A stretch of DNA of 47,227 bases. It comes from an uncultured bacterium (GTDB lineage: Bacteria > Bacillota_I > Bacilli_A > RFN20 > CAG-826). Positions 1 to 47,227 of the stretch are shown one piece after another. The stretch is taken from the NCBI GenBank assembly GCA_949288485.1, contig CASEKC010000009.1, positions 1 to 47,227 on the forward strand, given 5' to 3'. A model generated the notes under the pieces. The model worked only from the letters and a program-made list of their open reading frames with translations, searched no databases and was not told the origin of the DNA. Made by a program: the position numbers and the translations under genes. How positions within the stretch are numbered: position 1 is the first letter of the stretch; each line of letters starts with the position of its first letter.

Positions 1-675
1 AATCCATTAAATGATGGAACTGATTTAATTTTAAAAATGCTTAGACATGTTTGTACTTTAAATTACAAACCTTTTATAAAAATGTTTTTAGATATGCAAC
101 GATTTGGAGATTTAGCTTCTAAATATAAAGATATTTCAACGGCTTTAATTAGAGCAACTAAAGTAGAAAATAAATGTGCTTTAAGATTTTGGGATTTAGA
201 AGCCATTATTTGTCGCTTTGTTATCTCTTTAAGAAAAAGAGTTGATATTAGGATGAAAGAAGCTAGAAATCGAGTTGGCGTTCTTTATTATCTTTTTAAT
301 AAAATAACCTATTGTTTTGAAAGATATTATAATCGCTTAATTTCTAAATATTCCTATAAAAAATTAACTCTCCTTGTTAAAGGAAGAGAAGAAGATGTTG
401 GTGAAGAATTTGTTTATTCTTTAATGAATGCAAAAACTTTTGCTAATTCTTATAGAACTGATTCTCATTATTCCTTATTTAAAGAAGTTTTAGCTGAATC
501 TAAAAAAGGTCTTTATACAGAAGATTCCTATTCTTCACTTGATCCTTCTTTAGATGAGTTAGAAGAACAACATTCTTATTTTAATGATCGTTTATTTAAG
601 CTTTTTAGAAGAAATAAAATTTCTTCGAAAAAAGTTGAAAACAGTGTGGAGGATTTTTTCGATGAAAAAGAATAA
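1..675 (+). CDS. Partial ATPase-like protein, possible Zot/FtsK-type, C-terminal part
   Basis: The frame is open from base 1, so the gene starts outside the window; about 224 C-terminal residues are seen. The first part (LRH...YKPFIKMFLDMQRFGDL...IRATK) resembles the stretch after Walker B in Zot-like/FtsK-like ATPases, where an RH pair and a Q-containing strand precede the end of the P-loop domain. Walker A and B would lie upstream and cannot be checked. The rest is basic and charged, with an acidic tail and no clear membrane helix. It overlaps the rep gene by 14 bp, so the two are translationally coupled. In inoviruses a Zot-like morphogenesis ATPase, and in Tn916-type elements an FtsK-like coupling ATPase, sits next to a PF02486 Rep/relaxase; both fit. 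The typical FtsK TQRP motif is absent, which slightly favours Zot. Family assignment is tentative. Confidence 0.4.
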   Translation, partial: NPLNDGTDLILKMLRHVCTLNYKPFIKMFLDMQRFGDLASKYKDISTALIRATKVENKCALRFWDLEAIICRFVISLRKRVDIRMKEARNRVGVLYYLFNKITYCFERYYNRLISKYSYKKLTLLVKGREEDVGEEFVYSLMNAKTFANSYRTDSHYSLFKEVLAESKKGLYTEDSYSSLDPSLDELEEQHSYFNDRLFKLFRRNKISSKKVENSVEDFFDEKE

Positions 676-1879
676 TAAAACAAATAATTTAAATGTTTCG
701 TTGACGAAATTTGTTGAGAAATCCTCTGACACTAGGGGGGTGAGTAATACCCCCCTAGTGTCCACAAATTTACGAAACTTTTGTATCGATTATTTTTCGA
801 TGGTTATCAATGAAAGTTTTACTTTTGATAGTCCTACGATGAATTTGTTATTTTCTGCTCTTAAGATTGACAAAAATAAATATACTTTATGTGCTCAACA
901 TAATGGTTATAAAACTACTCTTTGTTATGAAGAGTTTATTTATATTTCTTACGGTGGAACTACAACTTCATCTTATGATCAGGAAACTATTCATTTAGAG
1001 TTAAAAGGTCAAGGATGTAGAAAATTTGAAGAACTTGGAGGTAATTGGATTGATTTACTCGAATGTGCTGTAAAGTTTGGAAAAATGAAACGACTTGATA
1101 TTGCTTATGATGATTTTACAGGGTGTCTCGATTATATGAAGTTAATTGATAAAACAATTAATCATGAATATTCATCAGTTTGTAAGTCTTTACCTGTGAT
1201 TATGTTTTCTAAGGATGGTAATGAATTTAAATCATTTTCAATTACTTTTGGGAGCAGAACTTCAGCTCGACAATTACAAATTTATGATAAAAAGACTGAA
1301 AGAGAAGCAAAAAATTATAAAGTATTAAATCTAAAATCTTGGACTCGTATTGAAGCTAGATTTAAAGATAAATTTGCTGATGAAATAAAAGATTTAGTTT
1401 TAATTTCTTTATATAACAAAAATTTCGATGTTATAGCTAAAGGATTAATTCGAAATATCGTTGAATATAAAGAAAAAAGAGATGAAAAAAATGCTGGAAG
1501 AGTAAAAAATTGGGGTGTTTGGGATAATCTTTTAAAAGACTCTGAAAGAATTGATGTTAAATGTCAGTATGATCTTGAAAAAACTATCACAAAAAAAGCT
1601 AATCGGATGAAAAGAAGTGTTTCTAAAACGTTGAAAATGATTTATCTTTCAAATCCTTCAAATTTCTATGATTTTATTAATTTTTTATTATCTACAGATT
1701 TAGATAAATTAGAAAATACTGATTTATCTGTAGTAAATAACGCAAAAAATAAATATGAAACTAATGTTTCTTATGATGATTTAAAACAAATGGTTGATTG
1801 TCTTACTGATAATTTAGAAGGATATTCTTCACCAGATGAATATATTGAAAGTTTAGTAGGAACTATTTTGGGAGGTTAA
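662..1879 (+). CDS. Rolling-circle replication initiator / MOBT-like Rep (PF02486 type)
   Basis: A 405-aa protein with the layout of the Rep_trans (PF02486) family: IDYFSM near the N terminus, LELKGQGCRKFE, KRLDIAYDDF (metal-site acidic strand), SRTSARQLQIYDKKTER (the Tyr is the candidate nicking residue) and TRIEARFKD. Such proteins nick one strand at an origin hairpin and start rolling-circle replication of phages, plasmids or conjugative elements. I chose ATG 662 because GGAGG at 648-652 lies 9 nt upstream; the frame stays open further upstream to 584 without a ribosome site. It overlaps the upstream ATPase-like gene by 14 bp and is followed 4 bp later by the next gene, so this is one operon. 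A 14-bp GC-rich hairpin (728-762) lies inside its 5' coding region, in the stretch before the conserved domain. Inovirus Rep and Tn916-type relaxase cannot be told apart from this sequence alone. Confidence 0.82.
   Translation: MKKNNKTNNLNVSLTKFVEKSSDTRGVSNTPLVSTNLRNFCIDYFSMVINESFTFDSPTMNLLFSALKIDKNKYTLCAQHNGYKTTLCYEEFIYISYGGTTTSSYDQETIHLELKGQGCRKFEELGGNWIDLLECAVKFGKMKRLDIAYDDFTGCLDYMKLIDKTINHEYSSVCKSLPVIMFSKDGNEFKSFSITFGSRTSARQLQIYDKKTEREAKNYKVLNLKSWTRIEARFKDKFADEIKDLVLISLYNKNFDVIAKGLIRNIVEYKEKRDEKNAGRVKNWGVWDNLLKDSERIDVKCQYDLEKTITKKANRMKRSVSKTLKMIYLSNPSNFYDFINFLLSTDLDKLENTDLSVVNNAKNKYETNVSYDDLKQMVDCLTDNLEGYSSPDEYIESLVGTILGG
728..762. other. Candidate rolling-circle origin (dso/oriT) hairpin inside rep
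   Basis: A perfect 14-bp inverted repeat: GACACTAGGGGGGT, loop GAGTAAT, ACCCCCCTAGTGTC. Six consecutive G and six consecutive C are conspicuous in DNA this AT-rich. GC-rich hairpins with C-runs are typical nick regions for PF02486-type Rep/MOBT proteins, and origins inside or just before the rep gene are common. The hairpin is translated as part of the Rep N-terminal extension, so it serves DNA function and coding at once. The exact nick position cannot be read from the sequence. Confidence 0.6.
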
Positions 1880-1883
1880 TTTT

Positions 1884-2186
1884 ATGACGAAAGAAGAATT
1901 TAATTTTTATTTAGATATGAGTAAAGCTTTACAAGAAGATTTATGTAATATTGAGTTTGAGAAATTGCCAAATATTGTTTCCGATTATATTAATTTTGTT
2001 GTTATTATTTTGGATGATGTTGATTTGAATGAAGATTGGGATTTTTATTTAGCTTTAGATAAACATATTGATTTAGCTTTAATGTTAAATAAAATGCTTA
2101 AAATTGAATTTCCACTATTTTCGAAATATATTGAGGAACCAATTTTAATGAATTATAGAATTATAGGGGTGATTGGAAAGAATTAA
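1884..2186 (+). CDS. Small acidic hypothetical protein of the mobile element
   Basis: 100 aa, acidic and mostly helical in appearance, with no recognised domain and no membrane segment. The start is supported by GGAGG at 1871-1875, 8 nt before the ATG. It begins 4 bp after rep and is therefore in the same operon. In rolling-circle phages and MOBT elements the slot after rep often holds a small ssDNA-binding or accessory protein, but nothing in this sequence proves that. Confidence 0.6.
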   Translation: MTKEEFNFYLDMSKALQEDLCNIEFEKLPNIVSDYINFVVIILDDVDLNEDWDFYLALDKHIDLALMLNKMLKIEFPLFSKYIEEPILMNYRIIGVIGKN

Positions 2187-2208
2187 TGCTGATAAGGGAG
2201 TTTTAATT

Positions 2209-2532
2209 ATGTTTTTAGCAAAAATAAAAAATAAATTCATGTATATAACTGCACAAAATGATTACGGATCTCATTGGTATGCAGTTTATACAAGAAAGAA
2301 TAAAGTTTTATATTGTAAAAAAATAACTCATTTATTTTTACCTGATGTTAAAAGATTTAAGCAATTAAAATCAGGACTTTTGGAAGAAAAAAAGATTACT
2401 TCTTTTAAAACTCCACAAGGAGTTTATAAGAGACATATTTATAATGATGTGAATGGTTCTCGTTTAACAATAAGTAATGTAATGAAAAACGCTGTTTCAA
2501 TTAAAAATAATATAAAGATAAGAAAATATTAA
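2209..2532 (+). CDS. Small basic hypothetical protein A of the mobile element
   Basis: 107 aa, rich in Lys and aromatic residues, likely a beta-rich nucleic-acid-binding type protein by composition. I prefer ATG 2209 because AAGGGAG at 2194-2200 is correctly spaced; the frame is open upstream from a TTG at 2173 that would overlap the previous gene. Its pattern (HWYAVY..., a Lys-rich beta strand, KITHL, a long basic middle, GVYKRHIYND) is weakly repeated in the protein at 3062-3421, suggesting two diverged copies of one family. Function unknown. Confidence 0.55.
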   Translation: MFLAKIKNKFMYITAQNDYGSHWYAVYTRKNKVLYCKKITHLFLPDVKRFKQLKSGLLEEKKITSFKTPQGVYKRHIYNDVNGSRLTISNVMKNAVSIKNNIKIRKY

Positions 2533-2537
2533 AAAAA

Positions 2538-2612
2538 CCTAGCTACATTTGAATAGGGCTAGGTCGCTAAAGACTCTTAAATTAATGAGCTCTTATTAAT
2601 TTCGCAGTCTTT
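2538..2612. other. Double hairpin: terminator or phage replication/packaging structure
   Basis: Two stems follow directly after the gene ending at 2532. The first is CCTAGC (2538-2543) with GCTAGG (2558-2563). The second is a two-part stem: AAAGACT (2569-2575) with AGTCTTT (2606-2612), enclosing AAATTAAT (2579-2586) and ATTAATTT (2595-2602) around a GAGCTC loop. The second is followed by TTTTG, so it may act as a terminator. Tandem hairpins between operons in a rolling-circle element may equally be a single-strand origin or a packaging signal. Confidence 0.45.
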
Positions 2613-2653
2613 TTGTTGAAAATAATGTATCAGTTTTAATTGGGGTAGTCAAT

Positions 2654-3052
2654 ATGAAAAAGTTTGAAATTAATGAATATAAAAGTGAAATTTTTAATAA
2701 ATTAGATAAAAAAATAACAATTAGAGAATTTTATAATCTATATAAAAAACTTATTAATTATACAGATATTATTAGAGTAGTTTTTTATAAAGAAAAAGAT
2801 AGATATGGAAATAGAGTTGGATATGATTCTGAAATCCAAGTTTATAAATATAAAGATCTTTCTAATTATTATGATAATGTTGTTTTATCTTTTAGAACTT
2901 TATATTCAAAGAGTTTCTTTAAATATAAAGTTCCTGAAGCTTCATTAATACTTTATGTATATGGATCTAAATATGATAAATGGAATCCAAATGATGAATG
3001 TAATAATCCAGATAATGATTATGAAGATTTATTAAATGTTTTTAATGATTAG
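2654..3052 (+). CDS. Hypothetical protein of the mobile element
   Basis: 132 aa, Lys/Tyr-rich with an Asn/Asp-rich tail, no signal peptide and no recognised motif. It starts a second gene group after the double hairpin; only a weak GGGG-type ribosome site precedes ATG 2654. Nine bp separate its stop from the next start, so the two genes are very likely co-transcribed. No function can be assigned. Confidence 0.5.
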   Translation: MKKFEINEYKSEIFNKLDKKITIREFYNLYKKLINYTDIIRVVFYKEKDRYGNRVGYDSEIQVYKYKDLSNYYDNVVLSFRTLYSKSFFKYKVPEASLILYVYGSKYDKWNPNDECNNPDNDYEDLLNVFND

Positions 3053-3061
3053 GAGTGAAAT

Positions 3062-3421
3062 ATGTATAAGAGAAAATTTATTAATAAGAATAAAGTTTAT
3101 AAAGTGAATAATAAGTATTTAGGTATTGATATTCCAGGTTTTCATAATGTTATTGTTATTTGGAAAAACGGTAGATTACAAATAGCTAGAGTTAAAACAA
3201 TTACATCTTTAGAAAATGTTTATTATAAAAACGGTAAGAAAATTACTGTTTATGATAAAAAAGCTTTATATCAGGCAAAAAATGGATTAATAACTCCTTA
3301 TCCTATTAAATTATTGGGAACTAAACATTGGTCAGGTATTTATAATAAATCAAAAGTTATTAAATATGAAAGATTAGAGAAAGCTAATAAAAATTTAAAA
3401 AAGCCAAAAAATGTAAAATAA
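3062..3421 (+). CDS. Small basic hypothetical protein B of the mobile element
   Basis: 119 aa, strongly basic, with AGGAG at 3051-3055 six nt before the ATG. It contains VIWKNGRLQIARVKTITSLE and GTKHWSGIYNK, which echo the order of motifs in the 107-aa protein at 2209-2532. Proteins of this look are common cargo in Bacillota mobile elements but I cannot name a family. It ends at a strong terminator. Confidence 0.5.
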   Translation: MYKRKFINKNKVYKVNNKYLGIDIPGFHNVIVIWKNGRLQIARVKTITSLENVYYKNGKKITVYDKKALYQAKNGLITPYPIKLLGTKHWSGIYNKSKVIKYERLEKANKNLKKPKNVK

Positions 3422-3447
3422 AAAGGCTTTTCATTTCAAGCCTTTTT
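3421..3447 (+). terminator. Rho-independent terminator after the element's small genes
   Basis: AAAAGGCTT (3421-3429), loop TTCATTTC, AAGCCTTTTT (3438-3447). The stem ends in a T-run and closes the operon before the integrase gene. Confidence 0.75.
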
Positions 3448-3569
3448 CTGATATCTCACACTTATGAAATCATCTCAGATATTCATACAGGAAATCTCCC
3501 TTACTGATCGTTTATGTGCCTCACATAATTCAGGGCTCGGTTAAATTATTTTATAAATCTTTTTTATTT
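3448..3569. other. Leader region of the integrase gene
   Basis: About 120 bp between the terminator and the integrase. It contains an imperfect inverted repeat (GATATCT near 3450 against AGATATT near 3477). I see no convincing ribosome site before either possible integrase start. Integrase leaders in such elements often hold excisionase or arm sites, which this may represent. Confidence 0.3.
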
Positions 3570-4628
3570 ATGTCAATTTATAAAGAAAATGGAAGATACA
3601 TAGTTAAAGTTTGTATTAATGGTAAACAAATTTTAAGAAGGAAATATTTGGGAAAATCTATTTTAACTAAAGAAACTGCTTTAGCTTGTGAAAAAGATTT
3701 ATATATTTCTTATGGTGAGCTACAGCAAGATTATGAAATAAATGATTTATTTAATATTTATGAAGAATATTTATTTAAAAAATATAAAGAAACTAGTGCC
3801 AAAAGATATTTATCTTCATTTAATTTAGTTGTAAAAAAATATTTTGTTGATAGAAAAGTTTCTCAAATAACTAGAAGTTATTGTGAATTTTTAAATGATT
3901 CGATTAATAATTTAGATTATAAAGCAATTGAACCTTATATATTTTTAGCAAAAAGTTTTATTATTTTTTTGAATAATTATGGTTGTAAAGCTAATACTTC
4001 ATCGCTATTTAAATATAAAAAATCATTTGTTAAAAAAGAGAAATTTACATTTTATACAATAGAACAATTTGAAAATCTTTTATCAGTAATTACATCTTTA
4101 GAAGATAGATTTATTTTTACTCTTTTATTTTATTATGGATTGAGGATTGGTGAATTAAGAGCTTTAAGAGTTGAAAACTTTTTAGAGGATAAAATTTTAA
4201 TTGATTCTGAACTTTCTAATAAAGGAAGATTTGGAGGACAAAAAGTTTTTGATCCAAAAACAAATTCATCAATTCGTTATTATCCTTATGTTAAAGATAT
4301 TAAAGATATGTTTTTAGAATTAAAAAAAGAGAAGAAGTTAAAGAAAAATGACTTTGTTTTTATTAATAAGAAGAAAAATAAAGTTATAGGTGAAACAACT
4401 ATTAGAAGAAATTTAGATAATTATATTCTTAAAGCCAAATTACCTTATATTAAAATACATGGATTTAGACATTCATGTGCCACATATTTAATTAATAATA
4501 ATGTAGATCCAAAAGATATAGCTTCTTGGTTAGGTCATTCTTCAGTTGATACAACTTTACGTGTTTATGCTCATTTATTACCTGTCAGAAAGGAAAATAT
4601 TAAAAATTTAATTGATAGTCAGAAATGA
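3570..4628 (+). CDS. int: Tyrosine recombinase / integrase
   Basis: A 352-aa site-specific recombinase (from ATG 3570) that would integrate and excise the element. The catalytic set is complete: Arg in GLRIGEL (residue 192), HGFR box His297 and Arg300, His323 in LGHSSVDTT, and nucleophile Tyr333 in RVYAH. The N-terminal part has the arm-binding (MSIYKENGRYIV) and SAM-like core-binding domains of phage integrases. I prefer ATG 3570 since the first residues match the usual integrase start; an in-frame ATG at 3516 would add 18 residues. It is the last gene of the element, reads towards tRNA-Glu 112 bp away, and so marks the att side. It ends with TGA. Confidence 0.93.
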   Translation: MSIYKENGRYIVKVCINGKQILRRKYLGKSILTKETALACEKDLYISYGELQQDYEINDLFNIYEEYLFKKYKETSAKRYLSSFNLVVKKYFVDRKVSQITRSYCEFLNDSINNLDYKAIEPYIFLAKSFIIFLNNYGCKANTSSLFKYKKSFVKKEKFTFYTIEQFENLLSVITSLEDRFIFTLLFYYGLRIGELRALRVENFLEDKILIDSELSNKGRFGGQKVFDPKTNSSIRYYPYVKDIKDMFLELKKEKKLKKNDFVFINKKKNKVIGETTIRRNLDNYILKAKLPYIKIHGFRHSCATYLINNNVDPKDIASWLGHSSVDTTLRVYAHLLPVRKENIKNLIDSQK

Positions 4629-4705
4629 GCTTAGAGGTTGTAAAAATTTTGCCATCGAAAATTTAAATTGATACAATTGATACAATTTTTTTGAAAATTG
4701 AGTAC

Positions 4706-4734
4706 AAAAAAACGCGATAATTATCGCGATTTTT
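4706..4734. terminator. Bidirectional terminator between integrase and tRNA-Glu
   Basis: The perfect palindrome CGCGATAATTATCGCG (4713-4728) is flanked by A-run and T-run on the two sides, so it can terminate both the integrase (+) and the tRNA operon (-). The attachment core is expected between here and the tRNA 3' end, but the second att copy is outside the window. Confidence 0.7.
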
Positions 4735-4740
4735 ACAAAC

Positions 4741-4817
4741 TGGTGACCTATACGGGATTCGAACCCATGAATGCATGCGTGAAAGGCATGTGAGTTAAGC
4801 CACTTCTCCAATAGGCC
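4741..4817 (-). tRNA. tRNA-Glu (anticodon UUC)
   Basis: Complete cloverleaf on the minus strand with encoded CCA (4741-4743). Acceptor GGCCTAT pairs with ATAGGTC, the T-loop is GGGTTCGAATCCC, and the anticodon stem CATGC encloses loop CTTTCAC, giving anticodon TTC. Its 3' end faces the integrase, as expected for a tRNA used as an integration site. Confidence 0.93.
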
Positions 4818-4819
4818 AC

Positions 4820-4894
4820 TGGCGCTAACTATAGGACTCGAACCTACAACCGATCGGTTAACAGCCGATTGCTCTACCATTGAGCTAAGTTAGC
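4820..4894 (-). tRNA. tRNA-Asn (anticodon GUU)
   Basis: Cloverleaf on the minus strand with encoded CCA. Acceptor GCTAACT pairs with AGTTAGC; the anticodon loop CTGTTAA gives GTT. It lies 2 bp upstream of tRNA-Glu in the same transcript. Confidence 0.93.
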
Positions 4895-4895
4895 A

Positions 4896-4934
4896 TTTTT
4901 CAGTGCTTTAATAATATATCAAAGGACTGAAAAA
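4896..4934 (-). terminator. Possible terminator of acpP
   Basis: TTTTTCAGT (4896-4904) pairs with ACTGAAAAA (4926-4934) across a long loop, between acpP and tRNA-Asn. The wide loop makes it a weak candidate. Confidence 0.3.
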
Positions 4935-4955
4935 ATTACAACATTTATTTTTGAA

Positions 4956-5180
4956 TTATCCTAATTTTTTTTCAACTAAAGTTAATAAATCGCCAATAGT
5001 CTTAATGTCTTTAGTATCTTCTGCTTCAAAGGAGATTGAGAATTTATCTTCTAATTCTAAAATAAATTCGACAACATCTAAAGAATCAAGGCCATAAGTT
5101 GCTAAAGTTGCATTTTTATCAATTTCAGCAACGTTTAATTTTTCTTTAATTAAATTTTCAACTTCATTAATTCTGCTCAT
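4956..5180 (-). CDS. acpP: Acyl carrier protein
   Basis: A 74-aa acidic four-helix protein with GLDSLDVVEF, whose Ser is the 4'-phosphopantetheine site. It carries growing acyl chains for fatty-acid synthesis and for acyltransferases in the cytosol. Length and the central DSL motif are typical. GAGGT about 7 nt upstream of the ATG supports the start. It stands alone, without fab genes nearby; the PlsC-like acyltransferase about 2 kb away could use acyl-ACP but is not in the same operon. Confidence 0.92.
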   Translation of the reverse strand: MSRINEVENLIKEKLNVAEIDKNATLATYGLDSLDVVEFILELEDKFSISFEAEDTKDIKTIGDLLTLVEKKLG

Positions 5181-5198
5181 AGTTTTTACCTCTTTGTT

Positions 5199-5227
5199 AT
5201 TATAATAAAAAATACCTAAAATATTAA
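5199..5227 (-). promoter_or_regulatory. Likely acpP promoter
   Basis: On the minus strand TATAAT (5199-5204) is preceded 17 nt upstream by TTAATA (5222-5227), just before the acpP ribosome site. Confidence 0.4.
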
Positions 5228-5321
5228 TAAAGTTTTCATTAAATATTGAAAATACTATAAAAAATAGTAATTTTAGTATTAATTTAGTATAAAATAAGTT
5301 TCAAATAAGTTTTTAATTTTT

Positions 5322-5348
5322 TTAGCACTTTATACTTGCAAGTGCTAA
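5322..5348 (+). promoter_or_regulatory. CIRCE element (HrcA operator) before htpG
   Basis: TTAGCACTT, nine bases, AAGTGCTAA: a perfect 9-bp inverted repeat with the N9 spacing of CIRCE. Consensus is TTAGCACTC-N9-GAGTGCTAA, so only the innermost base of each arm differs. It lies about 45 bp before the htpG start, so HrcA repression with heat induction is expected. No hrcA gene is in the window. Confidence 0.85.
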
Positions 5349-5393
5349 AAAATGTATTAAAATAATATAAGTTGTTATTAGGAGGAATAAACA

Positions 5394-7304
5394 ATGGCTA
5401 AAGAAGAAATGAAATTCCAAGCTGAATCTAAAGAACTTTTGGATTTAATGATAAATTCAATTTATAGTAATAAAGAAGTATTTTTAAGAGAATTAATCTC
5501 TAATGCAAGTGATGCTATTGATAAAAGAAGATTCGAAGCTTTAAATAGTGATGGAAAAATAAAGTTAGTTGAAAAACCTGAAATCTGGATTATTCCAAAT
5601 AAAGAAGAAAAATCTTTAACAATAAAAGATGATGGTATTGGTATGGATAAGGATGAACTTATCAATAATATTGGTACTATCGCAAGAAGTGGTTCCAAAG
5701 AATTTGTAGAAAAAATTAAAAATGCTAAAGAAAACGAAAATATCGATATAATTGGTCAATTTGGTGTTGGTTTTTATAGTGCATTCATGGTTGCTAAAAA
5801 AATTGTAATTGAAACTAGATCAACACATTCCGAACAAGGCTATCGTTTCGAAAGTGATGGAAGTGAATCTTATACAATTGAAGAAATTTCTAAAGATGAT
5901 ATTGGAACATCAATTAAACTTTATTTAAAAGATGATGATGAAGATGAAAAATATGATTCATTCTTAGATTTTTATACAATTTCATATTTAGTTGAAAAAT
6001 ATTCAAATTATGTTAGATATCCTATTAAAATGAACCAAGTAGAAAAGGTTAATAAAAAGGATGAAAACGGTAAGGATATTGAAAATGAATATGAAGAAAA
6101 AATAGAAGAAAAACAATTAAATTCAATGATTCCTTTATGGAAAAAGAATAAAAAAGATGTTAAAGATGAAGAATTAAATGAATTTTATAAAAATAATTTC
6201 CATGATTACCAAGATCCATTATTCTCTCTCTTTTTAAATGTTGAAGGAATGATTTCTTATCAAGGATTAATTTATGTCCCTTCAAGAATTAGAAATGAAG
6301 TTTATAACCGTGATGAAGCTGGGTTAAATCTTTATGCAAAAAATGTCTTTATTATGGATAAATGTAAAGATTTATTACCACATTATCTTTATTTTTTAGA
6401 AGGCGTAGTTGATTCTAGTGATTTAAATTTAAATATCTCTCGTGAAATGCTTCAAGAAAATAAAAATATTATTAAGATTAAAAATAATATAGAAAATAAA
6501 TTTATTTCGTCATTAAAAGAATTAAAAAATAATGATAAAGATAAATTTAAGAAAATATTCGATTTATTTGGAATTAATCTTAAATATGGTATTTATGAAT
6601 CTTATGGAAGCAAAAATGATTTATTAAAAGATGTTATTGTTTTTAAATCATTAAATCATAATGATGATTATATTGATTTAAAAACATATGTTAGTGAAAT
6701 GAAAGAAAATCAAAAGAATATCTATTTTGCATGTTCTTCATCGTTAGAAGAAGCTAAAATACTTCCAGAAATTGAAAGATTTAAAAAAGAAGGAATCGAT
6801 GTTTTATTATGTGATAAAAATGTTGATGAATTTACATTAAGAACATTAAAAGAATATGATAAACATGAATTTAAGAGTGTTTCTGAATTTAATGAAAATG
6901 ATTTAAGTGAAGAAGAAAAGAGTAAGATAGAAACATTAAATGCTACTCATAAAAGAGAACTTGATGAACTTAAAGAAGCTTTAAAAGGAAAAGTAGTTGA
7001 AGTTAAATTTTCTACTAAACTTGTTGATTCACCAGTCGCGATAGTTTCTAAAGATGGATTATCTTTAAATATGGAAAAAATATTAAATAATATTGAAGGT
7101 AATGAAAATAAAATTAATAGTGAAAAAATATTAGAGATTAATCCAGATCATGAAATATTTAAAAAATTAACTACTATTAAAGATGAAGAAGATATTAAAG
7201 ATTATGCTAACGTTTTATATAATGAAGCTTTAATTTTAGGTGGATTAGATATTTCTAATAAAGAAGAATTCTTTAAATCATTAAATAAAATATTAACTAA
7301 ATAG
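5394..7304 (+). CDS. htpG: Molecular chaperone HtpG (Hsp90)
   Basis: A 636-aa ATP-driven cytosolic chaperone of full length. The GHKL ATPase domain shows E33 and N37 in ELISNASDAID, DDGIGMD (about residues 79-85) and IGQFGVGFYSA (about 120-130). The middle domain with the catalytic-loop Arg (LNISREMLQEN) and the C-terminal dimerisation region are present. AGGAGG at 5380-5385, 8 nt before ATG, is a strong ribosome site. The gene is monocistronic: CIRCE in front, bidirectional terminator behind. Confidence 0.97.
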   Translation: MAKEEMKFQAESKELLDLMINSIYSNKEVFLRELISNASDAIDKRRFEALNSDGKIKLVEKPEIWIIPNKEEKSLTIKDDGIGMDKDELINNIGTIARSGSKEFVEKIKNAKENENIDIIGQFGVGFYSAFMVAKKIVIETRSTHSEQGYRFESDGSESYTIEEISKDDIGTSIKLYLKDDDEDEKYDSFLDFYTISYLVEKYSNYVRYPIKMNQVEKVNKKDENGKDIENEYEEKIEEKQLNSMIPLWKKNKKDVKDEELNEFYKNNFHDYQDPLFSLFLNVEGMISYQGLIYVPSRIRNEVYNRDEAGLNLYAKNVFIMDKCKDLLPHYLYFLEGVVDSSDLNLNISREMLQENKNIIKIKNNIENKFISSLKELKNNDKDKFKKIFDLFGINLKYGIYESYGSKNDLLKDVIVFKSLNHNDDYIDLKTYVSEMKENQKNIYFACSSSLEEAKILPEIERFKKEGIDVLLCDKNVDEFTLRTLKEYDKHEFKSVSEFNENDLSEEEKSKIETLNATHKRELDELKEALKGKVVEVKFSTKLVDSPVAIVSKDGLSLNMEKILNNIEGNENKINSEKILEINPDHEIFKKLTTIKDEEDIKDYANVLYNEALILGGLDISNKEEFFKSLNKILTK

Positions 7305-7330
7305 TAAATAAATTTATTTTATAAAAAAGT

Positions 7331-7359
7331 AAAAGATGAGGTTTTTAGCCTCATCTTTT
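7331..7359. terminator. Bidirectional terminator between htpG and the acyltransferase
   Basis: AAAAGATGAGG, loop TTTTTAG, CCTCATCTTTT: an 11-bp stem with A-run and T-run flanks serving the two converging genes. Confidence 0.85.
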
Positions 7360-7379
7360 AATATTTTTATATAAATTTA

Positions 7380-8702
7380 TTATTTATCAAAACATTCATT
7401 TTCATCATATTTAAAGTTTTTAAGCATTTGCCATTCACCATTTTCTATACGATGAAGTTCATTTTGAATTAATAAAACTTTTGCGGCCATTCCTTTTGTA
7501 GCAAAAGTAAATTGTCTTAATTCGCCCTTATAGAAGAAATGAATAATTGTTGCATCATAACACATAACAAATGTATATAAATCATGATTTGAAATATGAA
7601 TTTCATAAGGTTTATTATCCATAGTTCCGACATATGAAAAACCATTTTTTCTAGATAAAGTTAATTTACCTTTTCCAACTGTAATTGCTGTTTCACCTAA
7701 TTTTAAATATCTATTTTTAGGAATAACTCCTAAAGTAGTTTCAACACTAAATTCAAAGTTTGGATCTTTTAAAATAGCTTCTCTTTCTTTAATACGGATA
7801 TAATCAAACCAAGTTTTTTGAGTTGATGGGATTCTACAAGTTTCATCTTTTGGATGAAGTGTGTAATCATCATTAATATAAGCTTCATTTCCACAGTGTT
7901 TGCAGCGAATTACGTTATCAAAAGCTTCCATTTCAAATTCATGATTACATCTTGGACATTTATATAATAAAGTTTCAAGTCCAAGAGCAATTCCTTCGCC
8001 ATTTTTCTTATAAACAACATGGTTATTTTTGGCCCATTCATAATCATCGTTATATAAAATTTCATCTACTTTAGCTTCAATTTCGTCAATACTTAAGTTT
8101 TTTAAATCTTCTGGATCAAATACTTTTCTAATAACTGTTTCTGTTTTAGCGTATCTTTCTTTTAAACCAAATTTATATTTTGGTTGAATAAGATAAGCAC
8201 CAGAAGTAGTAACCGAATAAATTGGACATTTTAAAAATTTTAATAATTTTCCAGTTCCAAGTGCACTTGGTTGATTAGCTCCGCTAATTGAAGAAAGTCC
8301 TTCAGGATAAAAAACAACATTACATTTTAATTGTTTAACTAATCTAATTATTTCAAAAGCAGCATAAGAATCACTATAAAATTGTCTTTTAGGAATAAGT
8401 TGCATAACTCTAAATAAAGTAGCTAAATTATTTCTAAAAAATTCATTGTATGCTGCTAAAAAGTTAAATTTTAATGGATAAAGTGGAATTGCTGTAAATA
8501 AATAATCATTTCTTGAAGCGTGATTTGCAATTATTACAACTGGCCCTTTTTCTTTTCTAGGATCATCGATAATGATCCAGTGCATTCCGTATTTTTTCTT
8601 ATATACTAAAACCCCTAAATGATATATAAGACTATATAAAAAAGCGTTTGGTTTATGAATTTTTCTTTCATAAAGTTTAGTAATTAGATCTTTTTTTGCC
8701 AT
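7380..8702 (-). CDS. PlsC-like acyltransferase with C-terminal zinc ribbon
   Basis: 440 aa. Residues about 50-220 form a lysophospholipid acyltransferase domain: NHASRND (60-66) is the HX4D catalytic motif and FYPEG (131-135) the substrate-binding EG motif, so it should move an acyl group onto a lysolipid in membrane lipid synthesis. Typical PlsC ends near 240 aa. Here about 200 further residues follow, starting with a CxxC...CxxC zinc ribbon (C249, C252, C267, C270) and a beta-rich tail. The role of the tail is unknown; it could bind a partner or regulate activity. AGAAGG upstream supports the start. Monocistronic, converging on htpG. Confidence 0.8.
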   Translation of the reverse strand: MAKKDLITKLYERKIHKPNAFLYSLIYHLGVLVYKKKYGMHWIIIDDPRKEKGPVVIIANHASRNDYLFTAIPLYPLKFNFLAAYNEFFRNNLATLFRVMQLIPKRQFYSDSYAAFEIIRLVKQLKCNVVFYPEGLSSISGANQPSALGTGKLLKFLKCPIYSVTTSGAYLIQPKYKFGLKERYAKTETVIRKVFDPEDLKNLSIDEIEAKVDEILYNDDYEWAKNNHVVYKKNGEGIALGLETLLYKCPRCNHEFEMEAFDNVIRCKHCGNEAYINDDYTLHPKDETCRIPSTQKTWFDYIRIKEREAILKDPNFEFSVETTLGVIPKNRYLKLGETAITVGKGKLTLSRKNGFSYVGTMDNKPYEIHISNHDLYTFVMCYDATIIHFFYKGELRQFTFATKGMAAKVLLIQNELHRIENGEWQMLKNFKYDENECFDK

Positions 8703-8811
8703 ATTATAAATACCCTTCTCTTAACTAAATTATAAATTATGATAAATAAAATTATAAGTGTTGTTTATAATGCAACCATATTTATACATTATTATAGATA
8801 AATAATAAAAA

Positions 8812-8831
8812 AAGTCGACTGAAGTCGACTT
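8812..8831 (-). terminator. Orphaned original terminator of tRNA-Gly
   Basis: AAGTCGACT-GA-AGTCGACTT with a T-run on the minus-strand side. It terminates minus-strand transcripts, yet no minus-strand gene precedes it directly. It lies just beyond the displaced tRNA-Gly end, exactly where the tRNA terminator would have been before the island inserted. Confidence 0.6.
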
Positions 8832-8842
8832 ATCAATATCAA

Positions 8843-8860
8843 ATGGAGCAAGTGACGGGA
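8843..8860 (-). repeat. Displaced tRNA-Gly 3' end (distal att site of the island)
   Basis: ATGGAGCAAGTGACGGGA is identical to 18564-18581, the 3' end of tRNA-Gly including its CCA, in the same orientation. Similarity stops at both edges. This is the classic duplication left when an element integrates into a tRNA 3' end. Confidence 0.75.
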
Positions 8861-9075
8861 CTATTTGACATCGCGTTTATTATTATTCTAATTATGTTTT
8901 TTATTGTAAAAATACTAATTTTTATTCATTTCTTTTTAAAAAAGTTGATTTTTTCCCACGGATTTTCCCACCTGTTATTTTATTTTTTTGTATTTAAAAT
9001 TTTAATGTTTTAGAATTTTTTATCTTAACTAAGGCAATTAAATAAATAATAGTCAATTAAAAATAAAGATGAAAA

Positions 9076-9252
9076 CTATTCTTTTTTATTTGCAAAACGA
9101 TTTAGAAATTCTGCGCCTTTTTCCGATGCTTTTTCATTGTCAATATAATGCTCTATATTGACTAAACTACCATTTTGCCCTAGAAGAGTTTGTTTAACTT
9201 TATCCCATGCTTCTGAAAAGGTAATTCTTGGTATTGTATAAAAAATGAATAG
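9076..9252 (-). pseudogene. Gene fragment, unknown
   Basis: A minus-strand open stretch of 58 codons without a start. It reads IPRITFSEAWDKVKQTLLG and so on, ending FLNRFANKKE. The composition looks coding, but the 5' part is missing and stops flank it. Probably the C-terminal remnant of an island gene; I do not recognise the family. Confidence 0.35.
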
Positions 9253-9485
9253 TTAGAAAGTTTAACTAAATTTAATAAGAGAAACAGAAGCAGATATTTA
9301 GTAGAAAGGTTCTAAATTACATGTGTTGGCCGCTTATAGAATTAAAAAAGTTAAGATTTTCACTTATAGTAAGTTTTGTAAATAAAGCCCAATTTTCACT
9401 TGTCAAAGCAAAATTAGCCATCTGACTCTTAACTAAGTTAGGTGTTTTTTTCTTTAATAATATGGATAAAATGCCTATTTTCTAT

Positions 9486-9491
9486 TATAAT
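9486..9491 (+). promoter_or_regulatory. Candidate -10 of the AlbA_2 regulator gene
   Basis: TATAAT at 9486-9491 with a weak TGGATA at 9463-9468, 17 bp upstream, immediately before the coding start. Confidence 0.4.
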
Positions 9492-9520
9492 TAAAAAACT
9501 TAAGAAAGTTGGTGTTATTA

Positions 9521-10870
9521 GTGAAATACGAAGAAAGCGATAGAGTTGAACTTAAACGTGAAATGATAAAAGACTTAGATAAAGAAATCATTGCTTTTTT
9601 AAATACGCATGGTGGAACTATTTATATTGGTGTTGATGATAATGGTAATGTAATAGGTATACCACAAAAACTTAAAGATGATTATGATGAAAAAATATCT
9701 GCAATTCTAACAAATAATATCAAACCAAATTCTAGGAACAATGTCATTTTTTCGTACGATGAAGATAATGTTCTTATGATAAATATTAAAGAGGGCGATT
9801 CAAAACCATATTATTTAACTGAAAAAGGCCCGAAACCAAGCGGAACATACATTAGAGTTGGCAGAAGTAAAAGACCTGCTACTGATGATGAAATTTTGAC
9901 AATGATTAGAGATAGCAGCGGTTGGTTATGGGAAAATCAAGCGTCGAAAGAACAAAATTTAACTTTTGAAGTGCTATCGAAGTTTGCCAATAAGAAAAAA
10001 TTGCTTTTTGATAAATCAAAGTATAAAACTCTTAAATTGATAAATGAAAAAAGTGAATTTACTAATGTAGGATTACTATTAAGTGATCAAAATCCTATTG
10101 AAGTTAAATTTGCTGTTTATGATAAAAACATGAACTTTAAAATTAAAAAAGAGTTTCAAGGCTCTATTATTTCTATTGCTGATGAGGTTTTAAATTATGC
10201 CGAACTATTTAATGATACATCAGCAAAAATTATCCCTGGAGAAATATCCAGAGTTGAAACTAAGTCTTATCCAGGAGCTAGTTTAAGGGAAGGAATAATT
10301 AATGCTATTTGTCATGCAGATTATTCTTTGCCATCAAACATAAAGGTTGAATTTTTTAGGGATAATGTCCGCATAATTAATCCTGGTAATGTTTATAATT
10401 CAACATTAGAGGCTGTACTTAGCGGCGTACAAACTTTTAGAAATCCAGCATTAGTAAACGTTCTTTATAAATTAGGTTTTATCGAGAACTATGGAACTGG
10501 ACTTCAAAGAATTAGAGAAGCTTATGAAAACGAAGCATTAAAACCAGCATTTAAAGTTATTGATAGATATTTCTTTTTAAGTTTACCTAATTTAAATAAA
10601 GATAGTTACTCATTTGATGCTAATGAGGCTAAAAATGATGCTAATGAGGCTAAAAATGATGCTAATACTGATGTTCAAAAAACGTTAGAAGAACAGATTA
10701 TTGATTTAATAAGAATTAATAACTCAATAAGCAAAATTGAGATGGCTAAGAAAACTGGAAAGTCTAAGGCTACTATTGAGAGGATGCTAAAACAATCAAA
10801 GATTATTTCTCACGTCGGACCTAAAAATGGTGGTCAATGGGAAATTATAAAAGATAAAAAAGAAAACTAA
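9521..10870 (+). CDS. AlbA_2 (Schlafen-like) DNA-binding protein with ATPase-like and winged-helix domains
   Basis: About 450 aa, of the group often labelled RecG-like transcriptional regulators. The N terminus carries an AlbA_2 domain (SDRVELKRE, then FLNTHGGTIYIGVDDNGNV). The middle has the HATPase_c_4 region (YPGASLREGIINAICHADYS ... FRDNVRIINPG ... NPALVNVLYKLGFIENYGTG). The C-terminal 60 residues form a winged helix (KIEMAKKTGKSKATIERML). It probably binds DNA or RNA and may regulate genes or act in defence; the role is not known. The start is uncertain: the frame opens with TTG 9509, but GTG 9521 gives the usual N terminus and a better distance from AGAAAG. Two 21-bp tandem repeats lie in the linker. 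It is the first intact gene of the island. Confidence 0.78.
   Translation: MKYEESDRVELKREMIKDLDKEIIAFLNTHGGTIYIGVDDNGNVIGIPQKLKDDYDEKISAILTNNIKPNSRNNVIFSYDEDNVLMINIKEGDSKPYYLTEKGPKPSGTYIRVGRSKRPATDDEILTMIRDSSGWLWENQASKEQNLTFEVLSKFANKKKLLFDKSKYKTLKLINEKSEFTNVGLLLSDQNPIEVKFAVYDKNMNFKIKKEFQGSIISIADEVLNYAELFNDTSAKIIPGEISRVETKSYPGASLREGIINAICHADYSLPSNIKVEFFRDNVRIINPGNVYNSTLEAVLSGVQTFRNPALVNVLYKLGFIENYGTGLQRIREAYENEALKPAFKVIDRYFFLSLPNLNKDSYSFDANEAKNDANEAKNDANTDVQKTLEEQIIDLIRINNSISKIEMAKKTGKSKATIERMLKQSKIISHVGPKNGGQWEIIKDKKEN
10616..10666 (+). repeat. In-frame 21-bp tandem repeat in the linker of the AlbA_2 gene
   Basis: GATGCTAATGAGGCTAAAAAT occurs twice in perfect tandem (10616-10636, 10637-10657) followed by a partial third copy. 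It encodes DANEAKN repeats between the ATPase-like and winged-helix domains, so the linker length may vary by slippage. Confidence 0.9.
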
Positions 10871-11397
10871 GTTCAAATAAGATTAATTCACGCCCTGCTA
10901 GAGAAATCTGACGGGGGTGTTTGTTATGATTCTAAACTCTGCTTTTACTTTTAGAAGGATTAGAGGCTTTTTGGTTAACGCTTATGACAATTTTCTTATA
11001 TAGCTCATGAAGAAAAACAAAGATGCCTTAAAAGTTCTTCAAACAAGTGAAAGGAGAAGCACGTAGGGCTAATTCTTTATGTCCATATCGAGATAATGAT
11101 GATGAAAACTAAACCTAGAAATATTTAAGATTTAATTTACGCTATTCAATTAGTTAAAAAGAGCACTGCTAGAATCGTACTTTTGATTATTTTATCTTAT
11201 TACCTAATTTTACAACAAAAAAGAGTTAACGTTTTTAACAATAATATTTTCTTTTTCATTATATAAATCTAATTCTAAATAAAATTTCCCATCATCGTCT
11301 TCGTAACAACCGCCATATTTTCGAATCGAATACTTTTTATTTTTATAAAGCACTTTTACAATAAGGAAATTGTTCTAATAAGATTTTTCTATAATAA
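10871..11397. other. Non-coding stretch with decayed gene remnants
   Basis: About 530 bp without a full gene. It contains short broken reading stretches on the plus strand (for example around 11020-11115, frame changing midway, ending CPYRDNDDEN) and a 47-codon minus-strand frame from GTG 11353 to 11210 (VLYKNKKYSIRKYGG ... VKNVNSFLL), which may be the tail of a gene cut by the neighbouring insertion sequence. None is recognisable. Confidence 0.4.
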
Positions 11398-11447
11398 TGT
11401 CCATGTCAATAGCAAATTGCAGTTTTGGGCAATTTAAAATGCTGGTT

Positions 11448-12203
11448 TTAAGCAACATCATCATCAAAAATGTTTTTACCTTTAATTCTATAAGAATTGC
11501 CTGTAATTTTGATTATTTCGCAGTGATGAATTATTCTATCGATTATTGCATTTGCAATAACTGAATCTCCAAATACTTGCCCCCACTTTGAAAATGATTG
11601 GTTCGTTGTTAAGATTGTTGGTTTCTTTTCGTATCGAGAAGCAATAAGTTGGAAGAAGCCATAAGAAGCGTTTCTATCAACTGGTAAAAATCCAATTTCA
11701 TCGATAATTAAAACTGTATATTTCATGTAGTGTTTAATTACTGATTCAAGTCTATTTTCCATCGTAGCTTTTTTAATTTTTTCCATTAAAATAGCAAAAT
11801 TAATGAAATATGTTAAAATTCTTTGACTAGCGGCTTCAATCCCAATTGCAGTTGCTAAATGCGTTTTGCCAACACCACTATTTCCGATGAAAACAATATT
11901 TGATTTTGTATCAATAAATCTTAGCAAAGCTATATCAAGAATTTGATTCTTGTTTATAGTTGGTTGGTAAGAAAAATCAAAATCGTTTATCGTTTTAATA
12001 AATGGAAAATTCGACACAGTAATGTTTATTTTTCTTGCTCTTTCATCTCTAAATGAGATTTCTGCATCTGTTAATTCTATTAGAGCATCTTGAAGAGAAA
12101 CGTCATTTTTTATTGATTTGTCGATCATATTTGGCAAAATTTCATTCATTTTCTCTAATTTTAAAGTTTCTAGATTATTAGATAACTTGCTATAGTTGGT
12201 CAT
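11448..12203 (-). CDS. istB: IS21 transposition helper ATPase IstB
   Basis: 251 aa, the expected length. Walker A GNSGVGKTHLA, Walker B VLIIDEIGFLP, sensor strand TILTTNQSFSKWG and the terminal RIIHHCEIIKITGNSYR are all present. IstB is the AAA+ regulator that chooses target DNA and activates the IstA transposase. Its start overlaps the end of istA by 14 bp, the usual coupled arrangement. The gene itself is intact, but its transposase is not. Confidence 0.94.
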   Translation of the reverse strand: MTNYSKLSNNLETLKLEKMNEILPNMIDKSIKNDVSLQDALIELTDAEISFRDERARKINITVSNFPFIKTINDFDFSYQPTINKNQILDIALLRFIDTKSNIVFIGNSGVGKTHLATAIGIEAASQRILTYFINFAILMEKIKKATMENRLESVIKHYMKYTVLIIDEIGFLPVDRNASYGFFQLIASRYEKKPTILTTNQSFSKWGQVFGDSVIANAIIDRIIHHCEIIKITGNSYRIKGKNIFDDDVA

Positions 12204-13435
12204 AAATATTTAAATTCCTTTCTGCAATTTTTTTAATTTCGTCTTCCTCTAAATCTTTAAGACTACCATTTTGTAAAATATCTAAATAATGATCATGTTT
12301 GTAGTTGTAGAGCTTTTCACTTTTATTCCATTCTTGAATCTTTATCTCATCATAAAAAATAAGAAGTTTATTGTTTTCTTCTCGAATTTCAACACTTTTT
12401 CCTATATACTTAGGTTGGACAGAGTATTTTTTACCTTTGTAAGTTACTAGGGATTCGTTAGAAACTTTTCTTATTTGTACGGATGAAAGAAATGATTTAA
12501 GATTTTCAGCATTTACGTTGGTAAGATACTCTTTTTCTTTTTCAAATAATTCTGCTGGAGTTTTTCCAGTTCCCTGACAAATTTCGTTATTTAGATCTTC
12601 ATTTAAAGATTTAACTATTTTTTCAATGTCTTCAGAAGTTTCTATTTCTTCGTTATAAACTCTTAAGCGTTCCATTAATCTTGCTAAGGTTTCTACCTTT
12701 CCTTTTGTACATGGCCTATATGCAATGCACGCCTTTGGTTCAAAACAAGCTTCTTTAGCAAAATTTAGAAATTCTTCTCTAAATTCCGGCCCGTTAGCTG
12801 TTGTTCTTGGTACATCAACGATTGATTTCATATTATCAAATATGCATTCTTTTGAAGCACCTCCAAAAAAAATTAATTGCTTTTATAATACAGTCTTGAA
12901 CAGTTGAATAATCTCTTGTTTCTGTAACGCAAAGAAATTTATATCTTGAATAGTCCAATATTGCTAAAAAGACATTAAATTTAATTGTTTGCCCTGATTT
13001 TGTTATTAATTTTATAGATTCTTTCCAGTCAATTTGAACTTGTAAGCCTGGATTGGTTTCAAACCTTACAACGGCTAAGAAATGTATCCTTTCTTTTCAT
13101 CCTCTTACATAATTTTTTACTAAACCATAGCTTCCTTTATAACCTTTTTCTTTTTTAAGGAAGTTATAGATGTGAAGAGCATGGCAGCAAAATGCAAGTT
13201 TCCTATCTATTATCGGCTTAAATTGATCAAGTTTTGACTTGTGAATCTTTTCTGAATCATCTTCATCACCTCCATTCTTAATTTTCTCAATCGCACGTTT
13301 TACAGTCCTATAATCACATCCCCATCTTCAAGCTAATTCTGCATAATTGGGTTTTATTTCAGGATCATTTAGATTTATGTCGTTTGTTTTAACCATATGT
13401 TCTAATGCTAATAATAAGTCCTTTCTTTCGTTCAT
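12190..13435 (-). pseudogene. istA: IS21 transposase IstA, interrupted by two in-frame TGA and a frameshift
   Basis: From ATG 13435 a nearly complete IstA can be read: N-terminal helix-turn-helix (GCDYRTVKRAIEK), then the DDE core with VQIDWKES (first Asp), IFDN (second Asp) and TKGKVE (Glu), and a beta-barrel C-terminal part. It is interrupted by TGA at 13328-13330 (AELA-stop-RWGCDY), TGA at 13097-13099 (YVRG-stop-KERIHF), and a one-base insertion in an 8-T run near 12869 (AINFF then GGASKEC). The uninterrupted C-terminal piece is 12190-12831. The gene is therefore probably dead unless UGA is read through; the first TGA could come from CGA (Arg) by one transition. Other Trp residues use TGG. 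Confidence 0.9.
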
Positions 13436-13585
13436 TTTTTTGCCTCCATAGCCATCAACTATAGAGGCTTAGCCCTACATTTTCAATTGCCAAATCAACA
13501 ATTTCATTATGTCATAAACAAATAAAAAGTTTAATAGAAAGGGCAAAATGAAATTGTAGGTTTGCTTTTAATTTCTTTTTATCAA

Positions 13586-15478
13586 TTATTGGATAATGTC
13601 TTGGCTATTTGTTTTATTGAGTTTTATAAATATATAAACAACCAAGAAATTTAAAAAAGTTATCAAAATACTCCCAATAGCAGAAATCAAAATTTCAATG
13701 AAACTTATATTAACAAAAAGATTACTTATAAATAAAATAGGGTGCAATGAGTAATAAGAAATTAGCAAAGATATTAAAGAGGATAATACAAATATTATAA
13801 AAGCAATTATAAAAGTATAGCAAAGTAAAGATTTAACTATATCTTCTTTTGTAACACCTAGTTTTTCCATTATTGATTCGTTTTTCTTCCTATTTATAAA
13901 ATTAAAAATTAAGTTAACCGACAAATTTAAAACAAAAGATATTGGGAGCAATATTGATAAAACTCTTTTAATATTTCTATTTGTAATTATCGAAACATTA
14001 CAAACTTTGCTATTCTGAACATAATCAAATAATTTTTGATCATACAAATAATCTATTTTATTACTTAAATCATCATTTTTATTATTCAGAAAAATATAGA
14101 TGCTATTAATATTATTATTCGGATTTAATAATACTTCTCCACCAACTTGAGAAGGTAAGATGGTTAAAGTTGCACTATTATCAATAAAATATACACCGTT
14201 AAATTTAAGTTTTATTTGGATATTATTTTGTCTATTAACAATAGTTAATATTGGGTTAACGAATTCGTTAGAGTATTCTTTTTTTAGATAGTCAAACATT
14301 TCTTTCATGTAAGTTGTTAACTCAGTATAATATAGTTCTATCGTAGAATTATTAAAAAAAGGATCATTATAGATGTTAATTAAATATTCTTTAAAAATCT
14401 TAATTTTATTTTCTAACGATAATGAAGATATATTTAATTTGTTTTGAAGGCAATAATCTTTTATAAAAATACTTTGTGAGTATGTTAAAGAAGTAGTTGA
14501 AAAAAAGTTATTTACTTTTTTCGAGGAAATATATTGATAGGCATAATCATCTATATTAGAAACTAAATTTTGAATTGAAGTTTTTAACTTCAAATTTTCA
14601 TTACTATTGAAAACAAATTCTTTTGGAATTATATATTCTTTTTGTTCATTATTTAAATAAGAAGAATATAATTCATGATTTAATAAATAATAATTTGAAT
14701 TATTAAAATTCAGATTTTCGTTAAAAAGATAAACTTTAGAATTATTACGAATATTTTCTAAATAAGAGGGAAGAACGAAATTAGGTATATTTTCTTTAAA
14801 AGCATAACCTTTTTTGAATTGTTTAGTAGACAATGAACTTGTTAAAACTTTGATGTCATTAATGTTTAAAAATATAGCCTTTTGAAATATAGTAGGCATT
14901 TTAATTTCATCGAAAACAAAAAAACCAGATATTTTTAACGAATAGCCATCTTTAAAAACATATGAATTAATAAAATCTTCGTATTTAACATAAGATTTTG
15001 ATTCATTGTTAATTGTTCTATTTAAATCTATAAAGCCATTGTCTTTAAAGATTTCAAAATATTTTGAAGATAACAATACTTCACCTTTCTCTGGTAAATT
15101 GCCGATTATGGTAAAGTCTTTATCTTTTAAAGAAGAAGAGGAAAGAACGATAGGAAAGTAAGCATCATTCATATTTTTTCCCCTTAGATTTTCCTCAATA
15201 TTAAACCCTAAGAGATTAATGCTATTCTGAGAAATAATCAAATCATTATTAATCTCATTTTCAATTTTTCTAATTTCATCATCACCAAACAGATTATCTT
15301 TTTTTAACTCGATATAATTGAGATTTTTATTTTTTGCTTCTTCAATAATTAAATTGCCAACATTAATATAATTTATAGATAAAAGCAATATAGAACATAC
15401 CACAAAAATTAAAGATGATAGGATGGTAGGTATATTAATCCTTTTAAAAAATTTTAAAATCTTTAAAGTTTTTTTCAT
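13586..15478 (-). CDS. FtsX-like permease with large extracellular domain
   Basis: 630 aa. One membrane helix near the N terminus (about 15-37), a roughly 460-residue extracellular region, then three helices (about 507-528, 555-576, 596-620): the four-helix layout of MacB/FtsX half-permeases. The loop RKKNESIMEKLGVTKEDIV after helix 2 is the FtsX signature that contacts the ATPase. No ABC ATPase is encoded beside it, so it must use one from elsewhere or have lost its own. It follows the secreted-protein gene by 3 bp, hence one operon and probably one machine at the cell surface. It is Asn/Ser/Ile-rich and has no known substrate. Confidence 0.72.
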   Translation of the reverse strand: MKKTLKILKFFKRINIPTILSSLIFVVCSILLLSINYINVGNLIIEEAKNKNLNYIELKKDNLFGDDEIRKIENEINNDLIISQNSINLLGFNIEENLRGKNMNDAYFPIVLSSSSLKDKDFTIIGNLPEKGEVLLSSKYFEIFKDNGFIDLNRTINNESKSYVKYEDFINSYVFKDGYSLKISGFFVFDEIKMPTIFQKAIFLNINDIKVLTSSLSTKQFKKGYAFKENIPNFVLPSYLENIRNNSKVYLFNENLNFNNSNYYLLNHELYSSYLNNEQKEYIIPKEFVFNSNENLKLKTSIQNLVSNIDDYAYQYISSKKVNNFFSTTSLTYSQSIFIKDYCLQNKLNISSLSLENKIKIFKEYLINIYNDPFFNNSTIELYYTELTTYMKEMFDYLKKEYSNEFVNPILTIVNRQNNIQIKLKFNGVYFIDNSATLTILPSQVGGEVLLNPNNNINSIYIFLNNKNDDLSNKIDYLYDQKLFDYVQNSKVCNVSIITNRNIKRVLSILLPISFVLNLSVNLIFNFINRKKNESIMEKLGVTKEDIVKSLLCYTFIIAFIIFVLSSLISLLISYYSLHPILFISNLFVNISFIEILISAIGSILITFLNFLVVYIFIKLNKTNSQDIIQ

Positions 15479-15481
15479 ATT

Positions 15482-18148
15482 TTAATTAACTTTTTGGATG
15501 TAAACTGATAAACCTATTGATTTTAGCAAACTAGAATCATCAGTAGACAACTCTATTGAATATAATTCGTTTGACTCAATTGAAAAATTTTGCCAAATTC
15601 CGGTAATATCTTTATTTGAAATTATGAGTTCATTATTAGAATCGAATAATTTGAATGAAACAGGTGAAAATATAGGTGAAGTAGTTGTGTTATCCCAAAA
15701 GGAAGAAATTTTATATGTCCCAGAAACTTTTTGAATTGTTAAGAAAGTCTTGGTTTTAATTGTACTATAATTAGTTATAAAAATGGTCTTTTTAGATATT
15801 CGACTATTAATGTTTGGAATGTAACTTCCGTACCATATGTTCAATTTTATTGACTCATTTGTAGTCGAACTAGTTCTAATTAAAACGTAATATGTATCAT
15901 TTTCTAACAATGAAAGACGTAAGCCAAAGTTTTTATTTGTACTTGAATATTCTGAAATTATTTCAAACTTATCGTTTAATATAAAAACTGAGTACTTTTT
16001 GTAAGATAGAGAATTCGAGTTCAAGTTAAAACTAAATAAGCCATCATTTTTTGGGATAAATTTGTAAAAATATGATTCTCCGTTATAATTATAAGTTTTT
16101 GAAGCATAATTTTTAGCATAATCAGAAGCCGTAGTGATATTTATAATACCATTGTTGAATAATATGTTCAATTTTGCTCCACCATAAGCTTTAACATTTG
16201 AAACAGTATTTTTTCTAGATATTGTCAATGTATACTTTTGACCTTTTATAAGACTTTGACTTAAGCAAATAGTTTTTTGATTTGCTTTTTTTCTTTGTTG
16301 TCCCCAAGCATCTATATATACTTTAGCTCCGCTTGTAACTGATGAATTTCCCAAAGATAATGTTGTATAGGATAGACAATCAGAAAGCACGAACTTATAA
16401 TTCCCAGTTACTTTAGGGAAAAATTCTACTGTTTGTGAAGATGTGCTTCCGCATACGGTATAATAACTTTTGTTGCTTTGCGCATTAATAAGTTGGCTCT
16501 TAACATCTCTTCCAAGCCAAGAAGCAAAACTATTATTAATGGTTCCTAAATACTCAGGATTTTGATTAAAAAGAGAAGAATTATCATTAAATATTTCTAG
16601 CTGAATGTCAAAAGCAACTAATGCAGTATAGTTATTGTAGCCATCTTTAGAAAGATAGGAGATTGTATAATCTACAGAATCAGAGTTATCTTTAAATAAA
16701 AGAGGGTTAACTCTGTTTGTTTTGTCATCATACGAAGTAGTACTATCTAATGGTCGTATTTCCAAATATTTGTTCATTTTATTGGCTTTTTGATAATCTG
16801 AAAATCTCGATAGACCACTTATATATGAGCGATTAAAAACATATTTACCATTCGTTTTTGAATAAGATGCGGTTGGCTCTTGAACAAGTGCATCTTGAAA
16901 ATATGCTGATGGCAGATCAACAATAGGAGAAACTATTGCAGAGACAGCAAGTTCACTTAATAAACTATTTCCAGGGATTGGAATCAGACTGAAGCCAGTT
17001 TCAATAATTAAAGATATACAATTGACGGCATTTTTTACATCATTATTATAATTTTTACCAACACCCGTATATTTTGCAAGCCAATTATGAAAAATATATC
17101 CGTTATCCGAATTTGATGAGTATCCCATTTCTGTTGGGTTTGGATGATCTATTCCATTAAGATCTCCGTTTATTTTTTCATATTGAATAATTGATTTTAA
17201 TTCTGGGTTTGCAAAACAATAGTTATTTTCAACATCTTCAATTACAAGATCTATATCAGCATCATACTTAAAATTTTGCGATAAAACTGGTTTTACGGAA
17301 ATTAATGTTGGTTCAAATGAATCAGCCTTCTCCATAATAACATCATAAATAAATAAACTTGTAATTTTATTTTGATCATAATCAGTATACGTCTTTGCAT
17401 AATAACCCCATTCAGTACCAGTTTGTGTATAAGTTCCGTTTTTAGTAAAAACATTTTTTGGAATTATATTGCAAATCGAAGCATCAGAATCATAAATTAG
17501 TTCAGAAGAACCTGAAGTAGGTAATCCTAGTTCAATCATGTTTTTAGGAGTATTTTTAATATTTAAAAAATGATCCAGAGATTCTTGGGAATTTGTGGAT
17601 GAATTATCTGTCCCAAAATAGTTAAATTGATTAATAGAAGTATTATTTTCTTTTGATTTAAAATCGTATTCTATATTAAGTGCAGTAATAATGTTATTCT
17701 TTATTTTTTTATTATTTATTGGTAAAACTTTTCTTTTAATTTTATTGTAGTCATCATCACTTAATATATAATAATGTTTTTCTAACAAATCATTATCCAT
17801 TGTAAGTAGTTCTAAAACAAATTTATCTTTGTAATCTATATTAGTTTCAAATCTGTATAAATTAGGATTATTTATAATTTTGATGTGAACTATATTTTTC
17901 ATAAATTTTTCTGAGTTGAGGGTATCAGCAACGAAATAATCTATATTTCCAACCTTATATTGATAAAAATCATAATGTTCTATAAAACTGCTAACATCTA
18001 AATTATTTTTATGATTATTATTTTGCTCAATCAAAATATATTGTTTTTGAGAAACGGTAGAATCATTATGAAAGTCTGCATTTATTTCTGTATTTTTTAA
18101 TCCAAAAATAAGAAAAGGAAGTAAAAGAATGGATTTTATTTTTGTCAT
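15482..18148 (-). CDS. Large secreted protein with PPC-like C-terminal domains
   Basis: 888 aa. The N terminus (MTKIKSILLLPFLIFGL) is a signal peptide and there is no lipobox Cys or sortase motif, so it is probably exported free or held by the permease. The first 500 residues are unrecognised. Two beta-rich segments (about 540-660 with VEFFPKVTGNYKFVLSD, and about 670-770 with YFYKFIPKNDGLFSF) resemble bacterial pre-peptidase C-terminal domains. GAGGT about 8 nt before the ATG fits the start. First gene of the two-gene operon with the FtsX-like permease. No catalytic motif was found, so toxin, adhesin or transport-associated roles all remain open. Confidence 0.65.
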   Translation of the reverse strand: MTKIKSILLLPFLIFGLKNTEINADFHNDSTVSQKQYILIEQNNNHKNNLDVSSFIEHYDFYQYKVGNIDYFVADTLNSEKFMKNIVHIKIINNPNLYRFETNIDYKDKFVLELLTMDNDLLEKHYYILSDDDYNKIKRKVLPINNKKIKNNIITALNIEYDFKSKENNTSINQFNYFGTDNSSTNSQESLDHFLNIKNTPKNMIELGLPTSGSSELIYDSDASICNIIPKNVFTKNGTYTQTGTEWGYYAKTYTDYDQNKITSLFIYDVIMEKADSFEPTLISVKPVLSQNFKYDADIDLVIEDVENNYCFANPELKSIIQYEKINGDLNGIDHPNPTEMGYSSNSDNGYIFHNWLAKYTGVGKNYNNDVKNAVNCISLIIETGFSLIPIPGNSLLSELAVSAIVSPIVDLPSAYFQDALVQEPTASYSKTNGKYVFNRSYISGLSRFSDYQKANKMNKYLEIRPLDSTTSYDDKTNRVNPLLFKDNSDSVDYTISYLSKDGYNNYTALVAFDIQLEIFNDNSSLFNQNPEYLGTINNSFASWLGRDVKSQLINAQSNKSYYTVCGSTSSQTVEFFPKVTGNYKFVLSDCLSYTTLSLGNSSVTSGAKVYIDAWGQQRKKANQKTICLSQSLIKGQKYTLTISRKNTVSNVKAYGGAKLNILFNNGIINITTASDYAKNYASKTYNYNGESYFYKFIPKNDGLFSFNLNSNSLSYKKYSVFILNDKFEIISEYSSTNKNFGLRLSLLENDTYYVLIRTSSTTNESIKLNIWYGSYIPNINSRISKKTIFITNYSTIKTKTFLTIQKVSGTYKISSFWDNTTTSPIFSPVSFKLFDSNNELIISNKDITGIWQNFSIESNELYSIELSTDDSSLLKSIGLSVYIQKVN

Positions 18149-18285
18149 AAGCTGACCTCAAACTCTGTATTGAGATTGTATATTTTTATGCTAACAAACT
18201 ATGCTGTTTTTTTCAACATATTTACAATTTGTAATAAGAGTGATTCTGAATAATAATATATAAATGGTAATCTTTTTTAACAATT

Positions 18286-18319
18286 AAAAAAAAGCATCTT
18301 TATTATAATAAAGATATGC
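18286..18319 (-). terminator. Minus-strand terminator
   Basis: On the minus strand GCATATCTTTATTATAATAAAGATGC forms a stem-loop built on CTTTATTATAATAAAG and is followed by eight T. Confidence 0.55.
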
Positions 18320-18403
18320 TGTTCTTGTATAAATAAAAAGGAAATTATTTTAATTGAAAAAATAAGTTATTAAAATTTATACGAATAATAGGTAAAACTA
18401 AAT

Positions 18404-18445
18404 ATATTTTTATATATAAACTATCAAGTTTATATATAAAAATAT
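18404..18445. repeat. Perfect 19-bp inverted repeat with 4-nt loop
   Basis: ATATTTTTATATATAAACT, loop ATCA, then its exact complement. It is all AT except one C and one G, without a flanking T-run, and lies in the island end close to the tRNA-Gly att site. It could be a recombination or replication structure. Confidence 0.7.
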
Positions 18446-18531
18446 AGATAAAAAATTATATAAAAGCAAAATAAAAAAATTCAAAAAAGTCCCGCAAAAT
18501 GTCTCGCACGGTATTCTGAAAAAATCAAAAA

Positions 18532-18556
18532 AAGTACGATGGTTATCGTACTTTTG
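18532..18556 (-). terminator. Terminator of tRNA-Gly supplied by the island
   Basis: AAAGTACGAT, loop GGTT, ATCGTACTTT with A/T flanks, placed 9 bp after the tRNA-Gly 3' end on the minus strand. It replaces the displaced terminator at 8812-8831. Confidence 0.7.
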
Positions 18557-18563
18557 CGATTTC

Positions 18564-18581
18564 ATGGAGCAAGTGACGGGA
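18564..18581 (-). repeat. tRNA-Gly-proximal att site of the island
   Basis: The 18 bp identical to 8843-8860. It covers the CCA, the acceptor 3' strand and the first T-stem bases of the functional tRNA-Gly. Confidence 0.75.
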
Positions 18582-18638
18582 ATCGAACCCGCATATTAAC
18601 CTTGGCAAGGTTACGTTCTACCACTGAACTACACCTGC
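18565..18638 (-). tRNA. tRNA-Gly (anticodon GCC)
   Basis: Complete cloverleaf on the minus strand with encoded CCA. Acceptor GCAGGTG pairs with CACTTGC (one G-U); the anticodon stem TAACC/GGTTA with loop TTGCCAA gives GCC. Its 3' end borders the 9.7-kb island. Confidence 0.94.
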
Positions 18639-18712
18639 AAAACGTTCTTTTTTAACGTTGCTTGATTATTATAAGAGAAAGTTGTATAAATTACAAGGAG
18701 AATTTAACTATT

Positions 18713-20374
18713 ATGATAACAAAAAAAGATTTAGCAGAATTAATCTTCCCAGATGTTAATGAAACTATTGAAGATTTGGAAAAAAGATATCCTGAAAGAA
18801 ATTTAGAAAATGGGGCATTTGTTACACGTTTTGCTCCTTCACCAACAGGTTTTTTACATACTGGCTCACTTTTTACAGCTATGATTGCTTCTAAATGTGC
18901 AAAAGATACAAATGGTATATTTTATTTAAGACTTGAAGATACTGATACAAAAAGAGAAATTGAAGGAAGCGCAAATAAATTAGTTGAACAACTTCATGAA
19001 TTTAATATTGATATAAATGAAGGTTTTTTAGGTGATTCATTTAAAGGAATTTATGGACCTTATGTTCAATCTGAAAGAAAAAATATTTATCGCACTGTAA
19101 TAAAAGATATGATTTTAAAAGATTTAGCATATCCAGATTTTGCAAGTGAAGAAGAACTTCAAAAATTAAGAGAAGAACAAACTGCTAGAAAAGAAATTAC
19201 TGGTTATTATGGAAAATATGCTCTTTATAGAGGATTAAGTGATGAAGAAGCATATAATCGTATTAAAAATGGTGACCCATATGTTATTAGATTTAAATCT
19301 AAAGGAAATCACGAAAATAAAATAAAAGTTAAAGATGAAATTAGAGGTGAACTTCTTTTAACTGAAAACGACCAAGATATTGTTATTTTAAAAAGTGATG
19401 GTCTTCCTACATATCATTTTGCTCATGTTTGCGATGACCATTTTATGAGAACAAATTTAGTTACAAGAGGAGAAGAATGGCTTCCTTCTTTACCAATTCA
19501 CATTGATATTTTTAGAAGTTTAGGTTTTAAACCTCCTAAATATGCTCATCTTCCTGTCATTATGAAAATGGATGAAGGAAAAAGAAGAAAATTATCAAAA
19601 AGAAAAGATAGTGAAGCAAGTGTTGATTATTTCTTAGAAAAAGGATATGAACCTTATTCTTTACTTGTTTATTTAATGACTATTGCTAATTCAAATTATG
19701 AAGATTTCTTGGTTTCTCAAAAAGATTACAGTTTAGATCATTTTAAATTTTCATTAAAGAAAATGAGTTTAGATGGGGCACTTTTTGATAATGAAAAATT
19801 AAACTTCTATGCTAAAGAAATTCTTTCAAGAATGAATAAAGAAGAAATTGCTAAAAAATCATATGAATGGGCAAAAAAATATGATCAAAATTTAGTTAAT
19901 TTTATTGAAAAAGATTATTCAAAATATGAAGAAATTTTAAATATTGAAAGAGAAAAGAAGAATCCTCGTAAAGATTATGCTAAATATAGCGATATTTATG
20001 AAGTAATTAAATTCTTTGATAATGATGAATATTTAAAGTTACTTAATAATGGTTTTGAATTTAATCCATCAATTGATAAAAATGTTATAAAAGATTTCTT
20101 AAATGAATATAAAAACTATATTGATTTAACACTTGATGAATCAACTTGGTATAACAAAATTAAAGAATGCGCTGCTAAATTTAATTTTTGTATTGATATG
20201 AAAGCTTATAAAGCTGATCCAAGTGGATATGTTGGATCAATTAATGATGCTTGCGAAATAGTTCGTATTGTTGTAACTGGTAGAAAAGTTACACCTAACT
20301 TATTTGCAATTTTAAAAATATTAACTAAAGAAGAAGTAATAAGAAGAATTGATTTAGTTATTTCTAGATTATAA
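18713..20374 (+). CDS. gltX: Glutamyl-tRNA synthetase
   Basis: About 553 aa. This class I synthetase charges tRNA-Glu with glutamate. HIGH-type motif PSPTGFLHTGS (about residues 42-52) and KMSKS-type KLSKR (about 293-297) are intact, and the C-terminal helical anticodon-binding domain is present. I chose ATG 18713 because AAGGAG at 18695-18700 precedes it; the frame extends 17 codons upstream without a ribosome site. The N terminus before HIGH is longer than in E. coli GltX, as in some Mollicutes-like enzymes. It is followed by a stem-loop and directly by a tRNA-Glu gene. Confidence 0.93.
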   Translation: MITKKDLAELIFPDVNETIEDLEKRYPERNLENGAFVTRFAPSPTGFLHTGSLFTAMIASKCAKDTNGIFYLRLEDTDTKREIEGSANKLVEQLHEFNIDINEGFLGDSFKGIYGPYVQSERKNIYRTVIKDMILKDLAYPDFASEEELQKLREEQTARKEITGYYGKYALYRGLSDEEAYNRIKNGDPYVIRFKSKGNHENKIKVKDEIRGELLLTENDQDIVILKSDGLPTYHFAHVCDDHFMRTNLVTRGEEWLPSLPIHIDIFRSLGFKPPKYAHLPVIMKMDEGKRRKLSKRKDSEASVDYFLEKGYEPYSLLVYLMTIANSNYEDFLVSQKDYSLDHFKFSLKKMSLDGALFDNEKLNFYAKEILSRMNKEEIAKKSYEWAKKYDQNLVNFIEKDYSKYEEILNIEREKKNPRKDYAKYSDIYEVIKFFDNDEYLKLLNNGFEFNPSIDKNVIKDFLNEYKNYIDLTLDESTWYNKIKECAAKFNFCIDMKAYKADPSGYVGSINDACEIVRIVVTGRKVTPNLFAILKILTKEEVIRRIDLVISRL

Positions 20375-20378
20375 AATA

Positions 20379-20408
20379 TTAACTCAAGCAAAGTTTTGCT
20401 TGAGTTAA
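20379..20408 (+). terminator. Stem-loop between gltX and tRNA-Glu
   Basis: TTAACTCAAGCAAA pairs perfectly with TTTGCTTGAGTTAA (14 bp) with a 2-nt formal loop. No long T-run follows, so it may be a processing or attenuating structure rather than a full terminator. Confidence 0.6.
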
Positions 20409-20417
20409 TAAATAAAT

Positions 20418-20494
20418 GGTCCGTTGGAGAAGCGGCTTAACTCATTGCCCTCTCAAGGCAACATTCACGGGTTCGAATCCCGTACGGACTACCA
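20418..20494 (+). tRNA. tRNA-Glu (anticodon CUC)
   Basis: Cloverleaf with acceptor GGTCCGT/ACGGACT, anticodon stem TTGCC/GGCAA and loop CTCTCAA giving CTC, T-loop GGGTTCGAATCCC, CCA encoded (20492-20494). The D-arm closely matches tRNA-Glu(UUC) at 4741-4817, supporting Glu identity. Confidence 0.88.
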
Positions 20495-20507
20495 TATTGA
20501 AAGCAAT

Positions 20508-20548
20508 GGTTTGATACGCTAGAAATAGCTAATCAAGCCTTTTTTTGA
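20508..20548 (+). terminator. Terminator after tRNA-Glu(CUC)
   Basis: GGTTTGAT pairs with ATCAAGCC around an inner GCTA-GAAA-TAGC stem, followed by seven T. Confidence 0.75.
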
Positions 20549-20645
20549 GCCAAAATTAGAAAAATTTAGCAGTTATTTAACATAAATTGAGCATAAGCGA
20601 CTTACCATCCTATTCTCTAACAATGAAGTTTTAGCACGTGATTTT

Positions 20646-20701
20646 GCACTAAAAACTTTTTATAGCACAATAAACTTTTTGTCGCACTAAAAACTTTTTA
20701 T
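20646..20701 (-). repeat. Short array of a GTGC-containing repeat, 19-bp spacing
   Basis: On the minus strand AAAAAGTTTTTAGTGC-type units recur three times with 19-bp spacing. The core TTTAGTGCGA is shared with the 33-bp arrays near 28.9 and 32.0 kb. It lies just 3' of the truncated hsdS. Confidence 0.6.
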
Positions 20702-20747
20702 CTTTTTTGAGAAAAAATCTTGCAATTAAGAGGGTTTCAATCAAAAT

Positions 20748-21275
20748 TTATTTTTTATTGATAAATTTCAATTTATCGACCTGTTCAACTAAAGAAGCAA
20801 ATTCATTTTGTAGCTCTAATGGAGCATTAATTATTTGGTAATCAAGAACAACATCATCTCTAATGGCGGGATAACTTGCACCCGTGGTCAATTTGACCAT
20901 AGAATCGGTAAAATCATCCGAGATAATGTTGTACATTAAATAATATGGATTACATTTTTTAGCTCGCAACACACAAAAGCCACTTGAACCAACGTACCCG
21001 TAATCATTTCCTTGATACAAAGCAACATTTTTTAGATTTGGTCGAACCGTTGACACTAATATATCATTATTTTTTAAACATTGCTGAGCTCTTGATGGTG
21101 CGTCTTTCAATGCATATCTAGTAGAAGAAATAATAGTATTTGTCTTGTTGTCTATAGATGATATATCAATGTATTCGAATTTCTCATCTAGTTTATAATT
21201 TTTCTTTGCAGACTGTTTATTTAAGTCTACAAGAGATCTAATTTTAATTGTTTCGAAAGATTTACTAAGAAACAT
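20748..21275 (-). pseudogene. hsdS: Half-length type I restriction specificity protein (HsdS)
   Basis: 175 aa containing one target-recognition domain (FETIKIRSLVDLNKQS ... TGASYPAIRDDVV) and the conserved exit helix (LELQNEFASLVEQVDKLK). Normal HsdS proteins have two such domains and about 400 residues. There is no hsdM or hsdR nearby; the intact type I operon is 20 kb away. The gene may be a remnant, a half-subunit acting as a dimer, or a silent donor for recombination with the hsdS at the window's end. Its 5' end abuts a truncated acetyltransferase on the other strand, which suggests insertion. Confidence 0.7.
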
Positions 21276-21296
21276 CTCGTTAAATCGTGATTTAAT

Positions 21297-21624
21297 TGAT
21301 CAAAATAATTCTTTATCTTTAGGATTATATATTTTTGATGAAATATTAAATAAAGAAGTTTTAGTAGGTTTAGCTTTAGGAAGAATTATGCATTTTTATA
21401 AAGGAAAGCAATTTAGAATTGATGAATTTTGTATTTATTATAAATATCAAAATAAAGGATTAGGTGTTGAATTTATGGATTTATTATTTAAAAAAATGAA
21501 AGAAATTGATATTTCTTTCATTCTACTTGATACCGATAAATCTTTTAATGCCTATTCTTTTTATCATAAGGTCGGATTTAAAGATATTAAAGATAGTATT
21601 GGATTAATTAAAAAGATTATTTAG
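21297..21624 (+). pseudogene. GNAT acetyltransferase, N-terminal part missing
   Basis: The readable part has the GNAT acetyl-CoA site YKYQNKGLGVEFMDLLFKKM and the C-terminal strand SFYHKVGFKDI. The frame stays open upstream of ATG 21388 (NSLSLGLYIFDEILNKEVL...) back to the hsdS fragment, showing that the true N terminus, about 40-60 residues, has been replaced. The substrate is unknown. Translation from ATG 21388 would lack the N-terminal strands and is unlikely to be active. Confidence 0.65.
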
Positions 21625-21640
21625 TTAATTATTTATTTAT

Positions 21641-23074
21641 TTAATTATTATTACTATTATTCATTATCTTTAATCTTCTTTTTTTAGCAAGATAATCTAT
21701 TAATAATGCTATAGCTATAACAATAATAAAGAATATTAAATAATAAAGAGTAGCTAATTGATGTCTAAATATCGCAGCAATAATCATGATTATTGCTGCA
21801 CTTATTCCTAATATAGGTAATAATATTCTTCTAAATATATTTAAATCTTTATTTTTAATTAAAAAAGAAATATACATTGGAATATAAAGAATATATGTAG
21901 TAATAATAGGAAGTTCACTTAAATCAAAAGGGAATCCTTTAGGGTAAAGATTATTAACTACTAAATCATTAGTTTGTGAAAAATAATAATATATTAACCA
22001 TAAAGATGCTAAAAAATAACCAAGAAGAGTTGATAATAAAGGAACATTACTTCTTTTTGTAACAGTAAGCATTTCTCTTTTAAAAATACCTTCATTATTA
22101 ATAGCAAGAGCATAACTAGAACGAGAATTAGCCATAACTATCCCGTTTAATGTTCCAATAGCCGAAATTACTACTACCCAAATTAATATTTTTCCAGCTA
22201 AAGAACCAAAAAGATTATTAAATGCTTCACTAACTGCTTCACTAGAAGAAGAAAAGCCTAATAAAGTTTCACTATCTATTGCTCCACTAATTCCAAGGTT
22301 ATATAAAATATAAATTGCAATAACAATTATTGATCCACTAATTAAAGCAATCGGCATATTTCTTTCTTTATTTTTTATTTCTTTTCCTACATTTGTTGCA
22401 CAGATCCATCCTTCAAAAGAAAAACAAGTTGCACAAATCGCTGCAAAAAATCCATTTCCAGAAATGTTATTAATATTATTATTGCTATTATTTATGAAAT
22501 TAAAATTATCATTTAAAGTTCCGTTATATAAACCGATAAATAATCCACCAAGTCCCATTAAAATTAAAGGAATCAGTTTAATAATTGTTGTTGAAACTTG
22601 TAAAATTGATGCGATTTTAGGGGCGAATAAATTAGTTAAAGTTAATATACTCATAAAAATAAAGGCAAAAATAAATACTGGCGCAGAAAAAGGAAAATTA
22701 TTACTTATTAAACCACTTGCCTGAGTAAAATACATTCCTACAACAAAAGAAATAGTCGCAGTCATTGCTGGAAAATAAATATATTTAGCAAAAACTCCAA
22801 CTATAAATCCAAATTTATTATTTACAGTGACTTTAGCAAAATCGGACATGCTATTGATATTGCCGTATTTTAATGAGAAGTTAGTAAAATTGGCGATAGA
22901 AATTAACATAACGATTCCTCCAATAGCCCAAGCTAAAGTAGATAGAGTTAAATTGCCATTAACTTCATTTAAAACATCTCGTCCATTAAAAAATACACCA
23001 GTACCAACAACAATACCGACGACTAAACATATTGCCGTTATTAAACCGTATTTTGGTTTTAACTCATTGTTCAT
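21641..23074 (-). CDS. Amino-acid permease, APC superfamily
   Basis: 477 aa from ATG 23074, with about 12 membrane helices. The first helix carries the APC substrate-site motif VVGTGVFFNG; FSFEGWICATNVGKEIKNKERNMP is the conserved helix 6-7 region of LAT/AdiC-type transporters. It should import or exchange amino acids across the cell membrane. AAGGG upstream supports ATG 23074; a longer frame of 20 codons lacks a ribosome site. Monocistronic and converging on the acetyltransferase remnant. The substrate cannot be read from sequence. Confidence 0.88.
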   Translation of the reverse strand: MNNELKPKYGLITAICLVVGIVVGTGVFFNGRDVLNEVNGNLTLSTLAWAIGGIVMLISIANFTNFSLKYGNINSMSDFAKVTVNNKFGFIVGVFAKYIYFPAMTATISFVVGMYFTQASGLISNNFPFSAPVFIFAFIFMSILTLTNLFAPKIASILQVSTTIIKLIPLILMGLGGLFIGLYNGTLNDNFNFINNSNNNINNISGNGFFAAICATCFSFEGWICATNVGKEIKNKERNMPIALISGSIIVIAIYILYNLGISGAIDSETLLGFSSSSEAVSEAFNNLFGSLAGKILIWVVVISAIGTLNGIVMANSRSSYALAINNEGIFKREMLTVTKRSNVPLLSTLLGYFLASLWLIYYYFSQTNDLVVNNLYPKGFPFDLSELPIITTYILYIPMYISFLIKNKDLNIFRRILLPILGISAAIIMIIAAIFRHQLATLYYLIFFIIVIAIALLIDYLAKKRRLKIMNNSNNN

Positions 23075-23245
23075 ATAACTAAATACCCTTTTTATTTTAG
23101 ATATATAGAATAAATTATAAGAAATAAATGTCAATTTATTTCTTGTTTAATTAGCTAAATATGTGGTATTTAATTAAAAAATGATAAAAAATATCAAAAA
23201 ATTATTTATTTAAGTGATTTAAATCTTGCAATGTAAATAATTGAA

Positions 23246-23363
23246 TTTCACGAAAATGAAAAATCTTTTTGTTCAAAATTTCACGAAAATGAAAAATCTT
23301 TTTATTCAAAAATTCCCGAAAATGAAAAATCTTTAAGGCTCAAAATACACGAAAATGAAAAAT
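23246..23363. repeat. Array of 33-bp repeats, type B (CACGAAAATGAAAAATC)
   Basis: Units begin at 23246, 23279, 23312 and 23345, an exact 33-bp period; the last is partial. The conserved part is CACGAAAATGAAAAATCTTT followed by a TTCAAAA stretch. There is no spacer between units. It lies between the permease and the broken ppx gene. Because 33 is divisible by three, one frame reads ENEKS-type repeats without a stop, but there is no start codon. Confidence 0.9.
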
Positions 23364-23409
23364 GTTAATTATTTTAAATATGTAAAACGAGATTTAAAAA
23401 TATATGGAT

Positions 23410-23442
23410 AAAATAAAAAATATACGATATTAATCGTATATT
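23410..23442 (-). terminator. Terminator after ppx
   Basis: ATATACGAT, loop ATTA, ATCGTATAT with A/T-run flanks, 11 bp beyond the ppx stop on the minus strand. Confidence 0.7.
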
Positions 23443-23452
23443 TTTAGATTAT

Positions 23453-24357
23453 TTAAATGACATTTATGTTATTTTCTATTAATTCATCAACTATTCCATC
23501 ACTAAGTCCAATCATTGGAACAATGATATGATCTGATTTTAAAATAGAAGAAGCTTTAATAAATATTTTTCCAGCTGGAATAATAACATCAGCTCGATCA
23601 GGTTTAAGATTAAATTTTTCAATTCTTTCCCCTACACTTAAATCAACTAATTCTAAATATATTTTATTTAAATCATTAATATCTAATATATTTAAATCTT
23701 TCTTTTCTTTTTTCTTAGACATTTTCCAGTATCGATTTATATTTCCGCCTGTTCCAACAATATTTAAATCACCATATTTTTTATGATACTCATTTATTTT
23801 CTCATTAAATTTTTCCCAAGTTTCTTTTTTATCTTTATTTGCTAATATTCTTAAAGTACCAAGTTCAAAAGAAGAAGATTCAACAGGTTTTCCTTTATTT
23901 AATAATGTAACTTCAGTAGATCCTCCTCCTACATCAATAAAAACATATTTATCTTCATCAAGTGAAAAAGTTTTAGCGATTTTAGAAACGATTCTCGCTT
24001 CCGTTTTTCCATCAATTATTTCTATTTTTATTCCAGTTTCTTGATATACCTGATTAATAACTTCTTCACCGTTTTTAGCTTCTCTCATTGCAGAAGTAGC
24101 TAAAGCACAATAAGAAACACAGGAATAAATTTCCATAATTGTTTTAAAAGCTTTCATCATTAAAATTATTTGATTAACCTTTTTTCACTAATTACTAAAT
24201 TATTATTATAAACATCTACTCCTAAACGAAGAGGAATTCTTACCTTTTGTACTTCAATAGATTCAATTTCTTTTTTATTAATCATTAAAGCATCTTTAAT
24301 GACTAATCTAGCTCCATTAGTACCTATATCGATTCCTGCATAATATCCTGATTTCAT
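23453..24357 (-). pseudogene. ppx: Exopolyphosphatase (Ppx/GppA family), frameshifted
   Basis: Two pieces in different frames make one Ppx: the N-terminal 63 aa (GIDIGTNGARLVI phosphate-1 motif, 24166-24357) and 235 aa (ALATSAMREAKNG, then VFIDVGGGSTEVTLL, 23453-24160). The break is in an A-run near 24184; one extra A would restore the frame (SEKK-VNQIILMMKAF). Ppx degrades polyphosphate, the product of the adjacent ppk. It looks like a shorter, two-domain Ppx. A sequencing error in the homopolymer is possible, but the neighbouring ppk has four further breaks, which favours real decay. Confidence 0.88.
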
Positions 24358-24439
24358 ATCTTTTTTTCCTTAATTTAAATATTTATTAATTTATTACTTA
24401 ATATTTTAAAGATTATTAAGTTAATAATACATATTTAAA

Positions 24440-26522
24440 TTAATATCTATTTTTATAATATTTATATAATTCTTCTTGGCTTCTAAAAGGTAATTCATTA
24501 TTATTTATTTCTATTTTATGATATTTATCATCACCTTTAACTAAACATGCTTTTACATTATCTTTTAAGCCATAATTTACTATCATATCTAATTCTTTTT
24601 TAATATTTTCATCAAAAATAGGTGTAACAACTTCAATACGGTTATATAAATTTCGAGGCATCCAATCAGCACTTCCCATAAAATATAAAGGATTATTGTT
24701 ATTATTAAAAATAAAGATACGAGAATGTTCTAAATAACGGTCAATTATAGCGCGTATTGTTATATTTTCACTTATTCCTTTTATATTAGTTAATAAAGAA
24801 CAATTACCTCTTACTAAAAGTTCTATTCTGACACCTTCTTTACTAGCTTCATATAAAAGATTAACAATTTTTGGATCAGTAATATGGTTTATTTTTATTT
24901 TTATTCCACTAGGTAAACCAGCCTTATGATTTTTTATTTCGTTTTTAATTAATTTTTTAAAAACTAGTTGCATATGTAAAGGGGAAACAAGTAGATTTTT
25001 AAAAATATGTTTTTCATAAGGATAAGAAATAAAATCAAATATTTTACTTACTTCATTAACAATTTTTGGTAATGAAGTAAATAATATACAGTCGGTATAA
25101 GCTTTAGCATTTCCTTCATGAAAATTACCTGTTGAAATAACTGCAATATCTTTTTTTATTCTTTAATTTTATATAAACTATTTTTCCATGAATTTTAAAT
25201 CCTTCTTGACCAGTAATAATATTAACTCCAGCTTCTTTTAAAGTTTGAGAAATTGAAATATTACTTGATTCATCAAAACGGGCTAAAAGTTCAACCATTG
25301 CACTTACTTTTTTACCATTTCTTGAAGCATTAATTAAAGCTTGAACAACTTTACTATCTTTAGCTGCGCGATAAATAGAAGTTTTTATTTCACTTACCAA
25401 AGGAGAAATACTTGCTTCTTGTAAAAGGGCAATAAAATAATCAAAAGATTCATAAGGGACATGAATTAAATAATCTTTTTCTTGAATGGCATCAAGTAAA
25501 GAAGTGTTTTACTTAAATCTTTATCTTTATTATTAATCCATTTTTCATTAACTAAAGAAGGATCATCAATTTTAGGAAATTTCATTAAATCTTTATTATT
25601 ATGATATTTTCCACCGATTGAAATAATATCTAAATCATCAATATCTAATTTTTTAATTAATTTATTTTCTAAGTCTTTAGGAATATCATTACCAAATACT
25701 ACCCTAACAGGAATTCCTTTTTTTCTTTCTTTAACTGCTAAAGAAATTGATTTTAAAACACCTTCTTCAGGATCAGATTCAACTTCCATTTCCGCGTCTT
25801 TACTAAATTTAAAAGCGTAAGCACTATATTTTTATAAGGTAATGTTTTAAAAATATCTTTTAAAAATAATCTAACAACATCATCTAAATAAATAAAACAG
25901 TTTTTCTTATCTTTTGAAGAAGTAATTTAATAAATCTACCGACTATATGAACAGGAAGAGCAATTAAAGCATAATCAATATCATTTAGTTCGTCTTTTTC
26001 CTTTTCTTCCATTTTAATTGCTAAATAAATATGAGTATCATTAACACTAGATAAATTAACCTTTTTATGTAGCATTATTGGATTTATATTTAAAGCAATA
26101 TTATTATCGTAATATTGCTTTAAATATAAAATTTGATTATCACTTAATTCATTTTCATTTAATAAATATACTCCATGATTTCTTAATTCTAAAAATATTT
26201 CATTTAAAGTATTATTAAAATCGATATTATATTTTTCAATTAAAGATAATATCTTTTTAACTTCTTTTTTAGCTTTTATCTTTTCTTTTTTAAAATTTTT
26301 AGAAGTAGAAGCGGCAATTCTTTTTAAAGACGCGACTCTTACTTTATAAAATTCATCTAAATTATTGGAACAGATTCCTAAAAAGGTGAGTCTTTCTAAA
26401 AGAAGGACATCTTTATTCATTACTTCTTTAATAATTCGATAATTAAAATAGCACCAGGAGATGTCTCTTTCTAAATAGGATGAAAAATCTAGTTTTATTA
26501 AGTTATTTTTATTTTGCTTCAT
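24440..26522 (-). pseudogene. ppk: Polyphosphate kinase Ppk1 with four frameshifts
   Basis: The full 690-residue Ppk1 can be followed across five frame segments: N domain (YLERDISWCYFNYRII ... ERLTFLGICSNNLDEFYKV) 26522-25884; a short segment KDKKNCFIYLDDVVRLF; FKFSKDAEMEVESDPEEG to about 25500; SLLDAIQEKDYLIHVPYESF with KIHGKIVYIK, whose His is the phosphorylated residue, to about 25160; then STGNFHEGNAKAYTD and MPRNLYNRIEVVTP to 24440. Breaks lie near 25915, 25830, 25505 and 25160, each a one-base change and mostly in short runs. Ppk1 makes polyphosphate from ATP. All domains are still recognisable, so inactivation is recent. It is in one orientation with ppx, as a former ppk-ppx operon. 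Confidence 0.92.
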
Positions 26523-26688
26523 ATATTTAAAATTTTAAAAAAAATATTAATAATAATACAAAGATTAAATTGTAAAGATTATTAGTATATTATTATTAAT
26601 ATTTATATATATGAGCATATTATTTGTATAATATTTTTAAAAGAATTAAGTTTATTAAGGTTAAAACAAAGGTATATAAAAAGAATTT

Positions 26689-27495
26689 ATGAATATTTCA
26701 ACAACAAATATTATTATAACGATTATTGGTTTTACGATTATATTTTTAGGGAATTTACTTGGTGCAGGATTAATTTTCTTTTTTAAAAAAGATATTAATA
26801 AAAAATTAAATACCATCTTTTTAGGATTTGCTAGTGGAATCATGGTTGCTGCATCTATTTTTTCGCTTATTTTACCATCATTAGAAAGTGAATCATTAAC
26901 TAACTATGGTGATTTTAAATTTGTTCCAGCAGTAGTTGGTTTTCTTTTAGGAGGATTATTTTTATTTTTAATTGATAAAATTATTCCCCATTTTCATAAA
27001 GGAACAAATGAAGAAGAAGGTGTTAAATCGAAATTTTCTAAATCAACTAAATTATTTTTAGCAATGACTATTCATAATATTCCTGAAGGATTAGCTGTTG
27101 GTTTTTCTTTTGGAGGAGCTTTATTAATTAATAATGATAGTGCTTTTATTGCTTCTTTAATGCTTGCTATAGGTATGGCAATACAAAATTTTCCAGAAGG
27201 AGCAGCCGTTACACTCCCTTTAAAAGAAACAACTAATAGTAAAGGAAAAGCTTTTTTATATGGATCTTTAAGTGGGATAGTTGAACCTATATTTGCTCTT
27301 ATTGGTTTCTTTTTAGCTGCGGAATTATCTTTTTTAGAACCATATTTATTATCTTTTGCAGCTGGAGCAATGATTTATGTAGTTATTGAAGATTTAATTC
27401 CGGATGCTCATTTATCTAAAAACCCACATTATGGAACTTGGTCAGCATTAATAGGTTTTTCTTTAATGATGGTTTTAGATGTTGCCTTAGGTTAA
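26689..27495 (+). CDS. ZIP-family metal transporter
   Basis: 268 aa with about eight membrane helices. The metal-binding helix motifs MTIHNIPEGLAVG and GMAIQNFPEGAAVTLPL are hallmarks of ZIP/ZupT proteins, which import zinc and other divalent metals. The His-containing loop between helices 3 and 4 (IIPHFHKG) is also present. Divergent from ppk, so the 166-bp gap holds both promoters. Only a weak ribosome site is visible. Confidence 0.92.
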   Translation: MNISTTNIIITIIGFTIIFLGNLLGAGLIFFFKKDINKKLNTIFLGFASGIMVAASIFSLILPSLESESLTNYGDFKFVPAVVGFLLGGLFLFLIDKIIPHFHKGTNEEEGVKSKFSKSTKLFLAMTIHNIPEGLAVGFSFGGALLINNDSAFIASLMLAIGMAIQNFPEGAAVTLPLKETTNSKGKAFLYGSLSGIVEPIFALIGFFLAAELSFLEPYLLSFAAGAMIYVVIEDLIPDAHLSKNPHYGTWSALIGFSLMMVLDVALG

Positions 27496-27676
27496 TAAAA
27501 TTCAATAAATAATATAAATAAAAGTAAATAAATAGTTAAAAAATAGTAAGTTTTTTATTAATTATTTAATAAATTAGTTAAAAAAATACATAAAATAAAT
27601 GTGCATATATATGTCACTATTTAAGCACATTTTTTATTTACAAAGATATCTTAAGATTTTAATATTTACTTACCTT

Positions 27677-28327
27677 ATGAAAAACTTAAATGACTTATTA
27701 ACATATGAGATTGGTGAATTTAATTACACCTTTAAAGATCTATTATTTGAACTTAATCTTAATTTAATAATAGATAATAATAATACTGATTTATATTATT
27801 TTTCTTTTCTAAACGAAAAAGAAACAATAATTAAATCAAAATTATTATCGTTTTCATTAACTAATTTTAATGTTTATGAAATATTAGTTAGTTTGAAAAA
27901 CTATTATCTATTAAATAAATTAGAATTAGTATCCTTAATTAATAATTATTCTTTAACTAATCTTTATTTTGACATTGAAGATATAGAAAATGAACATTTA
28001 TTTAATGAATATTTATCATCTATAAATCTTTATAAGATCTTTTTAAATCATAAAATTGATTTAAAAAGAATAAATGAAGAAGTAATAAATAATAAAGATG
28101 ATGATGAAGATAGTAGTAATATTACTAATAAGAGTAGTAACAACAATAAAACTAATAATACATTAAAATTAGAAAGAGTTATTGATTTATCATTTATTGA
28201 TAGATATGAGGACAATACTATTAATAACCATGTATCTTTAATTAACTTAATTAAAAATAGAGTAATAAATAATTTAATAAAACTTAAACGTTACAAATCT
28301 TTACTATTATTTATATATGATTTTTAA
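27677..28327 (+). CDS. Hypothetical Asn/Leu-rich protein
   Basis: 216 aa from ATG 27677; the frame extends 26 codons upstream through a hydrophobic stretch, but neither start has a clear ribosome site. No domain is recognised. It has a run of Asp/Asn/Ser (DDDEDSSNITNKSSNNNK) dividing two Leu/Ile/Asn-rich helical halves, and no signal peptide if the shorter start is used. It might be a rapidly evolving regulator, but there is no evidence for a function. Confidence 0.5.
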   Translation: MKNLNDLLTYEIGEFNYTFKDLLFELNLNLIIDNNNTDLYYFSFLNEKETIIKSKLLSFSLTNFNVYEILVSLKNYYLLNKLELVSLINNYSLTNLYFDIEDIENEHLFNEYLSSINLYKIFLNHKIDLKRINEEVINNKDDDEDSSNITNKSSNNNKTNNTLKLERVIDLSFIDRYEDNTINNHVSLINLIKNRVINNLIKLKRYKSLLLFIYDF

Positions 28328-28383
28328 ATAAAATAGATATATAGATAAAAATAAAAAAAGAAGAAGGAGTAAAGAGAATAAAT

Positions 28384-28863
28384 ATGGAAAAAGAAATTAA
28401 TAATACTAATAATAAATATTTAAGAAGATATATGATTCTTTCAATTATATATGCTTCATTAGCATTAATTGCAGGTGTTTTTTATCGAGAATTTACTAAA
28501 TTTAATAATTTTAGTAGTGAAACAACTCTTTCACTTATTCATACTCATTATTTTGTTTTAGGGATGTTTTTCTTTTTAATTCTTTTATTATTAGAAAAGA
28601 GTTTTAGTTTTAGTAGTAAAAATGATAATACTAATAAAAAAGTTGGTATTAGTATTATCCTTTATAATATTGGATTAAACTTAACTACTATAATGTTATT
28701 AGTTAGAGGTATTTTCGAAGTAATTTCAAAAGAGGAAATTACTTCGAAAATAAATGGTGTAATAAGTGGAGTAGCAGGAATAGGACATATCTTACTAGGA
28801 GTATTTTTAATCCTTATTTTAATCTTTATATTTATTGATGTATTTAAAAAGAAAAAGATTTAA
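28384..28863 (+). CDS. Four-helix membrane protein, DUF2871 family
   Basis: 159 aa with four membrane helices. The motif LIHTHYFVLGMFFFLILLLL in helix 2 and the GHILLGVFLIL pattern in helix 4 match DUF2871 proteins of Bacillota. The His pair in helix 2 might bind a metal or haem; the function is not known. AAGGAG at 28364-28369 and AAAGAGA closer to the ATG serve as ribosome site. Confidence 0.72.
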   Translation: MEKEINNTNNKYLRRYMILSIIYASLALIAGVFYREFTKFNNFSSETTLSLIHTHYFVLGMFFFLILLLLEKSFSFSSKNDNTNKKVGISIILYNIGLNLTTIMLLVRGIFEVISKEEITSKINGVISGVAGIGHILLGVFLILILIFIFIDVFKKKKI

Positions 28864-28870
28864 ATAAATA

Positions 28871-28982
28871 GGTCTTAAAATATATAAAAGTCATTTGAAA
28901 TTTAGTGCGAAAGTAGATAAAAGTCGCTATGATTTTAGTGCGAAACTCCTAAAAACTCCCTTTATTTTTAGTGCGAAAAACA
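28871..28982. repeat. Array of 33-bp repeats, type A, left of the TOTE-like gene
   Basis: Units start at 28901, 28934 and 28967 (exact 33-bp period), each beginning TTTAGTGCGAAA and continuing with a variable AT-rich part around TAAAA-GTC or ACTC; a degenerate unit precedes at 28871. The same unit forms the array at 31949-32094. Confidence 0.88.
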
Positions 28983-28995
28983 ATATTTATTCAAT

Positions 28996-29021
28996 AAAAA
29001 TGCGATAATTATCGTATTTTT
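28996..29021. terminator. Palindromic terminator
   Basis: AAAAATGCGATAATTATCGT followed by a T-run: the same GCGATAATTATCG core as the terminator at 4713-4728. It probably ends the DUF2871 transcript after the repeat array. Confidence 0.6.
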
Positions 29022-29060
29022 TAGATATAATTAAAGAAATTTAATTTTTAATAATAATTT

Positions 29061-29101
29061 ATCACAAAAGTTAAAAATAAAATGCCTCAAAAGTTAAAAG
29101 T
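29061..29101 (+). repeat. 41-bp repeat containing AAAATGCCTC, left copy
   Basis: Matches 33522-33562 in the same orientation at 32 of 41 positions, with ATAAAATGCCTC / GTAAAATGCCTC as the shared heart. It brackets the TOTE-like gene and the DUF4143 ATPase together with the right copy. Confidence 0.6.
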
Positions 29102-29234
29102 GTAAATTATAAAAATGATAAAAAAGTTATGTAAAATTATTTATCAATGATATACAAAGTTTTTTAAAAAACCTTAAAAAATTAAACAAATTTTATTTAA
29201 AAACTGATAAATTCTCATCTTTTAGCATTTACAT

Positions 29235-29250
29235 TGATATAATGTAGATA
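29235..29250 (+). promoter_or_regulatory. Extended -10 promoter giving a leaderless transcript
   Basis: TGATATAAT (extended -10 TGnTATAAT, 29235-29243) ends 6 bp before the ATG at 29250. Transcription would begin at or next to the start codon and there is no ribosome site, so the mRNA is probably leaderless. Confidence 0.55.
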
Positions 29251-31937
29251 TGAATTATGACAATCTTTCAAAAGAAACTTTAATTCGTGAAATAGAATCT
29301 TTAAAAGAAGAAATCAAAAGACTTCAATCTTTATTGACATTAAATAATATAAATTTTACTAAAGAAGAAATTCCGGAGTTTAATTTTTCTTTAGAAGAAA
29401 AAATCGCATTATATAGTGAGTATTTCAAAGGAAATCCAAACTATGTAGCTGAACAATTTGAAAAAAACGGCAATAAATTTTATTCTTTGGTTTGTGAAAA
29501 TAAATTTTCTTCCTTATGTAATATTAAAGAAGTTAAATGTAAAGATTGTAGAAAGCAGAAATTTGTAAAATACGATGACAATATCGTTTTAAATCAATTG
29601 AAAGGAACAAAACAATACGGCATATATCCTTTAATAAATGATAAATGTAATTTTATTGTTGTTGATTTTGATGAAAGTAATTTCAAAGAAACCGCAATAG
29701 CATTTAAAAATAACTCTTTAAAATATAATGTTGATGTCGCTATTGAATTATCTCAATCAGGAAATGGAGCTCATGCTTGGATTTTCTTTTCTGAAGAAAT
29801 AGATGCAAAAATTGCTAGAAAACTTTGTTTTTATTTATTAGAAGATTGTTTCGAAGAAGGGAAATTGGATAATTTAAATTCTTTTGATCGTTTAATTCCA
29901 TCCCAAGATTATTCACCATTAAATGGATTTGGAAATTTAATAGCCCTTCCATTAAGTGGAAAGAAAAGCAAAAATAACAATACAACTATTTTTGTAAGAA
30001 ATGATTTCACTCCTTTTCAATTAAATGAACAATTTTCTTATTTAAAAACAATAAATAAATTAAATAAAAAAGAAGTAGAATCAATTATTAAAAATTTTGA
30101 TGAAAATAAAAATAAACTATTAAATTTAACGAATTTAAAAATAAATAACACTGATTTTAACAACGATTTTACAATTTATTTAAATTCAATGATATCTGTT
30201 TATAAAAGTCAAATTTCTAAAAAGGCATTAAATTTCCTCAAAAAAATTGGGTCAATTAATAATCACGAATATTTTGAAAGACAAGCTAAAAGATTATCTA
30301 CCTATAATATATCAAGATTTTTAAGACTTTATCATGAAGATGATGTAATTATTAAATTACCAATTGGTGTTTTAAATTATCTTTTAGAAGTTTTTGAAAA
30401 AAAGAAAATTAAATATCGATTAAAAGATTCAAGAACTAAAGGCGAATCAATTGATATAACATTTAATGGCGAACTTCATGAAAAACAAAAAGAAGCTCTC
30501 GATAAATTATTGAATAATGAAAGAGGAATTCTTTTAGCTAATACTGCTTTTGGAAAAACAGTAGTTGCTATTGCTTTAATCTGTGCTTTAAAAATAAATA
30601 CAGCTATTTTAGTTGATAAAATAAATCTAATTGAACAATGGAAACAAAAAATTAAAGAATTTACTATATTTGATGAAAATAATAAGATTGGTGAATATAC
30701 TTCAACAAAAAGAAAACTTAGTAATTTTATAGATATTATTTCTGTAAAATCTTTAAATTCTCCTGATATTGATGAAAATATTTTTGAAAATTATGGATTA
30801 GTAATAATTGATGAAGTGCATCATTTAGCAGCACAAAGTTTTGAAAATGCAATTAAAAAATTTAATGCAAAAAGAATATATGGTTTAACCGCAACATTAA
30901 AAAGAAGTGATGGTAATGAAGGAATTATTAAAAAATGTATAGGTGATGTAATCTTTGAACATTTTGATGAAAAAAGTGATTTTTTACGTATTTTACATCC
31001 AATAATAACTGGTTTTAATGCAGATTTAAATAGTTTAACTATTAATGGAAGAGTTGATTATACATCCTTATTAAATGAAATGATTAAAGATGAAAAACGA
31101 AATGAACTTATTTTAAATCGTATTAGTGAAAATATAACAAAAAAGAATATTTTAGTACTTACTGAAAGAATTGAGCATGCTCAATTCTTATATGAAAAGA
31201 TAAAAGAAAAATATAAGGATGAATATATTTATAATATAAATGGATCTTCTTCAAAAAAAGAATTAAAGATTTTTCAAGAAGAAATAAATTCATTATCACT
31301 AAATAAAAAAATAACTATTATTTCAACCGGTAAATTTATAGGTGAAGGATTTGATTTAGACAGATTAGAAGTTTTATATATAACTATGCCTATTAAATGG
31401 GAAGGAACTTTACAACAATATACTGGCCGTTTACATCGTCAAAAAGAAGGAAAAGAAAAAGTAGAAGTTTATGATTTTGTTGATTTAAATATTCCTATTT
31501 TTGAAAATATGTTTAATATTCGTTTAAAAAAATATAAAAAATTACTTTATAAAAACGAAGATAATATTAATGAAGAATTTATTTTTGATAAGGAAACTTA
31601 TTTTAAAAAATTAAAAGAAGATTTATCTAATGCAAATAGCAATATAAGATTTATTATAGGTTTAGGATATTCAAAAATTATTAATCATTTAATTAGTTTT
31701 ACTTCTAAAAATGCAAAAGTGTATTTATATACTAATTATGAATATGAGATAAATAGAGAAGCAAAAGTATTAAATTTAGATAAAAAATCATTAATAAATG
31801 CTATTATTATCGATGATTCAATTATTTATATAGGATCTTTAAATCCATTTGTAAGTAATAATAGTGAAGATGATTCGATTATATGTGTTTATGATAAGTT
31901 ACTTATTCAAAAGTATATTAATTTTATAAAGATTTAA
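29250..31937 (+). CDS. TOTE-type primase / SF2 helicase / PLD-like fusion protein
   Basis: 895 aa in four parts. (1) A coiled coil at 5-28. (2) An archaeo-eukaryotic-primase-like domain: Cys knuckle C82, C90, C97, C100, metal motif VVDFDE (D139, D141), SGNGAHAWIFF (170-180) and FGNLIALPLSG (227-236). (3) An SF2 helicase: NTAFGKT Walker A (431-437), DEVH (521-524), LTATLKRSD (546-554), STGKFIGEGFD and QYTGRLHR arginine finger (723-730). (4) A PLD-like C-terminal fold with IIIDDSIIYIGSLNPF, where the usual HKD His is absent. This order is that of TOTE conflict-system primase-helicases, thought to act in mobile-element or phage conflict. Flanked on both sides by 33-bp repeat arrays. No accessory gene is co-transcribed. 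Confidence 0.8.
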   Translation: MNYDNLSKETLIREIESLKEEIKRLQSLLTLNNINFTKEEIPEFNFSLEEKIALYSEYFKGNPNYVAEQFEKNGNKFYSLVCENKFSSLCNIKEVKCKDCRKQKFVKYDDNIVLNQLKGTKQYGIYPLINDKCNFIVVDFDESNFKETAIAFKNNSLKYNVDVAIELSQSGNGAHAWIFFSEEIDAKIARKLCFYLLEDCFEEGKLDNLNSFDRLIPSQDYSPLNGFGNLIALPLSGKKSKNNNTTIFVRNDFTPFQLNEQFSYLKTINKLNKKEVESIIKNFDENKNKLLNLTNLKINNTDFNNDFTIYLNSMISVYKSQISKKALNFLKKIGSINNHEYFERQAKRLSTYNISRFLRLYHEDDVIIKLPIGVLNYLLEVFEKKKIKYRLKDSRTKGESIDITFNGELHEKQKEALDKLLNNERGILLANTAFGKTVVAIALICALKINTAILVDKINLIEQWKQKIKEFTIFDENNKIGEYTSTKRKLSNFIDIISVKSLNSPDIDENIFENYGLVIIDEVHHLAAQSFENAIKKFNAKRIYGLTATLKRSDGNEGIIKKCIGDVIFEHFDEKSDFLRILHPIITGFNADLNSLTINGRVDYTSLLNEMIKDEKRNELILNRISENITKKNILVLTERIEHAQFLYEKIKEKYKDEYIYNINGSSSKKELKIFQEEINSLSLNKKITIISTGKFIGEGFDLDRLEVLYITMPIKWEGTLQQYTGRLHRQKEGKEKVEVYDFVDLNIPIFENMFNIRLKKYKKLLYKNEDNINEEFIFDKETYFKKLKEDLSNANSNIRFIIGLGYSKIINHLISFTSKNAKVYLYTNYEYEINREAKVLNLDKKSLINAIIIDDSIIYIGSLNPFVSNNSEDDSIICVYDKLLIQKYINFIKI

Positions 31938-31948
31938 ATCTTTTGATA

Positions 31949-32094
31949 GTTAGTGCGAAAATATTTAAAAGTCACTTGATTTTTAGTGCAGCAAATATAA
32001 AAACTCACTTTAATTTTAGTGCGAATACATACAAAGGTCGCTTCTAATTTAGTGCGAAACATATAAAAACTCGCTTGATTTTTAGTGCCAAAAA
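31949..32094. repeat. Array of 33-bp repeats, type A, between the TOTE-like gene and the DUF4143 ATPase
   Basis: Units at 31949, 31982, 32015 and 32048 plus a partial at 32081, all exactly 33 bp apart. Consensus: TTTAGTGCGAAA, about four variable bases, TAAAAACTCGCTTGATT. The array begins 12 bp after the TOTE-like stop and ends 43 bp before the next start. Confidence 0.92.
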
Positions 32095-32108
32095 TTATTT
32101 TTAAATGT

Positions 32109-32114
32109 TATAAT
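32109..32114 (+). promoter_or_regulatory. Candidate -10 of the DUF4143 ATPase gene
   Basis: TATAAT 24 bp before the ATG; the -35 region would fall within the last partial repeat of the array, so the array may modulate this promoter. Confidence 0.4.
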
Positions 32115-32137
32115 TAAAGCATAAATAAGGTATTTTT

Positions 32138-33496
32138 ATGTATTTCAAAAGAAAAATTGATAAAGAATTAGAAAATTGGTTAAAAGTAAATGGTCACTCA
32201 CCAGCTTTAATTACAGGTGTTAGACAATGTGGGAAAACGAGTAGTATAAAACGTTTTGCTAATGATAATTTTAAAAATGTTGTTTACATAAATTTTTGGG
32301 AAACACCGAAAATGAAGCAAGCATTCGAAGAATCATTAAATGTTGATGACATAATTTCTACACTTACTTATCTTAATAGTAATTTTAAATTTATTCCTTA
32401 TGAAACGGTAATTATTTTTGATGAAATACAAGATTGTGCTAAAGCCCGTTTATCTTTAAAAAGCTTTAAAGAAGATAAAAGATTTGAAGTGATTGCTAGT
32501 GGATCTTATGTTGGTTTAAATATTGAAAATAAAGGAAAAGCAAATACGCCAAAACCTAATGGATCTGAAGATGTTTTTACAATGAAAACTTTAGATTTTG
32601 AAGAATTTCTTTGGACAATTGGATATGATGAAGATAAAATAAATTTTTTAGTCGATTGTATAAAAGAGAAAAAGAAAATCCCTAATTTAATACATAAAAC
32701 GATGAAAGAATTGTACAAAACCTATATATCTATTGGGGGATATCCAGAAGTTATATCTAGTTTTTTAAATAATAATAAAAACTATAATATAGCCTTTAAA
32801 AAGATTAGTAGTTTAATTTTTGATATAAAAGGCGATCCTTTAAAAAGAACTGATGAAAATGGCAAGCCTCTTTATACTCAATATGAAATAGCAAGAATAC
32901 AAAACTCCTTTGATTTAATACCTAGTTTTTTATTAAAAGATAATAAAAAATATGTTGTTTCAAAAATCGATGGAGGGAATGGATTACAAAAACAAGATGC
33001 AATAAATTATCTTGTTAATGCAAATTTAGTTTTTAAAGTTAACAATTTAACTAATCTTTCTCTTCCTTTAAAAAGTAGTGCTATCTTAAATGATTTTAAA
33101 TTATTTTATTCTGATATTGGTCTTTTTATAGGAAATAGTGGGTTTGATACTATCGAGGGATTAATGAATGATACTTTAGGAATGAATAAAGGTTATTTAT
33201 ATGAAGCAATAGTTGCAGATAATCTTTTTAAAGCTAATATTCCTTTATATTATTTTAAAAAGAGTAGTGGTTTAGAAGTTGATTTTATTATCTCTTATCA
33301 AGGTTATCCAACATTAATCGAAGTAAAAGCATATAATGGAAATGTTAAATCTTCTAAAACTATATTAAATAATCCAAATCATTATGGAAAAGCAAGATTA
33401 ATTAAATTTGGTGATTATAATATTGGTTTTAGTGATAATTTTGTTACATTACCTTATTATTTAATTTTTGCATTAGATAGAGTTTCGTTATTTTAA
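32138..33496 (+). CDS. AAA_14 / DUF4143 ATPase
   Basis: 452 aa. Walker A GVRQCGKT near residue 30 and Walker B VIIFDEIQD near 95 form an archaeal-type AAA ATPase domain; the C-terminal DUF4143 part ends in a PD-(D/E)xK-like core (LEVDFIISYQGYPTLIEVKA). This family is widespread, often multicopy and variable between strains, with unproven roles in defence or mobile-element biology. AAGG lies 9 nt before the ATG. Preceded by a 33-bp repeat array and followed by an inverted repeat. Confidence 0.85.
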   Translation: MYFKRKIDKELENWLKVNGHSPALITGVRQCGKTSSIKRFANDNFKNVVYINFWETPKMKQAFEESLNVDDIISTLTYLNSNFKFIPYETVIIFDEIQDCAKARLSLKSFKEDKRFEVIASGSYVGLNIENKGKANTPKPNGSEDVFTMKTLDFEEFLWTIGYDEDKINFLVDCIKEKKKIPNLIHKTMKELYKTYISIGGYPEVISSFLNNNKNYNIAFKKISSLIFDIKGDPLKRTDENGKPLYTQYEIARIQNSFDLIPSFLLKDNKKYVVSKIDGGNGLQKQDAINYLVNANLVFKVNNLTNLSLPLKSSAILNDFKLFYSDIGLFIGNSGFDTIEGLMNDTLGMNKGYLYEAIVADNLFKANIPLYYFKKSSGLEVDFIISYQGYPTLIEVKAYNGNVKSSKTILNNPNHYGKARLIKFGDYNIGFSDNFVTLPYYLIFALDRVSLF

Positions 33497-33509
33497 AATC
33501 TATTATTTT

Positions 33510-33550
33510 CGAGGCATTTTTACCACAAATTTAAAAAGTAAAATGCCTCG
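33510..33550. terminator. Inverted repeat after the ATPase gene
   Basis: CGAGGCATTTT (33510-33520) pairs with AAAATGCCTCG (33540-33550) over a 19-nt loop. It may act as a transcription end or RNA-stabilising stem; its right arm is part of the 41-bp repeat. Confidence 0.5.
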
Positions 33551-33562
33551 AAATTACAAAGT
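33522..33562 (+). repeat. 41-bp repeat containing AAAATGCCTC, right copy
   Basis: Direct-repeat partner of 29061-29101 (32 of 41 identical), just after the DUF4143 ATPase. Confidence 0.6.
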
Positions 33563-33662
33563 TAAAATTAAAAAACACGATATTTATCAATATTTTTTAA
33601 TTTTAAGAAATTCAATAAAAAAGTAATAAAAAATGATGTATTTAATATATAAAAATAAGACA

Positions 33663-34112
33663 TTATTTTGTTTTATTTTTAATTAATTTTTCTATTAATG
33701 CTTCTTTTAAAACTTTAGAAAAATTAATATTATTCTTTTTAGCAAGTTTATCTAAATAAATAGGAATAGTTAAAGTCTTTTTAATAGATTTAGTAAAATG
33801 TTCTTCAATATATTTATCTATATCAACTGCAACTATTTGTATTGATATATCCTTATCATCTATATCATTACTATTAATATCTAAATCCTTTTTAACTTTA
33901 GCTATATCTATATCATTAGCATTAGATGGTAATGCAATTTCATTACCATCTAATCTTTCATCATAGATATAGCTAGCTAAACAGTCTATTGCCATATCAT
34001 AAGCTTCATCATAATTACTTCCCCATGTAGCAAGATAATTTAAATCGGTAAAAAATACTGATATTTGATTCTCTTTTTCTTTAATAAATACTGCTGGATA
34101 TTTAGTTAACAT
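33663..34112 (-). CDS. Orphan HicB-like antitoxin
   Basis: 149 aa. The N-terminal half has the HicB fold pattern (YPAVFIKEKENQISVFFTDL, then GSNYDEAYDMAIDCLASYI and ALPS); the C-terminal 40 residues form a ribbon-helix-helix DNA-binding domain (IPIYLDKLAKKNNINFSKVL). HicB normally neutralises the HicA mRNA-cutting toxin and represses their operon. No HicA-like frame lies within 200 bp on either side, so this copy stands alone. The middle is unusually long and Asp-rich for the family. Confidence 0.78.
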   Translation of the reverse strand: MLTKYPAVFIKEKENQISVFFTDLNYLATWGSNYDEAYDMAIDCLASYIYDERLDGNEIALPSNANDIDIAKVKKDLDINSNDIDDKDISIQIVAVDIDKYIEEHFTKSIKKTLTIPIYLDKLAKKNNINFSKVLKEALIEKLIKNKTK

Positions 34113-34260
34113 ATATTGTTATTTTCTTTTTTATTATTATAAGAATTTATACGTATTAAGACAATACGTATAAAATTAAAATTTATTAAAAATAATCATA
34201 AAAATAGATTTTTTCTTATATAACCTTATTTAAATATATTAAAGGCGTTAGAATTTTAAT

Positions 34261-35877
34261 ATGAAACGTTTATTAACTATATTATCTGGAGTTTTATTAA
34301 TAATTTCTTCTTTATCATCATGTGTATCTAATCCAGAAAATGACGAAAAAATTGATGAAGTAATTGATAAAGAAGAAGAGTAAAAAGAAATCTTTACCGT
34401 TAAGCGGTATAGTGAGAACGGTGAGATTATTGAAGTTGACGATGTTGAAGAAGGTGATATACCTGAATTTAATCAAGAAAATCCAACTAAAGATCCTGAC
34501 AAGGAACATAAATACATATTTAATGGTTGGGAACCAGAAATAGGTCCAATTACAAAAAATACTGACTATTATCCTAAATTTGATAAAAAGAATAATGACG
34601 AAGTTTTTACTGTTAAATTTTTAAATTATGATGGTACTGTGATACAAGAATATAATGAAGTTTTAAAAAATCAATTTGTTTTTAATTATGATATTGTTCC
34701 TACAAGACCAAGCGATGCTCAATATAAATATGTATTTAGAGAATGGTCTCCCGAATTACATCGAATTAAAGAAGATACTACATATATTGCTACATACGAT
34801 AAAATCCCTTTATACGTAAATATAGAAGATTCGATGGTTCCTAGTGAAGATCATGGTAAACTTTTTATTTTTGGTGAAGCTCATGGTGATAAAGGTATTT
34901 TAGAAGAAGAATTAAAAGTATGGGGAAACTATTATGAAAATTATGGTTTTAGAGATTTATTTGTTGAACAAGATCAAGTGTGGGCTACTTTATTTAATAT
35001 TTACATGCAAACAGATGGTGACGATTATTCAAAACATATTTTTAGATGGTATGAAGATGGAGCAGGATTTTCAATCTATTATTTTAATTTTTTTAAAACG
35101 ATTAAAGAAAAATATCCTGAAACCATTTTTCATGGTGTAAATACAGGTGACCATATTCGTTGGAATGTAAATATTGATTATTATCTTCAATCATTGATTA
35201 AAGAAGGGTTTTTAGATGAAAATATGTTTCAGCATACAAAAGATCAAATTTTAAATACTGAAAAACAAGTAGAGGTAATATCAAGTTCAATAGCAAAATC
35301 AGATGCGATTAGAGATGCAGGAATGGCACAAAGTATCATGGAAGAATGGCTAAGAATTGGAAAGAAAAATGTAATGTGTATTTTGGGGAATGGTCATACA
35401 GGAAAAAATATACACATCGATGAAGAACATAAAGACTGGTACAACGCAGGGACAATAATTGCTAGAAATTTTGGAACAAGTTTATATCATGATTCTGATC
35501 ATTGTTTGCACTTCGAAACTAATGAACGTGAAGTTCCACCTGATGAACTTTTTCAATATAATTATCCTGATTACAACGAAATATATGTTGGAACATCAGA
35601 AAATTTACCTTATGGAATAAATGATTATAGTATGTATGATTACGTTAAATTTTATCTTTTAGAAGATGCTTATGAAGATATGAAAAATACTCCATATGAT
35701 GGTTTAACTATGTATTCCTATAATATTTTACCTTTTAAGCCTGAATTTAATAGAATTTATAAAGCCGTCTATTATACTAACGATAATATTCCAGGTTTAA
35801 CTGAATATTATCGTTCAAGTCCTTATTATGTAAATAGAATGAGTGATGGAAGATTTTTATTAGGTTTATCCTTTTAA
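34261..35877 (+). pseudogene. Lipoprotein with repeat domains and EreA/ChaN-like domain, split by a stop codon
   Basis: ATG 34261 opens a lipoprotein signal peptide with lipobox (MKRLLTILSGVLLIISSLSS, then Cys21). After 40 codons an in-frame TAA (34381-34383) interrupts, and the same frame then runs open to 35877. Joined, it is 538 aa: signal, acidic linker, two Listeria-Bacteroides-repeat/Flg_new-like modules (YIFNGWEPEI ... YVFREWSPEL), and a domain beginning KLFIFGEAHGDKGILEEEL with later LGNGHTGKN, which resembles the erythromycin-esterase/ChaN/TIKI group (GExH). The stop is one base from GAA. Either the gene is inactivated or the C-terminal part starts at ATG 34639 without export. The long intact remainder suggests a recent change. 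Confidence 0.75.
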
Positions 35878-35990
35878 AATTTATAAAAATTGATATTCAA
35901 TAAATTAAGATAAAAATATAATATTTTTCTGTTTATTTAAATGATACAAGTAACACTATTTATCGAATAATAAATAGAATAAATTTAATA

Positions 35991-38900
35991 TTATTTCCTA
36001 TTAAAAACTAAACTTTTGATAAGTTCATAATCTTTAACTAGTTGATTAGGTATTGTATAGAGTTTTAAATTTATTTTTTTAGCGATTAATTCTTTTTCTT
36101 CTTTTCTTTTTTCTACTTCATAATTATTAGCAGGATCATTATTACGTATTTCTATTGCAATTATAGGAACTTCTTTACCTTTTTCTATTTTAAATATTAC
36201 TGAATCAAATGAAATATTTTCATTTGATTCAGTAATATCATAAGATGTTAAAGAAGATAATTTAATATCTCTTTTAACTTTATAATCTCCATAGATTGAT
36301 ACAAAATATTTCATTGTTTCATAAAATTCCATTTCACTAGATTTAGTTAAAGCATATCCAATAGCTTCACTATATTTTTCGTTAGGAATTATTTTTGTTT
36401 TACCGTTTTTAGCACAATAATCAACTAACATTGAAATATCATCATCTTTAGATGGTGAAAGTTTATCAATTGATTCTTTATTAGCACAAACAATTAATTT
36501 CTTTTTAGCTCTTGTGACTGCAACATTTACTAATTCTGAATTTTCTTTAATCCAGTTATATGTTCCTAAACTTGTTTTAGGAGAAATGGAAGTAGAAAGA
36601 ATAATTACATCATTTTCTGCTCCTTGCATTGTATGAATTGAACCACACTTAACTTCATTATCTAATTTTTCTTCTTTTAACATTGAATTAATTAAATGTA
36701 CTTGATTAACAAAAGGAGTTAAGACAGTTACGTTTTTATATTTATTTTCTTTAATTAATGAAACAATTCCTTTTGCTTCATTAATTGAAGCGTTTTTAGG
36801 AGTAAAATTAGAGTTATTTTTATCTTCTTTAACATCATAAAATTCAATTTCTCCATTAATTAAATCATCAGTTATTTTTATTTTATTATTATAAAAACGT
36901 TTATTAGAGAAATTGATGATATTTTTACCACAGCGATAATGGTAACTTAAAAAGATTGATTTAGAAATATTATCATGATTTTGCATAACTGAATAAATTG
37001 AATTAGTCGTGTAATCATAACTTGAATCAATATTAAACTCATCCATTAATCTTCTATTAGTTGCTTTATCTAAAACAATAACTGGTTGAAGTTGAGATAT
37101 ATCACCTAAAAGTAGAAGTGAATTAACTCTTGCAATAGGTAAAAGAGAATAAGCAATTGAACATTGAGCAGCTTCATCAATTATTCCTAAATCAAATTTT
37201 CTTTTTCCATCGCCTAGTTTATAAGAAGAAATATTTGTTGTAAAAATTATTGGGAAAGCTTCTAAAAGAAGTTTTAAATTATCATTGTTAGAAAGCCGAT
37301 CATTAAATTCACTAACGATAGTTTTATCATCTTCTTTAGAACAAATTTCAATTAAACGAGCATAACGAGGTTTCTTTAAATTTAAAATATATTTTAAAGA
37401 TTTAAAATAAAGATATTGTAAAAACTTATTATCTTTTTTAACCGGTTCAATATATGATTGAACCGTTTCATTTGTAATAGAAGGAATAGTATTATATTCT
37501 TCTTCTAACTTTTTACGATAAAGATTACAAGAATTACGAGTAGGTAAATCTTCGATATTTGATTTTTTTAAGAAATTATTAATTGAGTTAATAGAAATAT
37601 TTAATTCTTTTTTTCTTTCATAATTAGATAATAAATTAACTAATTCTTTTACTTTATGAGTATAGCCTTCAAAAAGATTATTTAGCTTTTTATCATTAAC
37701 ATCTTTATCAAATTTCATGTTATATAAACAAAGTATTTTTTTAGCAGCTTTAAGCATTTCTTCTTTATTTCCTAATCTTAAAAATGGGAAAGGAATATCT
37801 TTATCAAAATATTTAAAATTAAATTTTTCAACAACTCCATCAACTGGTTTATTATTAGAAGAAGACATTAAAACAGTCTTTTCATTAAAAAAAGCACTTA
37901 AAATAACATTTAAGATTGTTTGAGTTTTGCCAGTTCCAGGAGGACCTTGAACATAAGTAACAGGATAGCGAAGTGAATTATATAAAGCACTTATTTGATC
38001 AATATTAGGTTTTTCATCATAAAGAACTAAAAAAGGTTCTTTTCTTGAATGGAAATAAGTTTGTCGAGAGATTTCTCCAAAAAAAGCTTTTAAAGGATAA
38101 GGAGCTATACCTTCGTTAAATTCTCTTTTTATTTCGTTATAAGTAGTAGTTAAATCGATTTTAAAATCTCTTTCTAAAACCATTATTTCATTTTTAGTAT
38201 TAAAAAGTTGATCTTCCTTTTTTAATCCTTCTCTTAATATCGAGATTCCTTTTTCTTTATCTTTATTAAAAAGGTCAATAAAGTCTTCTATTTTCATTTC
38301 GATAAATGAAAATAGTGATACTTTATTGTCATTGTTATTAGTAAGATTACTATTATTACTATTGTTATTATTAGAAAAAGTAGTACCTACATGATATTCT
38401 TCATAACTAGTAGGAAAAGCTTCTAATAAAAAAGTATTATTAAATTTTAATTCTTCTCCAATAATTAAAGTTTTATCTGTTGGATCAAAAATTAAATCAT
38501 AATAACATACAACAAACTTTTTATTATTTCGTTCTATTAAGACATTAGATATAACAAAATCAAACGTTGATTTTGTTTTTAATGATGTTTTACCATATTT
38601 TTCAATTATCTTTTTAGTTATTATTTTTTCTTGTTCTTCATTTAAAGTAATATATGTTTCTTTTGTTAAACTATCTATATCAATTCCTGGAAGAATAAAA
38701 GATTCTTTTTGAAAAGGATCACTATCTTTTTTAACACATTCATTATAATAATCTAATATATCATTATCATTTTTAGTGTATTCTAAATATTCTAATTCTT
38801 TATTATTTTTATTTTCTAACTTATTAACTAATGTATCTGGTGTTTTAAAATGTGTAAAATCTAATAAAGAAGCATCAATAATATTATCAAAATATATTGA

Positions 38901-39107
38901 TGCTTCTTTAATAGTATTTAAAGATTTTTCACTATTAAAGATATCACATTTAATCATTCTTTTATTTTCTTTAGAATAATAAAAATCTCTTATACCTATC
39001 CAATAAAAGGTATAGTTAATATCACTATCTTTATCTTTTTTATATTTAATATATAGCCATTTGTTATTCTTAATCGAATCACAAATGGCTTTAGTGATTT
39101 TATTCAT
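35991..39107 (-). CDS. SF1 (UPF1/Dna2-like) helicase with C-terminal DUF2726-like nuclease domain
   Basis: 1038 aa. An unrecognised N-terminal part, weakly like a WYL fold at 15-45, and a poly-Asn linker (about 246-261) precede an SF1B helicase: YVQGPPGTGKT (about 385-395), IIDEAAQ (642-648), LLGDISQLQP, YHYR (723-726), TMQGAEND (826-833) and VAVTRAKKK (862-870). The last 130 residues carry a restriction-endonuclease-like region (FDSVIFKIEKGKEVPIIAIE) resembling DUF2726/Vsr-type folds. A helicase fused to a nuclease is typical of defence and DNA-processing proteins. It is divergent from the methyltransferase/specificity gene with 187 bp between them, so the two may be co-regulated. Confidence 0.82.
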   Translation of the reverse strand: MNKITKAICDSIKNNKWLYIKYKKDKDSDINYTFYWIGIRDFYYSKENKRMIKCDIFNSEKSLNTIKEASIYFDNIIDASLLDFTHFKTPDTLVNKLENKNNKELEYLEYTKNDNDILDYYNECVKKDSDPFQKESFILPGIDIDSLTKETYITLNEEQEKIITKKIIEKYGKTSLKTKSTFDFVISNVLIERNNKKFVVCYYDLIFDPTDKTLIIGEELKFNNTFLLEAFPTSYEEYHVGTTFSNNNNSNNSNLTNNNDNKVSLFSFIEMKIEDFIDLFNKDKEKGISILREGLKKEDQLFNTKNEIMVLERDFKIDLTTTYNEIKREFNEGIAPYPLKAFFGEISRQTYFHSRKEPFLVLYDEKPNIDQISALYNSLRYPVTYVQGPPGTGKTQTILNVILSAFFNEKTVLMSSSNNKPVDGVVEKFNFKYFDKDIPFPFLRLGNKEEMLKAAKKILCLYNMKFDKDVNDKKLNNLFEGYTHKVKELVNLLSNYERKKELNISINSINNFLKKSNIEDLPTRNSCNLYRKKLEEEYNTIPSITNETVQSYIEPVKKDNKFLQYLYFKSLKYILNLKKPRYARLIEICSKEDDKTIVSEFNDRLSNNDNLKLLLEAFPIIFTTNISSYKLGDGKRKFDLGIIDEAAQCSIAYSLLPIARVNSLLLLGDISQLQPVIVLDKATNRRLMDEFNIDSSYDYTTNSIYSVMQNHDNISKSIFLSYHYRCGKNIINFSNKRFYNNKIKITDDLINGEIEFYDVKEDKNNSNFTPKNASINEAKGIVSLIKENKYKNVTVLTPFVNQVHLINSMLKEEKLDNEVKCGSIHTMQGAENDVIILSTSISPKTSLGTYNWIKENSELVNVAVTRAKKKLIVCANKESIDKLSPSKDDDISMLVDYCAKNGKTKIIPNEKYSEAIGYALTKSSEMEFYETMKYFVSIYGDYKVKRDIKLSSLTSYDITESNENISFDSVIFKIEKGKEVPIIAIEIRNNDPANNYEVEKRKEEKELIAKKINLKLYTIPNQLVKDYELIKSLVFNRK

Positions 39108-39237
39108 ATATCAATATAATATATCAATTAAAATAAAAATATCAGAGAAAGATGAATAAATTAGTCAATATATGGTCAATTTATAGAGGAGATGATACTA
39201 AATTTATAAAATTTAAGTTTTTAAAAACACAAAATAC

Positions 39238-39266
39238 TTGACATTATGTTTTCACAAACTTAAAAT
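39238..39266 (+). promoter_or_regulatory. Strong promoter of the methyltransferase-specificity gene
   Basis: TTGACA (39238-39243), 17 bp, TAAAAT (39261-39266), followed by ribosome site GAGAGG (39283-39288) and ATG 39295. It is a near-consensus sigma-A promoter, one of the clearest in the window. Confidence 0.75.
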
Positions 39267-39294
39267 TATAAATATAAAATACGAGAGGTTATTT

Positions 39295-40971
39295 ATGGAC
39301 AAAAAAAATAGTTTAGATACATCTATTTTTCTTTCAAAAAAATTGGGAGATGATTATTTAGGAATGTGGTTATGTCTTGTTTTTGAATTCCTTTATACAA
39401 AGAAAACGATTACTTTTTCTAAAGAGGAGAAAAAATTAAAAACTGAAATATTAGCTTATGTTGAAGAAAATATTGAGAAAATGGGTCGTGATTCTTTTAA
39501 TAATTTATTAAATGTTTTAAATGATGAAAAACCAGAAGATGTCATAGAAATATTAGAATATGTTTATACATTGTTTCCAAAATATGCCTCAAAAAATAGC
39601 TATGATTTTTCACCTTTAGATTTAGAGACATTAGCTTTAAAATTACTTAATTTAGAAGATGGCGATAAGTTAATAGATGTAGGTTCAGGCAACGGTAATT
39701 TTTTATTAAAAGCATATCAATATTTAAATAAAGTCCATTTGCAAAGTTTGATTGGAATTGAAATAAATAAAGTACTTTACCTACAATCATGCATATTATT
39801 TAAAATTTTAAATGCAAATTTATCTATAGAATTAATAAATAAGGATTTATTTGCTTTAGATGAGTTACCTAAATTTAATAAGGCTTTTTGTTTCCCTCCA
39901 TTTGGTTATAAACCTTTATTTGGAAATGTATATAAATCTATGAGATATGACGATTTTGAATTTAATAGACGTAATTCTGGAGAATGGATTTTTATTGATA
40001 GAATTGTTTCTAAAAATAATAAAAAATTTAACAGAGCAGCAATTGTAACTAGTGGGGCAAGTTTATTTAATGCGCAAGATATTAAATATCGAAATAAAAT
40101 CATTAAAGACGGTTTTATTGAAGGAATTATTGAGCTTCCACAAAAGTTGTTGCCAAATTCAAAAATTAAATTATTTTTGGTAGTGCTAAGCAAAGGGAAT
40201 AAAGCAATCAAATTTTTAGATGCTTCCAACATGATAAAAACGAGTAAAAATAAAAATAATCAGCTCGATATTGATAAAATTGTAGATGCATATGAAACAC
40301 CTAGCGAAATTTTAACAATAGAAGAGGCTCTAGAATTAACAAATTTACAGCCAAGTAAACTTCTTAATGAATCCACATCTTTTACCGGAGTAAGGATAGG
40401 TGATTTTTGTGAAGTGTTTAATGGTTGCCAATATACTAAACGACATTTTGAAGAAATGAATTCAAGTAAAAAAACAGGTTATAAAATTATTACTTCAAGT
40501 GATATAGCAGATTATTATATAGATTGGAATGCGTTAAAATCTATAAATATAAATAAAAAAACTTTTGATAAGTTTTCGTTGCACGAGAATGACATTGTTG
40601 TTACATCTAAATCGACAAAAACAAAAGTTGGTGTTGTCGACAAGAAGCCTGACGAAAAAATAATAGTTACTGGAGGCATGATTATTATTAGGCCTGACAT
40701 AAACAAAGTGAATCCTGTTTATTTAAAAATGATTCTTGATTCAGATTATGGCGCTTATTGTTTTAGTTTACATCAAAAAGGAGATGTAATTAAAAGTATC
40801 TCTGCTAAAGATATAGCAGAAATACAAATTCCGTTAATTCCAAAAGAAGATCAAGATTTAATCGCTAATAATTATTTGGTAAAAATAACAACTCTTCTTG
40901 CTCTAAAAAAACAAGTTGAAGTATTAGAAGGAAGTCTAAAAAATCTTTTTATGGAATCGATGGAGGCTTAA
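39295..40971 (+). CDS. Fused N6-adenine DNA methyltransferase and specificity (HsdM-HsdS-like) protein
   Basis: 558 aa from ATG 39295, supported by GAGAGG 6 nt upstream. A helical N terminus leads to a methyltransferase with SAM motif I LIDVGSGNGNF (126-136) and a catalytic motif IV reading CFPPFGYKP (199-207), where the usual Asn/Asp of NPPF/DPPY is Phe. A single target-recognition domain follows (VRIGDFCEVFNGCQYTKRHF at about 366 to the C-terminal coiled coil). Modification-specificity fusions with one TRD occur in type IIG and type I-like systems, but no nuclease is fused here. With an altered motif IV, activity is uncertain; it might be a DNA-recognition subunit. It is followed 5 bp later by a 175-aa gene. 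Confidence 0.8.
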   Translation: MDKKNSLDTSIFLSKKLGDDYLGMWLCLVFEFLYTKKTITFSKEEKKLKTEILAYVEENIEKMGRDSFNNLLNVLNDEKPEDVIEILEYVYTLFPKYASKNSYDFSPLDLETLALKLLNLEDGDKLIDVGSGNGNFLLKAYQYLNKVHLQSLIGIEINKVLYLQSCILFKILNANLSIELINKDLFALDELPKFNKAFCFPPFGYKPLFGNVYKSMRYDDFEFNRRNSGEWIFIDRIVSKNNKKFNRAAIVTSGASLFNAQDIKYRNKIIKDGFIEGIIELPQKLLPNSKIKLFLVVLSKGNKAIKFLDASNMIKTSKNKNNQLDIDKIVDAYETPSEILTIEEALELTNLQPSKLLNESTSFTGVRIGDFCEVFNGCQYTKRHFEEMNSSKKTGYKIITSSDIADYYIDWNALKSININKKTFDKFSLHENDIVVTSKSTKTKVGVVDKKPDEKIIVTGGMIIIRPDINKVNPVYLKMILDSDYGAYCFSLHQKGDVIKSISAKDIAEIQIPLIPKEDQDLIANNYLVKITTLLALKKQVEVLEGSLKNLFMESMEA

Positions 40972-40976
40972 AAAAT

Positions 40977-41504
40977 ATGCGTTTATCAGCACAAGAAATT
41001 TCTGAAATTAAATCAAAAGTTTTATCTAAAATAATGTTTGAATTAGATCTTGCTATTACTGATGATAATATAGAAGAATTTTTAAATAAACATAATATTA
41101 TTTTTGAAGCTAATCCTATGCCTGTTCAGCCAAGAACAATGAAAATTCTAGTCCTTGGAGCTTTATCTGGAAATGTTAGTAATTTCAAATTAGCAGCAAA
41201 AAAACTTGGTATTGGTGACAATCATATTAAATTCGAATGTGATTATAAAAGCTTAAAAAGATACGATGTTTCAAGACTTGAATATTCAAATGAATATTCT
41301 GATATTATATTTGGGCCGAATCCTCATAAGCAAATCGGTATTGGAGATTATGCAAGTGCTTTAAGTATGATGAAAAGTGAACCTGAAAAATATCCGAGAA
41401 TTATAGAATCAATTGCTAATAATTCTTTAAAAATAACTATTTCATCTTTTAAAGAAGCGATTTTAAATACAAGGTATTATGAGACTATTCAAAAAAATTA
41501 TTAA
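40977..41504 (+). CDS. 175-aa protein of unknown family, partner of the methyltransferase fusion
   Basis: GGAGG at 40962-40966 and a 5-bp gap tie it to the preceding gene. A helical N terminus is followed by a Rossmann-like core: MKILVLGALSGNVSNFKLAA (a strand with a glycine loop), IKFECDYKSL, and YSDIIFGPNPHKQIGIGD, a conserved-looking GPxPHK loop. That suggests a small nucleotide-binding or sensor domain. I do not recognise the family. Its tight coupling to the methyltransferase fusion implies joint function. Confidence 0.7.
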   Translation: MRLSAQEISEIKSKVLSKIMFELDLAITDDNIEEFLNKHNIIFEANPMPVQPRTMKILVLGALSGNVSNFKLAAKKLGIGDNHIKFECDYKSLKRYDVSRLEYSNEYSDIIFGPNPHKQIGIGDYASALSMMKSEPEKYPRIIESIANNSLKITISSFKEAILNTRYYETIQKNY

Positions 41505-41804
41505 TGAAAAGCAATTATAATTACTTGTAAATGATTTTATATAATAAGTAATAGTATAAAATTATTATGAACATATAGAAAGTTCGGATATAAAAATATA
41601 AATATAAAACATAAATTTCTAATAAATAGAAAACTTTTAATAAAATTATAGGATCTCTGCAATAAATAAAATTAAGTCTAAATTGTCAATAAATGAAGCG
41701 TGAAAATAATTTATAATGTAAAATAGTATAAGAATATTAACAATTATATACGTTTTTATTTCACCGGAGGAATCTTATTAACAACTATATGAGGAGATAT
41801 AAGA
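41505..41804. other. Promoter region of the type I restriction operon
   Basis: 300 bp, AT-rich and non-coding. TATAAT at 41712-41717 is a -10 candidate without a well-placed -35. A GGAGG at 41766-41770 precedes no good start; the real hsdR ribosome site is AGGAG at 41792-41796. No strong hairpin seen. Confidence 0.45.
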
Positions 41805-44800
41805 ATGCCTAAAAACTTTAATGAAGCAACAAGAGTTCAAATGCCTGCAATGGTTCATCTTACAAGATTGGGTTATAAGTATTATGGAAAGATTTCAGAA
41901 TTTGATGCTAATATTAAGTATGACCCAGACACAAATATTTTAATAGATGTTTTTAAACGTCAATTTTTAAAATTAAATCCAGGTAGCGGTGATATATTCG
42001 AGGAAACACTTAAAAACATAAAACAAGAACTTGATAATAACGATATTGGTAAAAGTTTTTACAAAAGATTAATAAGTGTTTCCCCTATACGTTTATTAGA
42101 TTTCGAAAATCCTAACAATAATGAATTTCATTTTACGGCTGAATTTACTTGCAAAAGAGATGATGAGGAATTTAGGCCTGATATTACGCTGTTTATAAAT
42201 GGGTTGCCCTTGTGTTTTATCGAGGTAAAAAAACCAAATAATCCTGATGGTATGATTGCAGAAAGTAATAGAATGACAAATCAACGTTTTCCTAATCGTA
42301 AATTTAGAAGATTCATTAATATTACACAATTAATGATTTTTTCTAACAATATGGAATATGATACGCTTGGAGGCATTGTTCCTGTACAAGGAGCTTTTTA
42401 TTGCACAGGTTCCAAGAATAAAGCCTACTTTAACTGTTTTAGAGAAGAAAATAGATTAAATGAAGCGATACCTCCTTTTAATAAAGATTTTCCATATCTG
42501 AAAATAGACCCTCAAGTTGAAAAGAAAATTTTAACTGATTTCAATTGTCAGGTTATTCATACATCGCCTGAATATCAGATAAACCTTGATATAAACACTC
42601 CTACAAATAGAATTTTAACATCAATGTGTAGCAAAGAAAGGCTCCTTTTTTTAATAAAATATGGAATAGCTTTTGTTAAAGACGAAAGGGAGATTGATGG
42701 TGTGATGCAATCAATTGATGAGAAACAGATAATGCGTTATCAACAACTCTTTGCCGCTTTAACTATCCGTGAAAAAATAGAACAAGGAATTATGTCAGGT
42801 CTACTATGGCATACACAAGGCAGTGGTAAAACAGCCTTATCATATTACTTAAATTTTGTTTTAACTGATTATTTCGCTAATAAAAATAAAGTTGCAAAGT
42901 TTTATTTTATTGTTGATCGATTAGATTTACTTGTTCAAGCTTCACAAGAATTTGAGGCTAGAGGACTTATTGTAAAAACAGCTAATACTAGAGAGGAATT
43001 GATGTCTCAATTTAGAACCAACCAATCTCTCGAGGGAAGCAAAGGAAGTAATGAAGTTGTTGTAGTTAATATACAAAGATTTGCAGAGGATAAGGAAAAG
43101 TTTGCAATCCCACCTTATGCAACAAACCTTCAACGAATTTTTATAATTGACGAAGCGCACAGAGGTTATAAGCCTGAAGGTAGTTTTCTTGGTAATTTGT
43201 TTGAAGCTGATAAAAATTCTTTGAAAATAGCTTTAACTGGTACACCTTTACTTAAGGCTGAAAGAGCGTCTTGGAAAATTTTTGGAAATTATTATCATAC
43301 ATATTATTATGATAAATCTATAGAAGATGGTTATACTTTAAAGGTTATAAGAGAACCTATAGAAACTTCATATAAGGAAAATTTATCTCAAATTTACGAA
43401 CGTTTAGAAACTCTTGTTTTAAAAAAAGATGTCAAAAAATCAGATATAATTGAACATGACACATATGTAAAAGAACTCCTTCGTTATATAATTTCTGATT
43501 TGCAAAAATTTAGAATAATTCAAGGAGATGACACTCTTGGTGGAATGATAATTGCTGAAACCAGCGAACAAGCAAGAAAACTTTATGCTTATTTTGACGA
43601 AATACAAAGAGAATTAAACAAAAATAATAATTATAAAAATCTAAGAGCTGGGCTTATTCTATATGATAGCGATGATAAAGAAATTAGGGATCATATTGTT
43701 AAAGATTTTAAAAAGAATTTTAAAATTGATATTCTCATTGTTTTTAATATGCTTCTTACCGGATTTGATGCTCCACGATTAAAAAGACTTTATTTTGGAA
43801 GAAAACTTAAAGACCACAATCTTCTCCAAGCTATTACTAGAGTAAATAGACCTTACAAAAATATGAAATATGGTTACGTTATTGATTTTGCCGATATAAA
43901 GGAAGATTTTGAAGAAACTAATAATGCATATTTAAAGGAATTAAGTAGATTTAACGATCCTGATGAAGTCGGAGAAGGCAATGCTTCTAATACATTTACT
44001 CAAATTCTAGAAGACAAGGACGAATTATTAAAGAAAATAAAAGAAGCCGAAGGAATTCTTTTTAATTTTTCAACTAATAATGCAGAACAATTTAGCACAG
44101 AAATTTCTCAAATTGATGATAAGAAAAGACTTTTGGAGATTAGAGGAGCTTTAACAACAATTAAAGATTGCTTTAATATCGGTAGGGCATTTGGCGATGA
44201 AGAATTAAAAAGCAAATTAAAAAAACTGGAGATTAAAAATCTTACATATCTTATTACAGAGGTTCAACATCATATTGATAATATTAATCAAAAGTTAGTG
44301 TTAATGTCTTCGAATACAACTAAACAAATTATTAATGAAGCTATGGCAGGAATAACATTTAAATTTACTCCTCAAGCCGAAGAAGAACTAAGAATAGCTG
44401 ATGGTGGTGAACAATTGAAAAAGATGTGGAATTTAGCTATAAAAGAATTTTCTTGCAATATGGATCAAGACGATCCGGCTTATATTTCATTAAGAGAAGC
44501 ATTTCTTGCTCGTTTTAGGGAGCATGGTTTTATTGTCGAATCTCAAGAAGATTATGATAAAACTTTGCTTGATTTGAAGAGCGTAGTTAATAAATTGGAT
44601 GAAATGAAAAAAAGAAATACAGTTTTAGCCGATAAATATAACGGTGATGTAAAATTCGTAAGAACACATAAAAGAATTATCGAAAAAAATATATCGAGAC
44701 AGCTTGAAAACAAAAAACCGATTATTTCACCTTTTGAAGTAGATGTACTAGAAACATTAAATGAAATTAAGAAAACAATCGATCAAAAAGTTTACGACAG

Positions 44801-44972
44801 AAACGATATATTGAAGAAAGACGCTTATTTTGCACAAACAGTTATGCAATTAGTGGATAAAGGTTTAAGTGATTTAAATTTAAATAATACAAGAGAGGAT
44901 AGACTCTTTATTCAACAATGTATTAGCAATGAATATCTAAGCCAATATAGAGAAACCTTTTTGAACGAATAG
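41805..44972 (+). CDS. hsdR: Type I restriction enzyme, motor/nuclease subunit HsdR
   Basis: 1055 aa, full length. The N-terminal nuclease domain has D126 and E140-V-K142 (FRPDITLF ... LCFIEVKKP). The translocase motor shows LLWHTQGSGKT (334-344), IFIIDEAHRG (445-454), LTGTPLL, LLTGFDAPRLKRLYFGRKL and QAITRVNRPY. The C-terminal helical part is present. It cuts unmodified DNA after ATP-driven translocation, together with HsdM and HsdS. The strong AGGAG site sets the start. Gene order R-M-S, with hsdM 10 bp downstream. Confidence 0.96.
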   Translation: MPKNFNEATRVQMPAMVHLTRLGYKYYGKISEFDANIKYDPDTNILIDVFKRQFLKLNPGSGDIFEETLKNIKQELDNNDIGKSFYKRLISVSPIRLLDFENPNNNEFHFTAEFTCKRDDEEFRPDITLFINGLPLCFIEVKKPNNPDGMIAESNRMTNQRFPNRKFRRFINITQLMIFSNNMEYDTLGGIVPVQGAFYCTGSKNKAYFNCFREENRLNEAIPPFNKDFPYLKIDPQVEKKILTDFNCQVIHTSPEYQINLDINTPTNRILTSMCSKERLLFLIKYGIAFVKDEREIDGVMQSIDEKQIMRYQQLFAALTIREKIEQGIMSGLLWHTQGSGKTALSYYLNFVLTDYFANKNKVAKFYFIVDRLDLLVQASQEFEARGLIVKTANTREELMSQFRTNQSLEGSKGSNEVVVVNIQRFAEDKEKFAIPPYATNLQRIFIIDEAHRGYKPEGSFLGNLFEADKNSLKIALTGTPLLKAERASWKIFGNYYHTYYYDKSIEDGYTLKVIREPIETSYKENLSQIYERLETLVLKKDVKKSDIIEHDTYVKELLRYIISDLQKFRIIQGDDTLGGMIIAETSEQARKLYAYFDEIQRELNKNNNYKNLRAGLILYDSDDKEIRDHIVKDFKKNFKIDILIVFNMLLTGFDAPRLKRLYFGRKLKDHNLLQAITRVNRPYKNMKYGYVIDFADIKEDFEETNNAYLKELSRFNDPDEVGEGNASNTFTQILEDKDELLKKIKEAEGILFNFSTNNAEQFSTEISQIDDKKRLLEIRGALTTIKDCFNIGRAFGDEELKSKLKKLEIKNLTYLITEVQHHIDNINQKLVLMSSNTTKQIINEAMAGITFKFTPQAEEELRIADGGEQLKKMWNLAIKEFSCNMDQDDPAYISLREAFLARFREHGFIVESQEDYDKTLLDLKSVVNKLDEMKKRNTVLADKYNGDVKFVRTHKRIIEKNISRQLENKKPIISPFEVDVLETLNEIKKTIDQKVYDRNDILKKDAYFAQTVMQLVDKGLSDLNLNNTREDRLFIQQCISNEYLSQYRETFLNE

Positions 44973-44982
44973 GAGTATAAAT

Positions 44983-46614
44983 ATGGATATAAAACAAAAA
45001 ACAATACAATTAATTGATTCCTTGAAGTCTACCTGTCAAACTTATGGAATGGGGAATGATGGGAATGAATATAAAATTATCACACAAGTTTTTCTTTATA
45101 AGTTTCTTAATGATAAATTCGGCTTCGAAATAAAAAAGATATCTAATCGTTTAGCTAGTTCTAAAAATTGGGAAACTGAATATGCATCAATGTCAAATGC
45201 TGAAAGATTTGATATTTTTGATAAACTATCACCAGACGTGCCTAGATTGTATCCAGAACACTTAATTAGTAATTTATGGAATCAACAAGCAAAAGGCGAT
45301 TTTGACTTAATATTTGACTCTACTATGATTGATATTGCAGATAAAAATATTGACATCTTTTCTACACAAACATCACAAAATACGAAAATTCCACTCTTTG
45401 AAAAACTTACTGTTTTTGTTACCGATGAAGCTGCAAGACCAAATTTTGCAAGAGCATTAGTAGACAAGCTAGTAAATTTCTCTTTTGAAGAAACTTTTGG
45501 TCAGCATTACGATTTTTTTGCTGCAATTTTCGAATACTTAATAAAGGATTATAACACTGCTGGAGGTGGAAAATATGCTGAATATTATACACCTCATTCT
45601 ATTGCAACAATTATGGCTAAATTATTGGTTGGAAATGACACAGAATTTCATAATATAGAAATTTACGATCCTGCTGCAGGAACAGGGACACTTTTGATGG
45701 CTCTAGCTCATCAAGTTGGAGAGGATAAATGTACAATTTACTCTCAAGACATTTCTCAAAGAAGTAATAAAATGTTGAAATTGAATTTAATACTCAATAA
45801 TTTAGTTTCTTCTTTGGATCACGCTATTCAAGGTGATACACTTGTTGATCCTTATCATAAAAGCGATGATGGTAAAGCTTTAAGACAGTTTGATTTTGTT
45901 GTCTCTAATCCACCTTTTAATACTGATTTTTCTGATACTAGAGAAGATATAGCGAAAATGCCTGTTAGATTTTGGGCTGGGGTTCCAAAAGTTCCTGCAA
46001 AGAAAAAAAACGGTATGTCAATTTATACTTGCTTTATTCAACATGTTATTAACTCTATGAAACCGAAAAAAGGTAAAGGAGCAATTGTTGTTCCTTCAGG
46101 TTTTTTAACCGCTAAAAGCGGAGTAGAAAATGTTGTATTAAAAAGAATAATTGATGCTAAGATTGTTTACGGCGTAATTAGCATGCCATCTAATGTATTT
46201 GCTAATACTGGAACTAATGTTTCTGTTTTGTTTTTTGACAACGCTAGAGACCATGAAGATGTTATATTAATAGACGCCTCTAAGATGGGTGAAGAATATA
46301 AGGATAGCAATGGATTAAAAAAGAAACGCTTAAAAGAGAGTGAAATAACTTTAATTATCGATACTTTTTTAAATAAAAAAATAATTGACGACTTTTCTGT
46401 AATAGTTGAATACTCAAAAATAAAGCAGAAATACTCATTAGCAGCTGGGCAATATTTTGATGTTAAAATAGAATATATACCGCTTACTGAAGATGAATTC
46501 AATAATAAAATAAGTGTATATAAAAAAGAACTAAACATGTTATTTGAAGAAGGCAGAGAACTTGATAAACAAATTATAGAAGGGTTAGAAAAATTAGAAT
46601 ATGATAAAAATTAA
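44983..46614 (+). CDS. hsdM: Type I restriction enzyme, methyltransferase subunit HsdM
   Basis: 543 aa. An N-terminal HsdM_N helical domain, then SAM motif I IYDPAAGTGTLLMAL (229-235 core) and catalytic NPPF (309-312) in FVVSNPPFNTD. It methylates adenine in the sequence chosen by HsdS. AGGAG at 44971-44975 overlaps the hsdR stop. All motifs are intact, unlike the divergent motif IV in the 39295-40971 protein. Its last 14 bp overlap hsdS. Confidence 0.96.
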   Translation: MDIKQKTIQLIDSLKSTCQTYGMGNDGNEYKIITQVFLYKFLNDKFGFEIKKISNRLASSKNWETEYASMSNAERFDIFDKLSPDVPRLYPEHLISNLWNQQAKGDFDLIFDSTMIDIADKNIDIFSTQTSQNTKIPLFEKLTVFVTDEAARPNFARALVDKLVNFSFEETFGQHYDFFAAIFEYLIKDYNTAGGGKYAEYYTPHSIATIMAKLLVGNDTEFHNIEIYDPAAGTGTLLMALAHQVGEDKCTIYSQDISQRSNKMLKLNLILNNLVSSLDHAIQGDTLVDPYHKSDDGKALRQFDFVVSNPPFNTDFSDTREDIAKMPVRFWAGVPKVPAKKKNGMSIYTCFIQHVINSMKPKKGKGAIVVPSGFLTAKSGVENVVLKRIIDAKIVYGVISMPSNVFANTGTNVSVLFFDNARDHEDVILIDASKMGEEYKDSNGLKKKRLKESEITLIIDTFLNKKIIDDFSVIVEYSKIKQKYSLAAGQYFDVKIEYIPLTEDEFNNKISVYKKELNMLFEEGRELDKQIIEGLEKLEYDKN

Positions 46615-47227
46615 ATTGGGAGATGTATTGGAAATAAAAAGAGGTTGTAGTTTATTTGGAAAATATTATAATGACTCAGGAAAGTATATTCGCCTAACAC
46701 TAGGCAATTTCAATTATCCAGATAATGGTTTTAAAAAAAACAAATCAAAAGAGAATATATTTTATAATGGTCCTATAAAAAGTGAATATTTACTTAAAAA
46801 AGGCGATATTATTACACCATTAACTGAACAAGTTCGAGGTTTGCTCGGAAATACTGCAACTATTCCAGAATCAAATACATATATTCAATCGGGTGATATT
46901 GGATTAATTGTACCATCTAAATGTTTATATGAACGTTATGCATATTATTTAGTTTCTTCACCTATAGTAAAGAAACAATTAGAAGCAGGATCTCAGCAAA
47001 CTAAAATTAGACATACTTCGCCTAGTTCTATAAAAAATTGTATTGCTTTTATACCTGACTTTAATAATCAAATTAAAATTTCAAAATTATTAGATAACAT
47101 TAATAAAAAAATTTCAATTAATACCCAAATAAACGATAATTTATCTCAACTTATCGATATTATCTTTAGACATTTCTTTATGCAAAAAATAAAAATGCAT
47201 GTTGGAAATTTCGAATCAATTCTAAAT
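46601..47227 (+). CDS. hsdS: Type I restriction specificity subunit HsdS (partial, runs off window)
   Basis: 209 codons to the window edge, still open. ATG 46601 overlaps the hsdM stop by 14 bp (coupled translation). The first target-recognition domain starts IKLGDVLEIKRGCSLFG and ends with the conserved helix NQIKISKLLDNINKKISI; the start of the second half (HVGNFESIL) is seen. It chooses the DNA sequence for the R-M complex. It can be compared with the truncated hsdS at 20748-21275. Confidence 0.9.
   Translation, partial: MIKIKLGDVLEIKRGCSLFGKYYNDSGKYIRLTLGNFNYPDNGFKKNKSKENIFYNGPIKSEYLLKKGDIITPLTEQVRGLLGNTATIPESNTYIQSGDIGLIVPSKCLYERYAYYLVSSPIVKKQLEAGSQQTKIRHTSPSSIKNCIAFIPDFNNQIKISKLLDNINKKISINTQINDNLSQLIDIIFRHFFMQKIKMHVGNFESILN

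What the first reader, a model, noticed from the sequence alone, without database searches (positions are those of the whole stretch)
28871..32094. 33-bp direct-repeat arrays on both sides of a TOTE-like gene
Arrays at 28901-28982 and 31949-32094 share the unit TTTAGTGCGAAA...TAAAA(C/G)TC(G/A)CTTGATT with an exact 33-bp period, i.e. about three helical turns, and hug a primase-helicase-PLD gene (12 bp after its stop). A third array at 23246-23363 has the same 33-bp period and a similar layout (TTT..CGAAAAT.AAAAA.TC.TTT) but a different sequence, and a 19-bp-spaced relative lies at 20646-20701. Iterated sites at helical spacing suggest cooperative binding of a protein, perhaps the neighbouring ATPase or primase-helicase. 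I know of no described function.
Basis: partly seen in the sequence, partly recalled or inferred. Interest (0 to 1): 0.7.

Follow-up and report, generated by a model that had tools for sequence, protein, structure and literature searches.

The report
Self-marking promoter arrays of ATPase-nuclease genes
The repeats are real, and they are a row of docking sites that a very common but uncharacterised family of ATPase-nuclease genes (filed as a phage-defence candidate) carries in its own promoter across many phyla, each gene with its own version, so the likely job is that the protein binds and controls its own gene.

Summary
The two 33-bp arrays are real and far from chance. They belong to the DUF4143 gene (AAA_14-DUF4143, PADLOC PDC-S01), not to the TOTE gene. 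In 26 genomes of the genus, 75 of 94 such genes have direct repeats within 200 bp of the start; at the stricter cut-off it is 62/94 against 3/113 control genes. Each paralog with an array in the window's genome has its own unit. Spacing follows protein subclass: 31-34 bp (I), 23 bp (II), palindromes mostly 65-85 bp apart (III). Across Bacteroidota, Bacillota, Spirochaetota, Verrucomicrobiota, Coriobacteriia and an archaeon, the best repeat period is 31-34 bp in 82/90 subclass-I homologs but 9/207 neighbouring genes. Units sit on the core promoter; in Bacteroidota the -7 box often lies between the last two. A confident model shows a STAND/AAA+ ATPase, a winged helix and a PD-(D/E)XK nuclease. 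Unit sequence tracks the winged helix more than any other segment. Best reading: cooperative cognate operators for autoregulation (binding and regulation inferred, not assayed). In a related genome the same flanking genes and left array precede a subclass-II DUF4143 gene instead of TOTE, so the TOTE-flanking layout looks like gene turnover. I found no earlier report in the literature held.

The parts
28868..28983 (+). left 33-bp array, about 3.5 units (TTTAGTGCGAAAnnnnnTAAAAnTCnCTTnATT)
   Evidence: 73% identical over 234 bp, with the parts to 29101, to the G016:C19 intergenic region
29000..29022 (+). short inverted repeat followed by a T-run (GCGATAATTATCGTATTTTTT), terminator-like, conserved between window and G016
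   Evidence: function inferred only
29048..29099 (+). weak 23-bp array of the subclass-II DUF4143 type
   Evidence: TRF, period 23; homologous to the 23-bp array before a subclass-II DUF4143 gene in G016; z only 2.3 on its own
29250..31937 (+). TOTE-type gene: archaeo-eukaryotic primase plus superfamily-2 helicase (895 aa)
   Evidence: Pfam PF22548 E=5e-65, PF04851; relatives elsewhere lack the arrays
31949..32094 (+). right 33-bp array, five units: proposed operator of the DUF4143 gene
32109..32114 (+). TATAAT, likely -10 box of the DUF4143 gene, 15 bp after the last repeat unit
   Evidence: TATAAT enriched before such genes
32138..33496 (+). DUF4143 gene (AAA_14-DUF4143, PDC-S01-type, 452 aa), proposed to encode the array-binding protein
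   Evidence: Pfam and PADLOC; model pLDDT 92.3
32870..33109 (+). part coding for the winged helix (residues 245-324), proposed repeat-recognition domain
   Evidence: helices 248-266, 274-277, 282-294 and strands 298-304, 315-324; covariation peak
33116..33493 (+). part coding for the PD-(D/E)XK domain (residues 327-452; E356, D382, E395-x-K397)
23244..23366 (.). orphan 33-bp array with another unit (TTCACGAAAATGAAAAATCTTTTT...), upstream of an amino-acid permease on the minus strand
   Evidence: no DUF4143 remnant nearby
26689..28327 (+). ZIP transporter gene and next gene: left synteny markers shared with G016:C19 (94% and 72%)
33663..34112 (-). right synteny marker shared with G016:C19 (77%)

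Best explanation
The arrays are cognate binding sites (operators) of AAA_14-DUF4143 (PDC-S01) proteins. Each gene carries in its own core promoter a short row of identical sites, set at a fixed pitch for its subclass (32-33 bp, about three helical turns, for subclass I; 23 bp, about two turns, for subclass II). The protein is a STAND/AAA+ ATPase joined to a winged helix and a PD-(D/E)XK nuclease domain. It most likely binds its own array through the winged helix, with protomers lined up on one face of the DNA and touching each other, and so autoregulates its gene; repression is more likely than activation because units straddle the -10/-7 box. Shown here: arrays, their pitch per subclass, spread over phyla, promoter position, paralog-specific units, covariation with the winged helix. 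Inferred: binding, cooperativity, sign of regulation, and what the ATPase and nuclease do. In the window the right array is the DUF4143 operator; the left array and the weak 23-bp array sit at a spot where a related genome has a subclass-II DUF4143 gene, and TOTE now occupies that position.
For: Genus: repeats with z>6 upstream of 62/94 DUF4143 genes against 3/113 other genes (Fisher p=6e-25). Beyond the genus: best period 31-34 bp in 82/90 subclass-I homologs against 9/207 neighbouring genes (p=8e-53), loci having been picked by protein sequence only; two of the ten strongest 'control' hits proved to be DUF4143 genes themselves. Pitch follows subclass: II 23/24/46 bp in 23 of 24, I 31-34 or about twice that in most. 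Seven paralogs of the own genome have mutually unrelated units, while orthologs in other genomes share the TTTAGTGC unit. Promoter position: array end to start codon, median 31 bp; TAnnTTTG within 75 bp of the start in 20/28 Bacteroidota loci (1.9 expected), often between the last two units; TATAAT within 60 bp in 51/131 others (17.6 expected). Structure: pLDDT 92, winged helix at 248-324. Covariation of unit with protein peaks in windows 241-294 in 54/60 bootstraps; table of unit versus recognition segment.
Against: No binding or expression data. Covariation is weak in size (partial rho at most 0.14) and the sequences are related. About a fifth of genus members show no repeats (6 of 16 subclass III, and the short ~412-aa group). 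Orphan arrays exist without a cognate gene (23244-23366; G016:C19 left array; G008:C48), so arrays may persist or act without the protein. Start codons were assigned mechanically. Regulation sign rests on position only.
Confidence: 0.72

Rival explanations
1. The array is a cis-acting replication or segregation site and the ATPase an initiator or segregation factor, as archaeal Orc1/Cdc6 binds origin recognition boxes beside its own gene, or ParR binds the parC iterons before parM.
For: AAA+ ATPase with winged helix, cognate repeats next to the gene, family-specific unit; folds near Orc1/Cdc6 and DnaA. Haloarchaeal Orc/Cdc6 families show the same linkage specificity with their ORBs (PMC3528665).
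Against: Many paralogs per 1.3-Mb bacterial genome, patchy between species; sites sit on the core promoter; a PD-(D/E)XK nuclease domain; no Cdc6 or Rep family match.
Confidence: 0.08
2. The array beside TOTE is a true second operator: the neighbouring DUF4143 protein also controls TOTE, making a two-gene conflict module.
For: Same unit, phase and orientation before both genes and nowhere else in the genome; a TATAAT box also follows the left array.
Against: The left array with hairpin and 23-bp array is kept in G016:C19, before a subclass-II gene and without TOTE; it lies over 260 bp before the TOTE start with a terminator-like hairpin between; TOTE relatives lack it.
Confidence: 0.2
3. The arrays are targets for insertion or exchange of DUF4143 modules, and the flanked TOTE gene is cargo of such an exchange; binding is not for regulation.
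For: Window and G016 share both outer flanks but carry different cargo between them; orphan arrays occur; the window's locus reads as one array split by an insertion.
Against: Does not explain position on the core promoter, subclass-specific pitch, or covariation with the winged helix. Only one exchange locus was dissected.
Confidence: 0.12
4. Chance tandem duplication in AT-rich intergenic DNA.
For: The genome is 25% GC and has many weak tandem repeats.
Against: Shuffle and gene controls, recurrence at 32-33 bp in genomes up to 67% GC.
Confidence: 0.01

Closest known systems
PDC-S01 (AAA_14-DUF4143, COG1373-type), phage-defence candidate of PADLOC
   Same: The window protein matches the PADLOC model at E=4e-111 and has the ATPase plus PD-(D/E)XK make-up reported for it (PMC12988326).
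   Different: No promoter array is mentioned in the passages found on PDC-S01; defence activity is reported as unvalidated for most such candidates.
Archaeal Orc1/Cdc6 and origin recognition boxes
   Same: AAA+ plus winged helix; repeats beside the own gene; each protein family with its own repeat (PMC3528665).
   Different: Here the repeats lie on the core promoter of many dispersed bacterial paralogs and the protein ends in a nuclease domain.
ParR-parC and plasmid iterons (autoregulating iterated sites; from general knowledge)
   Same: Short direct repeats at helical pitch in the promoter, bound cooperatively by the product of the locus.
   Different: The presumed binder is itself the ATPase-nuclease; no partner gene or replicon function seen.
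Archaeal STAND-like ATPases 2qen and 2fna
   Same: Closest solved folds over residues 1-335 (Z 16.5 and 15.2).
   Different: Those matches do not cover the nuclease domain; no DNA site is known to me for them.
DUF234 ATPases (PF03008)
   Same: Sister ATPase family; about half of 24 loci also show promoter repeats.
   Different: Pitch is mostly 15 bp.

Membership tests
PDC-S01 / AAA_14-DUF4143 | AAA_14 and DUF4143 domains above Pfam cut-offs | tested here: met
   71.3 bits (cut-off 27) and 78.3 bits (cut-off 28.1)
PDC-S01 / AAA_14-DUF4143 | match to PADLOC PDC-S01 models | tested here: met
   PDLC04786 E=3.9e-111 over residues 1-448
PDC-S01 / AAA_14-DUF4143 | intact Walker motifs and PD-(D/E)XK core | tested here: met
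   K33, D95, E96, E356, E395, K397 invariant in 58 homologs, D382 in 51; C-terminal model matches many PD-(D/E)XK nucleases, best Z 7.9, moderate
PDC-S01 / AAA_14-DUF4143 | antiphage activity | not testable with these tools
   needs phage challenge
TOTE conflict system | AEP-TOTE primase domain with helicase | tested here: met
   PF22548 E=5e-65, ResIII and Helicase_C
TOTE conflict system | other system components and activity | not tested
   outside the question
Orc1/Cdc6-ORB origins | cognate repeats adjacent to an AAA+ plus winged-helix gene | tested here: met
Orc1/Cdc6-ORB origins | Orc1/Cdc6 sequence family | tested here: not met
   Pfam scan gives AAA_14, DUF4143 and weak ATPase_2 only
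Orc1/Cdc6-ORB origins | origin activity | not testable with these tools
   needs plasmid replication assay
CRISPR array | identical repeats separated by unique spacers of similar length, with cas genes | tested here: not met
   33-bp head-to-tail degenerate units; no cas gene among the ten genes scanned around the arrays apart from weak helicase matches

The most novel reading that the evidence does not exclude
The array is more than an operator: it is the built-in sensor of a one-gene defence. The ATPase-nuclease is parked as an ordered row on its own promoter, and an invader that disturbs or titrates it releases both the nuclease and the gene's expression. Every paralog uses its own array so that the many systems in one cell do not interfere.
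Probability: 0.2. Interest if true: 0.9.

Novelty: new variant of a known kind. Interest (0 to 1): 0.76.

Why it matters
PDC-S01 is reported as the fourth most common defence system across prokaryotes, with validation pending (PMC12988326), and almost nothing is written on DUF4143 (one paper in the held library). A near-universal array of cognate sites in its own promoter gives the family its first specific, testable DNA ligand. It predicts a recognition code between the winged helix and the repeat unit, and it offers a sequence signature for finding and sorting members, orphan sites and exchanged loci.

Tried and rejected
TOTE as the owner of the arrays: rejected. CRISPR or Rfam RNA: no Rfam match other than tRNAs in the window. 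Array 23244-23366 as operator of a DUF4143 gene in this genome: no second copy in the genome and no remnant in the window; its unit recurs at G008:C48 before a response-regulator gene. The first-reader comparison of the 19-bp array: not pursued beyond confirming that it is real. An alignment of all subclasses was too diverse for a collection scan; subclass I alone was used, so breadth outside the genus is shown for subclass I only. No solved structure of the family by single-sequence search. Foldseek and VIA matches of the C-terminal domain are moderate (best Z 7.9), so the nuclease assignment leans on motif and topology as well. Literature searches on DUF4143, COG1373, PDC-S01 and iterons with AAA ATPase found no report of the arrays; subscription journals and bioRxiv preprints are largely not held.

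Full report
Observation. The two arrays are as described: TTTAGTGC units at an exact 33-bp step, three and a partial one before the TOTE gene and five between the TOTE stop and the next gene. Both exceed all 200 dinucleotide shuffles. The array at 23244-23366 has the same period and a different unit; the 19-bp array at 20646-20702 is real but could not be tied to the rest. The pattern is confined to this contig apart from one 2-mismatch single hit.

Which gene do the arrays go with? The genome has one TOTE gene but about ten DUF4143 genes. Looking upstream of the latter showed different tandem arrays directly before the start codons of several paralogs. Over 94 distinct DUF4143 genes from 26 genomes of the genus, 75 have direct repeats at z>3 and 62 at z>6 in the 200 bp before the start, against 6 and 3 of 113 other genes in the same stretches. 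Two full-length TOTE relatives in the genus have neither array nor DUF4143 gene beside them. So the arrays are a feature of the DUF4143 family.

Pitch and subclass. Sorting the proteins by their Walker motifs gives 31-34 bp (or about twice that) for subclass I, to which the window protein belongs, 23/24/46 bp for 23 of 24 subclass-II genes, and mostly 65-85 bp between palindromic sites for subclass III, where 6 of 16 show nothing. Within the window's genome the arrays of seven paralogs do not match each other. Orthologs of the window protein in other genomes carry the same TTTAGTGC unit.

Breadth. Subclass-I homologs found by protein sequence in reference genomes and viral contigs include Bacteroidota, Bacillota, Spirochaetota, Verrucomicrobiota, Coriobacteriia, Endomicrobium and Methanoplasma. 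Of 90 usable loci, 80 have repeats at z>3 and 82 have their best period at 31-34 bp, in genomes from 25 to 67% GC; among 207 neighbouring genes only 9 do. Of the ten strongest neighbouring 'control' hits, two are DUF4143 genes themselves. Named isolates show it too: a Segatella copri DSM 18205 plasmid gene has three clear units, a Bacteroides thetaiotaomicron plasmid gene two at 66 bp; Parabacteroides distasonis and Ruminococcus albus examples are weak (z 2.6 and 1.5). The sister family DUF234 shows promoter repeats too, mostly at 15 bp, in about half of 24 loci.

Position. The array ends a median 31 bp before the start codon. In Bacteroidota loci the -7 box TAnnTTTG is found in the last 75 bp in 20 of 28 (1.9 expected), in several lying between the last two units; elsewhere exact TATAAT is enriched (51 of 131 against 17.6). 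In the window TATAAT at 32109 follows the last unit by 15 bp. This is the place of an operator.

The protein. The model of the window protein is confident (pLDDT 92.3, pTM 0.91): AAA+ domain, winged helix at 248-324, then an alpha-beta-beta-beta-alpha-beta domain with E356, D382 and E395-x-K397. Closest solved folds over the first 335 residues are two archaeal STAND-like ATPases (Z 16.5 and 15.2), then CED-4 and plant NLRs; Orc1/Cdc6 near Z 10. The C-terminal domain alone matches many PD-(D/E)XK nucleases (Can1/Can2, McrC, DdmD, EndoMS) at moderate scores. PADLOC files the protein as PDC-S01; the literature calls PDC-S01 the fourth most common defence system with ATPase and PD-(D/E)XK parts and validation pending (PMC12988326).

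Recognition. Pairwise similarity of repeat units was compared with protein similarity in sliding windows, correcting for overall identity. The highest partial correlation lies at residues 253-288, and in 54 of 60 bootstraps the top window falls within 241-294, the winged helix (first version). The effect is small (rho up to 0.14). The table behind it is suggestive: TGTGA units go with KxARNREYxG, CTTGAAAAAGTT with TAsKfaGSLQWI, TTTGCGTATnTCTC with DLYSSYEDALFWL, and the TTTAGTGC unit with GGNGLQKQDAINYL.

The local puzzle. In genome G016 the same left flank (ZIP transporter 94%, next gene 72%) and right flank (77%) enclose [33-bp array][hairpin][23-bp array] followed by a subclass-II DUF4143 gene; the array region is 73% identical to the window over 234 bp. 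In the window TOTE, a second 33-bp array and the subclass-I gene stand there. The likely history is turnover of DUF4143 modules at one locus, leaving the left array; that the left array also controls TOTE is possible but less likely.

Mechanism. Shown: the arrays, pitch by subclass, taxonomic breadth, promoter position, paralog-specific units, and covariation with the winged helix. Inferred: the protein binds its own array, cooperatively and on one DNA face, and regulates its own gene, more likely by repression. The role of the ATPase and nuclease, and any link to defence, remain open.

Limits.

Noticed in passing
20646-20702 and 20748-21275: A 19-bp array (GCACTAAAAACTTTTTATA) just past the 3' end of a short HsdS-like gene (Methylase_S), about 150 bp after a tRNA-Glu gene; not linked to DUF4143.
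   Followed up: partly
23244-23366: Orphan 33-bp array before an amino-acid permease; the same unit, two copies, lies before a response-regulator gene in genome G008 (contig C48), with no DUF4143 match in the stretches examined.
   Followed up: partly
L239-L262: DUF234 ATPase genes (PF03008) also carry promoter repeats, mostly with a 15-bp period, in about half of the loci.
   Followed up: partly
L025 (G000:C5:36887-37238) and L023 (G000:C6:10600-10698): Two broken DUF4143 genes in the window's genome; a 23-bp array lies about 550 bp from the second, as expected if orphan arrays are relics of lost genes.
   Followed up: no
L088:3033-4376: A 447-aa gene not matched as DUF4143 has 12-bp repeats (ATTGGTGACA..) in its promoter.
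   Followed up: no
L124:4220-4645: A 122-bp tandem repeat, 3.5 copies, about 0.9 kb before the TOTE relative of genome G022.
   Followed up: no
28384-28863: A DUF2871 membrane-protein gene is present between the flank genes and the left array in the window but not in the syntenic G016 locus.
   Followed up: no

What the first reader, a model, noticed from the sequence alone, without database searches (positions are those of the whole stretch)
35991..41504. Candidate undescribed system: SF1 helicase-nuclease, methyltransferase/TRD fusion and a 175-aa unknown protein
Sequence shows a methyltransferase fused to one target-recognition domain, 5 bp from a 175-aa gene with a GPxPHK loop, both behind a near-consensus promoter, and divergent from a 1038-aa SF1 helicase ending in a DUF2726-like nuclease region. 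Known logic of restriction needs recognition/modification plus a motor and a nuclease; here these functions sit on separate, adjacent proteins in an arrangement I cannot match to type I, II, III, BREX, DISARM or Druantia. They also border a normal type I operon, as in defence islands. Grouping the divergent helicase with the others is inference.
Basis: partly seen in the sequence, partly recalled or inferred. Interest (0 to 1): 0.72.

Follow-up and report, generated by a model that had tools for sequence, protein, structure and literature searches.

The report
Dead methyltransferase switch for restriction operons
Two of the three flagged genes head a type I restriction operon; the first encodes a methyltransferase that has lost its catalytic motif and, by its sequence pattern, probably now works as a switch that binds paired sites in the operon's own promoter, while the third gene (the helicase) is an unrelated neighbour.

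Summary
The genes are real, but the three-gene 'system' is not. The helicase (35991-39107) is a solitary gene present in 46 of 279 genomes of the order and is not linked to the other two. The methyltransferase/TRD fusion (F; true start ATG 39295) and the 175-aa protein (Y) are a conserved, co-evolving pair that heads type I restriction operons: F lies before hsd genes in 17 of 23 loci and Y directly follows F in 18. F has lost the catalytic motif NPP[FYWH] in 23 of 23 copies, while all 17 HsdM proteins of the same operons keep it. F promoters carry two copies of an interrupted palindrome (core GT-N8-AC) around the -35/-10 region: 15 of 19 F promoters against 2 of 96 control promoters, and 3 of 3 new F-Y loci tested after the prediction was written down. 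The palindrome co-varies with F's TRD, not with its N-terminus or (after TRD correction) its MTase domain. Near-identical pairs ride on unrelated type I families. Best reading: F is a catalytically dead, single-TRD methyltransferase that dimerises and autoregulates the operon, a TRD-based controller unlike HTH controllers. Binding has not been measured. Y's role is unknown; probably a partner of F.

The parts
39215..39230 (.). Operator copy 1, AAGTTTTTAAAAACAC (interrupted palindrome, GT-N8-AC core), 7 bp upstream of the -35 box
   Evidence: Rank 5 of 47,212 positions with a profile built from relatives without the window
39238..39243 (+). -35 box TTGACA (the TTG is the first start codon of the open frame, but not the gene start)
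   Evidence: sequence
39246..39261 (.). Operator copy 2, ATGTTTTCACAAACTT, filling the spacer and touching the -10 box
   Evidence: Rank 1 of 47,212 positions; the only pair of such sites within 100 bp in the window, 0 of 30 shuffled windows have one
39261..39266 (+). -10 box TAAAAT, 17-bp spacer
39295..40971 (+). Gene F, 558 aa: helical N-terminus, degenerate N6-adenine MTase domain, one TRD with C-terminal helix; proposed autoregulator
   Evidence: Pfam/PADLOC; homologues; AlphaFold model pLDDT 82; Foldseek hits CamA, HsdM, M.BseCI, an MTase-Ocr complex
39676..39696 (+). Motif I remnant DVGSGNG in F (SAM-binding motif largely kept)
   Evidence: Alignments
39892..39903 (+). Degenerate catalytic motif IV in F: FPPF instead of NPPF
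   Evidence: 0 of 23 F keep [NDS]PP[FYWH] at motif IV; 17 of 17 operon HsdM do
40381..40930 (+). Approximate TRD of F (about residues 363-545)
   Evidence: Type I specificity models; TRD identity co-varies with operator sequence
40977..41504 (+). Gene Y, 175 aa: helical N-terminus plus flavodoxin-like alpha/beta domain with GPxPH[KS] loop; proposed partner of F
   Evidence: Directly downstream of F in 18 of 23 F loci; F-Y distances r=0.89, Y-HsdM r=-0.08; model pLDDT 78
41805..44972 (+). hsdR of the type I operon
   Evidence: HSDR_N, SWI2_SNF2, T1R_D3-like
44983..46614 (+). hsdM with intact NPPF
   Evidence: motif
46601..47227 (+). hsdS, cut by the end of the contig
   Evidence: Sequence; contig ends at 47227

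Best explanation
F and Y form a controller module at the head of type I restriction-modification operons. F descends from a gamma-type N6-adenine methyltransferase fused to a single target-recognition domain, but has lost the catalytic motif, so it reads DNA without methylating it. Two F molecules, each contributing one TRD, bind an interrupted palindrome with a GT-N8-AC core, as homodimeric half-HsdS and gamma-MTases do. Two such operators bracket or overlap the -35/-10 region of the operon's promoter, so bound F most likely represses (possibly activates at low dose, then represses) its own operon and sets the timing or level of R, M and S. Y is encoded directly behind F, co-evolves with F and most likely binds F to modulate it. 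Shown at sequence level: operon structure, loss of motif IV, twin operators, operator-TRD covariation, swapping between type I families. Inferred: DNA binding by F, dimerisation, sign of regulation, role of Y.
For: (1) Operon: F precedes hsd genes in 17 of 23 loci, Y directly follows F in 18 with gaps of -23 to +5 nt. (2) Loss of [NDS]PP[FYWH] in 23/23 F against 17/17 intact HsdM in the same operons. (3) Twin palindromes: 15/19 F promoters at <=2/300 shuffles against 2/96 control promoters at <=1/150, Fisher 2e-13. (4) Prediction written first, then met in 3/3 new F-Y loci at 0/300. (5) Window: the two sites rank 1 and 5 of 47,212 with a profile built without it. (6) Operators are present in L074 and L104, which have F but no Y, so F rather than Y is the likely reader. 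(7) Operator distance follows TRD distance (partial r 0.49, p 0.0002 given MTase) but not MTase given TRD (r 0.16, p 0.13) nor the N-terminus (r -0.03). (8) The module is 86-94% identical in L076 and L078 while their HsdM/HsdR are 27% identical; in L094/L095 F's TRD is 96% identical but HsdS 34%. (9) Homodimeric TRDs read interrupted palindromes (PMC3874165).
Against: No binding, expression or methylation data. The window's own pair alone is borderline (16/300 shuffles); it is convincing only with its relatives' profile. Three in-sample loci show no such pair (L070, L079, L105), and L097 has one good copy only. The sample includes near-identical copies (11 of 15 significant after collapsing them). 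Covariation tests do not correct for shared ancestry. In Salimicrobium (L129) the palindromes have a different form (AGTAAT-N3-ATTACT, read by eye) and stand before another first gene. AT-rich promoters make chance palindromes common. Some F (L098 DPPA, L100 SPPL) keep part of motif IV, so residual activity is not excluded.
Confidence: 0.77

Rival explanations
1. F is an active or conditionally active methyltransferase (alone or paired with the operon's HsdM) that gives the operon a second, symmetric specificity; the palindromes in the promoter are simply its methylation sites, and regulation is by methylation.
For: Motif I and the E-I-N segment are largely kept; sites contain adenines; CfrBI-type regulation by promoter methylation is known for type II systems (PMC12707154).
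Against: The catalytic motif is lost in 23/23 copies, replaced by different residues, while HsdM in the same operons keeps it in 17/17.
Confidence: 0.1
2. F and Y are an effector-like accessory of the type I enzyme (for example a decoy or adaptor that changes HsdR recruitment, or a sensor of anti-restriction proteins), and the promoter palindromes are read by another regulator.
For: The module rides on type I operons of several families; the top Foldseek match of F is an MTase bound to the DNA mimic Ocr.
Against: Operator sequence follows F's TRD across loci; loci without Y keep the operators; an outside regulator would not be expected to change specificity together with F.
Confidence: 0.1
3. 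One reading: helicase, fusion and Y form one undescribed restriction system.
For: They are neighbours in this window; the helicase is divergent from F with a shared intergenic region.
Against: Helicase relatives in 46/279 genomes against 4/279 for F; helicase contexts unrelated to RM; no helicase in the other F-Y loci (the only hit, L099, has a different Y-domain protein and no F).
Confidence: 0.02

Closest known systems
C (controller) proteins of type II RM systems, and the C-like gene upstream of the M. gallisepticum hsd operon (PMC12707154)
   Same: First gene of an RM operon, paired operators in its own promoter, proposed autoregulation
   Different: C proteins are small HTH proteins; F is a 558-aa degenerate MTase-TRD fusion without a detectable HTH
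RptR (PMC12255303)
   Same: Repressor encoded in front of type I RM operons with repeated operators in the promoter
   Different: Small helical protein of Gammaproteobacteria binding the 6-bp palindrome TAGCTA; no MTase or TRD
Regulatory MTases M.SsoII, M.Ecl18kI, M.EcoRII (PMC12707154)
   Same: A methyltransferase polypeptide that represses RM genes
   Different: Those are active MTases that regulate through a fused N-terminal HTH; F appears inactive, and its N-terminus does not track the operator
Homodimeric gamma-MTases (M.XmnI, M.DrdI) and truncated HsdS homodimers (EcoR124I delta50, EcoDXXI, NgoAV) (PMC3874165)
   Same: One TRD per chain, interrupted-palindrome recognition; single-chain MTase-TRD layout for the gamma-MTases
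   Different: Active modification enzymes or their specificity subunits, not known as promoter regulators
WYL-domain regulators of defence systems (BrxR type; PMC9122601)
   Same: Regulators placed with phage-defence operons
   Different: WYL/winged-helix proteins (paper title and general knowledge), unrelated in domain make-up
Mokosh MkoC (PADLOC), for the helicase only
   Same: Best PADLOC model match to the helicase, E 8.5e-46
   Different: Two partial stretches only; contexts are solitary; membership not established

Membership tests
Type I modification methyltransferase (HsdM) | Catalytic motif IV [NDS]PP[FYWH] | tested here: not met
   0 of 23 F, against 17 of 17 HsdM in the same operons
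Type I modification methyltransferase (HsdM) | N6_Mtase fold with HsdM_N domain | tested here: inconclusive
   N6_Mtase found in F and Foldseek matches HsdM; no HsdM_N hit in F, though the operon HsdM tested have it
RM controller (works like a C protein) | First gene of the RM operon with repeated operators in its own promoter | tested here: met
RM controller (works like a C protein) | Binds the operators and changes transcription | not testable with these tools
   Needs EMSA and reporter assays
C protein family | Small HTH protein | tested here: not met
   F and Y have no HTH family hit in Pfam or NCBIfam
Homodimeric single-TRD MTase / half-HsdS | One TRD per chain with interrupted-palindrome recognition | tested here: inconclusive
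   One TRD seen; interrupted palindromes that co-vary with the TRD; dimerisation and binding not tested
Regulatory MTase (SsoII type) | Active MTase with N-terminal HTH that reads the operator | tested here: not met
   No HTH hit, motif IV lost, N-terminus does not follow operator (r -0.03)
RptR | TAGCTA repeats and small helical repressor | tested here: not met
   F promoters carry GT-N8-AC palindromes; proteins differ in size and domains
Named multi-gene defence systems in PADLOC (MADS and others) | Family-level match of the parts | tested here: not met
   Y has no PADLOC hit; F matches only generic specificity models and parts of mad2/mad5, far below the NCBI cut-off for MAD5
DUF2325 (considered for Y) | Profile similarity | tested here: inconclusive
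   hhalign of the Y profile with a single DUF2325 protein gives 2% probability over 24 columns

The most novel reading that the evidence does not exclude
F is a bait: because it is built like the DNA-binding core of a type I methyltransferase, phage or plasmid DNA mimics such as Ocr or ArdA would pull it off its operators and so switch the restriction operon (and Y, a possible effector) on when anti-restriction is sensed. This would be a transcription factor made from a restriction enzyme that detects inhibitors of that enzyme.
Probability: 0.13. Interest if true: 0.92.

Novelty: new variant of a known kind. Interest (0 to 1): 0.78.

Why it matters
[quoted passage not shown] This module would be a controller in Bacillota that reads DNA with a restriction TRD instead of a helix-turn-helix, and it moves between unrelated type I enzymes. 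Because TRD and operator vary together across natural loci, it also gives a ready set of TRD-target pairs readable from sequence alone. Two F-type proteins in public records are annotated as 'N-6 DNA methylase' (WP_014566283, WP_008591562), which would be misleading for this family.

Tried and rejected
Y searched in plasmids and phages: no hit. First genome-contig scan with Y alone: no relative. PF10087 in relatives: none; DUF2325 link to Y by profile: not supported. Fold search with Y: only common flavodoxin-like folds, best Z 8.5 to a designed protein, no clear family. Weak hits of the Y profile in ~560-aa frames (L119-L121, L123, L124) look like formate-tetrahydrofolate ligase genes (my reading of the sequences), discarded. 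A first, unweighted palindrome-pair test was uninformative in AT-rich DNA and was replaced by an information-weighted one. F competing with the operon's HsdS for the same site was rejected: no matching TRDs, and F's TRD stays 96% identical where HsdS differs. Literature searches found no description of such a controller in the held library; absence there is not proof of novelty.

Full report
What is in the window. The three genes exist. The helicase (35991-39107, minus) matches AAA_11/AAA_12. The fusion, here F, starts at ATG 39295 behind GAGAGG; the TTG start of the open frame at 39238 is the first base of a TTGACA -35 box. F has an N6_Mtase domain and one type I-like TRD. The 175-aa gene, here Y (40977-41504), has no significant family match (Pfam, NCBIfam, PADLOC, PHROGs). 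Downstream lie hsdR and hsdM, and an hsdS cut by the contig end.

The helicase is separable. In 279 genomes of the order, helicase relatives occur in 46, F in 4 and Y-domain proteins in 8. Inspected helicases stand alone among unrelated genes. None of the 24 other loci checked (those with F or Y) carries the helicase except L099, which has a different Y-domain protein and no F.

F and Y head type I operons. Searches gave 23 F loci: the window, L070-L079, L094-L098, L100, L104, L105 and L129-L132. Y follows F directly in 18 of them (in L075 it breaks off after GPMPH, with transposase-like genes downstream), with gaps of -23 to +5 nt in the 16 measured. Every free-standing full-length Y found is next to F. 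In 17 of 23 loci type I genes follow on the same strand; L070 and L072 end at the contig edge just after Y. F occurs without Y in L074, L079, L104, L105 and L129. The type I partners are diverse: HsdM proteins of different loci are often only 24-33% identical and the R subunits include EcoR124-like and EcoEI-like ones.

F has lost catalysis. At motif IV none of 23 F has [NDS]PP[FYWH]; examples are FPPF (window), FIPL, NMPM, EYPW, HFPF, DPPA and SPPL. All 17 HsdM proteins in the same operons keep NPPF/NPPY. Motif I (DxGSGxG) and the E-I-N segment are mostly kept, so SAM binding may survive (inference). The model of F (pLDDT 82) resembles CamA, HsdM, M.BseCI and an MTase in complex with Ocr.

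The module is not tied to one enzyme. Across 13 loci, F and Y distances correlate (r 0.89, p 0.0002), while F-HsdM (r -0.11) and Y-HsdM (r -0.08) do not. In L076 and L078 the pair is 86% (F) and 94% (Y) identical though HsdM and HsdR are 27% identical. In L094 and L095 F's TRD is 96% identical while HsdS is 34%, so F's specificity is not coupled to the enzyme's.

The promoters carry twin operators. Aligned upstream regions showed two copies of an interrupted palindrome around the -35/-10 region, for example ACGTTTTAACAAACTT/ACGTTTGTGTAAACTT (L094), TGGTTTAAGTAAACCA/TGGTATAGTTAAACCA (L075), TGGTTATTAAAAACCA twice (L104), AGGTTTTATAAAACTT twice (L074). An information-weighted test found such pairs at <=2 of 300 dinucleotide shuffles in 15 of 19 F promoters, against 2 of 96 other promoters in the same loci at <=1 of 150; Fisher p 2e-13. 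After collapsing near-identical copies this is 11 of 15. The prediction for new loci was written down before they were read; all three new F-Y loci met it at 0 of 300 (AAGTTTATATAAACTT/AAGTTAATATAAACTT; AGGATATAAATATCCT/AGGATATAGATATCCT; TGGTTATAAATAACCA/TGGTTATCGATAACCA). A fourth, L129, lacks them at F but has AGTAATTAAATTACT and AGTAATCGAATTACT around a promoter before its first gene, a DUF2325 gene (read by eye). In the window the pair alone is borderline (16 of 300), but a profile built from relatives without the window ranks the two sites 1st and 5th of 47,212 and finds no other pair.

Who reads the operators. L074 and L104 have operators and F but no Y, pointing to F. The operators share a GT-N8-AC core with clade-specific flanks; in one class the core reads GGATAT. 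Operator distance follows TRD distance (r 0.64; partial r 0.49 given MTase, p 0.0002; jackknife 0.41-0.59), but not MTase given TRD (r 0.16, p 0.13) nor the N-terminus (r -0.03). TRD identity is 48% within and 31% between operator classes. Single-TRD proteins that dimerise are known to read interrupted palindromes (PMC3874165). These tests do not correct for shared ancestry.

Mechanism. Most likely an F dimer binds each operator; one lies just upstream of the -35 box and the other in the spacer, at the -10 box or just downstream, so RNA polymerase would be excluded: autorepression of F, Y and the type I genes. Activation at low dose, as with C proteins, cannot be excluded. Y has a helical N-terminus and a flavodoxin-like domain with a conserved GP-x-x-H loop; its co-evolution with F suggests a bound partner, its function is open.

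Known relatives and novelty. RM controllers exist: C proteins, an HTH controller in front of a mycoplasma hsd operon, regulatory MTases with an HTH (PMC12707154) and RptR in front of type I operons (PMC12255303). As described there, none reads DNA with a TRD or is a dead MTase. I therefore file it as a new variant of RM controllers by proposed function, not as a member of any of these families.

Noticed in passing
L011:3729-7728, L102:6413-8711, L114:1474-3353: The Y domain also forms the C-terminus of ~340-360-aa proteins encoded directly or nearly next to a ~400-430-aa UvrD/SLFN-like SF1 helicase gene in three genomes; a second candidate system of its own.
   Followed up: partly
L129:5166-5489: In a Salimicrobium plasmid the F-type operon begins with a DUF2325 gene, and twin AGTAAT-N3-ATTACT palindromes stand before it.
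   Followed up: partly
window 29250-31937: Archaeo-eukaryotic primase of the TOTE conflict type fused to a helicase (AEP-TOTE, ResIII), near the type I operon: possible defence island.
   Followed up: no
window 35991-39107: Solitary SF1 helicase whose family (46 of 279 genomes) has variable contexts; most relatives match only from residue ~260 on, so the N-terminus is variable.
   Followed up: partly
window 32138-33496: AAA_14/DUF4143 ATPase gene.
   Followed up: no
window 34639-35877: 412-aa protein with a weak, sub-threshold match to ChaN/erythromycin-esterase families.
   Followed up: no
L079:4800-7128: A lone F without Y or type I genes follows a fragment similar to the LlaJI restriction endonuclease.
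   Followed up: no
L133 (G807): The Y match in this genome has two stops and nearby F-like and hsd fragments look decayed.
   Followed up: no
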